DNA of 64,000 nt, taken from the NCBI RefSeq assembly GCF_001025195.1, contig NZ_AP012325.1, positions 1,860,001-1,924,000 on the forward strand, in the 5' to 3' direction. The position numbers and the translations under genes were made by a program. The notes beneath the pieces are model-generated. The model was not told the origin of the DNA. It saw nothing but the letters and a program-made list of their open reading frames with translations, and ran no database searches. This DNA comes from Bifidobacterium catenulatum DSM 16992 = JCM 1194 = LMG 11043. Lineage in GTDB: Bacteria > Actinomycetota > Actinomycetes > Actinomycetales > Bifidobacteriaceae. Below are positions 1 to 64,000 of the stretch, piece after piece; the first letter of the stretch is position 1, and every line of letters starts with the position of its first letter.

Positions 1-444
1 TCGCTTCAGAGGCCAATGGTGCCTCGCAATCTTCTGATTCAGTGTCCGAATCAACACAACTGAAGAAATAATTCAATCCAGCCAACAGAACAGGAATGAC
101 AGCCAACCCGACTCTTCCGAATCGAACAGGAATAACGGCAGCGCTAGTTCCAACGAATCGACTAAAACAGAACAACCTGAAAACGGTTGGGATCAGGATA
201 AGGAGCACTACTACGAAAATGGCACTATGGCCATCAGCAAGGAGTGTTCATGCCAAGTTCTCCGACAAACCGCGAAGACGGAATCTGGGTCCGTTTTGAT
301 GAAAACGGTAATTTACGTTTCCGGATCATTCAGCGAATCCAAAGCACGAAAATCAGCCATGACAGGCAACACAGTCGCCATTATTATGAAAGCGGCTGGA
401 AAATTCACCATTTTCCAGCCGAATCAATCAAGCAGTATGACTGA
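1..444 (+). pseudogene. 3' relic of a secreted cell-wall-binding-repeat protein (lysozyme paralogue)
   Basis: No single frame is open, but three frames join into one plausible protein: a Ser/Asn/Gln-rich linker (frame 3 to about 60, frame 2 from about 62), then a cell-wall repeat reading YYENGTMAISKE in frame 2, continuing in frame 1 from 244 as VFMPSSPTNREDGIWVRFDE. The same pattern (DGTMAHDKDVYLR, then GKWVRYDSNG) occurs in the intact lysozyme at 466-2280 on the opposite strand. At least two frameshifts (near 60 and near 240) break it, and after about 330 the similarity stops. It is most likely the tail of a decayed paralogue of the neighbouring gene. The upstream part lies outside the window. 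Confidence 0.6.
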
Positions 445-465
445 GTCTGAAATGTAAATCAGGAA

Positions 466-2280
466 TCAACCTCGGCCTGTGACACTATCGAAATAATGCC
501 ATGCTTGCCATTGTGGAACCCACGTGTTTCCGTGAGCCATAGCTCCTGTAACTGGATCGAAGTAGTACCATAGACCATTCTGTTTCTGCAAACCTTTTAC
601 CATTTTGCCGGTTTTCTGATCATAACGGACCCATTTACCGCCATTCGCACGTATAAAAATATCACCTGTACATCTTGCACCAGTAATGTTGTCAAATAGA
701 TACCAGCCAGAATGCTCTTTATCAAAATTAAGATACGCTTCGCCATGCGCCATTTTGCCGGTGACCATGTCGTAGTATACCCATTTGTTCCCATTGGACA
801 GATATGTCATCCCCTTACTCATCGCACCGGTCGTAAAGTCGAAGTTATACCAGACGCCGTATCGGAAATCCTCACCTTTAATCATATGACCATTGGAATC
901 ATAACGAACCCATTTACCACCGTTCGAACGCAGATAAACATCCTTATCGTGCGCCATGGTTCCATCTGAATCAATCCAATACCAAGCATTACTCTCAGGA
1001 TCGTAAATTTCCTTGCTACGCGCTAAAGAACCATCTGAATCCCACCAATACTTTTGGCCATTTTTGGTAACCCAATGCCCACCATTCACATACGCTTTAT
1101 TCCCAAACGCATTCATGTCCACATTGCCACTGATGCCGTCCACTTTGCCGGAGCTGGTGTATTGCCATCCGCGACTGTCGGTCGGGAACGAGTCGAATCC
1201 CATGCGAGCGCCGTACTGCGCCACCCACGTGGTTTTAGCGTAAATGTCGGCATGTTTCAGCGGGCCTTGCAGATAGCTGGTGTACGAGTAGACGCTCAGG
1301 TTCTTGTATCCGGCGGACTGCAGTGCGCTGTACCAATTGTTGACGATATCGTTGTACACGTTCGGGTCGGTGGGCGGCTGATGCCCCTCCCACGTCCACT
1401 TTTCCAGGTCGTAGTACACGGGGTACGCCAAATCGCTCGCGTTCACACCGAATTGCTTAAGTTTGGCGACCACGTCGGCACCTTCTTCTTTGGCAATCGA
1501 CGGAGTATCCGCGTAGGAATACCAGTAGATGCCGAACGGGATGCCAAGTCGCTTGCATTCGGAAATGTTACGTTGCGCTTTCTTGTCAGCATTGTTGCCC
1601 TCGCCGTAGCCAAGGCGGATAATCACGCCTTCCACGCCGTCGGCTTTCGCTTTGGCCCAGTCGATGTCGCCCTGCCATTCGGAAACGTCAATCACGCCTT
1701 TGGCTTGCTGCACGAACAGGTTGTTCTGGTAGTCGAAGAAGGCTTTCGTATTGTTGTAAGTGCCCCAGTGCGCACCGTATTCATTGCTTTCGAATTTGGA
1801 GAGCTGTACGTTCGCGTCGGCTACAGCATTTTTGACATCTTCCGCACTTACCGGAATGAAGGATTCGCCGTTGGTTTTGGCGAGCGGATCCGGCTGCTGA
1901 TCCTGCGTACCGACCAGTGTCGCATCGGTCACGGTTTCGCCGGTTTCAATATTCTTGACCTCACCTTCGGGGGTAACGGCCAGGTCTTCCGAAACCACGG
2001 TGGCATCGTCGGAAATCTCGTCACTGACGGTGCCTGGAAGTTTCGCATTCGGATTGTCAGGCATGCTGTCTTGCGATTGCTGGTCGCCCGTCTGATCATC
2101 CGACTGATCGTCAGACTGCATAACAACGCCATTATCTGCAGTAACGGCACCTCTCTGCGCAACAGCATCCTCAATCGCAATATCCTGCAATGCGTAAGCC
2201 GGCGTAACCGCAACGGAAGCCGTCAACGCAACCGCAGACAGCGCAGTCGCAATCTTCAAAACATGATGTGGCGAAACCAT
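466..2280 (-). CDS. Secreted GH25 lysozyme-like glycoside hydrolase with C-terminal cell-wall-binding repeats
   Basis: Predicted muramidase that cleaves the MurNAc-GlcNAc bond of peptidoglycan outside the cell. The 604-aa protein begins with a signal peptide (residues 1-30, ending TPAYA), followed by an acidic Asp/Gln-rich stretch (about 50-130). The GH25 domain runs from about 194 to 400, starting with KGVIDVSEWQG, which carries the family's N-terminal Asp; the YYDLE motif gives the catalytic Asp/Glu pair. Residues 400-604 are about seven aromatic/Gly-rich repeats of the choline/glucan-binding type (for example GGKWVRYD, GLWYYFDPVTGAM) that probably hold it on the wall. The ATG at 2280 is preceded by a GAGAGG ribosome site. 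It is monocistronic, and a broken paralogue converges on it at 1-444. Confidence 0.9.
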   Translation of the reverse strand: MVSPHHVLKIATALSAVALTASVAVTPAYALQDIAIEDAVAQRGAVTADNGVVMQSDDQSDDQTGDQQSQDSMPDNPNAKLPGTVSDEISDDATVVSEDLAVTPEGEVKNIETGETVTDATLVGTQDQQPDPLAKTNGESFIPVSAEDVKNAVADANVQLSKFESNEYGAHWGTYNNTKAFFDYQNNLFVQQAKGVIDVSEWQGDIDWAKAKADGVEGVIIRLGYGEGNNADKKAQRNISECKRLGIPFGIYWYSYADTPSIAKEEGADVVAKLKQFGVNASDLAYPVYYDLEKWTWEGHQPPTDPNVYNDIVNNWYSALQSAGYKNLSVYSYTSYLQGPLKHADIYAKTTWVAQYGARMGFDSFPTDSRGWQYTSSGKVDGISGNVDMNAFGNKAYVNGGHWVTKNGQKYWWDSDGSLARSKEIYDPESNAWYWIDSDGTMAHDKDVYLRSNGGKWVRYDSNGHMIKGEDFRYGVWYNFDFTTGAMSKGMTYLSNGNKWVYYDMVTGKMAHGEAYLNFDKEHSGWYLFDNITGARCTGDIFIRANGGKWVRYDQKTGKMVKGLQKQNGLWYYFDPVTGAMAHGNTWVPQWQAWHYFDSVTGRG

Positions 2281-2592
2281 TCGTCAGCCTCTCTTGAATA
2301 AAGTCATCAGCCCCAAATATTCGGCGCGAACGCCCTAATCGCCAACTCTAACCGCACCCCGCAACCCCAGCACAGCACTTCTCAAAAAATTTTAAGAAGT
2401 TCCGGCAAGCATGCAGAAGTTGAAGAATGGCCACGTGCATTATATGAGGCAACACGAGTGCGGTAAATCGGGGACAAACGGGTATCGTACGCTGTATATT
2501 GGCATTTCAGGTGGGCACTCGGCACGGTCAGCATTGACCAGGAACGGAAGCCGGCACCGGGGATCACAGAGCAGGCAGATTCTGGAGGGGTT
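2281..2592. other. Intergenic region between divergent genes
   Basis: It separates the minus-strand lysozyme gene from the plus-strand membrane protein gene and so must hold both promoters. I see no clear promoter pair, repeat or RNA gene. The open frames crossing it look non-coding. Confidence 0.4.
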
Positions 2593-3405
2593 ATGGCACG
2601 GCACGGCAAGAAGCCAAGCGAGGAAAATACCTCGTCACGCGCACCGAGAACAATTGCCGGAAGCACAACACCCAACACTTCTGCCGACGGTATTGACGCC
2701 GCTACCAGCAGCAGCGCAGCCGACACCAACGCGATCGACACCAACGCAACCGGAACACGCACAATCGTCAGTGGCGACACGGCCGAGACCAGCAATCAGC
2801 AATCGCTCGAAGCAGACGGAGCCGTTAAATCCACCGAATCCCGTCAACCGCAAGACCCGTTCGACGAGGTCATAGCGCAAGGCATCAGCGATGGCGACGC
2901 TTGGACAAACCAGCATGTAAAGCGCTTCTACCGCCAAATCATTATCACCGTAGTCGTCGTAGTTGTCGTTCTGGGTGCGATTTTCGGATTCACAGGCATA
3001 CGTACGTCGCAGCAAATGCGTGACCTGGCCGCGCTAAACGACTGCAAGGAAGCCGTCACGGCCATGAACACCTCCTATTCGAAGGCGTTCCAGCTGAAGG
3101 CAAAAATCTCCGAAGCGTTCACCAGTTTTGACAAGTCTTACGACCTCGACAAGCTTGCCGAACTTCACCAGACGGAAGTCACCTCTCCGAAAACGCTGAG
3201 CTGTGCCGCCGACACCTCCTCCACCATCAGCAAAGCCAACGCCGCAAAAGCCGAGTATGACAAGCAGGCCAAGCAGTTCAAGCAGGCCCTGCAGAAGGCC
3301 GACGAGTCCACGGCCACCGATGGCGGTGACGGAACTGACGGAACGGCCAGTGGCAATAACAGCACCAACACCACGGAAGGTACTGATTTCCCAAATCAAA
3401 GGTAA
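2593..3405 (+). CDS. Single-pass membrane protein of unknown function
   Basis: I do not recognise the family. The 270-aa protein has a low-complexity N-terminus rich in Thr/Ser/Asn (residues 1-95), one strong membrane segment at about 116-137 (IIITVVVVVVVLGAIFGF), and an outer domain of about 100 residues with helical, Ala/Lys-rich character and two Cys that could pair. It ends in a Gly/Thr/Asn-rich tail. The topology (long cytoplasmic N-terminus, anchor, extracytoplasmic domain) is inferred. The ATG at 2593 has a GGAGGGGTT site just upstream. The tail may be frameshifted: another frame stays open and protein-like to 3556 (separate entry). Confidence 0.7.
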   Translation: MARHGKKPSEENTSSRAPRTIAGSTTPNTSADGIDAATSSSAADTNAIDTNATGTRTIVSGDTAETSNQQSLEADGAVKSTESRQPQDPFDEVIAQGISDGDAWTNQHVKRFYRQIIITVVVVVVVLGAIFGFTGIRTSQQMRDLAALNDCKEAVTAMNTSYSKAFQLKAKISEAFTSFDKSYDLDKLAELHQTEVTSPKTLSCAADTSSTISKANAAKAEYDKQAKQFKQALQKADESTATDGGDGTDGTASGNNSTNTTEGTDFPNQR

Positions 3406-3556
3406 GCAGATTGTGCTGAGTGCCGCTGATGGAAGTTCGAATCTTAACACGGTAACTCAAGTGCGTTATTGGTGGAGCGGAAATCCGGCTATTTCCAGTC
3501 TGCTCTATAACGATCTTGGATTGCCGGCAAGTCCGTTTATTACGGTTGTTGAGTAG
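3376..3556 (+). pseudogene. Frame-shifted continuation of the upstream membrane protein or unrelated relic
   Basis: Just before the stop of the preceding gene, the +1 frame becomes protein-like: QIKGKQIVLSAADGSSN, then VTQVRYWWSGNPAISSLLYN and a stop at 3554-3556. No start codon or ribosome site precedes it. A single-base deletion near 3375 would join it to the 2593-3405 gene. A relic of another gene is equally possible. I do not recognise the family. Confidence 0.35.
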
Positions 3557-3575
3557 GATTCGCAGCCTTATAACG

Positions 3576-3938
3576 TTAGTCGACATAGTGCGGGGCGCTG
3601 GATGCCATGCGGGGCGTAATACCGTTATTGCCGTTGTCATCGTCATTACCGTCTGCATTGGAATCTTGCGATTTACGAAGCGAGCCTGCAGCCAATGAAC
3701 GTACGGATCGAACGGAACGGCCAAGCTGCGACTGCTTTTCCTGCTCGTCCGATTGGATTGCAGGAAACGCACCAGTCACGGGGCGAACACGCCCGGTCGC
3801 AGTGGGAATGAAGCTTGGCGGCAGCACTTGCGTGGTAATGGCACTCGGCGATGATACATGATAGTGGGCCATCGAAGCCAGGGAATCGCGGGTATCGAGC
3901 TCACGCCGAATATCTAGCTCATCGTCGGACTCAGCCAT
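3576..3938 (-). CDS. Small acidic/basic hypothetical protein
   Basis: A 120-aa protein with no membrane segment, starting MAESDDELDIRRELDTRDSL and containing a Pro/Val-rich middle (VLPPSFIPTATGRVRP) and an Asp/Asn-rich tail. The ATG at 3938 has GGAAGAGAGGAAG upstream as a plausible ribosome site. Composition and start context favour a real gene, but I know no function. It stands alone, divergent from the tRNA-Ser island edge. Confidence 0.5.
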   Translation of the reverse strand: MAESDDELDIRRELDTRDSLASMAHYHVSSPSAITTQVLPPSFIPTATGRVRPVTGAFPAIQSDEQEKQSQLGRSVRSVRSLAAGSLRKSQDSNADGNDDDNGNNGITPRMASSAPHYVD

Positions 3939-4117
3939 CGCAGCACTTCCTCTCTTCCGGCGCTCTCAGCCGACAATCTCTCCACTGGTAACTGTCACCG
4001 TTTTGAGCGTAACGCAAGGCAGTATGCTACTGCGAACGAAATCAGCGATATGTGCAACTCCCCCACTGTTTCGCAACTTTTTCGTCGCACATCTACGCAA
4101 CAGGCCATTGTAAAATC

Positions 4118-4187
4118 GCCGTTTTTGGTATGAAAAAAGGGCTTTCGGAATCATCCGAAAACCCTACTGGCGGAGAATACGAGATTC
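4118..4187. repeat. Left attachment-site copy (displaced 3' end of tRNA-Ser with terminator)
   Basis: It matches 8836-8905 over 70 bp with three substitutions. It holds the last about 19 bases of the tRNA (GGCGGAGAATACGAGATTC as read on the plus strand), then the terminator hairpin. Two of the three differences are paired in the hairpin (T-A here, C-G at the right copy), so the stem is kept. Beyond 4187 the tRNA similarity ends at once, marking the crossover edge. Confidence 0.8.
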
Positions 4188-4290
4188 CGGCAGCGACTTG
4201 CTGTTTTCGGTGTAATTCCAACGTTTCTAGGCTGCCGATTAAGTGTTTCGCCGCTTAACTCGCCGCCCCTACGGCGTGTCGCGATGGGGT

Positions 4291-4503
4291 GAAACGGGTG
4301 GTTATGAACGGGTGCGTTTTGGATTGCGCGAAACAGGGGAGAGTATTGAGGATGCTTTTTCCATGAAGAGCGTGTAGTTTAACCAGTATATAGAACGGCC
4401 TCCCTTTGCCAACAACAGCGATGTGCTAAAGATTACGATTCCGAATGAGGTAATGCGATCTATTCCCCATAGGCAAAGTGAAAGTGTTTTCAAGGATTAT
4501 TAA
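4291..4503 (+). pseudogene. Unrecognised truncated gene relic inside the island
   Basis: One frame reads like protein (ETGGYERVRFGLRETGESIE, an in-frame TAG at about 4378, then FNQYIERPPFANNSDVLKI and TIPNEVMRSIP) and stops at 4501-4503. There is no start codon with a ribosome site. The stop and the missing 5' end show it is a fragment. I cannot name the family. Confidence 0.35.
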
Positions 4504-4862
4504 CCCATCGGAAGAGCTTGATTAGCTTTGATCCTTCGTGTATACAGCGTCTAGTGGGAACTAGAGTGAACCTAGTGAGCCAACATGGAAATTCAGTGGC
4601 AGGCGAAGATGTATGTCGGAATCTCAATGATTTCAACGTTTCCAAGGACGCCGGTTGGCACCATCCTGCGGCAACATGGAACCTACATGGAAATTTACAG
4701 TGCCTACATGGAAATCAGTTTGTATCAGTCAGTGGGCGCATGATGCGTGCGCTCAGCCCTTGGCTGACTGATACTAGCAAGCTTTTGTCTGACTGAACGC
4801 ATGCATCATAAAGAGCAATTGGGTATCGAGCTGGTTGCGGGATGCAGGGCGGATAAAACTAA
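4504..4862. repeat. Intergenic stretch with short direct repeats and an imperfect inverted repeat
   Basis: ACATGGAAAT occurs three times between about 4580 and 4720. GTATCAGTCAG (4722-4732) pairs exactly with CTGACTGATAC (4764-4774), with partial pairing continuing inward (GGGC/GCCC). It lies downstream of the minus-strand restriction gene and could act as its terminator or be an element end. No gene is evident. Confidence 0.45.
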
Positions 4863-5780
4863 TCAGCCGTTATATTCGATATGTAGGCTGGGGTCGCTTT
4901 CGTGTTCGTCAATGATTTGGTTGTAAGCCTTGACCAGACGCGAAAGGGTTTCGCGACGTGCTGCGTTGGTGAAGTGGCCATGCTCGTGCACATTGCTGGA
5001 AAGGAACGATTGCAGGTCCCAAACTTCAAGGCGGTTTTCGAAGCCCATGTCGGAGGCTAAGTCCCATGCGGTTTTGACGCGGTCGCGTACAGTGATGATG
5101 ATTGGATGCAGCCCGGCCTTGATGTTGCGCTGGCATTTATCCATGAGTAGGGATGCTGGGGCAGTGGTGCAGTGTATGGCTGTGTCGCCGACATTGAAAT
5201 CGCCTCCACGCCCAGTCGGATCGTCAGCAACGGACGCGCCGTTGATTTCTACTTCTGGGGCAACGATGGTGAGCTTCGCTGCGACAAGATGTTGCAGAAC
5301 GGTACCGACGTACATAGTGCCCGGATTTTCCTTTTGTCGCTGCGCTGCCTGCTGCAGCAGATGTTCCACAGCCGCATCGACGGAAAGCGAGTTGTCGGAT
5401 TCCAATTTGAATGGTTTGCTGGTGAAGAATGCCCGAATTCGTTTGACCCAGTATTGTTCGATCTCGGTGAATTGCTCCGCTGTTGGACGTAATTCGTTAA
5501 TGAGCTCGGCATAGTCGTGCATCAATGCCATGGTGCCGCGGCTGGTTCGTCCGCCCTCTGCTGCGAGGAGTCGTGTGATGCCATATTCGGCAAGGATTTT
5601 CTGGCAGTTGTCTTTGCTGATTCCCTTGACTTGACCTTCCTTGTTCGTGTGATAGTCGCTGGCGTCAATGGGAAGCGTGTCTGCGGAAAAGAAGCGATTG
5701 AGCTGGATGGCGGCAGCCAAAGCGCCCTTGGTGTTTACCTGATGGGACTTTCGGAAATCATCGATGGGAGTCAGATCCAT
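4863..5780 (-). CDS. Probable type II restriction endonuclease (DUF4928-like)
   Basis: Predicted DNA cleavage partner of the cytosine methyltransferase at 5793-6971. The 305-aa protein has no signal or membrane segment. From memory it resembles the DUF4928 proteins that sit beside C5 methyltransferases. The stretch GRGGDFNVGDTAIHCTTAP (about 185-210) is the likely conserved core, with acidic and Thr residues that could belong to a PD-(D/E)XK-like site, but I cannot place a full catalytic triad. It begins 12 bases after the methyltransferase stop on the same strand, so the two are probably one transcript with the modification gene first. Function rests mainly on context. Confidence 0.65.
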   Translation of the reverse strand: MDLTPIDDFRKSHQVNTKGALAAAIQLNRFFSADTLPIDASDYHTNKEGQVKGISKDNCQKILAEYGITRLLAAEGGRTSRGTMALMHDYAELINELRPTAEQFTEIEQYWVKRIRAFFTSKPFKLESDNSLSVDAAVEHLLQQAAQRQKENPGTMYVGTVLQHLVAAKLTIVAPEVEINGASVADDPTGRGGDFNVGDTAIHCTTAPASLLMDKCQRNIKAGLHPIIITVRDRVKTAWDLASDMGFENRLEVWDLQSFLSSNVHEHGHFTNAARRETLSRLVKAYNQIIDEHESDPSLHIEYNG

Positions 5781-5792
5781 TGTTTGCCTCGC

Positions 5793-6971
5793 TTATGCAG
5801 TGTGATTCGAGAGCAGAGTTTGCTCCACGTACAGGTCTTTGCCAAGGGTGTTGTTCAGAGCAGGCATGAAGTAATGCTTGCCGAGCCATTCCACGACAGG
5901 GACGGAGACAGCGTCGCCGAATCCGAACATCACTTGATTGGGGCGCAGGCCCGTAATGTTGTAGTGGGCCGCGCCCATAAGAGCAGCGTATTCGCGTGGC
6001 GTCATCCAACGGACAGCGGCTTGACCATTGCCCATGCGAATGATTGCCTGGCGAGATGAGCCGCCTCGTGCGGTGCGCAGGCAGCCGGAGATGTCGTCTG
6101 CGCGAACTTCCCATACGGCTTTGCCGTTGCGGGTGCGGCGATAAGCGGTCCGGTAGGAAACGGTTGTTTCGTTACGCAACGTTTCCACGCGGGCAGTCTG
6201 AACCGGCGACAGCGAATCAAGGAATTTGGCGGTTCTTTCGGCGTCCCACCAGCGTTCGTCGTCATCAGCCATGTTCTCGACGTACATATTGAGGCCGGAC
6301 ATCAGAGGAGACGGCGGCTCAGGCAGCGGTGCGCGATGCGTGCGGAGAGAGGTGTCCGCAAAAACCTGCTGCAGCCAGTCAGGGCGCAACGAAGAATCGA
6401 ATTGTTCGGCGGACGGCGGGTTCTGCAGGCCAACCAAAAAGAGTCGCGGTCGGGACTGAGGGATAAATCGACGGGTATCGATGGACAATACGTCTACGGA
6501 GTAGCCCAGTACATTGAAAGCATGCACCGCTGCGGCGAGATCCTCCCCAGAGTGGGAAGTGGCCAATCCGTTCACATTTTCGAGAATGGCAATCGGAGGA
6601 CGGCTGTCCCCAAGTTCTTCGAGCAGTCGCACGTATTGCCAGAAAGCGCCGGATTGTTTGCCGTTCAGGCCCGTACGAGTGCCTGCAAGGGAGAGATCCG
6701 TGCAAGGAGAGGATCCCCAAGCGATGGAAGCATCATGGGGCAGGTCGTCGCCGGAGAGCTCGCTCATATCCCCCTCGACAAGGGTGTGGCCCGGCGTATC
6801 CGTGAAGTTATTGCGATACATTTCGCACTTGGCGGAGTCGATGTCGTTCGACCATTCGACTTGGAAGCCGGATTCTTCGAGCCCAAGGCGTGCGAGGCCT
6901 ATTCCGGCAAAGAATTCGAGGGCTTGTGGGCACGCCTTGCCGGTAGCCGTGTGCGTGCGATTGTCGTTCAT
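5793..6971 (-). CDS. DNA (cytosine-5)-methyltransferase
   Basis: Transfers a methyl group from S-adenosylmethionine to C5 of cytosine in a short target, protecting the host from the linked nuclease. The 392-aa protein shows the family motifs in order: I, ALEFFAGIGLARLGLEESG (AdoMet site); IV, GSSPCTDLSLAGTRTG with the catalytic Cys; VI, ENVNG; VIII, QSRPRLFLVG; IX-X near the end, GFGDAVSVPVVEWLG. The variable target-recognition region lies between about 210 and 320. The motif IV sequence PCTDLS differs slightly from the common PCQDLS. The ATG at 6971 is divergent from the HTH gene at 7069, separated by 97 bp. The recognition sequence cannot be told from sequence alone. Confidence 0.92.
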   Translation of the reverse strand: MNDNRTHTATGKACPQALEFFAGIGLARLGLEESGFQVEWSNDIDSAKCEMYRNNFTDTPGHTLVEGDMSELSGDDLPHDASIAWGSSPCTDLSLAGTRTGLNGKQSGAFWQYVRLLEELGDSRPPIAILENVNGLATSHSGEDLAAAVHAFNVLGYSVDVLSIDTRRFIPQSRPRLFLVGLQNPPSAEQFDSSLRPDWLQQVFADTSLRTHRAPLPEPPSPLMSGLNMYVENMADDDERWWDAERTAKFLDSLSPVQTARVETLRNETTVSYRTAYRRTRNGKAVWEVRADDISGCLRTARGGSSRQAIIRMGNGQAAVRWMTPREYAALMGAAHYNITGLRPNQVMFGFGDAVSVPVVEWLGKHYFMPALNNTLGKDLYVEQTLLSNHTA

Positions 6972-7017
6972 GCTCCCACCTTACCTCGTGCCTGACTGTC
7001 GTCCTAACCATGATACT

Positions 7018-7027
7018 CTATATATAG
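7018..7027. promoter_or_regulatory. Palindrome in the divergent R-M / HTH promoter region
   Basis: A perfect 10-bp palindrome, CTATATATAG, lies between the divergent methyltransferase and HTH genes, in the only AT-rich part of this gap. It could be overlapping -10 elements or an operator for the HTH protein. The role is inferred from position only. Confidence 0.35.
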
Positions 7028-7068
7028 AACAAGCGTTCGAATAAGTGTCGTGAAGGAAAGAGGATCGT

Positions 7069-7830
7069 ATGACGAAGCTTAGTGATGCTGTTAGCGCGTC
7101 GAACTTGGATTCTTATGAATTAGCCCGAAGATCCAACGTGAGTGAGAAAAGACTAAATGGATATCTGTCGGGTCGACATTCGTTTAGCCGGGCACCTCTA
7201 GAAGACGCCGTAGCTATTGCTAATGCTCTCGGAGGCCGCATTGAAGATTACATGGAAGATGCGGCGGAGGACGGCGAGGCGGAAAAACTGGATGACCGAC
7301 TTCGTCTCCAATTATTTCTGGATAGCGTTGACGAATACGAGCTAATTATGAAGAATGTCGGTCGCCCTCAGACAGTGACGATTGGCGGCTCTGGAGAAAA
7401 AACTGAGAAAAGGTATAGTCAGCTGATTGTTGAAGGGATGCTATTGCGCAAATATTATTCCTCGGATGAAGTTCAATTGGCGAAAGTGATTGATTCGTTT
7501 AGGCGTCTTATCCCAGACGACGCGTCTCCAGATGTGCTGCATACAGTAGATCTGCTGGAAAAAGATACGCCTAGCCAAGGGAATAAGAGCCAGATTGTGT
7601 TTTCTAATGCTGATGGTAGTTACTCCAGCAGTGTGGATTTACTTTTTGATGTTCTCTATGGAATTACCCTGCATGGAGATCCTGATAGGATCCAGAGACT
7701 TGCTAGATGGCCAATTACGGCACAGTGCCTTGCCTTATATGAGTCTAACGTTGAGAGACGCAAGGGTGTGGTGACTGTTCGACAGTATATAGATCTTGCA
7801 ATCAAAGATGGTCTTTTTGCGCTGGATTAA
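7069..7830 (+). CDS. HTH (XRE-like) protein with uncharacterised C-terminal domain
   Basis: The first about 65 residues form a Cro/C1-like helix-turn-helix (LDSYELARRSNVSEKRLNGY, then IANALGGRIEDYMED). The other about 185 residues are a domain I do not recognise, with no membrane segment or obvious catalytic motif. The 253-aa length is well above the about 80 residues of a typical R-M controller protein. It is transcribed away from the methyltransferase and could regulate the R-M genes or be an accessory defence protein. Base and codon use are clearly more AT-rich than in the neighbours (many Ser/Arg/Leu codons rare in this genome), which supports recent acquisition. A GGAAAGAGG ribosome site precedes the ATG. 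Confidence 0.75.
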   Translation: MTKLSDAVSASNLDSYELARRSNVSEKRLNGYLSGRHSFSRAPLEDAVAIANALGGRIEDYMEDAAEDGEAEKLDDRLRLQLFLDSVDEYELIMKNVGRPQTVTIGGSGEKTEKRYSQLIVEGMLLRKYYSSDEVQLAKVIDSFRRLIPDDASPDVLHTVDLLEKDTPSQGNKSQIVFSNADGSYSSSVDLLFDVLYGITLHGDPDRIQRLARWPITAQCLALYESNVERRKGVVTVRQYIDLAIKDGLFALD

Positions 7831-7927
7831 TGAGCGTATTTGAGAAGGCGCGGGGCAGTTCGCTATGGATTGAATTGCCTCACGCCTTGCTGAGTGAACT
7901 CGCTGCAGCAGTTTCTAGGATCAGCTG

Positions 7928-8030
7928 CTATTCGCGCTCTCGCCGAGCCATCTCGCGACGGGCTTGGCTGGCCCACAGGCCTCCCTTACCGATGAGCTCA
8001 TTCAATTGCGTGGCGTTGAGCTGTTGGTAG
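7928..8030 (-). pseudogene. C-terminal fragment of an element protein
   Basis: A minus-strand frame reads LHYQQLNATQLNELIGKGGL and WASQARREMARRERE, then a stop at 7928-7930. It has no start. It directly follows the ATPase fragment upstream and may be the C-terminus of that or another replication gene after an internal deletion. Not recognised further. Confidence 0.4.
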
Positions 8031-8034
8031 TGCA

Positions 8035-8400
8035 GGTCTGTTGCGTAGGGAGGGAGACTCGCCTTCCATCCGGCCATACTGTTCCCGTGGTGACGTGAGC
8101 TGCGATATCTAAGGCCAAGGTGCTTTTGCCAGTCGCCGGATCACCGTCAATCAGTACGATCTTTCCTTTGGGAATATGGCCCAGCCGCAACCACAACGGT
8201 CGCTCCGGTTTCACATCAGCCAAACGGGTCAGCGAATAGGCGCGGGGCGTCAGTTCAGTCTTAAGCTCAGACTCAGGCTGGCTGCTTTCGCTTGGCAAAA
8301 TCTCAAACTCCAAGCCGCTCATCACCGCGTTGGAAGCGTCGTGAGCCTCACCCAGCCGCCTGGATAAACGTCAACGACCGCACGAACGGTGTCAGCGTCG
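8035..8400 (-). pseudogene. Fragment of a RepA/AAA-type replication ATPase
   Basis: The minus strand encodes GEAHDASNAVMSGLEFEILP, then LWLRLGHIPKGKIVLIDGDP followed by ATGKSTLALDIAAHV: a Walker A P-loop (GDPATGKST) as in RepA-like hexameric helicases of actinobacterial plasmids, phages and integrative elements. The N-terminal part (ADKHPLWMAADADTVRAVV) is in another frame. The gene ends abruptly after GRRVSLPT, with no Walker B. It is the truncated replication gene of the element. Confidence 0.6.
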
Positions 8401-8403
8401 GCG

Positions 8404-8673
8404 GCCATCCACAACGGGTGCTTGTCGGCGGTGTTGCTGCTTTGCCTCGTTGAGCCATGCTTCCGCCTAGGTCTCATAGCCTTTGTCGAATCGCTTGTGA
8501 ATGCGCGCAGGAAGATGCGGATACTGGGATCGGGCTTCGACGGGCGGGATGTATGAGGCGTCGTAGGAGATCTGCCCGTTGGCACCGACTTTTCTCTCAA
8601 TCTTGCCGAACCGGCGTCGTCGGCTGGCTGGCCGTGTGCTTTGTGAAGTGCGTGCTATGATGATCAATTCCAA
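8404..8673 (-). pseudogene. Fragment of a tyrosine integrase (N-terminal domain)
   Basis: It begins with Arg-rich RRRRFGKIERKVGANGQISY, followed by DASYIPPVEARSQYPHLPAR, an in-frame amber stop at 8467-8469, and AEAWLNEAKQQ. This pattern (FGxI...YxASY...F...AEAWL) is the arm-site-binding N-terminus of actinobacterial phage-type tyrosine integrases. The catalytic domain is missing; the reading breaks into the replication ATPase fragment near 8410, implying a deletion. Its place beside the tRNA attachment site fits. Confidence 0.6.
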
Positions 8674-8835
8674 CCGACGTAAAAGCTGCCAAGCGGGCGA
8701 CTCTGAAGTCTGCCGCTCAAGTGCTTAAGCGGCACCGCTTATCTTGCCGCCTATCTTACTGTAAAAGACGGGTCGAAAAGGATGATGAAGGAGAGTGGGT
8801 AATCGTTGAAAAACCGCCAAAAACGTTGAAATTCC

Positions 8836-8905
8836 GCCGTTTTGGGTATGAAAAAAGGGCTTCCGGAATCATCCGGAAACCCTACTGGCGGAGAATACGA
8901 GATTC
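8836..8905. repeat. Right attachment-site copy at the tRNA-Ser 3' end
   Basis: It overlaps the 3' end of the intact tRNA gene and its terminator and matches 4118-4187 in 67 of 70 positions. Just outside (8814-8840) the partial direct repeats GTTGAAAAACCGCC and GTTGAAATTCCGCC look like integrase arm-type sites; that role is inferred. Confidence 0.75.
8857..8882 (-). terminator. Terminator of tRNA-Ser
   Basis: On the minus strand, GGGTTTCCGGA and TCCGGAAGCCC form a stem followed by T6. It lies four bases beyond the tRNA 3' end. A variant with a compensated base pair is present at the left attachment copy. Confidence 0.8.
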
Positions 8906-8973
8906 GAACTCGTGAGGCTGTTACACCAACACGCTTTCCAAGCGTGCGCCATAGACCACTAGGCGAATTCTCC
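8886..8973 (-). tRNA. tRNA-Ser(GGA)
   Basis: The 88-nt gene has acceptor halves GGAGAAT and ATTCTCC, discriminator G and an encoded CCA. The anticodon arm is CACGC-TTGGAAA-GCGTG with anticodon GGA (reads UCC/UCU). The T arm carries GTTCGAATC, and the long variable arm is typical of a class II serine tRNA. Its 3' end served as the integration site of the island at 4118-8905. Confidence 0.95.
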
Positions 8974-9064
8974 AATTATGCAACGCCTCACAGTGTCTGT
9001 CTGTGAAACGCAACTTGATTAGAATACAACAGTTTCTCCTAAACCACAAATCGGCGTGTCGCAA

Positions 9065-9360
9065 CATCCCAGATCACCCACTCACTGAAGGAATCCGATG
9101 CATGCGGACTTCCCCGCGTACAAAATCCCCCAACCTCTGGGACAATTCACCTGCCAACACATCTCTCAACGTCCCAAATTCCTCCACTCACTGGAGGAAT
9201 CCTCCCGCTGCCAAGCCTCTCACGGTCCAAATTCCTCCACTCACTGGAATAACCAGTACGCCCACAGGCCTTCCACAGTCCGAAAACCTCCACCCACTGG
9301 AGGAATCCTCCCGCAGGCCGGCTTGCCGACGTCCATAATCCCCCACCGGGCGGAGGAAAA
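9065..9360. repeat. Tandem array of 53-bp hairpin units
   Basis: About 5.5 degenerate copies with starts at 9065, 9118, 9171, 9224, 9277 and 9330, exactly 53 bp apart. The clearest unit reads ATTCCTCCA-CTCAC-TGGAGGAAT, a 9-bp perfect stem, then CCTCCCGC and a variable about 20 bases. Related units occur at 42258-42370 (two to three copies, same 53-bp period) and in altered form at 31828-31915. No coding potential. Confidence 0.85.
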
Positions 9361-9374
9361 CACCCTGTGCGAAT

Positions 9375-9424
9375 AAAAAAAGGGACCTTCCGGGAATCCC
9401 GCAGGGGACTCGACCAGAAGGTCC
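9375..9424 (-). terminator. Terminator of the rRNA operon
   Basis: On the minus strand, GGACCTTC pairs with GGAAGGTCC around an inner structured loop, followed by CTTTTTTT. It lies just past the 5S gene and ends the operon. Confidence 0.8.
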
Positions 9425-9432
9425 AGACAGTT

Positions 9433-9551
9433 GGATGCGGCGGCGTGCTACTCTCCCACACCCTCTCGAGTGCAGTACCATCGCCGTGCCAGGCCTTAGC
9501 TTCCGGGTTCGGAAAGGGACCGGGCGTCTCACCTGGGCCATGACCACCGCA
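9433..9551 (-). rRNA. rrf: 5S ribosomal RNA
   Basis: The minus strand starts with TTTTGCGGTGGTCATGGC and ends in CCGCCGCATCC, the two halves of 5S helix I, about 118 nt apart. The conserved CGAACCCGGAAGCTAAGGCC lies in the middle. Ends are accurate to a few bases. Confidence 0.95.
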
Positions 9552-9779
9552 AAACCACTCTAAACGGCCAACCCCCAACCGGGATCGGCCGGCAACGGAA
9601 CCAGCCACACGACCGATTCCGGTCGTGGCGGTCCGGGAACCGGACAACGGACGCAAGCAAATCAAACGCCTTACCAGTATCGTCGTCGTGACCACAAGAA
9701 ACAGCGTTCCTTGCCATCCAACGAGAAAACCACCACAGGACGAGACCCAATCCCCAACCAGGGGATCGGAAAGAGTGTG

Positions 9780-14830
<5,051 letters not shown>

Positions 14831-15507
14831 AATTTCATGAAGAGAACCAACATGTGACTCTCAAAAAATAAGAAAATTGACGATCGCCTTATAAGGAAAG
14901 GCGCATCGCACGAAAACCCCACCGTCCTTCAAAGGCCTCCCGGCCACTCCCCCACACGGGAGAAGCGGACGATGGACTGGCAATCATTGACTATAAAGAA
15001 GTAGTACAAATACGCTCTTGAGTTCTCAAACCACCACCACTCACCCACCTTACGGAACCCCGACCGGGGAACCACTCGCTGAGCGGCAGCGAAGAGTTAA
15101 TTTACACGAACCCCGGCAATCACGCAACCCGGCCCCTCACGGACACCCCGCGAACCCTTGGAAGACAACGCATCCACCGGCGTGTCGCAAATACGGGAAA
15201 ACGGGCGGCGAACGCCACCGCACGGCACAAGACCGCCGGAAAAACCCCACCACAAACCAACACCCGGGCGTGTCACACACCGAACTATCTCATTTACGGC
15301 CATTCCCCTAAGCCAACCCATCCGAGAAAACCTCCCAACTGAAAGCAGAAATAGGAGAAAACAGAGGAAAGCAGAAGAAAGCAGATAAACGAAACCGCAC
15401 CGCCGATCGTTGTCCTGAACAAATTCAAATCTCAACTAATCGAAAGTGTGGTTTTGCATATGCGCGCGCAAGCGACGACAGAACAAGGCAGCGCAGCCAA
15501 AAATCGA
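14831..15507 (-). promoter_or_regulatory. rRNA operon leader and promoter region
   Basis: It precedes 16S on the minus strand. The 17-base element complementary to AGTTCTCAAACCACCAC lies at 15021-15037 and is repeated in the spacer, consistent with an antitermination/processing box. The promoters must lie further upstream, but I cannot assign a convincing -35/-10 pair. No gene is seen; open frames here lack start signals. Confidence 0.6.
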
Positions 15508-17901
15508 TTAATCGGCGCAACCGAAACGGTAGAGGGCCCAACCCTGGCCGTATTGCGAATAATCGGCAACCTTCACCAACGTGCCGCCATCCACATACGC
15601 ATCAATCAATTCCTCATTATGGAAGGAATCGTATTGGGCGCGATACGGGAACGACTGCAAGCTTTGCGCCTGGTCGCCCATCGTAAGGAAGTACTCCGGA
15701 GCGTCAGTCAGCGGACATACCGTGCCAAGCACCTGCTGCCCATCGCCGGAAGCAAACGCGGTCTCCACCTTGCCGAACGGAACGGATGGCACATCGGTGC
15801 GCGCATTGATGATCGGATACAGCATGCTCGCATTGAACAGCGTCTCCGCATACATCGAGCCGTTCAACGGGTCGGAAATGATGGTGGCCTGAGTGCCAGT
15901 ACGTTCCATGACCTTGCGCAGCACAGTAATCTTCTGCTCGGTGAGCTGCTCGTTGGGGTCGCTTTGGTTCAGGCTGGAATGCGCGATGATCGCATCGCGA
16001 GCCGCAGTACGAGACGGGCATACGATCTGAGCGGAAACCGCAAGTATCGCAATCACAAGGAATGCGGCGATTGGGCCGATCCAATTGGAAGCGAAAGAAA
16101 CGTTCTTCACGGAAGAAACAGCAGACGCAAAAGAAAGGGAGGGAACGGAAGAAGCACTATTCTTCGCGGAGAAGGAAGATGCAGAAGGAACGAAAGAAGC
16201 GGATGCGGCACACACGGAAACGCATTCGGAAAGCGCGTTGACGCCAATGACAAGCAACGGCAACGCAACCAGCGGAAGCATGGTCATAATGCGGTTTTCA
16301 TCGCGATACCAAGGAGAGCTGATGATATTCGGCAGCGCGCCAACCAACGTGACCGTGCACGCATATACCAGCGTGACCAGCAGAAACGCGGCCATCAACG
16401 CGATCACGTCACGCAGACGATCGTTGCGGCGAGGTCGAGATGGTTCGGACGGTGCGGATAAGGAGACATCAGCAGCATCGGAACACGAAGCAGCCGGCAG
16501 GTCGGAAGCGGAAACCAAGGAGACCGTAGCATCGGAAACCAAAGCATCAGCATCAGCGGAAAAAGCGGGAGCCACAGTGGAAACAGCAGCCGAAAACGAA
16601 TCCGAAGAGCGCACAGCAGCGCGGCGGAAGGCGCAAACGAAAGCGGCAACGGTTCCCGCAATCAGCAATAATGCGAACAAAATCGCAGGAAAACCGTCAA
16701 GGCCATCCGTGAAGCAGAACGAAATCGACTCCCACAAATTCTTGAACGGCTGATGGCTATGGAACCAGGAAGCGGGATTCGCCCAACGATCCGATTTGAA
16801 CGACGTAAGCATCAGGGCCACAAACGCGACCGCGCCGACACACATGGCGATAAACGCACCCAGAATCAGCTTCCACGGCAAACGCAACACAATGAACGGC
16901 ACCAGAATCAGAGCATACGTGAATGCGATACGCGGGTGTGCAACGAGGCAAACCACGCCTGCGACAGCAGTGATCACAAACCATTTCACTATATGCTCGC
17001 GTGCGGCGATCGCATCGAACAAGCGCAACGTGGCAGCGATAAGAAACGGCAGCAGCGACGTGGCGAAACCGAATGCGATCAGCGGACCGGCATTCAGCAG
17101 TCCGTACGGGTGGCACACCGAGCTGACGGCAAGCACGGGCACGAACAGTCCAATCAGATTCTGCAGAACGAAAGTAGCGTCGAAAGTGGCGTTATATTGC
17201 CGATTCACAGCTGACGATACCTGCTGATTTGAAACATTCGACGCTTCAGATACGGACGACGATTCAGGCGTAGACGATGCTTGCGAAATACGTGAAATTG
17301 GATTGCCGCGATTCCAACGTTGTAGGAAATACCTGCACAATACCAGCATTCCAGAAGGGAAAATCACGCCCGAAGCGATGATCCACGTGATATTGAATGC
17401 CGCGTAAATAGAGCATTGCACGCCGAACAGCGCCGCGATTTTGATTACGAAATAAGCGCAAACATGGAATAACGGCGGATAGAACGAATTATGCGGCCAC
17501 AAATGCAGTGCCGCCCCCAAACCTTCGTCAAGCAAGCGGCGAATGAAATAGTAATGCGCAGGGGCATCGCTGCTGACAATCGGCGTATTCCACACCGTGG
17601 AGGGGAACCACGCAATCACCAGGCATAGTGCGGATGCGATGCCGATAATCGACGTAAGCCACGGCAATAACACGCGGAGCGACGCCGGATGCAGCATCGC
17701 GGGACGCCATCGCAGGTCACGTTTCCGTTCGGACGGGCCGCCATTGGACGAGCCGTTCTGCCGAAGCTGAGTCTGCGCAGGCGTCTGAATCGAGCCATGA
17801 TTGGCCATTACGGAACCGGTATTCGTAATTTGTTCGGAAATCATCGATTCCATCGTAGCGAGTGCCGCAACCATGCTCAACGGTCGATTTTCAGGAATCA
17901 T
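15508..17901 (-). CDS. Large polytopic membrane protein (DUF6541 / GT-C-like)
   Basis: A 797-aa protein with about 12-14 membrane segments over residues 60-600 and a C-terminal extracytoplasmic domain. The first large loop (SSDAPAHYYFIRRLLDEG) resembles the acidic first loop of GT-C glycosyltransferases and of the actinobacterial DUF6541 family, so a role in polyprenyl-linked sugar transfer to the envelope is possible but unproven. Two Ser/Ala-rich low-complexity stretches (about 430-500 and 565-610) look like expanded linkers. The start is uncertain: no good ribosome site precedes the ATG at 17901, and in-frame ATGs follow shortly. It stands alone. Confidence 0.7.
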   Translation of the reverse strand: MIPENRPLSMVAALATMESMISEQITNTGSVMANHGSIQTPAQTQLRQNGSSNGGPSERKRDLRWRPAMLHPASLRVLLPWLTSIIGIASALCLVIAWFPSTVWNTPIVSSDAPAHYYFIRRLLDEGLGAALHLWPHNSFYPPLFHVCAYFVIKIAALFGVQCSIYAAFNITWIIASGVIFPSGMLVLCRYFLQRWNRGNPISRISQASSTPESSSVSEASNVSNQQVSSAVNRQYNATFDATFVLQNLIGLFVPVLAVSSVCHPYGLLNAGPLIAFGFATSLLPFLIAATLRLFDAIAAREHIVKWFVITAVAGVVCLVAHPRIAFTYALILVPFIVLRLPWKLILGAFIAMCVGAVAFVALMLTSFKSDRWANPASWFHSHQPFKNLWESISFCFTDGLDGFPAILFALLLIAGTVAAFVCAFRRAAVRSSDSFSAAVSTVAPAFSADADALVSDATVSLVSASDLPAASCSDAADVSLSAPSEPSRPRRNDRLRDVIALMAAFLLVTLVYACTVTLVGALPNIISSPWYRDENRIMTMLPLVALPLLVIGVNALSECVSVCAASASFVPSASSFSAKNSASSVPSLSFASAVSSVKNVSFASNWIGPIAAFLVIAILAVSAQIVCPSRTAARDAIIAHSSLNQSDPNEQLTEQKITVLRKVMERTGTQATIISDPLNGSMYAETLFNASMLYPIINARTDVPSVPFGKVETAFASGDGQQVLGTVCPLTDAPEYFLTMGDQAQSLQSFPYRAQYDSFHNEELIDAYVDGGTLVKVADYSQYGQGWALYRFGCAD

Positions 17902-18082
17902 TCAGACTTCATGCAGGGGTATAACAGTGTTGCGCAAGAAAACAATCACGTTGGAAGCCCAAGATGATTTCACGGGACGCACCATGCGCTACGGGCCTGC
18001 CTTGCTGCGGAGCGCGCGTCCCGGCCAACGCTGACGTCGGCATGCGCCGGCGCGCAATAACAGAGAACTGGAGAAGTACCGC

Positions 18083-19408
18083 ATGTTCGTTCTCAAGAAC
18101 GCATGGGCGGCGCTCGGCCGCGTCAAATGGCGCACCGCGCTAATCGCCCTACTCGCATTACTGGTGTCTTTTTCGGCTGCCGTGGATCTGGCAGTCATAC
18201 GAGCAGACGACACCGCCAATAATGAGACATACCAGTCGCAGAAAGCCACTGCGGTGATTCGGCCGACCGCGCAGACCAAAGCCAAGCGCGACGGCGCCGA
18301 TTCCAGCTATACCGACAAGTACTTGACGTGGGAAAAGTACAGCACGTACGCAACGGCCGCGCAGAGCAACAGCGTGACCTTCGATTACACGTTGGCAACG
18401 TCAGTGCCGGTGCGTGAAAGCAAGTCATTGCAGGCGATCGCCGCGAAAAGCGATACTAGCGAAGACAAGACCGGCGGCAATCTGACCCTGCAGGCGTTCT
18501 ACACGTTGGACGCCGCGAAAATCAACGATTACGGCTACTACAAAGTGGTCAAGGGCAAGCATTTGAGCTATAAGACGCAGAGCGACGGCGTACTCATTTC
18601 GCAGGCGCTGGCCGATAAGAACAATCTCAAGGTCGGCGACAAGGTGACGGTCGGCAATCCGTCGAAGGCTTCCGAAACGTACACGTTCACCGTGCGCGGC
18701 ATTTACGAATACGACAGCGACGTGCCTGAAGGCAACGGTTCCGACGCGAAATACGCGAAGGACAATCGTGAGAACGTGATCTACACGACGTATATCAACT
18801 TCGCCAAGAACGGGCTTGACACGACGGAGGCCACGGGATGGGGCGTTCCGAATCTCAATATTGTGTTCTCTCTGGCGAATCCTTCCACGTATAACAAGTT
18901 CGTGCGCTTGGTGAAGAAGGCCAAGTTAGACACGAAGACGTACGAAATCACCTCGCCGTCGCTTACCGCTTATAAGAAGTCGATCGAGCCGCTTGATTCC
19001 GCCGCTTCGTCCGCGCGCATCGTACTGTTGGCCATGACGATCGTCGGCGGAATCGCGTTGCTGGCATTGATTGTGTGGGCGGCGGTCGGTGGCCGTCGCG
19101 ATGAGATCGGCATGGCGATGATCACCGGCGTAACCAAGGGCCGTTTGGGATGGCAGTTCATGCTGGAAACGTTCATGATGACGGTTCCGGGTTGGATCAT
19201 CGGCTTGGGTGCCGGCGCGCTGTTGGCGAAACCGATCGGTACCGCGTGGGCTGGCGGGCAGGCTGTGACGATCACGTCCGCTTCGGTGTGGAATGTGATC
19301 TGGTACGGCTTGGGTGCATGCCTGGTGCTTGGCATCGTGGCGTTCGCGCGCGTGGCCTGCTTCAACCTGAACCAACTGTTTGAGGAACGCTCGGAGGTGA
19401 CGGCATGA
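18083..19408 (+). CDS. FtsX/MacB-type ABC transporter permease
   Basis: Membrane subunit of an ABC system. The 441-aa protein has one N-terminal membrane segment (about 20-40), an outer domain of about 260 residues (about 45-300) and three C-terminal segments (about 305-435), the 4-TM layout of the FtsX/MacB superfamily. A GGAGAAG site precedes the ATG. The stop overlaps the start of the next gene in ATGA (19405-19408), so translation is coupled to the ATPase-like partner. Such pairs move lipids, peptides or drive cell-wall enzymes; the substrate is unknown. Confidence 0.85.
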   Translation: MFVLKNAWAALGRVKWRTALIALLALLVSFSAAVDLAVIRADDTANNETYQSQKATAVIRPTAQTKAKRDGADSSYTDKYLTWEKYSTYATAAQSNSVTFDYTLATSVPVRESKSLQAIAAKSDTSEDKTGGNLTLQAFYTLDAAKINDYGYYKVVKGKHLSYKTQSDGVLISQALADKNNLKVGDKVTVGNPSKASETYTFTVRGIYEYDSDVPEGNGSDAKYAKDNRENVIYTTYINFAKNGLDTTEATGWGVPNLNIVFSLANPSTYNKFVRLVKKAKLDTKTYEITSPSLTAYKKSIEPLDSAASSARIVLLAMTIVGGIALLALIVWAAVGGRRDEIGMAMITGVTKGRLGWQFMLETFMMTVPGWIIGLGAGALLAKPIGTAWAGGQAVTITSASVWNVIWYGLGACLVLGIVAFARVACFNLNQLFEERSEVTA

Positions 19409-20523
19409 GCGACAATATGAACGATAAGAACGAGAACATCGACAAGACCATGGTTGACGAGGCTGTGGTTGACAAGACCGCTGAAGCCGAGGCAAGCGAA
19501 ACCGTCGATGATGCTGCAATCGGAGATATTGCAGCTGACGAATCTTCCGCAGATTCCATTGAATCCATCGATTTTACGGTGGTGTACGACGATGACAACG
19601 CAGCGGTTGCAGGCAACGATACTGCAGATGCCGCCGAAACCGCCGATGCTGCAAATAACGCTGCGGATGACACGAATGACGATTCGGACGTGGCTGTGAA
19701 TAACGCGAATCAAGTGAAGGAAACGCTCGCTTTGCGTTCTTTCGACGCACCGACCGCACTGGAAACGCATGAAGCGGTGAAAGCCGATTCCGCAACCAGC
19801 GTTTCGTCACAGCTTGACAACGAAATCAAGCGCAATCGCAAAAAGGATGCGCTCTTCTTCAAGGCGAATCCGACGTTCGCGCTCGACCATGTGACCGTGA
19901 CCAATCGCAAGACCGGCCGCAATATTCTTGACGACCTGTCGTTGTCGTTCCATGCGGGCGCCACGCATGCGGTGCTCGTGGACGCGGAGGATCGCGAACA
20001 GCATCAGGCATTGCTGGCCACCATGGTCGGCATGGTGCGCCCGGACCGCGGCAATGTGATGCACAAAAGCGCCAACCTGAGCGACGTCGAACCGGTCGAA
20101 ATGTTGGGGCACCGCATCGGATTCATTCCGCAACGTTTTGCTTTCCGCCCCGATCTCGACGCGGAAAGCAATGTGCTGTACGCCATGGATGCGTCGAACC
20201 GCAACTTCCTCAAGCCGAAGCCTGTGACCGCCCGCGAACTGCTCAAGCGCGTGGGCTTCGATGAAGTGACGTCCGGACTGGCAGTCGGCGAAGTAAGCGA
20301 ACTGAACCAGCGTCGCGTGGCCATCGCTCGTGCGCTGAGCTGCGAGGCTGAAGTGATCATCGCCGACGAGCCGACCGCTGGATTGGATGCCGACGATGCG
20401 GCCGTGGTGTTGGATCTGTTGAAGAAGTTCAAGCGCGATGCCGATCGCAAACGCGCCATCATCGTGGTGACCACCAATCCGGAAGTCGCCGATGCAATGG
20501 ATCACAGCGTGGAACTCGACTAG
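19405..20523 (+). CDS. ABC-type ATPase with degenerate Walker A and acidic N-terminal extension
   Basis: Partner of the permease at 18083-19408. Residues 1-150 are acidic, Asp/Ala/Glu-rich and probably disordered. The ABC domain follows (about 155-370). At the P-loop position the sequence is THAVLVDAEDREQHQALLAT, with no GxxGxGK(S/T). The Q-loop (IGFIPQR) is present, the signature is altered to VSELNQRRVAIARAL, and Walker B is textbook (VIIADEPTAGLD). The H-loop region is TTNPE with no clear His. It therefore probably binds ATP weakly or not at all by itself and may be a regulatory or structural half. The frame is intact and coding bias normal, so it is not a simple pseudogene. Confidence 0.8.
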   Translation: MSDNMNDKNENIDKTMVDEAVVDKTAEAEASETVDDAAIGDIAADESSADSIESIDFTVVYDDDNAAVAGNDTADAAETADAANNAADDTNDDSDVAVNNANQVKETLALRSFDAPTALETHEAVKADSATSVSSQLDNEIKRNRKKDALFFKANPTFALDHVTVTNRKTGRNILDDLSLSFHAGATHAVLVDAEDREQHQALLATMVGMVRPDRGNVMHKSANLSDVEPVEMLGHRIGFIPQRFAFRPDLDAESNVLYAMDASNRNFLKPKPVTARELLKRVGFDEVTSGLAVGEVSELNQRRVAIARALSCEAEVIIADEPTAGLDADDAAVVLDLLKKFKRDADRKRAIIVVTTNPEVADAMDHSVELD

Positions 20524-20572
20524 CCGCCTAGTGCAACGGGCGCACGAACATAGACTTTTCGCGCGCCCATAG

Positions 20573-20619
20573 GTAAGCCCTTTGGAATTCTGGTTTTAGC
20601 CAAATTCCAAAGGGTTTAC
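20573..20619. terminator. Bidirectional terminator
   Basis: The stem CCCTTTGGAATT / AATTCCAAAGGG, with flanking A/T-containing arms, lies between the convergent ABC ATPase gene and the HD hydrolase gene. It can serve both strands. Confidence 0.75.
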
Positions 20620-20640
20620 GTGTTCTGAAAACGGTCTGCC

Positions 20641-21432
20641 TTACTCCGCGATACGCATGTGGTACTGCTCGGCGAGCGGCGTAACGTCAAGCACGCCGTA
20701 TCGTTCGAGCAGCCGCAGCCATTCGCGCCTGTTGCTTTCGCCGAAACGGGCCGCCTTGCGCGCATAGGCTTCGGCCGTCAGGAACTTCGGCGGAATCGAC
20801 TTGCTGTTGTACTTGTCGGCCACCATCACCACTTCCTGCTCAAGATTCATGGGCACATAGTCGGCCGGAGGCAGCGGCAACCCTTGCGATTCCACCGTTT
20901 CTTTGGTGAGTCCCACACCGGTGTGGTTGCGCGCGAACTGCGCGATCGACTCGTCAACACCCTCGTTCAACAAATATTCGTAGCCTTTAAGCCCATGCCG
21001 TACGTAATTCGGACCGTCGAATTTCAGCGGCCCACCGTCGGAACCGTCTTGTTTGAGCAGAAAATACGTGCCGATATCATGCAGCAGACCACCGATCACC
21101 ACCAAATGCTCGTCGATCAGCCTCGGCGGAACGGTTCCGCCCGTAATCCCGTCCGATGATGGAACGGAAGGAATGCGAAGCATGCCGAACGATTCGCTTC
21201 CATTACCGTCTTGCGTAAGCCTAAGGCCGAAATCGCCCGCTTTTTCAGGGGCATCGTCCGGTAGCGTGCAGCGGCGGGTGAACAGTGCGTTCTGTCTGCG
21301 TGCCATGCGACGTGCGATGTCGGCAACGACTACGCAATGTCCGTGAATCAAATCGTATGCGGCTTGCGATTGCGCGATTTTTCGATGCAGTTCGTCAACT
21401 TGGGCGAGTGTAGGAATATATCCGGTTGTCAT
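20641..21432 (-). CDS. HD-domain phosphohydrolase
   Basis: Predicted metal-dependent phosphohydrolase of the HD superfamily (263 aa). The metal ligands are in HGHCVVVADIARRMA (first His), LLHDIGTYFLL (His-Asp pair) and a later conserved Asp (VMVADKYNSKS). The insert after residue 40 is Pro/Gly-rich. HD proteins of this form are often annotated as nucleotide or tRNA-associated hydrolases; the substrate here is unknown. No Shine-Dalgarno site lies before the ATG; instead TAATAT sits 7 bases upstream, consistent with a leaderless mRNA. Confidence 0.85.
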   Translation of the reverse strand: MTTGYIPTLAQVDELHRKIAQSQAAYDLIHGHCVVVADIARRMARRQNALFTRRCTLPDDAPEKAGDFGLRLTQDGNGSESFGMLRIPSVPSSDGITGGTVPPRLIDEHLVVIGGLLHDIGTYFLLKQDGSDGGPLKFDGPNYVRHGLKGYEYLLNEGVDESIAQFARNHTGVGLTKETVESQGLPLPPADYVPMNLEQEVVMVADKYNSKSIPPKFLTAEAYARKAARFGESNRREWLRLLERYGVLDVTPLAEQYHMRIAE

Positions 21433-21439
21433 ACCGCCT

Positions 21440-21445
21440 ATATTA
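21440..21445 (-). promoter_or_regulatory. -10 element of the HD hydrolase gene (leaderless)
   Basis: TAATAT on the minus strand, 7 bases before the ATG, places the transcription start at or next to the start codon. It lies in the palindrome CGCCTATATTAGGCG (21436-21450), a possible operator. No good -35 is seen. Confidence 0.45.
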
Positions 21446-21557
21446 GGCGCTGTATGACGATTGCCACATGCTGAATCCGGTCGAAAAAAAATGTCTGGAA
21501 ATCCCAGATGAAAATTCCAGTCGGAAATTCCGAAATACGGATTTCAGATTACGGATT

Positions 21558-22442
21558 TCAGATGGAACGCACACGAAATGCGCCGGTACGGTTGGAAGCG
21601 ATAATCATCTGATCGTTTTCCAAACGAGTCCAGCCATCTTCGGCACACTGATCGAAACCGGAGCTGGCCACAACCACGCCCTTCAGCTGGCCTGCAGCCT
21701 GATCCGCTTCGGATTCACCGAGCGTACGATAGCGCATCACACGATAATCATGCGCCTGGTTGCCACGGCCGTACTGGTCGTAAATTTCCACGATGCGCTT
21801 GGACGTGACCTCACGACCGGCCGCGCACAGAGCGATGAACTGGTCTTGGCTCTGGATCATGCAGTTGTAGCTGGACTTCGGATAGCTTTTGCGCAGTTCG
21901 CGCACAGCCTGCGCGACCGCCTCGTCGAGTGCGAAACCAAAACCGATGTACTGCAGAATCACTGCGAAGAAAATGGCGGAATCGGAACGGCCGCCGGTAG
22001 ACTGCACGATGCTCGGATCGACTGGGAACGCACGGTTGGTGATGATATTGCGGCCCTGATCGTCGGAGATATCGCCATTGTGGATGAAGCTCAATCCGTT
22101 GGCGTAGAACGGCTGCTGATTCTCGAGAATCAGCGGCAGGTTCGAGCTGGCCAAACGCAAGTGCCACAGGCCTCCACGAGCCGGAGTGTTCGCAAGCTCG
22201 TCGAAAATCGGATCATGTCGGGCTGCGATCGTGTTCTTGTAGATGGCAGTACCGGTTTCCGGAGTGGGAGCGCCACCGTCACGCAGATACGGCGACTCAC
22301 TCGGCACGGTGACCAGCGCGGAGCCCCAGCCATCGTTGTGGATTTCGCTCAGATCGCGGAAATCGCGTACGGCCTGCATGCCGAGCACGCCATTGAGACT
22401 GGTGTTGCTTCCTGCTGCCGCGAATCCAAGTAATCTGCACAT
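21558..22442 (-). CDS. Class II glutamine amidotransferase (YafJ-like)
   Basis: An Ntn-hydrolase glutaminase domain, 294 aa. The protein begins MCRLLGFAA, so Cys2 becomes the N-terminal nucleophile after Met removal. Supporting motifs are NDGWGSALV, RGGLWHLRLASSNLPL (the Arg/His substrate loop), QPFYANGLSFIHNGDI and GRSDSAIFFAV. It is a stand-alone domain of the YafJ/GATase_4 family, so the acceptor for the released ammonia, if any, is unknown. The end of the preceding A/T-rich stretch carries TAGAGT 8 bases before the ATG and no ribosome site, again suggesting a leaderless transcript. Confidence 0.9.
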   Translation of the reverse strand: MCRLLGFAAAGSNTSLNGVLGMQAVRDFRDLSEIHNDGWGSALVTVPSESPYLRDGGAPTPETGTAIYKNTIAARHDPIFDELANTPARGGLWHLRLASSNLPLILENQQPFYANGLSFIHNGDISDDQGRNIITNRAFPVDPSIVQSTGGRSDSAIFFAVILQYIGFGFALDEAVAQAVRELRKSYPKSSYNCMIQSQDQFIALCAAGREVTSKRIVEIYDQYGRGNQAHDYRVMRYRTLGESEADQAAGQLKGVVVASSGFDQCAEDGWTRLENDQMIIASNRTGAFRVRSI

Positions 22443-22577
22443 GGTTGATTACTCTACAGGGCTTGTGATGCAACGCGCGCATATGGCTATCGACATTGCT
22501 TATAGCGTGCGAAAAACAGCGGGATTCCAACGATTCTTCGCGATAAGACCATGCAAAACCTACAAAATGTCCTACGA

Positions 22578-22631
22578 AAACGGGCTGCGCGATGATGGCG
22601 GATACGATCACCATCATCGCGCAGCCCGTTT
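22578..22631 (-). terminator. Terminator downstream of kup
   Basis: A 20-bp stem (AACGGGCTGCGCGATGATGG with its complement), loop of 12, followed on the minus strand by GTTTTCG. It begins about 11 bases after the kup stop codon. Confidence 0.85.
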
Positions 22632-22642
22632 CACGGCTTGTT

Positions 22643-24820
22643 TCACACGCGCTTTAGCCGCGGAGGACGCTGAGTCGCGAGGAACAGCGGCTGTATCTCA
22701 ATCAGCGGATTGTAAGGCGCAAGGCCGAACCATTTGACCGGAGATCCCGCAAGACGACGAATCGCATACTTGACTTCCAAAGAAATCGCGCCACGCTGCG
22801 ACACCTTCGACTCAGGCATAAGCGCCTTGTGAATCAGCACATATCGAATCGGACCGATATTCGGATCAGCATCAAGCTTCGGATAGCGGCTTTCCTGCCT
22901 CGGTAGATCCCCAGACTTCGACAAATCGTTCATGATCTGATGAATATAAGCTGGAATCGACTGAGAAACCTTGAAACCAAGCCGAATGCGAACACGGAAC
23001 ATGTAATCCGTGCCGAAATTCTCAACCGAATACTCGCGGGTGAACGGCTCATCGGCGGTCTCGACGGAAACCGCCCACCAAGCGCGGGCACGTTTTGGAT
23101 GGTCGGCGAAAATCGAGAAGAAGATATCAGTATCGATACGTTTCGTTTCCGGATCCGACGTGAGGTAGACGATATTGTCTGCAAAATACGGAATCGTATC
23201 GTCATCATGCAGCCGCTTCAGCACCGGTAGACATTCGGCGGGCTGCATATGACGACGCTGCGCACGTTCCAGCTTCGTGCCTTCGTTCCACGTGTACATA
23301 ACCAGCAGAATCGCGAAGGTAAGCAACATCGTGAACCAACCACCATGCAGGAACTTCGCCATGGAAGCGAAGAAGAACATGAATTGGATCGCAAGGAACA
23401 ACACGGTGAATACGATCGCTCCGAGACGACGCCCCGAATGCCAGATATAGACGGCGAGCAGAATGGTGGTGGTGATCATGGTGATGGTCAACGCCAGGCC
23501 ATATGCCGCGGAAATATGCTCGGAATCGCGGAATAGCGCCAAAACCAACAGTGTGGAAACGCAAAGCACCACATTGACCACAGGAATGTACAGCTGACCG
23601 CGGGTACGGGCCGGGTAACGGACCTGAAGATGCGGCATCCAGTTCAGATGGGTGGCTTCAGACACCATCGTGAATGCGCCGGTGATCAACGCCTGCGAGG
23701 CGATAACGCCCGCGACCACAGAAAGCACGACAGCCACGTAACGCACGCTAGGCGTCATCATTTCGAAGAACGGATTCAAACCGTGCGTGCGGATATAAGC
23801 CGAATCATCCCAATGATTGAGCATCCATGCGCCTTGGCCGAAATAACAGAGCACAAGCGCGACTTTGATGAACGGCCACGTGAAATAGATGTTGCCACGG
23901 CCAACGTGACCCATATCGGAATAAAGCGCTTCGGCACCGGTAGTTGACAGGAACACCGTACCCATGATGGCAAGGCCAGCGGCATTATGACCGCTGAACA
24001 GGAATCTAACACCGTACACGGGGTTGAGCGCCGCGAACACGCTCCAATACTGACTGAGGTTCGCCAAGCCGACAACCGCCAAGAACGAGAACCAGACAAG
24101 CACGACCGAACCGAACGCCTTGCCGATACGCTCAGTGCCACGCGACTGCACAGAGAACAGCATCAGAATGATGGCCGCGGTGATCATCAGAGTCAGCTGT
24201 TTGTTTTCAGTAAAAAGTTTTTCAAAAGCCGGTAGCGTTTCCAAGCCTTCCACTGCCGAGCTGATGGACACGGCCGGGGTAAGCACGGAATCGGCGAGGA
24301 ACGCGGCTCCGCCGAGCATGGCAGGAATCGCAAGCCATGCACCGTACTTCCGAACCAACGAGTACAGCGCGAAAATGCCACCTTCGCCCTTGTTGTCGAT
24401 GCGCATGGCGATCAGCACGTATTTGACGGTGGTGATAAGCGTGATTGACCAGAACACCAACGAAAGCACGCCGAGCACGGCTTCGCGGTTGGCATGCGCA
24501 AGTCCGCCCTGCCCGTTGAGGAACGTCTGCATGGTGTACAGCGGCGAGGTGCCGATATCGCCATACACAACGCCCAACGCCACAATCGCCATGGCGGGCG
24601 TGATTCTGTTTGGCCCGGATTGCAGACGGCTCCACCAGCGGCCGATGGGACCCTTGCTAGCCACCTGGTCAAGGTGAGCAGCCTCCTGCTGCTTCTCCTC
24701 GTGCTGCTTGATCAGCACTTGTCGCTCTTCCTTGGTCAGCACCTTGTGCGAGACCTTCGGCGCCTGCGTGTATGTGGCTGCGTGAAACAGCGGCTCATCC
24801 TCGTTCGGCTCGTTAGCCAT
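22643..24820 (-). CDS. kup: Kup-family potassium uptake protein
   Basis: Low-affinity K+ (proton-coupled) importer of the cytoplasmic membrane. The 725-aa protein has a hydrophilic N-terminus (1-80), about 12 membrane segments (about 90-520) and a C-terminal cytoplasmic domain of about 190 residues. Family landmarks are VYGDIGTSPLYTMQT, KYVLIAMRIDNKGEGGIFAL and AALNPVYG. The frame opens further upstream, but the ATG at 24820 (MANEPNEDEP) has a perfect GGAGG eight bases before it and is the better start. Transcribed alone from a TTGACA promoter at 24880-24908. Confidence 0.92.
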   Translation of the reverse strand: MANEPNEDEPLFHAATYTQAPKVSHKVLTKEERQVLIKQHEEKQQEAAHLDQVASKGPIGRWWSRLQSGPNRITPAMAIVALGVVYGDIGTSPLYTMQTFLNGQGGLAHANREAVLGVLSLVFWSITLITTVKYVLIAMRIDNKGEGGIFALYSLVRKYGAWLAIPAMLGGAAFLADSVLTPAVSISSAVEGLETLPAFEKLFTENKQLTLMITAAIILMLFSVQSRGTERIGKAFGSVVLVWFSFLAVVGLANLSQYWSVFAALNPVYGVRFLFSGHNAAGLAIMGTVFLSTTGAEALYSDMGHVGRGNIYFTWPFIKVALVLCYFGQGAWMLNHWDDSAYIRTHGLNPFFEMMTPSVRYVAVVLSVVAGVIASQALITGAFTMVSEATHLNWMPHLQVRYPARTRGQLYIPVVNVVLCVSTLLVLALFRDSEHISAAYGLALTITMITTTILLAVYIWHSGRRLGAIVFTVLFLAIQFMFFFASMAKFLHGGWFTMLLTFAILLVMYTWNEGTKLERAQRRHMQPAECLPVLKRLHDDDTIPYFADNIVYLTSDPETKRIDTDIFFSIFADHPKRARAWWAVSVETADEPFTREYSVENFGTDYMFRVRIRLGFKVSQSIPAYIHQIMNDLSKSGDLPRQESRYPKLDADPNIGPIRYVLIHKALMPESKVSQRGAISLEVKYAIRRLAGSPVKWFGLAPYNPLIEIQPLFLATQRPPRLKRV

Positions 24821-24879
24821 AACGCTACCTCCAAGTGGCGGGCCTTCCAACCCACTCCCCAAAATAAACGCAAAAAGGC

Positions 24880-24908
24880 ACGTTAGGAGCCTTACGAAGT
24901 CTTGTCAA
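24880..24908 (-). promoter_or_regulatory. Promoter of kup
   Basis: On the minus strand a perfect TTGACA (24908-24903), 17-base spacer and TAACGT (24885-24880). This gives a leader of about 55 bases, too short for the known c-di-AMP riboswitch that precedes some kup genes. Confidence 0.6.
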
Positions 24909-25043
24909 ATCTTCACATTGTTTCTTGCGATTCCTGATCTCGCACGAAGTAGACTTCCTGTGGGTTTCTTTTCTTATTTTTCCTCTTGTTTTTCTCTTAT
25001 TTTCGGATAAATCGTTTCCATCCTGTCGATTTTCGGAATTTGT

Positions 25044-26000
25044 TCAGATTCCATACACTTCGCGCGTAGTCTTTCGTGTTGCCTGCGCGACTTCTGTCAG
25101 CGGTTTATCGAGATAATTCGCCAACGACTGCAGGGTGTAGGGGATCATGTATGGCGCGTTGGTGCGGCCACGATACGGCATCGGACTTAGGTAGGGGGCA
25201 TCGGTTTCGACCATGACATGGCTCAATCCGACAATGCGCGCCGACTCGCGTATACCATCGTTGCCCTTATAGCTGGATGTGCCCGAAAGGCTGAGATACC
25301 AACCGTTTTCACGCGCGATCTCACCCATTTCGGCATCACCGGAATAGCTGTGGAACACGGTCCGTTCGGGAGCGCCGTCCGCCAGCAGCGTTTCGATGAC
25401 TTCCTTGTGTGAATCGCGATCATGGATCTGCATGGGCAGGTTCAATTCCTTGGCGAGCGCGATGTGCGCGCGGAAAGCTTCCCTCTGAAGTTCTTTGGCA
25501 GCTTCGCCGGTCCGGAAGAGATCCATGCCGGTTTCGCCTATGGCCACAACCTGATTGGGGTAGGTGATAGCGAGACGGTGCACCTCGGCCATGGCGTCTT
25601 CGAAGCTGGTGTCGTGCCAGGGTTTGTATTTGAGCGGAAGTCCGTCTGGTCCGGGCACTCCACGATGGCCGTGGAGCACGGATTCGTTAGGGTGTATGGC
25701 GATGGCCGCGTGAACGGTTTGGGAGTGTTCGCGTGCCATGTCGATGGCTGTCATGAGGTTCGGCAGTTCGCATCCGCAGTCAATGACGCCTTCGACGCCG
25801 ACTTGTTGCGCTTGGTTCAGCAGTTCGTCAACGCTGTATACGGGGACTTCCGGCTGTCCTTTTTCTTGCGCTTCATGGCTCATGGCCTGCGAGAACGGCA
25901 CGACGGACGCCACATGCGTGTGGTTGTCGATGACGTGCGCGTTCTCGGGAAGTGGTTGCGGTGCTGGCGCCCAGCTGCGGTCACGATGGTGTTTGCTCAT
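25044..26000 (-). CDS. tatD: TatD-family metal-dependent hydrolase (DNase)
   Basis: TIM-barrel metallohydrolase, 318 aa, slightly long for the family because of the N-terminus and an insert at 45-60. Metal and active-site motifs in order: VIDNHTHV (His-x-His), GVIDCGCELPN, AIAIHPNES, VAIGETGMDL (Glu), PMQIHDRDSHKE, TVFHSYSGD, and VMVETDAPYLSP (C-terminal Asp). TatD acts as a 3'-5' exonuclease in DNA repair and turnover. The ATG at 26000 follows GGAGGT very closely, and TAGGCT lies just before that, so the message may have almost no leader. Confidence 0.93.
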   Translation of the reverse strand: MSKHHRDRSWAPAPQPLPENAHVIDNHTHVASVVPFSQAMSHEAQEKGQPEVPVYSVDELLNQAQQVGVEGVIDCGCELPNLMTAIDMAREHSQTVHAAIAIHPNESVLHGHRGVPGPDGLPLKYKPWHDTSFEDAMAEVHRLAITYPNQVVAIGETGMDLFRTGEAAKELQREAFRAHIALAKELNLPMQIHDRDSHKEVIETLLADGAPERTVFHSYSGDAEMGEIARENGWYLSLSGTSSYKGNDGIRESARIVGLSHVMVETDAPYLSPMPYRGRTNAPYMIPYTLQSLANYLDKPLTEVAQATRKTTREVYGI

Positions 26001-26092
26001 ACCTCCAGCCTACGCTCGATGGCAGTCTTGCGGTTGCAGTCGACATGATTGTCGAGCGAACCGAACGGCCAGCCAATCAAACGGACGGCCAA

Positions 26093-28543
26093 TCAACCGC
26101 GGCGGCGAATCGCGAAAATTCGGGCGGATGGACGCTTGGAAGTGGTTGCGTTCAGGCGCACCGTTTCCGGATCCATGCGTTCGATGGTCCACGGTTCGGC
26201 GTCCGGAGCATGATCGGGTTCATCCGGATTCGGGAAGACCTGCTCGATGGTCCTGCCGGCTTCCAGCGGTATGTTCACCGAGGGGGTGCCTCCGCGACGC
26301 CATACGATGATGTAATCGGGTTTGTCTTCCTGCTGAATCTGCTGGTCGTTCTGCCGATTGGACGGATCGGCGTTCTGCCCGTTCGAGGCGTCACAACCGA
26401 GCACATGCTCGTCGCACATATCCGTTTCGACGTGGCGCAAACCGACGGTAAGCCAATCGCCGTCAAAATCAGGAAGTCCAGACGGCCAGAACGGCACCAT
26501 ATGCTGCTGGTCGGCAAGTACACAACGATGTAAGGCGATGGCGTCGCGAACGAGCGAAAGACGCGGCTCGGTCATGCGGTCGATGAAACCAGACAGATAC
26601 AGTCTGCCGAGCACGCCCGTGGCGAGCGTGAAAACAGCCGTCTCATCGTCCATCTCCTGCTGGGCGTAGCCCCAATTCCCCTGCTGTTCCGGCAGAATCG
26701 TCATGCCCGCTCCGGCCGCGATAGCCGCGTAAATCAGCGGATCGCATTGGTCGGAAGTGGATTGCAGATCCAAGCGGGACAACTGCACATAATCGGCACG
26801 CATGGCGCCGGAGCCGCAATTTTCGATCATCACATCCGGGTGACGACGACGCAAATCGTCGAGCCAATCCAAATATGCGCGGCAATGCTCAAGCAAGCCG
26901 TCGCCAACGGATTCGGTATTCAAATCAGTGCCGACGCCGGGAATGGTGTTGTAGTCGAACTTGAAGAACACCGCGCCGAAATCGTCGATCAGACGATCAA
27001 CGGTACGCGTAACATGCTCACGCGCTTCGGGGGAACGGAAATCAAGCAAATATCGACCCGAATCACACACACGCACGCCATGGCGTTGGAAGAACGCAGA
27101 ATCCGGCAGCGTGCTTGCCAACGGCGATTTCGCACCGATCACTTCAGGTTCGAGCCACAGGCCCAAGCCCATGCCGTGCGCACGGATGTTTTCGGCAAGA
27201 CCGCGCAAACCGGCGTCGCCGAAACGGTTGGTGGAAGCCTGCCATTCGCCGACCATATCCCACCAGCCGCCGTCCGTGCTGTCGTACCAGCCGGCGTCGA
27301 TGCAGAAAATATCCGCGCCAACGCTTGCCGCGCCTTCGATCAGCGGCAGTTCCTTCTCAATACGTGGGTCACCGAACAGCGTGTTCATGTAATCGTTATA
27401 GACAACGAGACCTTGCGTACGCTTGAACTGCTCGGCACGACCCAGTTCGCGGGCTTTGGCAACGCGCAATGCGCGACGCTGCAACGTCATTTCGGCGACG
27501 GCCTGCTGCCAATCGCCGGCCGCGATGGCGAACGACACGGGAACCGACTCGAAATCATTGCCCTCACCAAGGTTGGTGAACCAGCCGTGATTCTGATATT
27601 CCGGTCCGAATGCACTGATGTGCAGACCGGGATCATCCTCACCGACCTCCCACTCCCACGGGCCATTATGCTCAATCTGCCACATTACGGAGAAGTCGCG
27701 GGCGCGGCGCATGGAACCTTCGACCTGTACGATACCGGCCGGCTCATGCACCCCTGTGCTCCATGTGGAGGTGGAGCTCATGGCGAATCGCGAGCTGGAC
27801 TGGCCTGGATTGATTTTCTGGTTGCGGTTGCGCACCTGGGTGTCTCGCAGCGGGCGGACGCGCCAATCGTTTTCCACGGCCCAGGCAGCGTCGCCCCAGA
27901 AAATATTCGAACGATGGACTTTGCCGCAGTTGACGCGCATGGGAACGGTCAGGTTCAGCGACGACACCGCTTCAATCGGCAGTTGTTTGGCGGATTGCAG
28001 GCGCGTGTGCGTGCGCACCGCGGAAAGATTAGGGAACGCTTCGAACACGGAGGTGACCACCAGACCCTCATGCGGGTCGGCACAAACCGTTACAGGCGCG
28101 GGATTCGCAGCAGAGGCAGCCGCATCGCGCTCACTGGCGGTCGACTCGAATTCGCGGCCTTTCGGCTCAAGATCGGCATACGACGCGAATTGCGTGATCT
28201 CCAAACGGAACGGATCGGCGGAACCCTGTCCCGGTTCGGACGCGAGCGCGGAAACGAAGCGTAGTTTGCTACCGGCGACCGTGGCGATCAGCGCGAGGCG
28301 GTTGTCTTGCGAACCGGTGTTCGCGGCGAGCACCTCCACGATCGGGCGGGGATCTTTTTCCACTACAGGCGTTCCATCATCGGACAGGCGACCGTCAATG
28401 GGGATCATGCCTCGCCCTACAACGTTGCATAGGCGGACGGGAGAATCCCCCGCGATGTCGAACAGCATGGACACCACACCATTGCCCCATTCGAGACGTC
28501 CATCCTGACGAGGAAGTAGAGGGTTCAACATGCCGGCTGCCAT
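26093..28543 (-). CDS. Alpha-galactosidase (GH36)
   Basis: Releases alpha-1,6-galactose from melibiose, raffinose and stachyose, a usual bifidobacterial growth substrate. The protein is about 816 aa with an N-terminal beta domain (1-330), a TIM barrel (about 340-690) and a C-terminal beta domain. Visible motifs: FCIDAGWYDS, GLGLWLEPEVIG, AVFFKFDYN (nucleophile Asp), IENCGSGAMRADYVQLSR and STSDQCDPLIY (acid/base Asp). It lacks a signal peptide, so is cytoplasmic. AAGGAG lies six bases before the ATG at 28543; the ATG two codons upstream (28549) is too close to it. Two Gln/Asp/Asn-rich spots near 745-770 look like a loose loop. Confidence 0.93.
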   Translation of the reverse strand: MAAGMLNPLLPRQDGRLEWGNGVVSMLFDIAGDSPVRLCNVVGRGMIPIDGRLSDDGTPVVEKDPRPIVEVLAANTGSQDNRLALIATVAGSKLRFVSALASEPGQGSADPFRLEITQFASYADLEPKGREFESTASERDAAASAANPAPVTVCADPHEGLVVTSVFEAFPNLSAVRTHTRLQSAKQLPIEAVSSLNLTVPMRVNCGKVHRSNIFWGDAAWAVENDWRVRPLRDTQVRNRNQKINPGQSSSRFAMSSTSTWSTGVHEPAGIVQVEGSMRRARDFSVMWQIEHNGPWEWEVGEDDPGLHISAFGPEYQNHGWFTNLGEGNDFESVPVSFAIAAGDWQQAVAEMTLQRRALRVAKARELGRAEQFKRTQGLVVYNDYMNTLFGDPRIEKELPLIEGAASVGADIFCIDAGWYDSTDGGWWDMVGEWQASTNRFGDAGLRGLAENIRAHGMGLGLWLEPEVIGAKSPLASTLPDSAFFQRHGVRVCDSGRYLLDFRSPEAREHVTRTVDRLIDDFGAVFFKFDYNTIPGVGTDLNTESVGDGLLEHCRAYLDWLDDLRRRHPDVMIENCGSGAMRADYVQLSRLDLQSTSDQCDPLIYAAIAAGAGMTILPEQQGNWGYAQQEMDDETAVFTLATGVLGRLYLSGFIDRMTEPRLSLVRDAIALHRCVLADQQHMVPFWPSGLPDFDGDWLTVGLRHVETDMCDEHVLGCDASNGQNADPSNRQNDQQIQQEDKPDYIIVWRRGGTPSVNIPLEAGRTIEQVFPNPDEPDHAPDAEPWTIERMDPETVRLNATTSKRPSARIFAIRRRG

Positions 28544-28549
28544 TGCCAT

Positions 28550-28863
28550 CTCCTTCGTGCTTCGAATACCGCCTGTTTATTGACGTGTATCGTTTGACGT
28601 ACCTTCACTAGCTTAAACGGGAAAACGAGGCATGCCGTGCATGCGTGTCCATAGGCATTCAGGAAACGTTCAGCAACAGGATTGCAGCAAATGCATTTTT
28701 CGGCAAAGCAAAAACGCAGCCATCGGCAACTCATGTAGCGTCTTCCATTTCGACTGCTTCGCGTACACGTCGGATCAGGAAAGCTCGGCTACGGCCGCCT
28801 TCTGCTCGTCGGAAAGTGCATAGTCATCATCATGCCGTCCAACGGGATGTTGGCCGTCAAACG
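28550..28863. other. Intergenic region between GH36 and GH127 genes
   Basis: It holds the promoter of the GH36 gene (minus strand). Around 28580-28600 are partial repeats ACGTCAAACGATAC / ACGTCAATAAAC that could be a regulator site. Just after the GH127 stop, another minus-strand frame reads protein-like (LTFDGQHPVGRHDDDYALSD, stop about 28775), perhaps a relic of a lost gene. No clear terminator is seen. Confidence 0.35.
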
Positions 28864-31029
28864 TCAGCTGCGCAGGAACACCGTCATCTCGGTTTCGCCA
28901 CGATTGGCCCATGCGAAATACGGAATCAGTGTGACTTCCGTCGGTTGACGTTGTGCCGGCTGCCACAGTGCGTACAGCGACTTGTCGGCGGCGCCCTGCG
29001 AGGACTCCCGCCAAGCGGGAATGGTCAGCGTGACCATTGGCAGATCGACCGGTTCCACTTCGCCCAAGCCTCGTTCGTCCTGTGCGGCGGCCTGCGCATG
29101 GAAGGTGATTTCGTTGACTTTGACGGAGTCCGGATCGGCGGCGATCGTCTCGGCATCAGCATGTAGCAGATGCAGATTGTCGCCATTGTCGGTGCCTTCC
29201 GCGCAGTAGGCCAGCGGGCCGCGTATGAAGGCGACCTTGCCTGCGTCTTCGCGTACGAGAGGATTGGCCGCAATCATCCTGACCGGCATGGGGAAGTCGA
29301 AATCGATGACGTCACCGTCACGCCAAGTACCGGTGAGGTAGAGGTAGCCGTCACGGGTGGTGCGTGTGATGCGAGAATCCTTCTCACCCGTGGCATGGAT
29401 GGAGTCGGCGGCCGACTCGCCACCGGCCCAGGCAGGCAGGCGAAGGGCCAAGGCAAAGGACTCCGGAACCTGCCCCTCATCGGAGGAAGGAAGGGTCACG
29501 GTGATGGCGCCGGCGCCATTCCACGGCATACCGGCCCGCACTTCGAGGGAGACATCGGAACCGCCGAGTTTCGCGGACACCACGCCACCCATATACAGGT
29601 GCACATACAGCGTGGAGGCATCGTCGGCCACCGTGTAGGCGTACTGTTGCACACTTTCGACCATGCGGGCGATGTTCGGCGGGCAGCACGCGCAGCCGAA
29701 CCACTTCTGACGGACCGGCTTGACGTGGAACTTGCGTTCGTCGCGATGGCAGGCTTCGGGCACGACCTCCAACGGATTCACATAGAAGAAGCTTTTGCCA
29801 TCGAGCGCCATGCCGGCCAGCGTGGTGTTGTACAAGGCCGATTCCATGACGTCCGCATATTCGGATTTTGGCTGAATCTCAAGCATACGGCGCGCAAAGA
29901 ACGCGAGTGCGATGGCCGCGCAGCTTTCCGAGTAGGCGGTGTCGTTCGGCAGATCGTAGTCGAAGGAGAACGCCTCGCCCATATGCGTGGCACCGATGCC
30001 GCCGGTGATATACAGTTTCCTGTCGACGATGTTGCGCCAGAGCGTCTCGCAGGATTCCAGCAGTGCTGCTTCCCCGGTGATTCTCGCCACGTCGGCCACG
30101 CCTGAGTAGAAGTAGGCGGCGCGCACGGCATGACCGAGCGCCTCCGTTTGTTCCGTGACCGGCTTGTCGGCTTGATAGTAGGTGTAGTTCTGTTCACGTG
30201 GCTCGTAGTTGCGACCGTCCTCTTCGGCACGGCGGCGATCTTCGAGTGCAAAGTACAGTGGTTGCTGTCCACGCTGCCATACGAAGTATTCGGCCAGGTC
30301 GGCGTAACGGGTCTCGCCGGTTACCGCAGCCAGCTTCACCAGCGCCATCTCAGCGATCTCATGGCCCGGATAGCCGTGCAGCCTGCCTTCTTCCGTACCA
30401 AATCGGGAATCGATGTAATCGGCGAAACGGCAGGCCGCATCAAGTAGCTTGCGTTTGCCCGTGGCCTCGTAGTAGGCGACCGCACCTTCGACCAGATGCC
30501 CGAAACAGTACAGTTCGTGATGGTCCTTCAGATTGGTGAAGTGGCGGTCCATGCCGTTGAGAATGTAGTAGGTGTCAAGGTAGCCGTTGTCCAGCTGCGC
30601 CGCGCACACGATGTCGATGGCCGCGTCGGCTGTGGCCTCGAGTTCGGCGTCGGGATGATGGGTCAGCGAGTAGCCGACCGCTTCGATCCACTTGGAGAAG
30701 TCGGTGTCTTGGAACACAAATCCATAGAATTTGTCCGGGTCGGGATTGGCCGGGTCTTCCGGCAGCGCCTCGAAGCCGCGGAAGGTGTATTTCGGCGGCA
30801 CGAAGGCCTTGCCCTGCTCGTGACGCTCGGCATTCTGCGCGGCCGCGGCCTTGAAGTTGTGCATGCAGTAGCTGGGGGCGGCACCGGGAACGTTGTCGTT
30901 CAACGCATTCCACTGATATGGAATCACCGCGGTGCGTACGAGCTCCTGCTCGGCGGCCCAGAACGGGTCGGTGACGGTGGCGTCGCGCAGCTCTATTGGA
31001 TGGCTGTGGCGGTTATGGATGTCGGTCAC
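28864..31029 (-). CDS. Beta-L-arabinofuranosidase (GH127, HypBA1-like)
   Basis: Releases L-arabinose from beta-L-arabinofuranosides such as those on plant hydroxyproline-rich glycoproteins (family role known from B. longum HypBA1). The 721-aa cytoplasmic enzyme has an (alpha/alpha)6 barrel then beta domains. The zinc-cysteine site is intact: YSESCAAIAL (Glu-x-Cys ligands) and WFGCACCPPN (the CC pair containing the nucleophile). Other motifs are YPGHEIAEMALVKLA and YITGGIGATHMGEAFSFDYD. An open frame extends to 31137, but the GTG at 31029 overlaps the upstream stop in GTGA and has GAAGGACA eight bases before it, so it is the real start, coupled to the small membrane protein gene. Confidence 0.92.
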   Translation of the reverse strand: MTDIHNRHSHPIELRDATVTDPFWAAEQELVRTAVIPYQWNALNDNVPGAAPSYCMHNFKAAAAQNAERHEQGKAFVPPKYTFRGFEALPEDPANPDPDKFYGFVFQDTDFSKWIEAVGYSLTHHPDAELEATADAAIDIVCAAQLDNGYLDTYYILNGMDRHFTNLKDHHELYCFGHLVEGAVAYYEATGKRKLLDAACRFADYIDSRFGTEEGRLHGYPGHEIAEMALVKLAAVTGETRYADLAEYFVWQRGQQPLYFALEDRRRAEEDGRNYEPREQNYTYYQADKPVTEQTEALGHAVRAAYFYSGVADVARITGEAALLESCETLWRNIVDRKLYITGGIGATHMGEAFSFDYDLPNDTAYSESCAAIALAFFARRMLEIQPKSEYADVMESALYNTTLAGMALDGKSFFYVNPLEVVPEACHRDERKFHVKPVRQKWFGCACCPPNIARMVESVQQYAYTVADDASTLYVHLYMGGVVSAKLGGSDVSLEVRAGMPWNGAGAITVTLPSSDEGQVPESFALALRLPAWAGGESAADSIHATGEKDSRITRTTRDGYLYLTGTWRDGDVIDFDFPMPVRMIAANPLVREDAGKVAFIRGPLAYCAEGTDNGDNLHLLHADAETIAADPDSVKVNEITFHAQAAAQDERGLGEVEPVDLPMVTLTIPAWRESSQGAADKSLYALWQPAQRQPTEVTLIPYFAWANRGETEMTVFLRS

Positions 31030-31292
31030 GAGAGATTGTCCTTCCATGCGGGGGTTGTCGTACCGGCAGGGCCGGCGTTCTGGTCTTGTCCGATGGGTTC
31101 GAGCACATGTACGTCCATGCCGGGCAGTCGGCCCCACGAGTAGACGGCCATCATGGTGGCGAAGATGAGCACGGCCACACCGAATACCATCATCAGGCCG
31201 GGCAGCGTATGCGCCACGAAGGCGACGTTGACGACGACGATCATCATGATGATGCGGCAGAGGGATTCGTAGCCAACGGCGAATCGTTTCAT
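31026..31292 (-). CDS. Small membrane protein, possibly a truncated DUF624/YesL protein
   Basis: An 88-aa protein with two membrane segments (about 12-30 and 34-53: IIMMIVVVNVAFVAHTLPGL, MVFGVAVLIFATMMAVYSWG) and a polar tail. The N-terminus (MKRFAVGYESLCRII) recalls the YesL/DUF624 proteins found in sugar loci, which are about 200 residues long, so this may be a shortened copy. A GAGG site precedes the ATG. The stop overlaps the GH127 start by four bases, implying co-expression. Confidence 0.6.
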   Translation of the reverse strand: MKRFAVGYESLCRIIMMIVVVNVAFVAHTLPGLMMVFGVAVLIFATMMAVYSWGRLPGMDVHVLEPIGQDQNAGPAGTTTPAWKDNLS

Positions 31293-31379
31293 GGCACTAC
31301 CTCGTTGTATCGCAGTTTCGTTGAAATCCCAATATTTCTATCGTCATAATCATATGCCATCCCAACTGCACGACGTGCG

Positions 31380-31565
31380 TAAAGATGGAGAATTCATTCC
31401 GGCACTGGGACTGATAGGTATGCGATCCCTCCGGCGTGAATGGCCTGAAATCGCTCCAGGGACCGTGCAGGTTGGTGGCTGTGACGACCATGTTGTCGCT
31501 GCAGTCCCAGCCGGTCAGTTGCGAGCCGAACCAGTAGTAGACTCCATACGAGGCGATTCGAGGCA
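31380..31565 (-). pseudogene. Fragment of a GH43 glycoside hydrolase
   Basis: The minus strand reads YGVYYWFGSQLTGWDCSDNM, then VVTATNLHGPWSDFRPFTPE and GSHTYQSQ, the strongly conserved middle of GH43 enzymes of the exo-galactanase type. It has no start, ends near 31380, and meets a GH2 fragment on the other strand at 31565. About 60 of an expected 400 or more residues remain. Confidence 0.65.
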
Positions 31566-31828
31566 TGATTGCGCGCGACAAGAACCACCCGTGCGTAGTA
31601 ATGTGGTCGATCGCCAATGAGCCAGGATTGGATGGTGACGGGGAACGTCCACAGCAGGCGTATGACTACTTTCGTCCGCTGTATGAGCTGGCGCACGCCA
31701 GCGACCCGCAGAACAGGCCGGTCACACTGGTATGCTGCCAAAACGACTACACGACCGACATCGCCGAACGAACCATGGATGTGGTGTGCATCAACCGCTA
31801 CTACGGCTGGTACAACCTGAGCGGTCGA
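31565..31828 (+). pseudogene. Fragment of a GH2 beta-glucuronidase
   Basis: It reads MIARDKNHPCVVMWSIANEP (NEP holds the acid/base Glu), then QQAYDYFRPLYELAHASDPQ and MDVVCINRYYGWYNLSG, a textbook beta-glucuronidase core of about 87 residues. Both ends are missing. The 3' break falls exactly at a hairpin-repeat unit (31828-31915). Confidence 0.75.
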
Positions 31829-31915
31829 ATTCACCCAGTAGCCGGAGGAATCACCCCGCCAGAGAGGCCTTCAGCGGGGTGATTCCTCCAATCCTTGGCG
31901 GATTTACCCCGCTCA
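31828..31915. repeat. Diverged dispersed hairpin-repeat unit
   Basis: It holds ATTCACCCAGTAGCCGGAGG, then ATCACCCCGCC and the inverted GGGGTGATTCCTCC, related to the 53-bp units at 9065-9360 and 42258-42370. AGGAATCACCCCGC pairs with GCGGGGTGATTCCT to make a strong hairpin that could end both the relic and the ABC exporter operon. Confidence 0.6.
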
Positions 31916-33700
31916 GACCTTGATCATGGCGTATTGGGAATCGTAGAGGCGATAGTAGGCACCACGCTTGGCAAGCAGCTCGGCGTGGTTGCCTTGCTCT
32001 ACGATCTGCCCATGGTCGATGTAGCAGATCATGTCCGCGTTCTCGATGGTGGACAATCGGTGCGCGATGATGAAGCTCGTACGTCCCTTCAGCAGGTGGT
32101 TCAATCCGGCCTGAAGCGCCTCTTCGGTACGAGTATCGATATTCGACGTGGCTTCGTCGAGAATCAGAATGCGAGGATCGGCTAGCAGCACTCGCGCGAA
32201 CGCAATCAACTGGCGCTGACCTGCGGAAAGCGTGGAACCACGCTCCTCCACCACCGTGTCGTATCCGTTCGGCAAATCCATGATGAACTCGTGCGCATGC
32301 ACCGCCTTCGCAGCCGCTTCGATCTCGGCATCGGTCGCATCCAACTTGCCGTAACGAATATTCTCGCGCACATTGCCAGAGAAAATGAACGTATCTTGCA
32401 GCATGACGCCCATCTGCCGACGTAACGATTCCAATGTGACCGAACGCACGTCATGCCCGTCAATCGTCACCGACCCTTCTGCAACGTCGTAAAAACGCGA
32501 CAGCAGGTTGATGATCGTGGTTTTGCCGGCCCCGGTCGGGCCGACCAACGCAACAGTACTGCCTGGCGCAACATGCAGATCAACCAGATTGAGAATATTG
32601 CGACCGTCAGGCTCGTAACGGAAGATGACATCGTTGAAATCGACGCGACCTTCGATTGGCGGCAGTTCGGTCGCGTCAGACGCATTGCGGATCTCCGGCT
32701 GCACATCAAGCGTTTCGAAAATACGCTCAAGATACGCGGAACAGGTAATCAGCTGATTGTAGAAATTGCCGATGCTGATCACCGGATTCCAGAAATTATT
32801 CGCATACCCGACGAACGCGATCAGCACGCCGGTGGAAACGTTTACCGCGCCGAAGCCCGTAACGCCCACATAGTAGATGAACGCGATCGTCATGACGGAA
32901 ATGGTCTGGATGCCCGGCCACATGAGGAACTGAATGTGCACAGCCTTCATCCACGAGGTGCGCACGTCGTTCTGCTGCTCCTGGAAGGTTTTGAACTGCG
33001 CAGTCTCCTGAGCGAAGGTCTGCGTGGTTTTCACGCCGGCGATCGACTCGTGGATGAATGCGTTGAGATTGCTCTGCTTGTTCGACAGCACCTGGTACGC
33101 GCGGCGCTGGAAATGTTGCAATATCAGCACCCATGCGATCAGGAACGGGAAAAGCGCAAGGCTGAACAGCGCGAGCCGCCAATCGACCACAAACATGACC
33201 ACCAGAGTGATCAGGAACGTGAACGCGTCGGAAATCACATTGATCAAGCCGGAACTCAACGTGTCGGAAAGGGTGTTCACATAATTGACCACGCGAATCA
33301 GGATTTTGCCGTGCGGACGCGAATCGAAATAGCTGAACGGCAGCGTTTGAATATGCGTGAAAATATCGCGACGCATATCTTTCAACATGAGCTGACCAAC
33401 TCGAGTAATTTCAACGGTACGATAGCGCAATCCGAACTCGTACATCACGATAAGCACTGCCATCAATCCCGTTAATTCACCAAGTAAGGTGAGATTTTTC
33501 GACGGAATCGCACTATCGATCATGATTTTCGTCAAATATGGCACGACTACCGCGATGCAGCTCATCATTACGACGACGGCAAGAATGCGTGCGATACGTG
33601 ACATATATGGTTTTAAATAGACGCCGATACGCAGAATATCGCGCAGATTAATCTGCTCTTCCAGTTCCTCGTCTTCACGGAATGTATTACGTTTTGCCAT
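31913..33700 (-). CDS. ABC exporter half-transporter, consensus ATPase site
   Basis: Fused membrane-ATPase subunit (595 aa) of a heterodimeric exporter with the protein at 33731-35662. There are six membrane segments (about 30-320), then the ATPase domain with Walker A VALVGPTGAGKTT, the signature STLSAGQRQL, Walker B ILILDEATSNID with the catalytic Glu, and the H-loop FIIAHRLST. The order (partner first, 30-bp gap, same strand) fits an operon. The family moves drugs, lipids or peptides; the substrate is unknown. Confidence 0.93.
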   Translation of the reverse strand: MAKRNTFREDEELEEQINLRDILRIGVYLKPYMSRIARILAVVVMMSCIAVVVPYLTKIMIDSAIPSKNLTLLGELTGLMAVLIVMYEFGLRYRTVEITRVGQLMLKDMRRDIFTHIQTLPFSYFDSRPHGKILIRVVNYVNTLSDTLSSGLINVISDAFTFLITLVVMFVVDWRLALFSLALFPFLIAWVLILQHFQRRAYQVLSNKQSNLNAFIHESIAGVKTTQTFAQETAQFKTFQEQQNDVRTSWMKAVHIQFLMWPGIQTISVMTIAFIYYVGVTGFGAVNVSTGVLIAFVGYANNFWNPVISIGNFYNQLITCSAYLERIFETLDVQPEIRNASDATELPPIEGRVDFNDVIFRYEPDGRNILNLVDLHVAPGSTVALVGPTGAGKTTIINLLSRFYDVAEGSVTIDGHDVRSVTLESLRRQMGVMLQDTFIFSGNVRENIRYGKLDATDAEIEAAAKAVHAHEFIMDLPNGYDTVVEERGSTLSAGQRQLIAFARVLLADPRILILDEATSNIDTRTEEALQAGLNHLLKGRTSFIIAHRLSTIENADMICYIDHGQIVEQGNHAELLAKRGAYYRLYDSQYAMIKV

Positions 33701-33730
33701 GGGGTTTCCTCCTTTCTTGCCTTGGTTGCG

Positions 33731-35662
33731 TTACGCTTCGAAACCATGGGAACGACCAGCCTGCAGGCCGAGCTGCTTGTAGTAGATCTCCCAGTAGCGG
33801 CCATGTGCGGCCACGAGTTCGTCATGCGTGCCGCGCTCCACAATGCGGCCGTGTTCGAGCACGAGAATCAGATCGGAATCTTTCACTGATGAAATACGGT
33901 GTGCGATGGTGACGATGGTTTTCTGCTCGTCCAGCTCGCGCAGGTGACGTTGGATTTCCGCTTCCGTTTCCATATCGACGGCGCTGGTCGTGTCGTCCAT
34001 GATGAGGATCGATGGATTGTCGGCAAGCGCGCGGGCGAGGCTCAGGCGCTGTTTTTGGCCGCCGGAAAGGCCGACGCCACGCTCTCCAACCACGGTATCG
34101 TAGCCTTCCGGCATGCTGCGGATGAAGCCGTCCGCACCGGCGATGGTGGCCATGCGGCGAATGTACTGTTCATCGTATTCGCGCTGTTCGCCCACGCCGA
34201 AGCTGATGTTGCCGCCGATGGTGTCGGAAAACAGGAACGTGTCTTGCGCGACGACGCAGACTTGCGAGCGAAGTGTGGCGAGCGGCCAGTCCCGCGCGTC
34301 GACGCCGTCGATGAGCACGCTGCCTTCGGTGGGGTCGTAGAAGCGGGAGATGAGGTTGACGAGGGTGGATTTGCCTGCGCCCGTTTCGCCGAGAATGCCG
34401 AGTTTGGCGCCTGCCGGAACATGGAAATCCACATCTTCAAGCACGGGGGTGTTCGGTTCGTCGGGGAAGGCGAAGCTGACATGCTGGAAGTCGATGCTGC
34501 CGGCGATGCGGGTCGTGCTAGTCGTTACCTGTGTTGCCTGCGCAGCTTGTGTTGCCGATGTTATAAACGTCGCCTGCGATTGCGAGGCGTTGCCAGTTGC
34601 ATCGTTTACACCGTTGGCATTGTTCGCATTCGGAGTTGCGGTATTTGCGTTTGCGCCGACTCCCGGCTTTTCCGTGATGTGCGACTGAGAGGTGAGCAGT
34701 TTGCGGATTTTGATGCAGGATGCGTTGAAACGCTGCCAGTCGTTGATCAGCCATCCGGATTGGCGCACCGGTCCGTCGATCATCCACAGGTAGGAGTTGA
34801 ACGCCACGAGATTGCCGAGCGTCATGTGCCCGGTGATCACCAGGAATCCGCCGAGGCCGAGCGTGATCAGCTGCAGCGAGAAGCCGAGGCCGTCAAGCCA
34901 CGGCATGTATTTGCGGCTGTTGTAGGCCTGAGCCATGTTGCGTTGCATGTAGTCGTCGTTGCGTTCATCGAATTTTTCGGTTTCATACGGTTCGCGTACA
35001 AACGCTTTGACCACACGGTTGCCTTCGATATTTTCTTCAACCATCGAATTCATTTCGGCGAGCGAATTGCGGATGGCGAAGAACAGCGGCCTCGCGTGCG
35101 TAGAAAGTCCGCGTGTAAGAATGAAAATGAACGGCGTAATGCACGCGAGCGCGAGCGCGAGACGCCAGTCGATGGTGAACATCATGGCGAGAGCGCCGAC
35201 GAACATGACCACACAGTCGAGCGCCTGGTAGCTCACCCAGCTCAACGCGTGGCGGATGGCGTCGGTGTCGGAGGTCATGCGGCTCATAATGTCGCCGGTG
35301 CGTGTGTGGTTGAAATACGTGAAGTCAAGTTCGTGCAGTTTCTCGTATTCGTCGCTGACGAGACGAAATACGGAGTTCTGCCCGAAACGTTCCATCCACA
35401 TTTGGTAGCCGTAGCGTGAGGTGACGCGCACGATGGTGAACACGATCATCATGATGCACAGTCGCGTCAGTTCGCTGACGTGTCCTTGCACGATCACACG
35501 GTCCACGATGAGACCCGACAATAGCGGAATGATGAGAGCCATGGTGTTGTTGACGCAGAACAGCACTATCGCGCCGACCACCCGTGGCAGGTCGGGTTTG
35601 CAGTATGGCAGGATCCATTTGAGGTTGCCTGCTTCTTTGTTACGATTCGGATCGACGTACAT
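33731..35662 (-). CDS. ABC exporter half-transporter, degenerate ATPase site
   Basis: First gene of the exporter pair (643 aa). Six membrane segments (about 25-310) and an ATPase domain (about 390-630): Walker A LGILGETGAGKST, signature VGLSGGQKQRLSLARAL, Walker B ILIMDDTTSAVD, H-loop TIAHRISSV. Asp replaces the catalytic Glu after Walker B, the hallmark of the degenerate site in heterodimeric exporters such as BmrC/D. An unusual Asn/Thr/Ala/Gln-rich linker of about 60 residues (about 335-395) separates membrane and ATPase domains. The ATG at 35662 is followed by the full N-terminal elbow helix. Confidence 0.93.
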   Translation of the reverse strand: MYVDPNRNKEAGNLKWILPYCKPDLPRVVGAIVLFCVNNTMALIIPLLSGLIVDRVIVQGHVSELTRLCIMMIVFTIVRVTSRYGYQMWMERFGQNSVFRLVSDEYEKLHELDFTYFNHTRTGDIMSRMTSDTDAIRHALSWVSYQALDCVVMFVGALAMMFTIDWRLALALACITPFIFILTRGLSTHARPLFFAIRNSLAEMNSMVEENIEGNRVVKAFVREPYETEKFDERNDDYMQRNMAQAYNSRKYMPWLDGLGFSLQLITLGLGGFLVITGHMTLGNLVAFNSYLWMIDGPVRQSGWLINDWQRFNASCIKIRKLLTSQSHITEKPGVGANANTATPNANNANGVNDATGNASQSQATFITSATQAAQATQVTTSTTRIAGSIDFQHVSFAFPDEPNTPVLEDVDFHVPAGAKLGILGETGAGKSTLVNLISRFYDPTEGSVLIDGVDARDWPLATLRSQVCVVAQDTFLFSDTIGGNISFGVGEQREYDEQYIRRMATIAGADGFIRSMPEGYDTVVGERGVGLSGGQKQRLSLARALADNPSILIMDDTTSAVDMETEAEIQRHLRELDEQKTIVTIAHRISSVKDSDLILVLEHGRIVERGTHDELVAAHGRYWEIYYKQLGLQAGRSHGFEA

Positions 35663-36060
35663 ACGTAGCGTTCCTTCAGATTGTTTGCTTGGGTATTTGG
35701 GGTTTCGTGGGCTGTTGTTACGTTGATTCGTTGCTTTTCGGCTATTCGTTGCCGTTACGATTCACGTCCGTCGTTTGTCGAGCGTCCCGTTGCCGTCTCT
35801 CTCGGTCGAAACCCCTGTTCGGACTCGTAAACGCGACTTATTCTATGCGAACCGTTTTTCGATGCAACGTAGGTGATTCCGGCGTGTCGCAATCGCAATA
35901 AAAGCAACGCATGCACCGTTACATAAACTCGCTGTGAGCGCAACGAAAATATGGATGATTGCAGTAGCGCTTTCCGTATCGAACCGATACGATATATCGA
36001 GGCGCGGCATTCCGATGACGGCAACGACCGCAATCGTATGAAAAACACGAAAGGACGGCA
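35663..36060. other. Divergent intergenic region
   Basis: It separates the exporter operon (minus) from the esterase (plus) and must hold both promoters. I see no convincing -35/-10 pair, RNA gene or large repeat. Open frames in it look random. Confidence 0.35.
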
Positions 36061-37158
36061 ATGATGTCGGACGAACAGGCACTCATCGCACAATATGCGG
36101 AAAAATATGGTCTTACCGACGAGATGATCAAGCATGCGGAACGTTGGACGGAAACCGACGGCGATCTTGCGGGACTTTCCGAAAAGCGAGTCCGCGGAAT
36201 TCTTGACCTGCGTTTCAGCGCGATCGCAGTAGACACTCCACGTTCCGAACTGTGGCATACTCCGGACACGATCGATGTGATCGAAGACCTTCCATACCTG
36301 CCTGACGGCGGTTACGATACGGAAGCCGGGCAGTGCCGCGGACACTTACTTGATCTGTATCTGCCACATGATGCTGTACTGCGCGCCGGGCACACGACAC
36401 CGGTGTACATCGATATACATGGCGGCGGTTTCACCTACGGATATAAGGAACTGAACCGTAATTTCAACGTGCATCTGGCCGATATGGGATTCGCCGTGTT
36501 CTCACTGAATTATCGCCCGGCCCCGCAGACCGACTTGAGGGGCCAGCTGGCGGATGTGCAAGCGGCATTACGTTGGATCAAGGCGCATCTGGCCGATTAT
36601 CCAGTCAATCCAAACGCCGTATTCCTCACCGGCGATTCGGCCGGCGGCGCATTGACCATGCTGACATTGGCCATTGAAAACAGCGCCGAAGCTGCGGCCG
36701 CGTTCGGCATTGACGAGCCTTCGGGCATCGGTTTCGCCGGCGCGGCTCCGGTTTGCGGCGTGTACAGCCTGGCTTCCAAGCAGACCGCCGACGAAGCCGG
36801 CTTGGGCTCTACCGCATTCTCCCCAGACACGCGAATCGCGCTCGACGAAGCTCTTGGCACGGAATTCTTCGCCGGCCTCGAAGCGGCTGATCCGCGATTC
36901 CTCACTGCAGAAGGACTCGTCAACAACGTTGATCTGCCGCCGCTGTTCATTACCACCTGCAGCGACGATTTTTTGGAGGCAGATAATCTGGCGCTTGCCA
37001 CGGCCCTATCGCGCAAGAGTGCCGATTTCGAACTTTTCGACCCGAAAACGGGCCGTCACGAAGCATTGGGGCACGTATTCGTGATCGGCATGCCATGGCT
37101 GACGGCCAGCGTGGATTGCCTCGAGCGCATCCGTGATTTCTCATACGACCGCTGCTGA
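36061..37158 (+). CDS. Alpha/beta-hydrolase esterase (HSL-like)
   Basis: A 365-aa cytoplasmic esterase/lipase of the hormone-sensitive-lipase type. The oxyanion loop is YIDIHGGGFTYGYKEL, the nucleophile elbow FLTGDSAGGALTML (Ser), the acid is probably in ITTCSDDFLEADNLAL, and the His in GRHEALGHVFVIG. The first about 75 residues form the cap region. The start is ATG 36061 or the ATG right after it; GAAAGGACGG lies upstream. It is followed by a strong terminator. Likely substrates are acetylated or feruloylated sugars or small esters; this is inferred from the gene neighbourhood. Confidence 0.88.
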   Translation: MMSDEQALIAQYAEKYGLTDEMIKHAERWTETDGDLAGLSEKRVRGILDLRFSAIAVDTPRSELWHTPDTIDVIEDLPYLPDGGYDTEAGQCRGHLLDLYLPHDAVLRAGHTTPVYIDIHGGGFTYGYKELNRNFNVHLADMGFAVFSLNYRPAPQTDLRGQLADVQAALRWIKAHLADYPVNPNAVFLTGDSAGGALTMLTLAIENSAEAAAAFGIDEPSGIGFAGAAPVCGVYSLASKQTADEAGLGSTAFSPDTRIALDEALGTEFFAGLEAADPRFLTAEGLVNNVDLPPLFITTCSDDFLEADNLALATALSRKSADFELFDPKTGRHEALGHVFVIGMPWLTASVDCLERIRDFSYDRC

Positions 37159-37201
37159 ATCACAAACGCTAACGCGCAACCACACATAATCACAGACCGC
37201 C

Positions 37202-37247
37202 AACGGTCGGCCATACGCAAACAGGCGCGTGGCCGACCGTTTCTTTT
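37202..37247 (+). terminator. Terminator of the esterase gene
   Basis: AACGGTCGGCCA (37202-37213) pairs perfectly with TGGCCGACCGTT (37230-37241), followed by TTTCTTTT. Confidence 0.9.
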
Positions 37248-37307
37248 CATGCGCCTTTTACGCAACCGAAAACACCAATCGCAATCGCATGCATCCTGTT
37301 CAGAAAA

Positions 37308-37340
37308 GAAAAAGCCGGCGGAGAGAAAGGCCGCCGGCTG
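37308..37340 (-). terminator. Minus-strand terminator with no matching gene
   Basis: On the minus strand, AGCCGGCGG and CCGCCGGCT form a stem followed by TTTTTCTTTTC. The nearest upstream minus-strand gene is the GH172 gene, whose stop lies 520 bp away, so it may end that transcript or be a leftover from a deleted gene. Confidence 0.7.
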
Positions 37341-37590
37341 AGAGAGAGAAGAGAGAAGAAGGGTTCAGTTATGGGGTTCTTCGGGAACCTCGCCAGCTGC
37401 CGTAACCGCTGACATGTTCTATATAACCGCCCAAGTCTTGGAAGAATGATGCGTGTTCCTGTCAATTCGCTGGGAAAAATGTATCGAACATGTAAGCGGA
37501 ACATACACATTCGTGAATTCCGTCGAATGATCGCAACATTACTTCCGATTTGTCCAATCGCACGTCCATATCACTCACCCACTCTGCAAA

Positions 37591-37650
37591 ATCATCCAGT
37601 GAAATGGACAATTCTGCAATAATCGCAAAATCATCCATTTCACTGGACGA
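37591..37650. repeat. Pair of palindromes forming a larger inverted repeat
   Basis: ATCATCCAGTGAAATGGACA and, 15 bases on, ATCATCCATTTCACTGGACG are near-perfect inverted copies. Each is itself palindromic (TCCA-GTGAAA-TGGA). It lies immediately upstream of the AAA ATPase relic. The function is unknown. Confidence 0.6.
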
Positions 37651-37662
37651 TATGTCGAGCTT

Positions 37663-37830
37663 AAGATGCTGCCACTGTCTTTCTCGGAATACCGAAATGC
37701 ATTGCAATCAACAGCAAATGACAATGCGCTGTTCGACCGGTATCTCACATATGGAGGACTCCCCCAAGTTGTGCAGGCACAGAACGCAAGTTGCACAGAC
37801 AGCACAACACCCCCGAACCGACCGGATAGA
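37663..37830 (+). pseudogene. Fragment of an AAA_14/DUF4143-type ATPase
   Basis: It reads MLPLSFSEYRNALQ, then DNALFDRYLTYGGLPQVVQA. This is the hallmark LPLSFxEY...YxxxGGLP motif of the AAA_14/DUF4143 ATPases common in gut anaerobes. About 40 of roughly 400 residues remain, with no start and no P-loop. Confidence 0.7.
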
Positions 37831-37858
37831 CCGGAAATCGCAGGTTCGGGGGCGAAAA

Positions 37859-39040
37859 TCAGCGGGGCTGACGGAAGTGGCGATCGCCAATCGGCGTGAA
37901 CGGTGTGTGCGGCTCGAGCTGATACCAGTACGCGACGGAAGCAACGTCGTCCTGACGCTCGAAATTGCCACCCTCTTCAGTGCCGATCTGCTGCCATTCC
38001 ACACGCAGATCGTGCTCGAAATAAATCGGATCGGGAATGTGCCAGCGATACAGTCCACGGGTCACAGGCGTATTCACATCCCAATACGCGCTTTCGCGAT
38101 GCGAGGCGAGACGCTGTGAGTAGAACGGGAATCCGACGTACGGCGCGCAGAACGTCTGCTCATGCATGCGCCCATGCTCGTCAAAATCAGCGAAACTCCA
38201 CGCACCACCGAAATAATCCTCAGCACCAGTACTGCACCATGTAGGGTACTGGTCGTCTCCATCGATGTACATTTTGACTTCGCCCTCGCCCCACCAACGG
38301 CTTTCCAACGCGGTGAGCGCCAGATACGTGCCAATATACGCGCCACGCCCCTGCACGCCATCAAGCACCACATAATCGCGAGCCAGTTCGGTGACACGTT
38401 CGCGACGCCACTGTGCATGGAAACGCATGGTGCCGGCCGGAAGCGAGTCATATTCGGTGTAGTCAATCTGGTAGAAGAACGCAGGAACGTCTTCATTGTG
38501 ATCGTTGCGGAGCACGATGCGCGCATGTTCGAACGGCATGGAGAAATAGCAGTTGAAACCGCGATTGGGTACGACCACCACCGGCATCGAATTGACTCGG
38601 CAGGCCTGCGCATGGCCGCAGCAAAAGAAGTCGCCGATCGGGCATTGCACGGACGGGGTTTCCTCGCCATCCCAATAGAATTCTAGGATCAGGTTACGAA
38701 GCACGTTCGGGCCGGTAGGCGACGTGCGATCGGTGACGGTCATCCAAATATGGCGGATCACGCCCGGACCGTCCACATTCATCAAAGTGACGCTCTCCCC
38801 CGCTTTCACGGTTTGGATGCAGGGGCTGCCTTTGCGCGACGGGCCAAGTGCACTGGCCGCAGTGGCCGCAGTGCCTTTGCCGCCTGTGGGATTCTCGGCG
38901 TTCACACAACGCGTGCGTCCCGGCGCTGTAACCGCAAGCGAGTCCAGCGGATTGCGCGCGGAGAACGCACCCAATGAATCGACCTGCATATCATGATACG
39001 AACTTTGCTGCATAGCGCTCCAATCGTTATGTTGAGTCAT
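37859..39040 (-). CDS. GH172-family protein (DUF2961)
   Basis: A 393-aa protein with the DUF2961 fold, now GH172, whose bifidobacterial members act on alpha-D-fructofuranosides or alpha-D-arabinofuranosides; which applies here cannot be told. Landmarks: GPGVIRHIWMTVTDR, ILEFYWDGEETPSVQCPIGD, FFCCGHA and STGAEDYFGGAWSF. It has no signal peptide, so is probably cytoplasmic. The frame is open to 39349, but AGGAAAAGGGG lies just before the ATG at 39040 and the sequence upstream of it belongs to a different family (glycosyltransferase relic), so 39040 is the better start. Confidence 0.85.
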   Translation of the reverse strand: MTQHNDWSAMQQSSYHDMQVDSLGAFSARNPLDSLAVTAPGRTRCVNAENPTGGKGTAATAASALGPSRKGSPCIQTVKAGESVTLMNVDGPGVIRHIWMTVTDRTSPTGPNVLRNLILEFYWDGEETPSVQCPIGDFFCCGHAQACRVNSMPVVVVPNRGFNCYFSMPFEHARIVLRNDHNEDVPAFFYQIDYTEYDSLPAGTMRFHAQWRRERVTELARDYVVLDGVQGRGAYIGTYLALTALESRWWGEGEVKMYIDGDDQYPTWCSTGAEDYFGGAWSFADFDEHGRMHEQTFCAPYVGFPFYSQRLASHRESAYWDVNTPVTRGLYRWHIPDPIYFEHDLRVEWQQIGTEEGGNFERQDDVASVAYWYQLEPHTPFTPIGDRHFRQPR

Positions 39041-39349
39041 CAGCGCCCCTTTTCCTGCTATTTTACGGCACCCACAACAGTGCCTCACAGAGATTCGATC
39101 CAAAGCGGTCAACGCCCAGAACGTCACGACCGCATTGAATCCGGCGAACACCGCGTTACCCCAATTATGCGAAAACGTATCGGCATAGAACACCATGCAC
39201 GAATAAATAATGATCGCCCACGGCATCGTCACATACAATGCCGGAGAAGCGGTACGATTATTGACCTTCGGCGTACGCGCGAACGGAATCTTCGTGTTCG
39301 TCATGCCCTGCTGAATCGACTTGAGCGTACCGGAAAGATTCACCGTCAA
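39041..39349 (-). pseudogene. C-terminal relic of a membrane GT2 glycosyltransferase, in frame with GH172
   Basis: It reads TKIPFARTPKVNNRTASPAL, then a membrane segment (YVTMPWAIIIYSCMVFYAD) and a second (NAVFAGFNAVVTFWALTALD). The FxRTPK motif followed by paired membrane helices is the C-terminal end of BcsA-like processive GT2 enzymes. The catalytic part is missing. It runs in frame into the GH172 gene, so a longer chimera is formally possible. Confidence 0.6.
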
Positions 39350-39364
39350 CGAACATTATGGACG

Positions 39365-39678
39365 CAAAATGGTTCAGACGATTACGTCAACGCGTCCGAT
39401 GTTCTTCGCCATGTGATTGAAGACAATACGATTCCCGTACGCCTCGCGCGAAGCAGATCATGCAGCGCACGCTCGATATTTCGCGCGATAATGATGCGTT
39501 CCATGTGGTGTTCGATGGCGTGGAGACTTTGGATCAGGTTGAGTTCATCCGTTCCATTGGAGGCACGATTGCGGAGGGCACGCTGTTGAGCAACGCCATG
39601 AGTGCCAACGAGTTCCTCATGCGTCTCGAAACCATGGGCACTTCATTGCCCGAAGCCGCCCCGAGGCAAGCTGAGTAA
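39365..39678 (+). pseudogene. C-terminal relic of an EAL-domain c-di-GMP phosphodiesterase
   Basis: From about 39451 it reads AKQIMQRTLDISRD, then HVVFDGVETLDQVEFIRSIG and EGTLLSNAMSANEFLMRLE, the last helices of an EAL domain (GVET...Q.EF...G...EG...L..PM...EF). The preceding part (DYVNASDVLRHVIEDNTIPV) is in another frame, so there is a frameshift near 39447. The EAL catalytic core is absent. Confidence 0.65.
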
Positions 39679-39770
39679 AGAGGATTCTCGTTTGCCGCAC
39701 AACTGCTTTATCTCGTGAAATGCTTGAAGGAAATATAGCAGGATGGAATCATATGTGCTAAATTAATTAG

Positions 39771-39784
39771 TAAACCTGTTTAGC
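39771..39784. promoter_or_regulatory. Candidate LacI-family operator upstream of the regulator
   Basis: GTAAACCTGTTTAG, with TAAAC/GTTTA arms around a short centre, lies 27 bases before the LacI-type regulator start. It is next to CTAAATTAATTAG, another imperfect palindrome. Autoregulation is typical for the family; this site is inferred. Confidence 0.45.
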
Positions 39785-39810
39785 CAATGATGGCTTTGAG
39801 GAGGATTCGA

Positions 39811-40827
39811 ATGGCCACTATCAGAGAGATAGCAAAACGGGTAGGTTTCTCCCAAGCCACTGTTTCGAGGGTTTTGAAGGACGATCCCACCTTTTCGGTG
39901 AAGGATTCCACCCGCGAGAAAATCCTAAACGCCAGTCTGGAAATGGGGTACAAGAACGTACCGCAATACCAACGCATCACCATTCCGCAAGATGTTGCGA
40001 TTCTCGACAATGTCGTTCCCGACGAGGGTTTGCAGGACGCGTATTTCGACGAGTTGCGCGAAGTGCTCGTCAAGCATGCCGAAGAGCAGCTCATGAACGT
40101 GACCATGCAGAAGGACGTGGATTCGCTGATCGCCAACGCCGACAAATACGCAGGCTTCATTTCGATTGGTCCGTCGCCGTTGGATCGTAAGACGTTGCAC
40201 CGTCTGCATAAGAAACTTCCCCACGGCGTCTTCATCGACATCAATCCTGCGCCGGCATTGTTCGATTCGGTGCAACCCGATTTGGAACAGACGATCTTGG
40301 ATGCGATTGACGCGCTTATGGCGTCCGGCTGTTCACGAATCGGCTTTATTGGCGGCTTGGGCAACATTATGGGCGAGCATGAATATCCGGAAGACGTTCG
40401 TACGTTCGCATTTCGCAATTGGGCGCTGCGTTTGGGTTTGGATGTGAAGGGATTGGTGTATGCGGATGGCCCGTTCACTGTGGAAAACGGCCGTTTGCAG
40501 GGGTGTCAGTTAGTACAGGATCATGCTGATGATTTGCCCGATGCAGTGATCGTCGCCGCCGATCCGTTGGCGGTCGGCGTGCTACAGGCGTTTGCCACCG
40601 AAAATGTGATGGTACCGCGAGATATCAAAGTAATCAGCATCAACAATCAGGAGATCGCGAAATACACGTCTCCCGCATTATCGTCGTACGACATCAGCCA
40701 GGACGAACTTGCGAAAGCCGCAGTACTCATGCTTGCCGAAGCACTGACCGCCAACCGCAAAATCAGCCAGCATATGCGAATCTCCACCAGTCTCGTCGCC
40801 CGCGACAGCTTCACCCCGCAAGACTAA
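39811..40827 (+). CDS. LacI-family transcriptional regulator
   Basis: A 338-aa DNA-binding repressor. The N-terminal HTH with hinge helix is ATIREIAKRVGFSQATVSRV, followed by a periplasmic-binding-like effector domain (about 60-330). The ATG at 39811 has GAGGAGG before it; upstream ATGs at 39787/39790 lack a site and add eight non-family residues. Convergent with nagA. The effector is unknown; the neighbouring GH172, nagA and esterase genes suggest a sugar. Confidence 0.9.
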   Translation: MATIREIAKRVGFSQATVSRVLKDDPTFSVKDSTREKILNASLEMGYKNVPQYQRITIPQDVAILDNVVPDEGLQDAYFDELREVLVKHAEEQLMNVTMQKDVDSLIANADKYAGFISIGPSPLDRKTLHRLHKKLPHGVFIDINPAPALFDSVQPDLEQTILDAIDALMASGCSRIGFIGGLGNIMGEHEYPEDVRTFAFRNWALRLGLDVKGLVYADGPFTVENGRLQGCQLVQDHADDLPDAVIVAADPLAVGVLQAFATENVMVPRDIKVISINNQEIAKYTSPALSSYDISQDELAKAAVLMLAEALTANRKISQHMRISTSLVARDSFTPQD

Positions 40828-40850
40828 AAACAAAAACTCGAGATACAGCA

Positions 40851-40881
40851 AGGACCGGCATCCTGTTACGAAGCCGGTCCT
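40851..40881. terminator. Hairpin between convergent lacI and nagA
   Basis: AGGACCGGC (40851-40859) pairs with GCCGGTCCT (40873-40881). No T-run follows on the plus strand, so it is at best a weak terminator. Confidence 0.5.
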
Positions 40882-40906
40882 GCAATTACGTTTCAGCAAT
40901 CGCGCC

Positions 40907-42214
40907 TTAACGAAGAAAGTGGGCGTCGCACCAGACGTGTTCGACGGCCCAGGTGGCGGGGTTGAGCAGAAGCACGTCGGCAGCATAGCCGGAGGCAAGC
41001 AGACCGAGCGGCTGCTTGGTGACCGGGTTCGCACGATCGAAACCGAATGCTTTAGCCGGAATCAACGTGGCGGCTTCCACCGCGTCGGTAGGCGTGAATC
41101 CTAATTCGAGCACCGCACGCTGAACAGCCTTTTCCAACGTCAACGTGGAACCGGCTATCGCACCATTCGATGCAAGACGAGCATGACCGTCAATCACATT
41201 CACATCCAACGCACCCAGCAAATAATGACCATCCGGGCAATCGGTGGCAGCCATAGCATCGGTCACAAACGCAATGCGATGCGGGGCGAAGCCGAATCCC
41301 AAACGCACCATCGGATCCTGCACATGAAAACCATCATTAATCAACTCAACAGTGACGCGCGGATCCTCAACAGCAGCCGGAATCGGACCAGGCTCACGAT
41401 GATGCAAACCATTCATCGCATTGAACATGTGCGTCATAATGCCAGCACCCGCATCAAAACCTCTGCAGGCGGTTGCATAATCGGCATCGCAATGTCCCAC
41501 CGCAGGAACCACTCCAGCCGCAGCAAAACGACGAATCGCATCAATGCCATGCGGTAGTTCGGGGGCGATGGTAATCTGTCGCAAACAGCCGTTCGCAGCA
41601 TGCAAAAGCCGATCAACATATTCAGGAACCGGATCTTTCAAGCATTCCGGATCATGCGCACCTTTGCGAGACAACGCAAGGAACGGACCTTCCAAATGCG
41701 CTCCAAGAATGTCAGGGCGAGCACCCATCATGCCACGCACGGTTTGAAGATTGGCGCACATCACGTCAAGCGGGTTGGTAATCAAACTGAGCACCTGACG
41801 GGTGGTGCCGTGCATCATATGACCTGCGCGGGCCATGCGTATGCCTTGCACACCATCATCGAAGGAACTCCCCCACGAACCGTGCGCATGAATGTCGACG
41901 TAACCGGGCGTCATCATGCGGCCTGCAGCGTTGGTCACGAAACCGGCCGAACCGGTCATGGAATCGCCGGGACCAACCGAACTGACCGAATCGGAATCAG
42001 CATCGGCATCCAAACCGACGCTTGCGCATGCCGCAGCAAAATCATCGTCCCGATTCCCAGTCGCCATAATCGCACTACCATCGGAAACCAGCCAATAATG
42101 TTCCGCAACACCTCGCGCATCGACTTTGCGCGCATTGTGAATCGCAAACGGACGGGCCGACTGCGCTAACGCAACGTCCACCTCATTCGCAAACCGCTCC
42201 CGAGACTGTTCCAT
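40907..42214 (-). CDS. nagA: N-acetylglucosamine-6-phosphate deacetylase
   Basis: Removes the acetyl group from GlcNAc-6-P, feeding amino sugars from mucin, milk or peptidoglycan to NagB. The 435-aa amidohydrolase shows PGYVDIHAHGSWG, GAHLEGPFLALSRKGAH (metal Glu), AVGHCDADYA and HMFNAMNGLHHREPG (metal His), and FVTDAMAATDCPDG (catalytic Asp). The open frame reaches a TTG at 42253, but GGAAGG lies seven bases before the ATG at 42214, the best start. An Asp/Ser-rich insert at about 65-85 is unusual. Confidence 0.92.
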   Translation of the reverse strand: MEQSRERFANEVDVALAQSARPFAIHNARKVDARGVAEHYWLVSDGSAIMATGNRDDDFAAACASVGLDADADSDSVSSVGPGDSMTGSAGFVTNAAGRMMTPGYVDIHAHGSWGSSFDDGVQGIRMARAGHMMHGTTRQVLSLITNPLDVMCANLQTVRGMMGARPDILGAHLEGPFLALSRKGAHDPECLKDPVPEYVDRLLHAANGCLRQITIAPELPHGIDAIRRFAAAGVVPAVGHCDADYATACRGFDAGAGIMTHMFNAMNGLHHREPGPIPAAVEDPRVTVELINDGFHVQDPMVRLGFGFAPHRIAFVTDAMAATDCPDGHYLLGALDVNVIDGHARLASNGAIAGSTLTLEKAVQRAVLELGFTPTDAVEAATLIPAKAFGFDRANPVTKQPLGLLASGYAADVLLLNPATWAVEHVWCDAHFLR

Positions 42215-42257
42215 ATTCAAACCTTCCGACTCACTCACAGCCATATTCCTCAATTAG

Positions 42258-42370
42258 CATCCAATTCTTCCAGTCAGTGGAGAAATTCTCCCGCTAACAG
42301 CCGCCTCAGAGTCCCAATTCCGCCAGTCAGTGGAGGAATCCTCCCGCTGACAGGCCAAAAACGTCCAGAA
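42258..42370. repeat. 53-bp hairpin-repeat units (two to three copies)
   Basis: AATTCTTCCAGTCAGTGGAG at 42263 and AATTCCGCCAGTCAGTGGAG at 42316 are exactly 53 bp apart, with a third half-unit near 42367. They belong to the family of the array at 9065-9360. The array forms the broken 3' end of the permease relic. Confidence 0.8.
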
Positions 42371-42723
42371 TGTTCCAGTAGTTCGTTCGGCACGGAGGTT
42401 TGCGCGTATACGCGACCTAGGAAGAACCCGAATGGCGAAACGCAACACGGGATGATGATCGCCAGCATGGTGTTGGTCAGGTGCAGTGCATGGAAAATCG
42501 AGTACTGCGGAATGGTGAGTATGCATCCCATGACCACGCCGATGGCGATGGCGTCGGGAATCTGGTCAAGTCCGACGGCAAACCACAATCCGTTGCTGCT
42601 AGTCAGCTGCGATGGGGTTTTGGTGGATGCGATGATAGCCCAGTAGATCAGGAACAGGAAGTAAATCAACGCTACGACGAGCACGATTACGGTAAACAAC
42701 AACATGACGCTTATCCGCAGCAC
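42360..42723 (-). pseudogene. Truncated ABC sugar-transport permease (MalG-like)
   Basis: An N-terminal membrane segment (LFTVIVLVVALIYFLFLIYW), then STKTPSQLTSSNGLWFAVG, an internal gap (several membrane helices missing), then IIIPCCVSPFGFFLGRVYAQ and TSVPNELLE, which is the EAA-loop start of a MalG-type permease. After LLE the frame runs into hairpin-repeat DNA. Two deletions make it non-functional. Confidence 0.75.
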
Positions 42724-42906
42724 GGAACAACGAAAAACCTCTCACCAGAATCATGCGAGGCTGCGCCTTTTAAGATTTGCCGTTAGGTTAGTAGCTAAGT
42801 AAATTAGATGGCCCTGCACCAGCCAGTGTTCTCCAATTCACATTTGACGGACATCGACTTCTCCATTAAGAGACGCCACTCTGGGAGATAGACACGCCCC
42901 TGACAT

Positions 42907-42959
42907 TGACTTCATGTTCACACTCAACCAGGGTAAGGTCGAGCGTGAACATGAAGTCA
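42907..42959 (-). terminator. Long hairpin after the alpha-glucosidase gene
   Basis: TGACTTCATGTTCAC (42907-42921) is the exact complement of GTGAACATGAAGTCA (42945-42959), with further pairing inside (CTCAACC/GGTCGAG). It lies 12 bases past the stop of the alpha-glucosidase gene. It lacks a T-run but is the only end signal seen. Confidence 0.65.
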
Positions 42960-42970
42960 GCTTGAGTCGA

Positions 42971-44794
42971 TTAGAGCTGAATCACGACTCCCTCCCAACG
43001 AGCAAGCTCGCCACGAGCGATCGATTTCACGCCATGCGCAACATCATAAGTGCTGAGCAGTATCTGCGATTCCGCGACGCCATCGCCGAGCAGCTCCGCC
43101 ACTTCCCCCGGCAGACCGGCGGATCTATCGGTGAGATTGACGACAACAAGAATCGTATCGTCGCCGCTGGTACGGGTGAAGGCATACACCTGCTCGCTGT
43201 CCGCCGCGACCAGATTCCACTCGCCCGTCGCGACGGTCGCATTGTCGTGGCGCATGGCGATGAGCTTCTTGTAGAAGCCGTACACGGAATCCGGATCGTC
43301 GAACTCCTCGGCCGCGTTGATCTCCACGTGATTCGGATTCACGCCGATCCACGGCTCCGTCGCCGCGTCCGCCGGGGTGAAGCCGGCATACCTGGAAGCG
43401 TCCCACTGCATGGGAGTGCGCGAATTGTCCCGCCCGATAAGCGCGAGGGCCGCCATCATCGATTCCGGCGACTGGCACCTGGCCTCCTCCACGCGCTGGC
43501 GGTAGGCGTTGATGGCCTCCAAGTCGCGGTACTGGCCGAGCTCGGTGAAATGGGCGTTGGTCATGCCCAGCTCCTCGCCCTCGTAAATGTACGGGGTGCC
43601 GCGGTGCATGTGCAGCAGCATGCCGAACGCCTTGGCGCTCAACTCGCGCGACTCGCGGTCAGAGTCGTTACCCCAACGGGACACGACGCGCGGCTGGTCG
43701 TGGTTGCAGAAGAACAGGCTGGCCCAGCCAGCGTTCCTCACGGCCTCCTGCTGTCTGCTCATTCTATCTTGAAGTTTTTTAGGAACAAAAGCGTGTGTAT
43801 CCCATTTTGATTCGGGGGATTGATCGATACTGACGTGGTCGAACAGGAACAGCATGTCGAGTTCTTTGTGGGCTGGATTGGTAATAAACTCGTTGCGTTC
43901 CGGAGTGATGCCCGGCGCCTCGCCGACGTTCATGTAGCCCTCACGGCCCTCGAACACCTCACGGCGCATTTCGGCGAGGAACTCGTCGAGCCGCGGACCA
44001 TCGGAACAGAACGGGCTCGCGTTCGTGTATCCCTCTTCGCCTATCTCTCCTTCGGACAGTTCCGAGTCGACCTCTCCAGGCAGCCGTCCGTGGCTATCGA
44101 GATGTTTCGAGATCAAGGTGATCACGTCCATGCGGAAGCCGTCGATGCCGCGGTCCATCCACCAGTTCATCATCCTGTACACGGCCTTGCGCACCTCCGG
44201 ATTCTCCCAATTCAGATCCGGCTGCTTCCTGGAGAACTGGTGGAGGTAGTACTCGCCGCGCTTCGGATCGTACTGCCAAGCGGAACCGCCGAAATACGAA
44301 CCCCACCGGTTCGGCTCGGCGCCCGGAGTGCCCGGCTCATGGCCCGGCCTGGCCGGACGCCACCAATACCAGTCGGCATGCGGGTCGTCCCTGTCTCGGG
44401 AGGCCTGGAACCAGGCATGCTCGTCGGACGTGTGGTTGACCACCAGATCCATCACGATCTTCAGACCGCGCCTGTGCGCCTCGGCGAGCAGCTCGTCCAT
44501 GTCCTCCAACGTGCCGAACAGCGGGTCGATGTCCTGGTAGTCGGAGATGTCGTAGCCGTTGTCGTCCTGCGGCGACCTGTAGACCGGGGACAGCCACAGC
44601 ACGTCCACGCCAAGATCAGCCAAATAATCGAGACGGCTGGTGATGCCCTTCAGGTCGCCGATGCCGTCGCCGTTCGTGTCCTGGAAGGAACGCGGGTAGA
44701 TCTGGTAGACCACCGCGTTGGCCCACCACGGGTTCGGGGTCGCGCCGTTGGAACGCACGGCGTCGGGAAGGACGGAACGATTGAAATCAGTCAT
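42971..44794 (-). CDS. Alpha-glucosidase / oligo-1,6-glucosidase (GH13)
   Basis: Cytoplasmic 607-aa enzyme releasing glucose from alpha-1,6 or alpha-1,4 oligosaccharides such as isomaltose, panose, maltose or sucrose. GH13 motifs: region I DLVVNHTSDEHAWF, region II GIDGFRMDVITLISK (nucleophile Asp), region III MNVGEAPGITPERN (acid/base Glu) and region IV FFCNHDQPR (third Asp). The QPDLNWENPEV and VNHT sequences are typical of the oligo-1,6-glucosidase group. Last gene of the minus-strand set (binding protein, LacI, glucosidase), 31 bases after the LacI stop. Confidence 0.92.
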   Translation of the reverse strand: MTDFNRSVLPDAVRSNGATPNPWWANAVVYQIYPRSFQDTNGDGIGDLKGITSRLDYLADLGVDVLWLSPVYRSPQDDNGYDISDYQDIDPLFGTLEDMDELLAEAHRRGLKIVMDLVVNHTSDEHAWFQASRDRDDPHADWYWWRPARPGHEPGTPGAEPNRWGSYFGGSAWQYDPKRGEYYLHQFSRKQPDLNWENPEVRKAVYRMMNWWMDRGIDGFRMDVITLISKHLDSHGRLPGEVDSELSEGEIGEEGYTNASPFCSDGPRLDEFLAEMRREVFEGREGYMNVGEAPGITPERNEFITNPAHKELDMLFLFDHVSIDQSPESKWDTHAFVPKKLQDRMSRQQEAVRNAGWASLFFCNHDQPRVVSRWGNDSDRESRELSAKAFGMLLHMHRGTPYIYEGEELGMTNAHFTELGQYRDLEAINAYRQRVEEARCQSPESMMAALALIGRDNSRTPMQWDASRYAGFTPADAATEPWIGVNPNHVEINAAEEFDDPDSVYGFYKKLIAMRHDNATVATGEWNLVAADSEQVYAFTRTSGDDTILVVVNLTDRSAGLPGEVAELLGDGVAESQILLSTYDVAHGVKSIARGELARWEGVVIQL

Positions 44795-44825
44795 ATCTTG
44801 TTTCCTTATTAAATCAAGTTCTTCA

Positions 44826-45839
44826 TCAACGCGATGCTATGGATCCACGTTGCCTATATACGGGATGAATCAATGTTGCTTTTTCTTTTCCTTTTAGAGT
44901 TCCATCCATGAGTCGAACAAGCATGCTCATGCCCAGTTGACACAACTCTGCTGGCATTAAGGGAAATTCATCTATCCTCAGACGCTTGCCTATGGAATCT
45001 GTATATGTTCCCGCTGAAATCAGCGAAAGATCTTGAGGAATCTTCATTCCACGCTGCCGCGTCGCAGCAACAAGATTATTAAGGAACAATGGGCCGCCTT
45101 GAGTCACAATTGCTGTGTTCTCACTCGAGATGAACCTCTCAAGTAGGTTTTCGGCAGCATCGAAATCATCCTCGTCGGTAAACTCTTCATCTATATGAAT
45201 CTTGTATCGCGCAGCAGCATCATGCATTGATGTCCTGAGTCGAATGAGGTAATTTGCACCTCCATTTCGTTCGTAATCAATCTCCTTCCCCCCTGCAAAC
45301 AGAATTCTGCTGTGCCCATTACGACAAAGCGTTTGCATGATCATTTCACCCATTTCAATAAAATCGGTATCAATGCATGGCACATTTATTTCATTCATAG
45401 GATGTCCAATAGAAATGAGCGGAATACTTGAAAGCTGAGCTAATTCAATTCGGGGATCATTCATAGTCACATCCATAAGAGCGACACCATCCACCATCCC
45501 AGTATCGATGATAGAGCGAAGCTGCTCATCTCCTGTTTCCTCAGTCAACAGCAACGTTTCATAGCCAAGTTGCCTGGCCGCTTTGAGAAAATTTAGAAAA
45601 TAAGCACAATAGTTGGTGTAGCTGGTGGAATCATGGACGGGCGAACTCAGCGCGACGAAATGAGTCTCACCACTCAACGGAGCTGGACCACCGTTTTTCG
45701 CCAAGTAACCAAGTTCCCGCGCAGCTTGCAATACTCTCCGACGGGTATTTGCCCCTATGGGACGTTTCCCTGTCATCACATAGGAAACCGTGCTTATGGA
45801 AACTCCTGCGAGAGCCGCCACGTCCTTGATTCCAGCCAT
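44826..45839 (-). CDS. LacI-family transcriptional regulator of the alpha-glucoside locus
   Basis: A 337-aa repressor with HTH IKDVAALAGVSISTVSYVM and effector domain. It begins 8 bases after the binding-protein stop, with AAGGATAAC upstream, and is followed by the alpha-glucosidase, so it most likely controls this locus through sites in the inverted-repeat promoters at 47196-47850. Base composition is clearly more AT-rich than that of the glucosidase. Confidence 0.9.
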   Translation of the reverse strand: MAGIKDVAALAGVSISTVSYVMTGKRPIGANTRRRVLQAARELGYLAKNGGPAPLSGETHFVALSSPVHDSTSYTNYCAYFLNFLKAARQLGYETLLLTEETGDEQLRSIIDTGMVDGVALMDVTMNDPRIELAQLSSIPLISIGHPMNEINVPCIDTDFIEMGEMIMQTLCRNGHSRILFAGGKEIDYERNGGANYLIRLRTSMHDAAARYKIHIDEEFTDEDDFDAAENLLERFISSENTAIVTQGGPLFLNNLVAATRQRGMKIPQDLSLISAGTYTDSIGKRLRIDEFPLMPAELCQLGMSMLVRLMDGTLKGKEKATLIHPVYRQRGSIASR

Positions 45840-45847
45840 TGTTATCC

Positions 45848-47188
45848 TTATTCGTTCACAGTAAAGCCTTGGCTCTTTCCTTGCTCAACGAGCTTGTCCT
45901 GCCAAGCCTTCACACCTTCCTTCATTGTGGTCTGTCCCGTGTAAGCCGCCCCGACAGTGTCGGTGAAAACGCTTCGCGCATAAACGTCATAGGGCAGAAA
46001 TTCGAACTTAGATGTGACACGCTTCGCAGCCTCGGCGAATTCAGCATTGAACTTCTCACCGCCAAAATAATCCACCGTGTCTCCATCGGAGTTCACCATA
46101 GTAGTCTGGCTAAGGAATTTATCGTTAGACATGGTCTTCAAATCAGCAGGAAAACCACCTTGGTCCACACGGGACATGATGGCATCAGAATTAGTGCTGG
46201 CAAATTCCATAAACTTGTACGCAGCATCCGCATTCTTGGATGACGACATCAGGGCAAGGGAGGAGCCGCCGTACTCAGAACTTACCTTCTCGCCGGCGTT
46301 CCACGTTGGCATTTGAGCAATTCGCCACTTTCCAGCACCCTCCGAAGCATTGTTTAAAAACATGCCGGGAGCCCATGCAGCAGATATCACGCTCGCAAAT
46401 TCTCCGGAACCAACTGAACGATACCAATCATCAGAACTATCTTTTGTCTTCGTTTCGATTAGTCCTTCATCAATCATCTTTTGCCAGAAGTCACAGAATT
46501 TCTGCACTCCTTTATCAGTAGTGAGTTTGACGGTAACCTTGGTGCCGTCTTTAGATGTGGAATATGGGTGTCCACCTGCTTGCCAGACCATTGCATTGAA
46601 GAATCCGGCGTTCCCTGGATCATTAGTAATATATGAACCAATCTGCTTAATCTTCTTTGCATCTTGATAGAACTCATCCCAAGTACTTGGCGGCTCAGAA
46701 ATGCCAGCTTTGTCAAATACCTCTTTGTCATAGTAAAAAGCCATTGGTCCAGAGTCGACTGGCATACCATACATACCGCCATTGAAATTCACTGCATTCC
46801 AAGTACCTGGGGTGTAGAAATCCTTATATTTGGCAGTCCCATAGTCATTCAGATTTTTAAGAGAGCCCTTAATTACATACTCAGGAATCGCATAATATTC
46901 AATCATGGCTATATCCGGAATTCCACTGCCAGCTTCCAAAGCATTATTCAGAGCTTTGTATTCATCTTTACCACTACCGGCATTGGTAAATTTGATGACA
47001 ATGTTAGGGTTTTTCTTCATGAAAACCTTAGCATTAGCTTTAAGATTGTTATCCCAAGCCCAAACATTAACAACCGTCTTACCGCTCCCATCGGAAGTTT
47101 CCGACTGAGTTGTTCCACACGCTGCCAATGGAACAACCATCGCCGCAGCACCGCAGAGAGCAATTATTTTTCCTAACGAGAACCTCAT
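45848..47188 (-). CDS. ABC-transporter sugar-binding lipoprotein
   Basis: Extracellular substrate-binding subunit (446 aa) for the permeases at 48071-50066. The signal peptide ends in a lipobox (VVPLAACGTTQS), so Cys is lipidated. The mature part has the family-1 binding-protein features (VNVWAWDNNLKANAKVFMKK, MPVDSGPMAFYYDKEVFDKA, AAWAPGMFLNN). The likely ligand is an alpha-glucoside, from linkage with the GH13 enzyme. It is notably AT-rich for this genome. It is divergent from the permease genes, which is unusual because these genes normally form one operon. The 138-bp inverted repeat starts 8 bases before its start codon. Confidence 0.9.
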   Translation of the reverse strand: MRFSLGKIIALCGAAAMVVPLAACGTTQSETSDGSGKTVVNVWAWDNNLKANAKVFMKKNPNIVIKFTNAGSGKDEYKALNNALEAGSGIPDIAMIEYYAIPEYVIKGSLKNLNDYGTAKYKDFYTPGTWNAVNFNGGMYGMPVDSGPMAFYYDKEVFDKAGISEPPSTWDEFYQDAKKIKQIGSYITNDPGNAGFFNAMVWQAGGHPYSTSKDGTKVTVKLTTDKGVQKFCDFWQKMIDEGLIETKTKDSSDDWYRSVGSGEFASVISAAWAPGMFLNNASEGAGKWRIAQMPTWNAGEKVSSEYGGSSLALMSSSKNADAAYKFMEFASTNSDAIMSRVDQGGFPADLKTMSNDKFLSQTTMVNSDGDTVDYFGGEKFNAEFAEAAKRVTSKFEFLPYDVYARSVFTDTVGAAYTGQTTMKEGVKAWQDKLVEQGKSQGFTVNE

Positions 47189-47195
47189 TGTTTCC

Positions 47196-47333
47196 CTTTC
47201 TTTCTATTGAGCAGCAGTGGCATGATCCTTGCTTTTGGCGCCCTTGCTTGTAGTCTGCATCTTAAAACCGAAGGATTATGACTGACAAATAATTTCGATG
47301 ATTTCGACGATTTCAATAATCAAGGCACTCACC
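47196..47333 (-). repeat. Left arm of a 138-bp inverted repeat (promoter and leader of the binding-protein gene)
   Basis: It equals the reverse complement of 47713-47850 at 136 of 138 positions; the two mismatches lie near the gene-proximal end (TTGAGCAGCAG against TTGAACGGCAG). Read towards the gene it has three 9-bp direct repeats of the type GAAATCRTC (47294-47320), then TCATAAT and a leader ending in the ribosome site. It is the regulatory region of the binding-protein gene. Confidence 0.9.
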
Positions 47334-47712
47334 ATAACAGACATGCGCGGCTGCATCACGCAACGGCCAACACAATTGATGATCCATTGTCTAAAGAACG
47401 AGAAAGTCACATTAGCGAATACTCCACTGAGACCAACGGTAGCAGCCGCACCGCCACCGACAATGGCCCCTCAAGCGGCGCATACAAAACCCATGGAGGG
47501 GCACAGGTTACGGAGATATGCAATGACTCCCGGCCCATTAAACCTATAACGTAAATCAACAGCGATGTCGCCAATAACAGCTCTGCTATATATTTCCATC
47601 AACAAATTGCCTGGAATATGTGCCAAATTGCAACCCCGGCGGTTCAGCTATCATGCGCTGAACCATCAACTTCGTAGGCCCTCACACGATACAGTCGCGC
47701 GTACCTGTTCTG
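47334..47712. other. 379-bp spacer between inverted-repeat arms
   Basis: I recognise no gene here. A minus-strand frame has a hydrophobic stretch (AIVGGGAAATVGLSGVFANV) but carries stops and no start signal, so it is probably a relic. No recombinase gene or recognised crossover site is visible. Confidence 0.4.
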
Positions 47713-47850
47713 GTGAGTGCCTTGATTATTGAAATCGTCGAAATCATCGAAATTATTTGTCAGTCATAATCCTTCGGTTTTAAGATGCAGACTACAAGCA
47801 AGGGCGCCAAAAGCAAGGATCATGCCACTGCCGTTCAATAGAAAGAAAGG
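47713..47850 (+). repeat. Right arm of the 138-bp inverted repeat (promoter and leader of the permease genes)
   Basis: Mirror copy of 47196-47333, pointing at the permease genes. The similarity stops just after AGAAAGAAAGG, where a binding-protein gene would be expected to start, yet none is present here. Confidence 0.9.
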
Positions 47851-47881
47851 AAAAAGAATACCATCGGGTGTCCTCGAAGGC

Positions 47882-47947
47882 ATGAACCGTACCGCCCGAT
47901 CATCGAAATCTGAATTTCTTCAGTCCAACGATCGGGGTGCGGTTCAT
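47882..47947 (+). terminator. Hairpin preceding the permease genes
   Basis: ATGAACCG...CCCGATC (47882-47901) pairs with GATCGGG...CGGTTCAT (47930-47947). No T-run follows. In sugar ABC operons such a hairpin commonly lies between the binding-protein gene and the first permease gene, lowering permease expression and protecting the 5' message. Confidence 0.65.
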
Positions 47948-48070
47948 CAAGGCTCCACCGTGGAGTGAAAGTACAGGCGCGAAAGGGATGCTTTCCCATC
48001 CACACCTGTTTCACACTCGGAAATCTTTGCGCGGCAATCAAAAACAATCAAAAATGTCTCGAAGGAGAGA

Positions 48071-49003
48071 ATGATGTCAGCAACGGAAGTTGTTGCCAAT
48101 ATGCCACTGCATTCGGCAACCGTGCGTGTCAATAAACACAAGGCGGATTGGCGTGGTTGGAAGTTTATGTGGCCGTTCGCGTTGGTGTTCGTGTTCGTGT
48201 TCGTGATCCCGATCCTGTACGCGGTCTACATCAGCTTCTTCCAGAAGCAGATGATCGGCGGCACGAGGTTCGTGGGGATCAGCAATTACATTCGTCTGTT
48301 CCATGATCCGCAGTTCTGGGGTTCGGTATGGCGCGTGGCCCTGTTCACCATGGTGCAGGTTCCCATCATGCTGTTCCTGTCGGCGGCGATGGCTTTGGCC
48401 TTGGATTCCATGAAGCTGCACGGCGCGAAGTTCTTCCGCATCACCACGTTCCTGCCGTACGCGGTGCCGGCCGTGGTGTCGACCTTGGTGTGGGGCTTCA
48501 TGTACGGCGCGAAATACGGTCTGGTCGGCTCCCTGAACGACTGGCTGGGCACGAACCTCGACGTGCTGAGCCCGAACGTGCTGCTCGCCGCGATCGGCAA
48601 CATCGTGACCTGGGAGTTCACCGGCTACAACATGTTGATCTTCTACAGCTCGCTGTCCACGATCCCGCACTCGCTGTACGAGGCCGCCAGCATTGACGGC
48701 GCGAGCGAATGGCAGATCATCAAGTCCATCAAGCTGCCCGAATTGAAGGGATCGCTCGCGATCACGGTGATCTTCTCGATCATCGGCTCGTTCCAGCTGT
48801 TCAACGAGCCGAGCATCCTGCAGAACATGGTGCCGGGCAACTCGATCACCACGTATTACACGCCGAACATGTACGCGTACAACCTGTCCTTCGCGGGCAG
48901 CCAGTCGAACTACGCCGCTGCCTTGGCGATCACGATGGCCGTGATCACGATGGCGATCGCGTACGCGGTGCAGCTCAACAGCATGAAGGAGCAGATGAAG
49001 TAA
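48071..49003 (+). CDS. ABC sugar-transport permease (MalF-like)
   Basis: A 310-aa membrane subunit with six segments. The first follows a short cytoplasmic N-terminus (WKFMWPFALVFVFVFVIPIL). The EAA loop that contacts the ATPase is YEAASIDGASEWQIIKSIKL. Start ATG 48071 (or the ATG directly after) with AGGAGAG upstream. It works with the permease at 49062 and the lipoprotein at 45848; the ATPase is not encoded here and is probably a shared MsmK/MalK-type protein elsewhere. Confidence 0.93.
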   Translation: MMSATEVVANMPLHSATVRVNKHKADWRGWKFMWPFALVFVFVFVIPILYAVYISFFQKQMIGGTRFVGISNYIRLFHDPQFWGSVWRVALFTMVQVPIMLFLSAAMALALDSMKLHGAKFFRITTFLPYAVPAVVSTLVWGFMYGAKYGLVGSLNDWLGTNLDVLSPNVLLAAIGNIVTWEFTGYNMLIFYSSLSTIPHSLYEAASIDGASEWQIIKSIKLPELKGSLAITVIFSIIGSFQLFNEPSILQNMVPGNSITTYYTPNMYAYNLSFAGSQSNYAAALAITMAVITMAIAYAVQLNSMKEQMK

Positions 49004-49061
49004 CGCCTTGGGGCGTACGTCATCCGCATGGGACATGGATTTTTCAAGGAGCATAACAATC

Positions 49062-50066
49062 ATGAGCGATGCTGCGATGTCGACGGGGTATATGACTCCC
49101 CAAGGGCTTAAAGAGCAGGAACGGGCCGCGAAGAAGGCCGAGAGGGCGCGCTTGAAGCGCGTGGAAATGGATGAGAAGGCGGAACGCAAACGCGCGGCGA
49201 AGTCCGGTTTCGCGAACGTGTCGAACCCGAGGCGCAGCAAGCTGCTGACCTTGGTATGCGCGATCTTCGCGGTGTACTGCCTGTTCCCGTTCGTGTACCT
49301 GCTGGTCAACGCCACGAAGACGCAGGCCGACTTCACTTCGACGTTCGGGCTGGGTTTCGGCCACACGTTCGCCCTGTGGGACAACATCGTGACCGTGTTC
49401 ACCTACCAGGACGGCATCTTCGGGCGCTGGCTGCTCAACACGCTCCTGTACGTGGTCGTGGGCGCCGGCGGCGCGACGCTGCTGGCCATCATGGGCGGCT
49501 ACGCGCTGGCGAAGTTTCGTTTCCCGGGCCGCAAGGCCGTGTTCGCGGTCATCATCGGCGCGATCAGCGTGCCGGGCATCGCGTTGGCGGTCCCGCAGTT
49601 CCTGCTGTTCGCCAAGCTCAGCCTGACGAACACGCCGTGGGCCATGATCATTCCATCGTTGATCAGCCCGTTCGGTTTGTATCTGATGTGGATCTTCTCC
49701 GAGCAGGCGGTTCCGACGGAATTGCTCGAGGCCGCACGAGTCGATGGGGCTTCGGAGTTCCGCACGTTCTTCCAGGTGTCCCTGCCGCTGTTGGCTCCGG
49801 GCATCGTTACGACGGCCCTGTTCACGATCGTGGCGACGTGGAACAACTATTTCCTGCCGTTGATCATGCTGAAGGATTCGAACTGGTATCCGTTGACGAT
49901 CGGTCTGAACCAGTGGAAGGACCAGGCGAGCACCGCTGGCGGCCAGGCGATCCAGAACCTGGTGATCACGGGCTCGTTGATCACGATCATCCCGCTGGTC
50001 ATCGCGTTCCTGTGCCTGCAGAAGTACTGGCAGTCCGGCCTCTCCGCGGGCGCGGTCAAGGAATAA
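49062..50066 (+). CDS. ABC sugar-transport permease (MalG-like)
   Basis: Second permease subunit, 334 aa, six membrane segments after a charged cytoplasmic N-terminus (Lys/Arg/Glu-rich, 10-60). The EAA loop is LLEAARVDGASEFRTFFQVS, and the C-terminal part LQKYWQSGLSAGAVKE is typical. The open frame reaches 49008, but AAGGAG lies ten bases before the ATG at 49062. It follows the MalF-like gene by 58 bases in one operon. Confidence 0.92.
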   Translation: MSDAAMSTGYMTPQGLKEQERAAKKAERARLKRVEMDEKAERKRAAKSGFANVSNPRRSKLLTLVCAIFAVYCLFPFVYLLVNATKTQADFTSTFGLGFGHTFALWDNIVTVFTYQDGIFGRWLLNTLLYVVVGAGGATLLAIMGGYALAKFRFPGRKAVFAVIIGAISVPGIALAVPQFLLFAKLSLTNTPWAMIIPSLISPFGLYLMWIFSEQAVPTELLEAARVDGASEFRTFFQVSLPLLAPGIVTTALFTIVATWNNYFLPLIMLKDSNWYPLTIGLNQWKDQASTAGGQAIQNLVITGSLITIIPLVIAFLCLQKYWQSGLSAGAVKE

Positions 50067-50100
50067 TCAATTTCTACACCACAGCCGTGGAACGAAAAAT

Positions 50101-50127
50101 ATGGCCCATACAACAAGTATGGGCCAT
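50101..50127 (+). terminator. Hairpin after the permease operon
   Basis: ATGGCCCATAC and GTATGGGCCAT form an 11-bp perfect stem with a 5-base loop, 34 bases past the stop. No strong T-run follows. Confidence 0.65.
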
Positions 50128-50527
50128 ACGCATATACATGATCTGGCGGACCTTCCTCACAAATCACGATAGTTGTTCCCCATTGTGAGACACACTTCGG
50201 CTGCAAAGCTGAAGTAATTCAGATCCATATGGCCGAAGGTGCGGTCTCGATATGCGTAAAAACAGGAAGCTTTATGGCGGCACAGTTTAAAGTGCTGGCA
50301 CGGGCACTCAGACAGAAACGGCGGTGAGACTGTATATGTTCGACGACATCCCAAGAAGGTGAACTAATCTTTCACTGAGAACTGTCGAAATCCAGAGCGC
50401 GCAAGATTTCGAAAACTACCACGCACTCCTGTTTAGTAATCTTTATTAACAATAAAAATTACATGACACGCTTGCATCGCGGCAAACTACAATATGTACC
50501 AGCCCCACACAGGAAAGCGAGGACACC
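50128..50527. other. Intergenic region with the ROK operator
   Basis: About 400 bp with no gene I can support; short frames on both strands lack ribosome sites. The only clear feature is the inverted repeat at 50436-50462 just upstream of the ROK regulator. Confidence 0.45.
50436..50462. promoter_or_regulatory. Candidate ROK-regulator operator
   Basis: GTAATcttTATTaacAATAaaaATTAC (arms GTAAT/ATTAC and TATT/AATA around AAC) lies 65 bases before the ROK gene. It resembles the AT-rich TTATT/AATAA half-sites of NagC/Mlc-type ROK repressors. The role is inferred. Confidence 0.5.
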
Positions 50528-51652
50528 GTGAGCGGCACTCAGACAAAGGCATCACCTTCCGATATTCGAATCAGCAATATCACCGCCGCATTCAAGCAAC
50601 TATTCCCCGCAACGCAAATATCACGAGCCAACATCGGCAAACTCATCGGACTTTCACGCTTCACCACCAGCGAAGTGACCGGCGAAATGGTCGATAATCG
50701 CATTCTGCGCGAACTCGGACCAGACAATCGCGAGGGGCGTGGCAAACGTTCGCAAGTACTCGCCATCGACACTGATTTCTGGCGAATCGTTTCCATCGAC
50801 CTGTCGAATCCGAAACTCGCCAAAGGAGCGCTGGCGGATCTTTCCGGCAGAATCGTGGACCGCACCGAACTTCCTGCAGACAACGGTTGCAGCGTCGATG
50901 ATGTAATCAGCCTGTGCAAACAGCTCATCGCCTCAACGCCACTGCCGATTCTCGGCATCGGCATCGCCGTGACTGGCATTGTGGAACCCGACGGCGTAGT
51001 GCGCAAATCCGTGCACTTAGAGTGGAACGAACTGCCGCTGAAAGCCGAGGTGGAAAACGCCACCGGAGTGCCCACACTGGTAGGCAACGACACCAACGCC
51101 GCGCTTGTGGCGGAACGATTCTTCGGCGACTGCTCCCCCAATTCCATGCTCATCTCCATCGGCCGAGGCGTCGGTGCCGCACTATGCCTCAACGACGTCA
51201 TCATCGAAGGAAGCTCCTCCACGGCCGGCGAAATCGCGCATGTGGTGGTCGACCCAAATGGACCGACCTGCGAATGCGGCAAACGAGGCTGCCTTGAATC
51301 GTTGGTTTCCGACGACAGATTGCAAGAACGCATCGCGCAGGATCCCGCCTCACGTACGCGTATTCTCGCCGAAGCGGGCGCTCTGCTCGGTCGCGTCATG
51401 GCCATACCGGCCGGACTGCTGGATCTGCGTGACATTTCGATATACGGGGCGCCGGAAATCGTCAATGCTCAATTCATCGACGCAATGGAAGATGAAATCA
51501 GGCGCACCATGACCACGGATTATCAGAAAGCGCCGCAAATTCACCGTTGCAGGCAAGGCGAGGATCTCACATTGCGAGGCCAGGCCACCATCGTAATCCG
51601 CACACTAGTTCCGACAATCCACGAACGCGGCTCCCTCATCGGCGATGCCTAG
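50528..51652 (+). CDS. ROK-family transcriptional regulator
   Basis: A 374-aa NagC/XylR-type regulator. The N-terminal winged HTH (FPATQISRANIGKLIGLSRF) precedes an ASKHA sugar-binding domain: LGIGIAVTGIVEPDGVV, GNDTNAALVAERFFG, ISIGRGVGAALCLNDVIIEG and the ROK zinc motif CECGKRGCLES. The start is GTG 50528 with GCGAGGA four bases upstream. It probably controls the GH2 gene or nearby sugar genes. Confidence 0.9.
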   Translation: MSGTQTKASPSDIRISNITAAFKQLFPATQISRANIGKLIGLSRFTTSEVTGEMVDNRILRELGPDNREGRGKRSQVLAIDTDFWRIVSIDLSNPKLAKGALADLSGRIVDRTELPADNGCSVDDVISLCKQLIASTPLPILGIGIAVTGIVEPDGVVRKSVHLEWNELPLKAEVENATGVPTLVGNDTNAALVAERFFGDCSPNSMLISIGRGVGAALCLNDVIIEGSSSTAGEIAHVVVDPNGPTCECGKRGCLESLVSDDRLQERIAQDPASRTRILAEAGALLGRVMAIPAGLLDLRDISIYGAPEIVNAQFIDAMEDEIRRTMTTDYQKAPQIHRCRQGEDLTLRGQATIVIRTLVPTIHERGSLIGDA

Positions 51653-51665
51653 CCCCGGCCACCGC

Positions 51666-51833
51666 TCACTGCTGCGGGTAGGAATCCTCAAAGAAGCGAC
51701 GCTCGAGATGCACGATGGTGCGGAACACGTCGGCTTCTGAGCCATCCACCGACGCATACTCGTTGACGAGCGCGATCAGGCGGCCCGTCCAAGCGCGGAA
51801 ATGATCACCTTCATGCAAATCAACCCAGCCTTA
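51666..51833 (-). pseudogene. C-terminal fragment of a TenA/thiaminase-like protein
   Basis: The minus strand reads GWVDLHEGDHFRAWTGRLIA, then EADVFRTIVHLERRFFEDSY and a stop, matching the C-terminal helices of TenA-family proteins (W.D.Y....F..W...L...E..F.E.AY). An in-frame stop (51831-51833) separates it from upstream sequence (VMEAMAVMEVFCFLRF) that may belong to the same or another dead gene. Confidence 0.5.
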
Positions 51834-51977
51834 CCACGCCCCGCTCTGGATCGCTTTGCATAGCGCAGTCATAACGACCGCCGTTCCCAACGTACCGAAC
51901 GCGCCGCCGAAACGCAAGAAGCAGAACACTTCCATGACCGCCATGGCCTCCATGACCGCACGCTCAATCTTGGCGAA

Positions 51978-54083
51978 TCATTGCACGAATTTGTTGAGAC
52001 GGCGATCGTAGGTCAGGAGGCCGTTGAGCTCTTCTTCGACGTCGGAAACCTGCGTGTACACATAGCCCGCCAATCCGCGTGATTCCAGCGATTCCGCCGA
52101 AGCAAGCACGGAACGGACGGCAGCGCGCCAATCCTCAATCGAATCGTATTCGCCATAACCGTAGGCTCGCGAGACCGCGGCATGATCAGCAACCAACTGC
52201 GCCAATCCCCCGAATTCCGAAATCATGAACGCACGAACGCCATGCTGCATCACCGGCAACACCGCATAATGCGCGGCACGACAACGCCTCTTGTGCTTCT
52301 TCTCATATTCGGCCACATACCCGCGCAACGGCCCCTTATCAGGGTAGATTTCCAGCGGACGGAAGTAGTTGTGCACACTATGGAAGTCGCCGCAACGCTG
52401 GTCGTACCAACCGCTTGTAGCGTCAATCGGGCGCGTCGGGTCAAGCGCGTGAATGCGTTCCGCCGCATCACATGCGTTAAACTGTCCCCAACCCTCGTTG
52501 AAAAGCACCCACGCAACAATCGACGGGTGGCCGGCAAGCATGTGCACCATGGCATCGCAGGTGCGTGACCAATCACGGCGGTACGTCGAATCGTCTGCAC
52601 CAAGCGCCGCGAAATGCTTCGCCGTGTCGTCGCGGTACTTGTTCCACGTGGCGCGCACGAGTGTCGGCTTGCGATTCGTGGTCCACGCGTTATATTCGCC
52701 GCCGCCCGACACCGCGTCCTGCCATACAAGCATGCCGAGGCGGTCGCAATGGTAGTACCAGCGTGCAGTCTCAATTTTGATATGCTTGCGCAGCATATTG
52801 AAACCGGATTCCTTCATGGCGATTATGTCGTGAATCAGTGCTTTGTCGCTCGGCGCAGTCATCAAGCCGTCCGGCCAATACCCCTGGTCGAGCACACCCT
52901 TGAGGAACAACGGTTTGCCATTGAGATGGAATCGCGCAACACCCTTCAAATCAGGCTTGATTTCAACCGTGCGGAATGCGCAATACGAGCGCACAATATC
53001 CTGCTTTTCTTGCGATTTCGCAGCGCCAAATTCCAGCGTCGCCGTCACGTCATACAAATACGGATCTTCAGGCGACCATAAGTGCTCGGCCCGCGTTGCG
53101 ATTTCCGTACGCACCTTGCGCATGCCGGCCGCAAACCGCTCGTCCGCAACAATCGCGCCATCCGCAGGATCCGTTACAACGATACGCAGTTTGGCGTTCG
53201 GCTTGTCTCCGCCGATTTCCGCGCGAATGAACAGTCTGCCGTCCGCAGCGCCCTTCAGCGTGAGCGTCTGCATGTACGCCTCCGGCACGATCTCCATCCA
53301 CACGCTCTGCCAAATGCCGCTTTGTGCGGTGTACCAAATACCCTCGCGCTCGATCTTCTGCTTGCCGCGCATCTGCGTGCCCGAATCGTTCGGATCATAC
53401 ACGCACAACGCAATCTCGAAATCATCATCGGGATCGACGAATGCCGAAATATCAACATCGAACGGCAGATAGCCCCCGACATGCACCCCTGCAAACTGCC
53501 CGTTGATAAAGCAGGCACACACGTAATCAACCGCTTCGAAATGCAGAATCAAACGATTTGCATCCCCGATCTGCCGAACCGCTTCCTCTCCCCCAAGCGT
53601 GACAGGGTGCACAATCGTGCGATACCAGATCATATTGTCGGGATAAATCGTTTGATGCACGCCGGAAAGCGCGGATTCCGGTGAAAAGGGCACGAGGATT
53701 TTTCCATCGAAGGTTTCAGGAATGGCCGCTTCCTTTACTGCCTGCACCGCTTCGTCACGGGTGAGTACAGTCGTGGATTTGCGCCATTTCGAGCCGTTGT
53801 CGCTTTCAGGAATGGATACGATCGCGTAATCCCAGAATCCGTTGAGCATAGTGTGATTGCTGCGCATCATGGTTGGGCGCGGATGTTCGTCCAGGATTGG
53901 CGTGCGGCCGTTTTCCAGTTTGCGTTCGCCATCTTTCGTAGGACAGAACGCTTTGTGTGCCGCGTTGGAAGACAGCCATTCGCTGGCGATCTGCTCACCC
54001 CACGGCGTCCACAACTGCTGCAGCGGCTCCTGAGAACGCATTTTCGTAGGCGCGGCTTTCAGCACTCGCTTGACGTCCAACAT
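51978..54083 (-). CDS. GH2 beta-galactosidase-like glycoside hydrolase
   Basis: A 701-aa cytoplasmic enzyme: sugar-binding domain (about 70-260: HFEAVDYVCACFINGQFAGV, then VGGYLPFDVDISAF), immunoglobulin-like domain (about 265-380), and a TIM barrel (about 385-690). The acid/base Glu is in VAWVLFNEGWGQFNACDA and the nucleophile in FMISEFGGLAQL. It belongs to the short GH2 group without the large C-terminal LacZ domains; specificity could be beta-galactoside, beta-mannoside or beta-arabinopyranoside. GGGAGGACT precedes the ATG. It lies downstream of the ROK regulator but on the opposite strand. Confidence 0.9.
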   Translation of the reverse strand: MLDVKRVLKAAPTKMRSQEPLQQLWTPWGEQIASEWLSSNAAHKAFCPTKDGERKLENGRTPILDEHPRPTMMRSNHTMLNGFWDYAIVSIPESDNGSKWRKSTTVLTRDEAVQAVKEAAIPETFDGKILVPFSPESALSGVHQTIYPDNMIWYRTIVHPVTLGGEEAVRQIGDANRLILHFEAVDYVCACFINGQFAGVHVGGYLPFDVDISAFVDPDDDFEIALCVYDPNDSGTQMRGKQKIEREGIWYTAQSGIWQSVWMEIVPEAYMQTLTLKGAADGRLFIRAEIGGDKPNAKLRIVVTDPADGAIVADERFAAGMRKVRTEIATRAEHLWSPEDPYLYDVTATLEFGAAKSQEKQDIVRSYCAFRTVEIKPDLKGVARFHLNGKPLFLKGVLDQGYWPDGLMTAPSDKALIHDIIAMKESGFNMLRKHIKIETARWYYHCDRLGMLVWQDAVSGGGEYNAWTTNRKPTLVRATWNKYRDDTAKHFAALGADDSTYRRDWSRTCDAMVHMLAGHPSIVAWVLFNEGWGQFNACDAAERIHALDPTRPIDATSGWYDQRCGDFHSVHNYFRPLEIYPDKGPLRGYVAEYEKKHKRRCRAAHYAVLPVMQHGVRAFMISEFGGLAQLVADHAAVSRAYGYGEYDSIEDWRAAVRSVLASAESLESRGLAGYVYTQVSDVEEELNGLLTYDRRLNKFVQ

Positions 54084-54205
54084 AAGAGTCCTCCCTGCAG
54101 CATCGCATTTCCCTCAACTTCCTCATTGTAACGAGAGGAATGGCAAAGAGAAATAACGATTCACGGATTCAAAATCGATGCAATCTGGATTGCACCGTCA
54201 GATAT

Positions 54206-54245
54206 AAAAAGCCGGTGCAAGAACTTCGTAAGTTCCCGCACCGGC
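54206..54245 (-). terminator. Terminator of metG
   Basis: On the minus strand GCCGGTGCGGGAACTT and AAGTTCTTGCACCGGC pair (one bulge), followed by TTTTTATAT. It lies 35 bases past the metG stop. Confidence 0.88.
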
Positions 54246-54279
54246 AATCAAGCAAATCATCTGAAATATATCAGCTGAA

Positions 54280-56142
54280 TCAGCCTTCCAGCTTGGCCTT
54301 TTCAGCGGCAAGACGAGCCGCTTCAGCCTCACGACGAGCCTTCAGTTCGGAATCGAAGCGGGCAAGCTCCTCTTCAACGGCCTCCGGTGGGATCTTCGCG
54401 AAAATCGGATGCGGCTTCGGCACCGGAGCGCCAGCCACGATCGGCTCGGAAGCCCACGGATGCACGGTTTCGCCCAGCTTGTAGTCGCCGGTGATGATCG
54501 GGTACATGAAGCCCGGCTTGTCGAGATCCTCAACCTCTTCCAAACGCGGCAGCGGTGAGAACGTGCCCGTGCCACCAAGAGCCTCCCACACCTTCTGTGC
54601 GGAATGTGGCAGGAACGGGGCCAGCAGGTGGTTCGCATCAGACACGGCCTGAGCGGCAACGTGCAGCACGGTGCCGAGGCGAGCCGGATTGTCCTTGATC
54701 TTCCACGGTTCAGTGGCGGAAATGTACTTGTTGATGTCGCCGACCACGCGCATGGCTTCGCTCAACGCGTTCTTCTGACGATGGTTCTCGATCAGCGAAC
54801 CGACCGTGTTGAACGCGGCCTTGGTTTCGCTCAGCAGAGCGCGATCCTCATCGGTCATTTCATTCTCGTCGAGCGCCGGAATCTCACCGAAGTTCTTGTT
54901 CATCAGGTTGGCCACACGGTTGACGAGGTTGCCCCAGGAAGCGGCAAGCTCCTCGTTGTTGTGGCGCACGAACTCAGCCCATGTGAAGTCGGAATCGGAG
55001 CTTTCCGGACCGGCCACGGAAATGTAGTAGCGCACGGCGTCCACAGGGTAACGGGCGAGAATATCCTTCACATAAATGACAATGCCGCGGGAAGACGAGA
55101 ACTTCTTGCCTTCCATGGTCATGAACTCAGAAGCCACAACCTGCTCCGGCATGTTCAACGGGCCAAGCTTACCTGTTTCGCCGCCCTTGGATCCCTGACC
55201 GTTATAGCCGAGCATTTCGGACGGCCAGATCTGGGAGTGGAACGTGATGTTGTCTTTGCCCATGAAGTAGTAGCCCGGAGTTTCCGGATCGTTCCACCAT
55301 GCGCGCCACGCTTCCGGATCGCCCTTGCGGCGAGCCCATTCGATGGATGCCGACAGGTAGCCGATCACAGCGTCGAACCACACGTACAGCTTCTTGTTCG
55401 GATTGTCGATCCAGCCGGCAACCGGAACGGGAATGCCCCAGTCGATGTCACGCGTGATGGCACGCGGCTTGACTTCCTTGAACAAACCGATAGAGAAGTT
55501 AATGACGTTGGTACGCCAACCTTCGCGAGTCTTCAGCCATGCGAGATTGGCTTCGGCGAGCGCCGGCAGGTCGAGGAAGAAGTGTTCGGTTTCCTCAAAA
55601 CGCGGGGTTTCGCCGTTGATCTTGGAAACGGGGTTGAGAAGCTCGTCTGGGTCGAGTTCGTTGCCGCAGGCGTCGCACTGGTCGCCGCGGGCGCCGTCTG
55701 CACCGCAGATCGGGCAGGTGCCTTCGATGTAACGATCAGGCAGGGTGCGGCCAGTGGACGGCGAGATGGCGACCTTCTGGGTGCCCTTGTAGATGTAGCC
55801 GTTGGCAAGACACTGCTTGAACAGTTCCTGCACCACCTGCTCGTGGTTGCCGGTGGTAGTGCGCGTGAACAGGTCATAGCTCAAGCCAAGATCGCACAGA
55901 TCCTTGGCGATCACACGGTTGTAACGGTTGGCGAGCTCCTGTGCGCTGACACCTTCCTTGTCGGCTTCCACCAGAATCGGGGTGCCGTGCTCGTCGGTGC
56001 CAGACACCATCAGCACGTCATTGCCCTTCATGCGCTCGTAGCGCGCGTACACGTCGGAGGGCACGCCGAAGCCGGCGACGTGACCGATATGACGGGGGCC
56101 GTTAGCATACGGCCAAGCAACATTCACCAAAATATGACTCAT
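54280..56142 (-). CDS. metG: Methionyl-tRNA synthetase
   Basis: Charges tRNA-Met with methionine. The 620-aa class I enzyme has the HIGH motif in [18 protein letters not shown], a zinc knuckle with four Cys ([18 protein letters not shown]), and the KMSKS-type loop as [12 protein letters not shown]. The anticodon-binding helix bundle covers about 390-540. It lacks the C-terminal tRNA-binding extension of E. coli MetG, ending in a charged helix (about 580-620). A perfect TATAAT lies 8 bases before the ATG and there is no ribosome site, so the message is probably leaderless. Confidence 0.96.
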
Positions 56143-56150
56143 GGTGCCTG

Positions 56151-56156
56151 ATTATA
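56151..56156 (-). promoter_or_regulatory. -10 element of metG (leaderless)
   Basis: TATAAT on the minus strand ends 8 bases before the start codon. A TTGAAA lies 20 bases further upstream, at the long end of -35 spacing. Confidence 0.6.
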
Positions 56157-56357
56157 CAAACCGCCATATCCCGCATTTTCAATGTATTTCGGTAGTCGGA
56201 TTTTTGTTGGAGGACTGACGTGCGATCGTTGATTTCGATTGTTTGAATATCTGCCGATTTATTCACATTGTTGCATTGCGCGACAATCATTTTCCACATA
56301 TCCACAGATTTTCGGGGAAAGTGGCAAGGAAGGAATCGAATCCGCTACTGTACCGCC

Positions 56358-56984
56358 ATGGACACTTCACCACCCCTTCTGGGCAACGACGACCTTCCGG
56401 GACCGATGTGCCTGAACCTGTTGGCCTCATCCGGCGCGCTATGCAAGCTCGACAGCGCGAACGCCTACTCAAGCCATGATTCGGCCACGTTATACGGGCG
56501 GGCATGCATCATCGCGACACTATTGCCAAGCCGTTCCGTGGCATGTGCGCGCACCGCCGCATGGGTCTGGCTGGGAGGCACGTTCCCCGACTCCATAGAC
56601 ATCATCGCGAAAGCCCACTATAGAACACTGCGATACGGTCGAAAAATCAACGTTTTCAACCGCGTCGCACCATCCGAGCACACCATTAAGGTCGGCCCAA
56701 TCACCGTGACCACACCCGTTCGCACCGCATGTGATCTGGCGCTGAACTGCGTCCCCGAAACGGAATCGAAGGTTTCTGAAATCATCTGCATGCTTATGCA
56801 GGAATTTCATTTTCGTTCCAACGATTGCATGCAAATCATGGAAGATGCGAAGCATATTCGCAACGCTCCGCAGGCACGGAATTACATTCTTGCGATTGAC
56901 GGCAGAGGTTACGAACACGGGAACCGTAAGGATTGCGAAGACCGTAAGAACCGTAAGGATGCCGAATATGTGCGCGGCGCATAG
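56358..56984 (+). CDS. Hypothetical protein resembling AbiEi-type antitoxin/effector proteins
   Basis: About 208 aa from the ATG at 56358 (the frame opens at 56268, but MDTSPPLLGN is the more credible start). Residues 45-140 (LPSRSVACARTAAWVWLGGT, then VGPITVTTPVRTACDLALNC) recall the wide AbiEi/DUF559-like family with its AAxLHG...V.SP.RTxxDLA pattern. No nuclease motif is obvious and no toxin gene follows. The C-terminus is Lys/Asp/Arg-rich and probably disordered. The role is unknown. Confidence 0.55.
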   Translation: MDTSPPLLGNDDLPGPMCLNLLASSGALCKLDSANAYSSHDSATLYGRACIIATLLPSRSVACARTAAWVWLGGTFPDSIDIIAKAHYRTLRYGRKINVFNRVAPSEHTIKVGPITVTTPVRTACDLALNCVPETESKVSEIICMLMQEFHFRSNDCMQIMEDAKHIRNAPQARNYILAIDGRGYEHGNRKDCEDRKNRKDAEYVRGA

Positions 56985-57306
56985 CAGGCATAAGGCGCAC
57001 GGCAGGCGCAAAGCACCGCCATACCAGCCCAAGCCACGACCGAAACCGCTGATCGAGCCGCCATCTCCCCCGATTCTGTTGACGCCGCTGGTGGCATGCA
57101 GTCCCGGCACTGCGCAGGACGTGCTCTGGCATATCGCGGAATACGCGCCTCGACTGCGCAAATGGCTGATTGCTAATCCTTCCGCAACACCTGCGATGCT
57201 GGAATATCTTGCGCAAGTCGGCGGACCGGATGTGGCACGTTCCCTGCAAATACTGCTGGAATCGTTGGAATCGCGCGCATTAGATGCGATTGCGCATGAT
57301 GGCTAA
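56968..57306 (+). CDS. Small variant leucine-rich-repeat-like protein
   Basis: A 112-aa protein with a Pro/Lys/Arg-rich N-terminus and one helical unit, LWHIAEYAPRLRKWLIANPS, then TPAMLEYLAQVGGPDVARSL, the pattern of the actinobacterial variant leucine-rich repeat (xxxIAxxxPxLRxxVAxNPxxxxxLLxxLA). The start at 56968 (AAGGA eight bases before) overlaps the end of the previous gene by 17 bases, suggesting coupling. Confidence 0.55.
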   Translation: MCAAHSRHKAHGRRKAPPYQPKPRPKPLIEPPSPPILLTPLVACSPGTAQDVLWHIAEYAPRLRKWLIANPSATPAMLEYLAQVGGPDVARSLQILLESLESRALDAIAHDG

Positions 57307-57395
57307 AGTAGCACAATCGCAAGTATGCAGCGGGCAATCGCGCGGTAAGCGATCGTATGGCAAGCGATCGCCAAACGGCAGACAATGCGAAAAGC

Positions 57396-58379
57396 TTACT
57401 CTTTCATGGCAAGAACCGTATTGTAGACCTGCTTGCGATTGGCGAGCGAGCCGTCCGCAAGGGGGTGCTCGGCAATGACTTGCGAAATCGCGTCTTTGAT
57501 GCGCAGATCGTCTTCCCGCGCACGGTCGATCGACAGTACCGCCAAGTCTTCTATGCTCAGCGACGCGGGGACCGCGGCATCAGCCTCTTCTTCGGAAGCG
57601 CCGGCGACGACCAACACCATTTCACCGCGCGGAGGCTCGTCGATCACGCTTTGGCGAATCTGCGCGATGGTTCCGCGGCGAATCTGCTCGAAATCCTTGG
57701 TAAGTTCGCGGCAAAGCGCCATCTTGCGATTCGGACCGAACACGTCAAGCAGGTCGGCCATGGCATCGTCGATGCGATGCAAAGTCTCGTAAAACACAAT
57801 AGTGCGGCGCTCCGAACGCAACGTGCGCAAGTATTGCACGCGTTCGGAATGCTTGCGCGGCAGGAATCCTTCATAACAGAAACGGTCGGTCGGCAGGCCT
57901 GACAGGCACAGCGCGTCCAGTACGGCGGACGGGCCGGGGGCGCAGGTGACGGGCAGGCCGCGTTCGATGGCGCGACGCACGATCGCCAAGCCCGGATCGT
58001 TGATGGTCGGCATACCCGCGTCGGACACGACCAGCACGGTTGCACCGGTTTCCACCTGGTCAAGCAGGCCATCGGACTTGTCTCGCTCGTTATGATCGTG
58101 GTAAGCCACCACGCGGCCGTTCACATGCACACCGAGACGGTTGGCGAGCGCATAGAGACGGCGGGTGTCTTCGGCTGCGACGATGTCAGCGCGCTCCAGC
58201 AGCGCAATGAGGCGTGCGGAAGCGTCGGCAGTATTGCCGATCGGCGTGGCCGCCAGCACGACCGTGCCTTGCGGAACGTTGGTTCCGCTCACGAGAGCGT
58301 CAAGTCCCGCATCGCCGTTTGCGTTTTCATCTTCACGTTCGCGCTTGTCTTCGCATTCGCGCTCATTCATGCGTTCCAT
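57396..58379 (-). CDS. rsmI: 16S rRNA (cytidine(1402)-2'-O)-methyltransferase
   Basis: Methylates the 2'-OH of C1402 in the decoding centre. The 327-aa protein carries the tetrapyrrole-methylase-like fold: LAATPIGNTADASARLI, DIVAAEDTRRLYAL, VVSDAGMPTINDPGLAIV, CAPGPSAVLDALCLSGLPTD and FYETLHRIDDAMADL are the RsmI family signatures. The first 30 residues are a charged, Glu/Asp/Arg-rich extension, so the true start could be later. It is divergent from dedA. Confidence 0.95.
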   Translation of the reverse strand: MERMNERECEDKREREDENANGDAGLDALVSGTNVPQGTVVLAATPIGNTADASARLIALLERADIVAAEDTRRLYALANRLGVHVNGRVVAYHDHNERDKSDGLLDQVETGATVLVVSDAGMPTINDPGLAIVRRAIERGLPVTCAPGPSAVLDALCLSGLPTDRFCYEGFLPRKHSERVQYLRTLRSERRTIVFYETLHRIDDAMADLLDVFGPNRKMALCRELTKDFEQIRRGTIAQIRQSVIDEPPRGEMVLVVAGASEEEADAAVPASLSIEDLAVLSIDRAREDDLRIKDAISQVIAEHPLADGSLANRKQVYNTVLAMKE

Positions 58380-58562
58380 GCCTTCAGCCTATCCAACGCA
58401 AAGGAAAATGAACGGCCTCCCACTTTCTGTTGCCCCAAAAATGGGAGGCAGTCATTTGAAAATCTGCTCTTTTTCAATCGCGCGGCCATCAGGGCAAAAT
58501 CTCCCAGTCGCGCAACACAGCCACCCAAAACCAGCCGTCAAAAGAAACAAACGCCGACCGCA

Positions 58563-58703
58563 GTTGACACTTTGCGCCTGTTTGTGCAGATTTGCCACCC
58601 GTCGGACGTTACTAGGCGCTGCATTAGAGGGGCGCTGGTAGGCTGACATTGGTTCCGCAGGAGTGCGGAAGTTCAGGCCAACCGCCAAAGGCAGCCTGAA
58701 CCA
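58563..58703 (+). promoter_or_regulatory. Promoter and structured leader upstream of dedA
   Basis: A perfect TTGACA at 58564-58569 may start a leader of about 150 bases. The leader can fold in two exclusive ways: TTCCGCA (58653-58659) pairs with TGCGGAA (58664-58670) and GTTCAGGC (58671-58678) with GCCTGAAC (58694-58701); or TGGTTC (58650-58655) pairs with GAACCA (58698-58703). The shared GAAC segment suggests an attenuator- or riboswitch-like device. No known riboswitch class is recognised. No gene lies in 58380-58749. Confidence 0.5.
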
Positions 58704-58749
58704 TGTAATTTTAAACGTTTAGATGTAAGGTACTCACAGAGAGCATTCC

Positions 58750-59436
58750 ATGGGAATTATCAACTTCTTCATTAACCTGCTCAAGGATCCACGCACCGCA
58801 ATCGCCGGCTGGATTTCCATGGGCGTCGCCCCGACACTTGGTTTCATCTTCCTGATCGTGTTCGTCGAAACTGGCGTCGTGTTCTTCCCGTTCCTACCGG
58901 GCGACTCCCTACTGTTCGCCGCCGGCTTCTTCGCCGCGCCCGACGCCCAGACCGGCGTTTCCGCGCTGCCGCTGTTCGCGCTGCTGCCCGTGGTGTGGTG
59001 CGCTCCGATCATCGGCGACCAGTGCAACTACTGGATCGGCCACTTCTTCGGCCGTCGCATCATCGAATCCGGCAAAGTCAAGGCCATGACCCCCGAACGC
59101 CTCGCCAAAACCGAAAGCATGATCGAAAAATGGGGCCCGCTCGCCGTGTTTCTCGGCCGTTTCTTCCCGTTCATCCGCACGTTCATGCCATTCATTTCCG
59201 GCATTTCCGGCATGCGTTGGAGCCGTTTCACCCCGTTCTCCGTACTCGGCGGCCTGTGCTGGTCCACCCTGTTCACGCTGCTCGGCTACTTCTTCGGCGG
59301 CATCCCGGCCGTACAAAAGCATTTCGAGCTGGTCATCATTGCGATTCTCGTGCTGTCGCTGATTCCTACGATCGTCGGCCTGCTCAAGGCTAAGTTCGGT
59401 AAGAAGAAAGCTTCTACCGAAACCGTAGAAGCCTGA
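58750..59436 (+). CDS. DedA/SNARE-associated family membrane protein
   Basis: A 228-aa integral membrane protein with about five hydrophobic segments. Typical DedA features are ETGVVFFPFLPGDSLLFAAG, GHFFGRRIIESGKVK, GPLAVFLGRFFPFIRTFMPF and GISGMRWSRF. The family includes undecaprenyl-phosphate and lipid flippases or transporters that need proton motive force. The ATG at 58750 follows AGAGAGC. A structured leader precedes it and a terminator follows. Confidence 0.92.
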   Translation: MGIINFFINLLKDPRTAIAGWISMGVAPTLGFIFLIVFVETGVVFFPFLPGDSLLFAAGFFAAPDAQTGVSALPLFALLPVVWCAPIIGDQCNYWIGHFFGRRIIESGKVKAMTPERLAKTESMIEKWGPLAVFLGRFFPFIRTFMPFISGISGMRWSRFTPFSVLGGLCWSTLFTLLGYFFGGIPAVQKHFELVIIAILVLSLIPTIVGLLKAKFGKKKASTETVEA

Positions 59437-59461
59437 TCTTTCGTTTCTCTCCTTTTCTTGG

Positions 59462-59502
59462 TGAAAATGGCGTCTTTCGATCATTCGGAAGACGCCATTT
59501 TC
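59462..59502 (+). terminator. Terminator of dedA
   Basis: GAAAATGGCGTCTT pairs exactly with AAGACGCCATTTTC, loop of 13, with flanking A/T runs; usable on both strands. Confidence 0.85.
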
Positions 59503-59597
59503 GTATGCTTTTCATAGAAATCATGGCAACACGCGACCATCGGAAATTGCATTAGTACAGACCTCGTACTAGAATCACGAGAGTTGTCTTAAGACAT

Positions 59598-59670
59598 GGG
59601 GCCGTAGCTCAGTTGGTAGAGCGCTTCGTTCGCATCGAAGAGGTCGCGGTTTCGACTACCGTCGGCTCCA
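59598..59670 (+). tRNA. tRNA-Ala(CGC)
   Basis: A 73-nt gene with no encoded CCA. The acceptor halves GGGGCCG and CGGCTCC contain the G3-U70 pair that marks alanine tRNAs. The D arm is GCTCAGTTGGTAGAGC; the anticodon arm CTTCG-TTCGCAT-CGAAG gives anticodon CGC. The T arm is GCGGT-TTCGACT-ACCGT. Confidence 0.95.
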
Positions 59671-59672
59671 CT

Positions 59673-59718
59673 AAGCCCGCTGCATTCATTCCACCGCAGC
59701 GGGCTTTTTCTTTACCTA
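59673..59718 (+). terminator. Terminator of tRNA-Ala
   Basis: AGCCCGCTGC pairs with GCAGCGGGCT, followed by TTTTTCTTT, three bases after the tRNA end. Confidence 0.9.
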
Positions 59719-59803
59719 TACATGCCGGTCACCAACCACCAATCCTCGCCAAACACCCCCGAACTCATATATCTGCCATATATAAGCGAGATAGGGCGCA
59801 AAT

Positions 59804-60496
59804 TTAGGCTTGAGACGTGCGCTGACGTACAAATGCGTCAAGCGAGGCCGCGTCGATGCCCTCATACCCCTTAATCGAGGCGAACTGCGGGCCGTTGGAA
59901 TTGTCGATCCGCATGAATCCGGTCTGACCAATCGTCGTCGCACCGGAAGCGACAGCCGAACGCAAACCAGACATGGAATCTTCGACCGCAATGCAGTACT
60001 TCATATCTTCCGGAGCGATGCCCAAGCGGCGACCAGCCTCCAAATACGGGGCCGGAGACGGCTTCTTCTCAACATCGTCATCGCCGCACACGTAGCCCGC
60101 GAACGCACCGGCCGGCGCCTGCGCAACCAGATTCTCCGCAAGATGACGCGGCGACGTGGTGACCAGCATCGAAGGGACACCCGCATCTCGCAACGCAACA
60201 AGCACGTCTTCCACGCCTTCAATCCATGGAATGCACTCGAATTCCTTCTGGGCTACATAATCGATCATGCCTTGGCCAATCTCCTCGATCGACAGCTGGC
60301 AACCATGCTCCACCATACGGCGAGCCACATCCGGAACCGGCGTACCCGAACCCTGCCAGGCAAGCTCCTCATCCCAATACCCGCCATGCGCGGCTGCGAT
60401 TTTCATCTCCCCCTCATGCCAGTACGGTTCGGAATCGATCAGAGTACCGTCCATATCCCAAAACACAGCCTTGACCATCAGGTTAGATTCGGTCAT
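59804..60496 (-). CDS. HAD-family sugar-phosphatase-like hydrolase
   Basis: A 230-aa haloacid-dehalogenase phosphatase with a helical cap domain (beta-phosphoglucomutase-like subgroup). Motif I is AVFWDMDGTLIDSEPYW (nucleophile and acid/base Asp), motif II MLVTTSPRHLA (Thr), motif III with Lys at EKKPSPAPYLEAGRRLG, motif IV CIAVEDSMSGLRSAVASG. Strong GGAAGGAA precedes the ATG at 60496. Upstream are repeated TTGCAA boxes. Confidence 0.88.
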   Translation of the reverse strand: MTESNLMVKAVFWDMDGTLIDSEPYWHEGEMKIAAAHGGYWDEELAWQGSGTPVPDVARRMVEHGCQLSIEEIGQGMIDYVAQKEFECIPWIEGVEDVLVALRDAGVPSMLVTTSPRHLAENLVAQAPAGAFAGYVCGDDDVEKKPSPAPYLEAGRRLGIAPEDMKYCIAVEDSMSGLRSAVASGATTIGQTGFMRIDNSNGPQFASIKGYEGIDAASLDAFVRQRTSQA

Positions 60497-60600
60497 GATG
60501 TTCCTTCCTTACGACCGTCGGACTCGGAGCACCGGATTTGCGTGCGGCGCCGTCCATCGCGATTTCCTCTGCCATTTCAGCAGAGCGGCAAGACGGCAAA

Positions 60601-60636
60601 TTTGCAAACAGATGCAACGTTTGCAAATGTTGCAAC
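60601..60636. promoter_or_regulatory. Repeated TTGCAA boxes upstream of the HAD gene
   Basis: TTTGCAAAC (60601-60609) and GTTTGCAAA (60619-60627) form a perfect 9-bp inverted repeat, and TGCAAC occurs inside and again just after it. This looks like a cooperative operator about 100 bases before the HAD start. The regulator is unknown. Confidence 0.5.
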
Positions 60637-60688
60637 AAAACAACAAGCGAAACAACAAACAAGGCAGCAGCACAACGGCAAACAAAAA

Positions 60689-60720
60689 GCGCCCGGACGT
60701 TCTTTCATCCGAGCGCTTTC
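60689..60720 (-). terminator. Terminator downstream of the small HTH gene
   Basis: On the minus strand AGCGCTCGGA and TCCGGGCGCT pair with one mismatch, followed by TTTTTGTTT. It ends the transcript of the gene at 60838-61125. Confidence 0.75.
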
Positions 60721-60837
60721 CACATCAACGCAATAACTCACGTCTGCGAAATCATCCGTTTCACACACTACAGGCAACCCCCATTGCCGCAACCCATGAC
60801 ATTCGAAAAATTTCGCTTCTATCGGAAGATTCGAAAT

Positions 60838-61125
60838 CTACTCTCCCTGATTCTCCTTGTTTTCCCCAGCGGATTCCGCGGACTTTTCCGCATCTTCTGC
60901 CTTCCAGCGGGCGATGCAACGTTCCACACGCTTGTAGCCGATGATCTTCGGATCAAGCCCTGCCTCGCGGAAGATCGCGGCAGGCGAGCCACCTTCGGCA
61001 TACCTGCGCATGCAGTCGTCACGAAACTCCTTGGAGTAGCAAATACGATATTGGGTGACCGATTCCACGGCATCCAGAGACCCGAGATACTTACGGGTCT
61101 TAGCGGTGAACGCAACTCTTGGCAC
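60838..61125 (-). CDS. Small helix-turn-helix protein
   Basis: A 95-aa protein whose centre (FRDDCMRRYAEGGSPAAIFR, then EAGLDPKIIGYKRVERCIAR) is a homeodomain-like HTH similar to IS3-type OrfA and to stand-alone HTH proteins of bifidobacteria. No transposase ORF B or inverted repeats flank it, so I do not call it an insertion sequence. The C-terminus is acidic (Glu/Lys/Ala). The start is GTG 61125 with TAGGAG seven bases before. Confidence 0.65.
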   Translation of the reverse strand: MPRVAFTAKTRKYLGSLDAVESVTQYRICYSKEFRDDCMRRYAEGGSPAAIFREAGLDPKIIGYKRVERCIARWKAEDAEKSAESAGENKENQGE

Positions 61126-61320
61126 TGTACGCTCCTAACCTTTCCTGTTCTCGCCGCATATCTTACTCCTCCCATGATTTCTCATAGAAAAGGGGACCCA
61201 TCTTTCACCGAAGCACCTTAATGAACGGAAGAATGACAGTTAAAACGCGGATACTCAACATTATTTCCTGCAACGACGACATCGTCGCAGAAAGCAACGC
61301 ATTTGGCAAAACTATATAAC

Positions 61321-61357
61321 AAAACAGGCACATCTGTTGCAAGATGTGCCTGTTTTT
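61321..61357 (-). terminator. Terminator of the dnaK-grpE-dnaJ-hspR operon
   Basis: AAAACAGGCACATCT and AGATGTGCCTGTTTT form a perfect 15-bp stem around GTTGCA with T-runs on both strands, 27 bases after the hspR stop. Confidence 0.92.
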
Positions 61358-61383
61358 AAATATTTTCAGTATTTTTCTGAAAA

Positions 61384-62049
61384 TCAGTCAATTCCCCAAA
61401 GCACGATTGACCTGGAAACGGGATCCAAAGCGGGTTTACCCCTCTGAACACCCTTGTTTTCGCGTGCGACACCTCCATTGGGCGTGTCGTACGCGTCGGC
61501 CGTGACACGCGCGGATTCCAAGGACTCACGCGACGGCAGCTGCCGGGCATTGACCTGAATCTGCCTACGCCACATGCGCGCACGGCGGGAACGTTCAATC
61601 TCCACAATGTCGCCGTCTGTATCGGCTGCGAACACGCTGGAACCGGCCGGCTTGCGCAGACGCTCGACCTGGCGGCGCAGCTCGCGGTTCTCCTCCTCCA
61701 AGGAAAGAATCCGCGCGATGCCGGCCAGATTGATGCCCTCTTCCTGACTCAGCTGCTGCGATTTCGCAAGGCGGGCGATATCTCGCAGCGAGTAGCGGCG
61801 GGCACCGCCATCCGTGCGCTGCGGCACCACAAGCCCAAGCCGATCGTATTGGCGAAGGGTTTGGGGGTGTACGTTGGCGAGTTCGCCGGCACGGCCGACC
61901 GTGAACATCGGCAGTTCGATGTCGAAACCGACTTCGTCTGCTCCATCAAGATCGGCCCTGCCTGCCACAATCGCCATCGCACACATGTCGTACAGCATTT
62001 TGGCCTGCCGCGCCGCGCGGGCTTGGGAGGTCCGAGATGCGCGAGCCAT
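61384..62049 (-). CDS. hspR: HspR heat-shock repressor (MerR family)
   Basis: Represses the dnaK operon through HAIR sites (known for actinobacterial HspR, with DnaK as co-repressor). The MerR-type winged HTH is PMFTVGRAGELANVHPQTLR, then QYDRLGLVVPQRTDGGARRY, and a dimerising helix follows (ILSLEEENRELRRQVERLR). The 221-aa form from the ATG at 62049 has AAGGAG upstream and starts five bases after the dnaJ stop. It is longer than the about 140-residue HspR of Streptomyces, with extra residues at both ends. Confidence 0.92.
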   Translation of the reverse strand: MARASRTSQARAARQAKMLYDMCAMAIVAGRADLDGADEVGFDIELPMFTVGRAGELANVHPQTLRQYDRLGLVVPQRTDGGARRYSLRDIARLAKSQQLSQEEGINLAGIARILSLEEENRELRRQVERLRKPAGSSVFAADTDGDIVEIERSRRARMWRRQIQVNARQLPSRESLESARVTADAYDTPNGGVARENKGVQRGKPALDPVSRSIVLWGID

Positions 62050-62054
62050 GACGA

Positions 62055-63071
62055 TCAGCGCTCCTTGGCAAGTTTGTCGGCAAAGTCGCCGCACTCCTTG
62101 TCGAATTCCTTCGCCGCATGCTTGACTTTCAGGCTTGGCTTGTCAGGGATGCGAATCTGCACACGCCCGACCAAATCGCCGTCGCCCTGCCTGTTGGCCA
62201 CGCCTTTGCCGGAAATACGCACTTCCGTGCCGCTGGATGAGCCCGCCGGCACTTTAAAGGTAATTTCGTTGCCATCGACGTCTTTCGCGGTCACTTTCGC
62301 GCCCGCTACGGCCTGGCCGACGGTGATTGGCAAATCCATGATGATGTCACGCTTGCGCAGGCTGAATTTAGGATCTTCGGCAACGCTGATCTGCAAGTAC
62401 AAGTCACCGTTTTTGCCGCCGTTACGACCCGGCTTGCCCTTGCCTGGAATGCGAATCTTCTGCCCGTCATGCACGCCTGCTGGAACATGCGTTTTGAACT
62501 TCTTGCCATCGGCAGACAGCGAAACCGTTGCCCCTTTGACCGACTGGCGGAAGGTCAGGTTGATCTTGGAGTTACGGTCCTCGCCGTCTTCCGGTTGCGC
62601 AGCCTGCTCGTAGCCGCCCCCGTAAGGGCTTCCGGCGCCAGCGCCGCCACCGAACATCGAGAAAATATCGTTGATATTCGGGTTGCCGCCGCTCTGGAAG
62701 CGAATGCGCGAACCATTGCCGCCCGCGCCATACGCTCCAGCCCCAGCGCCACCGCCGAACATCGATCCGAAGATGTCGGAGAACGCCCCCGCATCGAATC
62801 CGCCCGCACCGGAACCGCCGGCGAAGCGCGCGCCGCCCATGCCGAACTGGCGGATAGCGTCGTACTTCTGACGGTTGTCTTTATTGCTGAGCACGTCGTA
62901 CGCTTCGGAAATGTCTTTGAACTTCTCCTCGGCCTCCTTGGTCTTGTTCAGATCAGGATGGTATTTACGTGCCAGCTTGCGGTACGCCTTGGTGATCTCA
63001 TCGTCCGTGGCGTCTTTGGAGACACCGAGGACCTTGTAGAAATCCTTGCTCAGCCATTCATTCTCAGCCAT
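62055..63071 (-). CDS. dnaJ: DnaJ-type co-chaperone without zinc-finger domain
   Basis: A 338-aa J-domain protein (1-70, with [15 protein letters not shown] holding HPD) that stimulates DnaK's ATPase. A Gly/Ala/Phe-rich linker (about 75-160: [17 protein letters not shown]) leads straight to the two C-terminal substrate-binding beta domains (about 165-330). The four CxxCxGxG zinc repeats of type I DnaJ are absent, so it is a CbpA-like type II form. Third gene of the dnaK operon. Confidence 0.93.
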
Positions 63072-63111
63072 GATGTGCCTCCTTTCACGAGGTTGCTGAT
63101 TGTCACTGCGT

Positions 63112-63792
63112 TCAGTTCTGTGGGGATGCTACGACCACGCGAGCCGCGCGAATCACGCGGTCTCCAATGCGATAGCCGGCTTCCACCACGGTGTCAACGG
63201 TTTCCTTCTCGGCCTGCGGATCCGGCTTGTGCAGGATCGCATCATGCTTGGTCGGGTCGAAATCCTCACCTTTTTCGCCGAACTTCTCGACACCGAACTT
63301 CTCGAACGCCTTGTCAATTTTGGTGGAAACGGCCTTGAAGGACTCGTCCATTTCGCTGTGTTCGCGAATGCGATCGATGTCATCAAGTGCCGGCAGCAGC
63401 GCGGTCAACACATCGATAATGCCGTGCTGGCGGAAGCGTTCCTGTTCCTTCTGCGAACGATTGCGGAAGTTGATGAATTCTGCACGTTCACGCTGGAGCG
63501 CTTCAAGATATTCCGCCGCTTCCTTCTTGGCCTGACCAAGCGGAGTCAGCGTATCTTCACCATCTTGCGTTGCACTATCCGCAGCATCGCCGTTTTCTTG
63601 AGATTCGGAAGATGCTGCATTCGCGGCCGTTGATGCAGTTTCAGAAGCTACGGAATCAGCAGATGCAGTTGCTGCAGAATCGCCATTACTCTGCGACTCC
63701 TGCGATGCACCGGCTGCAGGGCCGGCCTGCCCGGACAGGTTGTCCATGTCGGGCAGGTCGTTCAGATAGTCGTCCTTGTTGAAGTCGGACAT
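63112..63792 (-). CDS. grpE: GrpE nucleotide-exchange factor
   Basis: A 226-aa protein that releases ADP from DnaK. The first 85 residues are low-complexity (Ser/Ala/Asp/Thr). A long helix ([20 protein letters not shown]) leads to the signature [24 protein letters not shown]-type head, ending in the beta domain [18 protein letters not shown]. It starts two bases after the dnaK stop. Confidence 0.95.
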
Positions 63793-63794
63793 GA

Positions 63795-64000
63795 TTACTT
63801 GTTGTCCTTGTCGTCATCGTCCACGACTTCGGCGTCAACCACGTCGTCGTCAGCGGGAGCGGAACCGGCAGCACCTGCGGCACCAGCGGCGCCCGCAGCG
63901 TCGGTGGCACCCTGCTGTGCGTAGAGGGCCTGGCCGATCTTCTGTGCGGAGGTCATCAGCTCGCTCTGGGCGGACTTGATCTTCTCAATGTCCTCACCCT
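63795..64000 (-). CDS. dnaK: DnaK chaperone, C-terminal end (cut by window)
   Basis: Only the last 67 codons are present. They read [20 protein letters not shown], then [20 protein letters not shown], and an acidic tail ending [10 protein letters not shown]. This is the helical lid and disordered tail of Hsp70. Order with grpE, dnaJ and hspR fits the actinobacterial dnaK operon. Confidence 0.93.

Follow-up and report, generated by a model that had tools for sequence, protein, structure and literature searches.

The genes of a sugar ABC transporter in Bifidobacterium catenulatum DSM 16992 are divided between two transcription units that point away from each other, and each unit is preceded by the same sequence, in mirror image. 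This locus raises the question of how the separated parts of one transporter might be kept under common control, and of why the two copies of the sequence between them are so alike. The stretch of DNA analysed, referred to here as the window, comprises 64,000 nucleotides, positions 1,860,001 to 1,924,000 of a single-contig genome (G000) of 2,079,525 bp. Coordinates are those of the window, and positions in kb are those of the genome.

Genes of the divided operon

The genes concerned are as follows.

42971–44794, minus strand: GH13 enzyme, close to oligo-1,6-glucosidases (PF00128; 1uok, E value 8.7e-174)
44826–45839, minus strand: LacI-family regulator (PF00356 and PF13377; orthologues in five genomes)
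45848–47188, minus strand: SBP, the sugar-binding protein of the ABC transporter (PF01547, E value 1.8e-32)
48071–49003, plus strand: permF, an ABC permease (PF00528; near-identical copies at 558 and 1741 kb)
49008–50066, plus strand: permG, an ABC permease (PF00528)

The genes of one pathway thus form two transcription units that face outward, SBP-LacI-GH13 on one side and the two permeases on the other. These assignments, and the directions of the repeat arms that face the two units, agree with those made in a preliminary description of the sequence. The solved chains nearest to SBP are 6q5g and 6h0h, the latter of which we take to be a binder of beta-1,6-galactobiose. Past permF-permG are situated a ROK regulator, also on the plus strand, and then a GH2 enzyme on the minus strand. 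A truncated ABC permease remnant was observed downstream of the GH13 gene (42274–42723); at the position of this remnant, genome G037 contains a second transporter that is intact, consisting of an SBP and a pair of permeases, and is 87–97% identical to the remnant in DNA sequence.

Structure and distribution of the inverted repeat

Between the two units lie the following elements, in which the promoters and operators are putative.

47196–47334, minus strand: SBP-side arm, with promoter, operator and leader into the SBP gene (137/139 match to its partner)
47335–47386, minus strand: inward continuation of the SBP-side arm, with decayed homology (35/52 versus its partner)
47422–47539, no strand: 118-bp portion of the spacer specific to this genome (in relatives, some 96 bp unrelated to it)
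47659–47710, plus strand: inward continuation of the permease-side arm, with decayed homology (35/52 versus its partner)
47711–47849, plus strand: permease-side arm, a mirror-image copy directed toward permF (paired also in G037 and G040)

It is apparent that the near-perfect inverted repeat is real. The arms are identical in reverse complement at 137 of 139 bases, with an unbroken identity of 121 bp (47214–47334), and the two mismatches are both toward the gene-proximal end. The spacer between them measures 376 bp rather than the 379 bp given previously. No other long inverted repeat in the window approaches this pair in strength, and no third copy of an arm was found in the whole genome. Both arms point outward; that on the SBP side stops 7 bp short of the SBP start codon, and that on the permease side 221 bp short of permF. 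The ribosome-binding site of the SBP gene is copied in the permease arm, with no start codon after it, and permF has a site of its own. Elsewhere in the window (31817–31916), a 43-bp inverted repeat was observed that is 72% paired, has 14 bases between its arms and contains GGGGTGATTC-like units.

Paired arms were present in three of 112 Bifidobacterium genomes (G000, G037 and G040), always in the same orientation. Since three separate genomes carry the pair, one of them with different arm sequences, the assembly artefact that the preliminary description had named as a possible refutation can be set aside. The same description had proposed comparison with an unsplit operon, and this is afforded by G060, in which SBP, LacI, GH13, permF and permG all run in one direction behind one arm-like promoter. 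In G015, SBP-LacI-GH13 has one promoter and the permeases are absent beside the operon. Relatives showing only one arm had also been considered grounds for refutation; G060 and G015 are such relatives in form, but neither has a split operon, and their single arms are compatible with a duplication that accompanied the split. The LacI gene of G060 (L046 8279–9300) is disrupted, shifting out of frame beyond approximately residue 240, and regulation in that genome may be lost as a result.

A candidate LacI operator in both arms

Four short elements, two in each arm, were identified.

47286–47307, minus strand: likely LacI operator, SBP side, TCGAAATCATCGAAATTATTTG (exact only in the five LacI-orthologue genomes)
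47738–47759, plus strand: likely LacI operator, permease side, TCGAAATCATCGAAATTATTTG (the same exact block)
47259–47288, minus strand: weak promoter-like hexamers, TTGTCA-18-TAAGAT, SBP side (consensus scan only)
47757–47786, plus strand: weak promoter-like hexamers, TTGTCA-18-TAAGAT, permease side (consensus scan only)

A 22-bp block, TCGAAATCATCGAAATWAWTTG, occurs once per arm. Among the 112 genomes searched, exact copies of it were found in just five, which are exactly the five that contain orthologues of the local LacI (61–100% identity), a co-occurrence that represents five related operons and not independent sites. An additional match with two mismatches was found in G070, and a sixth LacI match, in G080, is only 40% identical. 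The same conserved site therefore stands ahead of both units, and only where LacI is present. The block persists in G060 and G015 in a leader of which the remainder is much diverged. These results suggest that the block is likely the operator of the local LacI, having a footprint of the expected kind. At best, 6 of 9 pairs match when it is read as a palindrome, which departs from the form typical of LacI operators, so that it is designated here as a candidate operator. The arms had been described as containing three 9-bp iterons; the repeat, GAAATCRTC, does exist inside the block, but in 2.6 copies, and conservation in relatives is limited to the last two.

The earlier proposal that the same promoter-leader precedes both halves of the transporter is upheld; the likely operator is kept in both arms in all three genomes with the pair. 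From the arm to permF, the consensus scan revealed no other promoter-like site on the plus strand. Provided that the scan has placed the promoter correctly, the predicted leaders would be about 65 nt for SBP and about 280 nt for permF, and an IS-end hairpin is present in the permF leader only; this long, hairpin-containing leader could lower expression. It is plausible that the arms balance the expression of the split operon, as had been suggested.

Age and likeness of the arms

A repeat-finding tool returned a longer pair (47191–47386 and 47659–47854) of 196 nt at 90%. The inner 52 bp of this pair are identical at 35 positions (67%), which would be expected by chance with a P value of about 5e-10. 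This decay of the inner flank implies that some 190 bp were duplicated, and that the duplication is older than the near-perfect core suggests. On the same grounds, the idea that the arms are identical solely because the duplication is young was rejected.

Within one duplication, then, 121 of 121 core positions and 35 of 52 inner positions are identical (Fisher P value 1.6e-10). In the core, 11 positions distinguish the two arms of G040; nine are private to its permease arm and none is situated in the operator, and the adjoining inner stretch is more alike between the arms there than in G000. Different stretches are thus alike in different lineages, as independent conversion tracts would give. 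The core has diverged in G060, which argues that outside the operator it is not strongly constrained. From these comparisons we infer that the arms have been homogenised by gene conversion; selection on the leader could be part of the cause.

The permease pair

Two overlapping stretches at the permease genes are shared with other clusters in the genome.

48055–50064, plus strand: counterpart at 558 kb, in the gos-type cluster (99.5%)
48143–50068, plus strand: counterpart at 1741 kb, in the gal-type cluster (99.8%)

The permF-permG pair is therefore present three times, with 99.5–99.9% DNA identity over 1.9–2.0 kb, and by this high identity it belongs to the galDE/gosDE type. The likeness to the gos copy begins just ahead of the ribosome-binding site (48055). 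The galCDEGR and gosRDEGC clusters are those of B. breve UCC2003, and their permease pair is of the same family as that described here (PMC3815386). The gene order at 1741 kb (SBP, permeases, GH42, LacI) fits gal, and that at 558 kb (LacI, permeases, GH42, SBPs) fits gos (PMC3815386). The present pair differs from those of gal and gos in that it serves a GH13 operon with its own LacI and stands apart from SBP, behind a copied promoter.

Between the gal and gos clusters of this genome, the GH42 genes next to the permeases share only 68% identity, which makes the clusters old and gives their permeases a young appearance. In G060 and G015 the two cluster copies are 99.6–99.8% alike within the genome and 82–90% alike in comparison with other genomes, and the permease pairs differ by 10–18% between G000, G060 and G015. 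The copies compared were those at 48055–50064 of the window, L055 8045–10055, L056 5013–6938, L046 11319–13271 and L117–L120. These data indicate that the permease pair is in concerted evolution in several lineages; this was not the case in G088, G075 and G018 (84–89%). The permF-permG pair studied here may be derived from, or have been overwritten by, a gal or gos cluster copy. It was also observed that the gal- and gos-type permease copies of G000, G060 and G015 have sharp identity edges at the two genes, with GH42 neighbours at 68–74%. A wider proposal, that in bifidobacteria ongoing conversion keeps alike those components of related sugar transporters that lie at separate loci (the permease pair in the gal, gos and present loci, and both arms of the inverted repeat), together with their shared regulation, over long times, is regarded as tentative and somewhat doubtful.

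Apparent site of insertion

The operon is absent from G019, which is filed under the same species. In that genome the ROK regulator has directly beside it a nagA-type gene and other hexosamine genes, recognised by eye as nagB-type, GH20-type and ROK-kinase-type. The left flank of the insert in G040 corresponds to G019 L127 7986–8375 and the right flank resumes from 8297. Because these flanks overlap, some 80 bp of the ROK regulatory region are present on both sides of the insert. A part of the ROK divergent control region was observed on both sides in G037 as well as in G040, with G019 representing the empty site (sequences compared: window 50430–50538; L045 1091–1482 and 8907 onward; L127 7986–8375). 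The operon has the appearance of a block that was acquired and placed within a hexosamine (nag) locus. In G060 the related operon is found elsewhere, about 120 kb from the ROK gene.

One further element is situated in the leader of permF.

47882–47946, plus strand: palindrome resembling the end of an IS3-type element (copies in 34 of 112 genomes)

This is a member of a dispersed family of 60–65-bp palindromes, GAACCGCACC...GGGTGCGGTTC, with many copies in those genomes. The loci compared were that in the window and L089, L090, L092, L094 and L096. In some genomes the palindrome is located at the terminus of IS3-type elements, with certain copies immediately adjoining IS3-type transposase genes, and in others it stands alone. 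It is possible that the 65-bp palindrome is the trace of a mobile element that participated in the rearrangement.

Alternative explanations

Phase switches of the fim type have a promoter between short inverted repeats, and the direction of that promoter changes. The present locus resembles them in having inverted repeats around a short intergenic segment, and homologous recombination could act on arms so long and near-identical, with a short spacer between them. The preliminary description accordingly suggested that the arms and spacer could invert, in which case recombination would flip the spacer and change expression. Here, however, the putative promoters are inside the repeats and face outward, so that a flip would leave each on the same gene and would be silent. 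Moreover, all three genomes with the pair have a collinear spacer, and the spacer, the inner flanks and the bases that mark the arms (core positions 121 and 123) stay on their own sides in all of them; the 118-bp spacer part does not correspond to the relatives' segment in reverse complement, and no recombinase was present among the neighbouring genes examined. An invertible promoter was rejected, as only one orientation was seen in the three genomes and inversion would change no promoter target, and a switch of any such kind appears highly improbable. The duplicated regulatory element might instead be the shared 5′ leader and not the operator DNA, given that about 65 nt of leader would be common to both predicted transcripts. 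This leader gave no Rfam match at E values up to 1 and folds no better than shuffled sequences (z 0.09), on which grounds a shared RNA element was discarded; in G060 and G015, moreover, little of the leader is conserved, in contrast to the 22-bp block upstream of it. Regulation through the leader RNA can hardly be credited.

The permease arm might also be a passive by-product, neutral or recent, of the rearrangement that brought the permeases there, with permF-permG driven by another promoter or hardly at all. The 221 bp, including the IS-end palindrome, that part the arm from permF would agree with this, as would the copied ribosome-binding site, which lacks a start codon after it, and the two further near-identical permease pairs in the genome. 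On the other hand, the operator is intact in the permease arm of G040 even though the remainder of that arm has diverged, the arms stay alike against a decayed flank, and the scan offered no further plus-strand promoter from the arm to permF. In addition, the only close copy of the permease pair in G040 is that at this locus, so that there the permease arm is the only way seen for the pair to reach this LacI. A passive copy is therefore considered unlikely.

Comparison with known systems

In divergent operons under one regulator, there is an operator in each of two outward promoters, and expression is coordinated. The present case differs in that both promoters and leaders are one mirror-duplicated sequence, 376 bp apart, which appears to have been homogenised. 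Local LacI regulons of bifidobacterial sugar ABC transporters include those of MalR4 and MalR5, with malEFG3, malE2 and glucosidases (PMC4746261). Features in common with these are a LacI gene beside that of SBP and a cytoplasmic alpha-glucosidase, an upstream site and the absence of an ATPase gene; the inverted promoter duplication has no counterpart described in the text consulted (PMC4746261). Searches of the open-licence literature returned nothing on point for permease gene conversion or promoter duplication in bifidobacteria.

Proposed origin and significance

Taken together, these sequence comparisons make it probable that the inverted duplication of a promoter and operator keeps the split transporter under one local LacI, with the arms homogenised by conversion. 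The older unit would have been SBP-LacI-GH13, with a single promoter and a single LacI operator. In an ancestor of the three genomes, the permease pair would have come to lie upstream in the opposite orientation, behind a mirror-image copy of promoter, operator and leader, and conversion would have kept the arms alike since. A G015-like arrangement lacking permeases would thus have given rise to one with the permeases downstream (G060) or to one with divergent permeases and a copied promoter (the other three genomes). The local LacI would repress both arms without sugar and free both transcripts with the same sugar; acting on both arms, it would cause the binding protein, enzyme and permeases to appear together despite the two transcription units. 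From the features described above we infer this order of events, and also that each arm is an active promoter and that the block is bound by LacI.

Because of their concerted evolution, the permease sequences are unfit for inferring the specificity or history of the transporter in these genomes. On the best reading, the locus is a clean example of inverted promoter duplication in a few gut bifidobacteria. It would be a clear case in which separated transporter genes stay co-regulated by means of a mirror-image copy of a promoter and operator, and not through a new site, and with one-direction and permease-less relatives at hand, the steps are open to testing.
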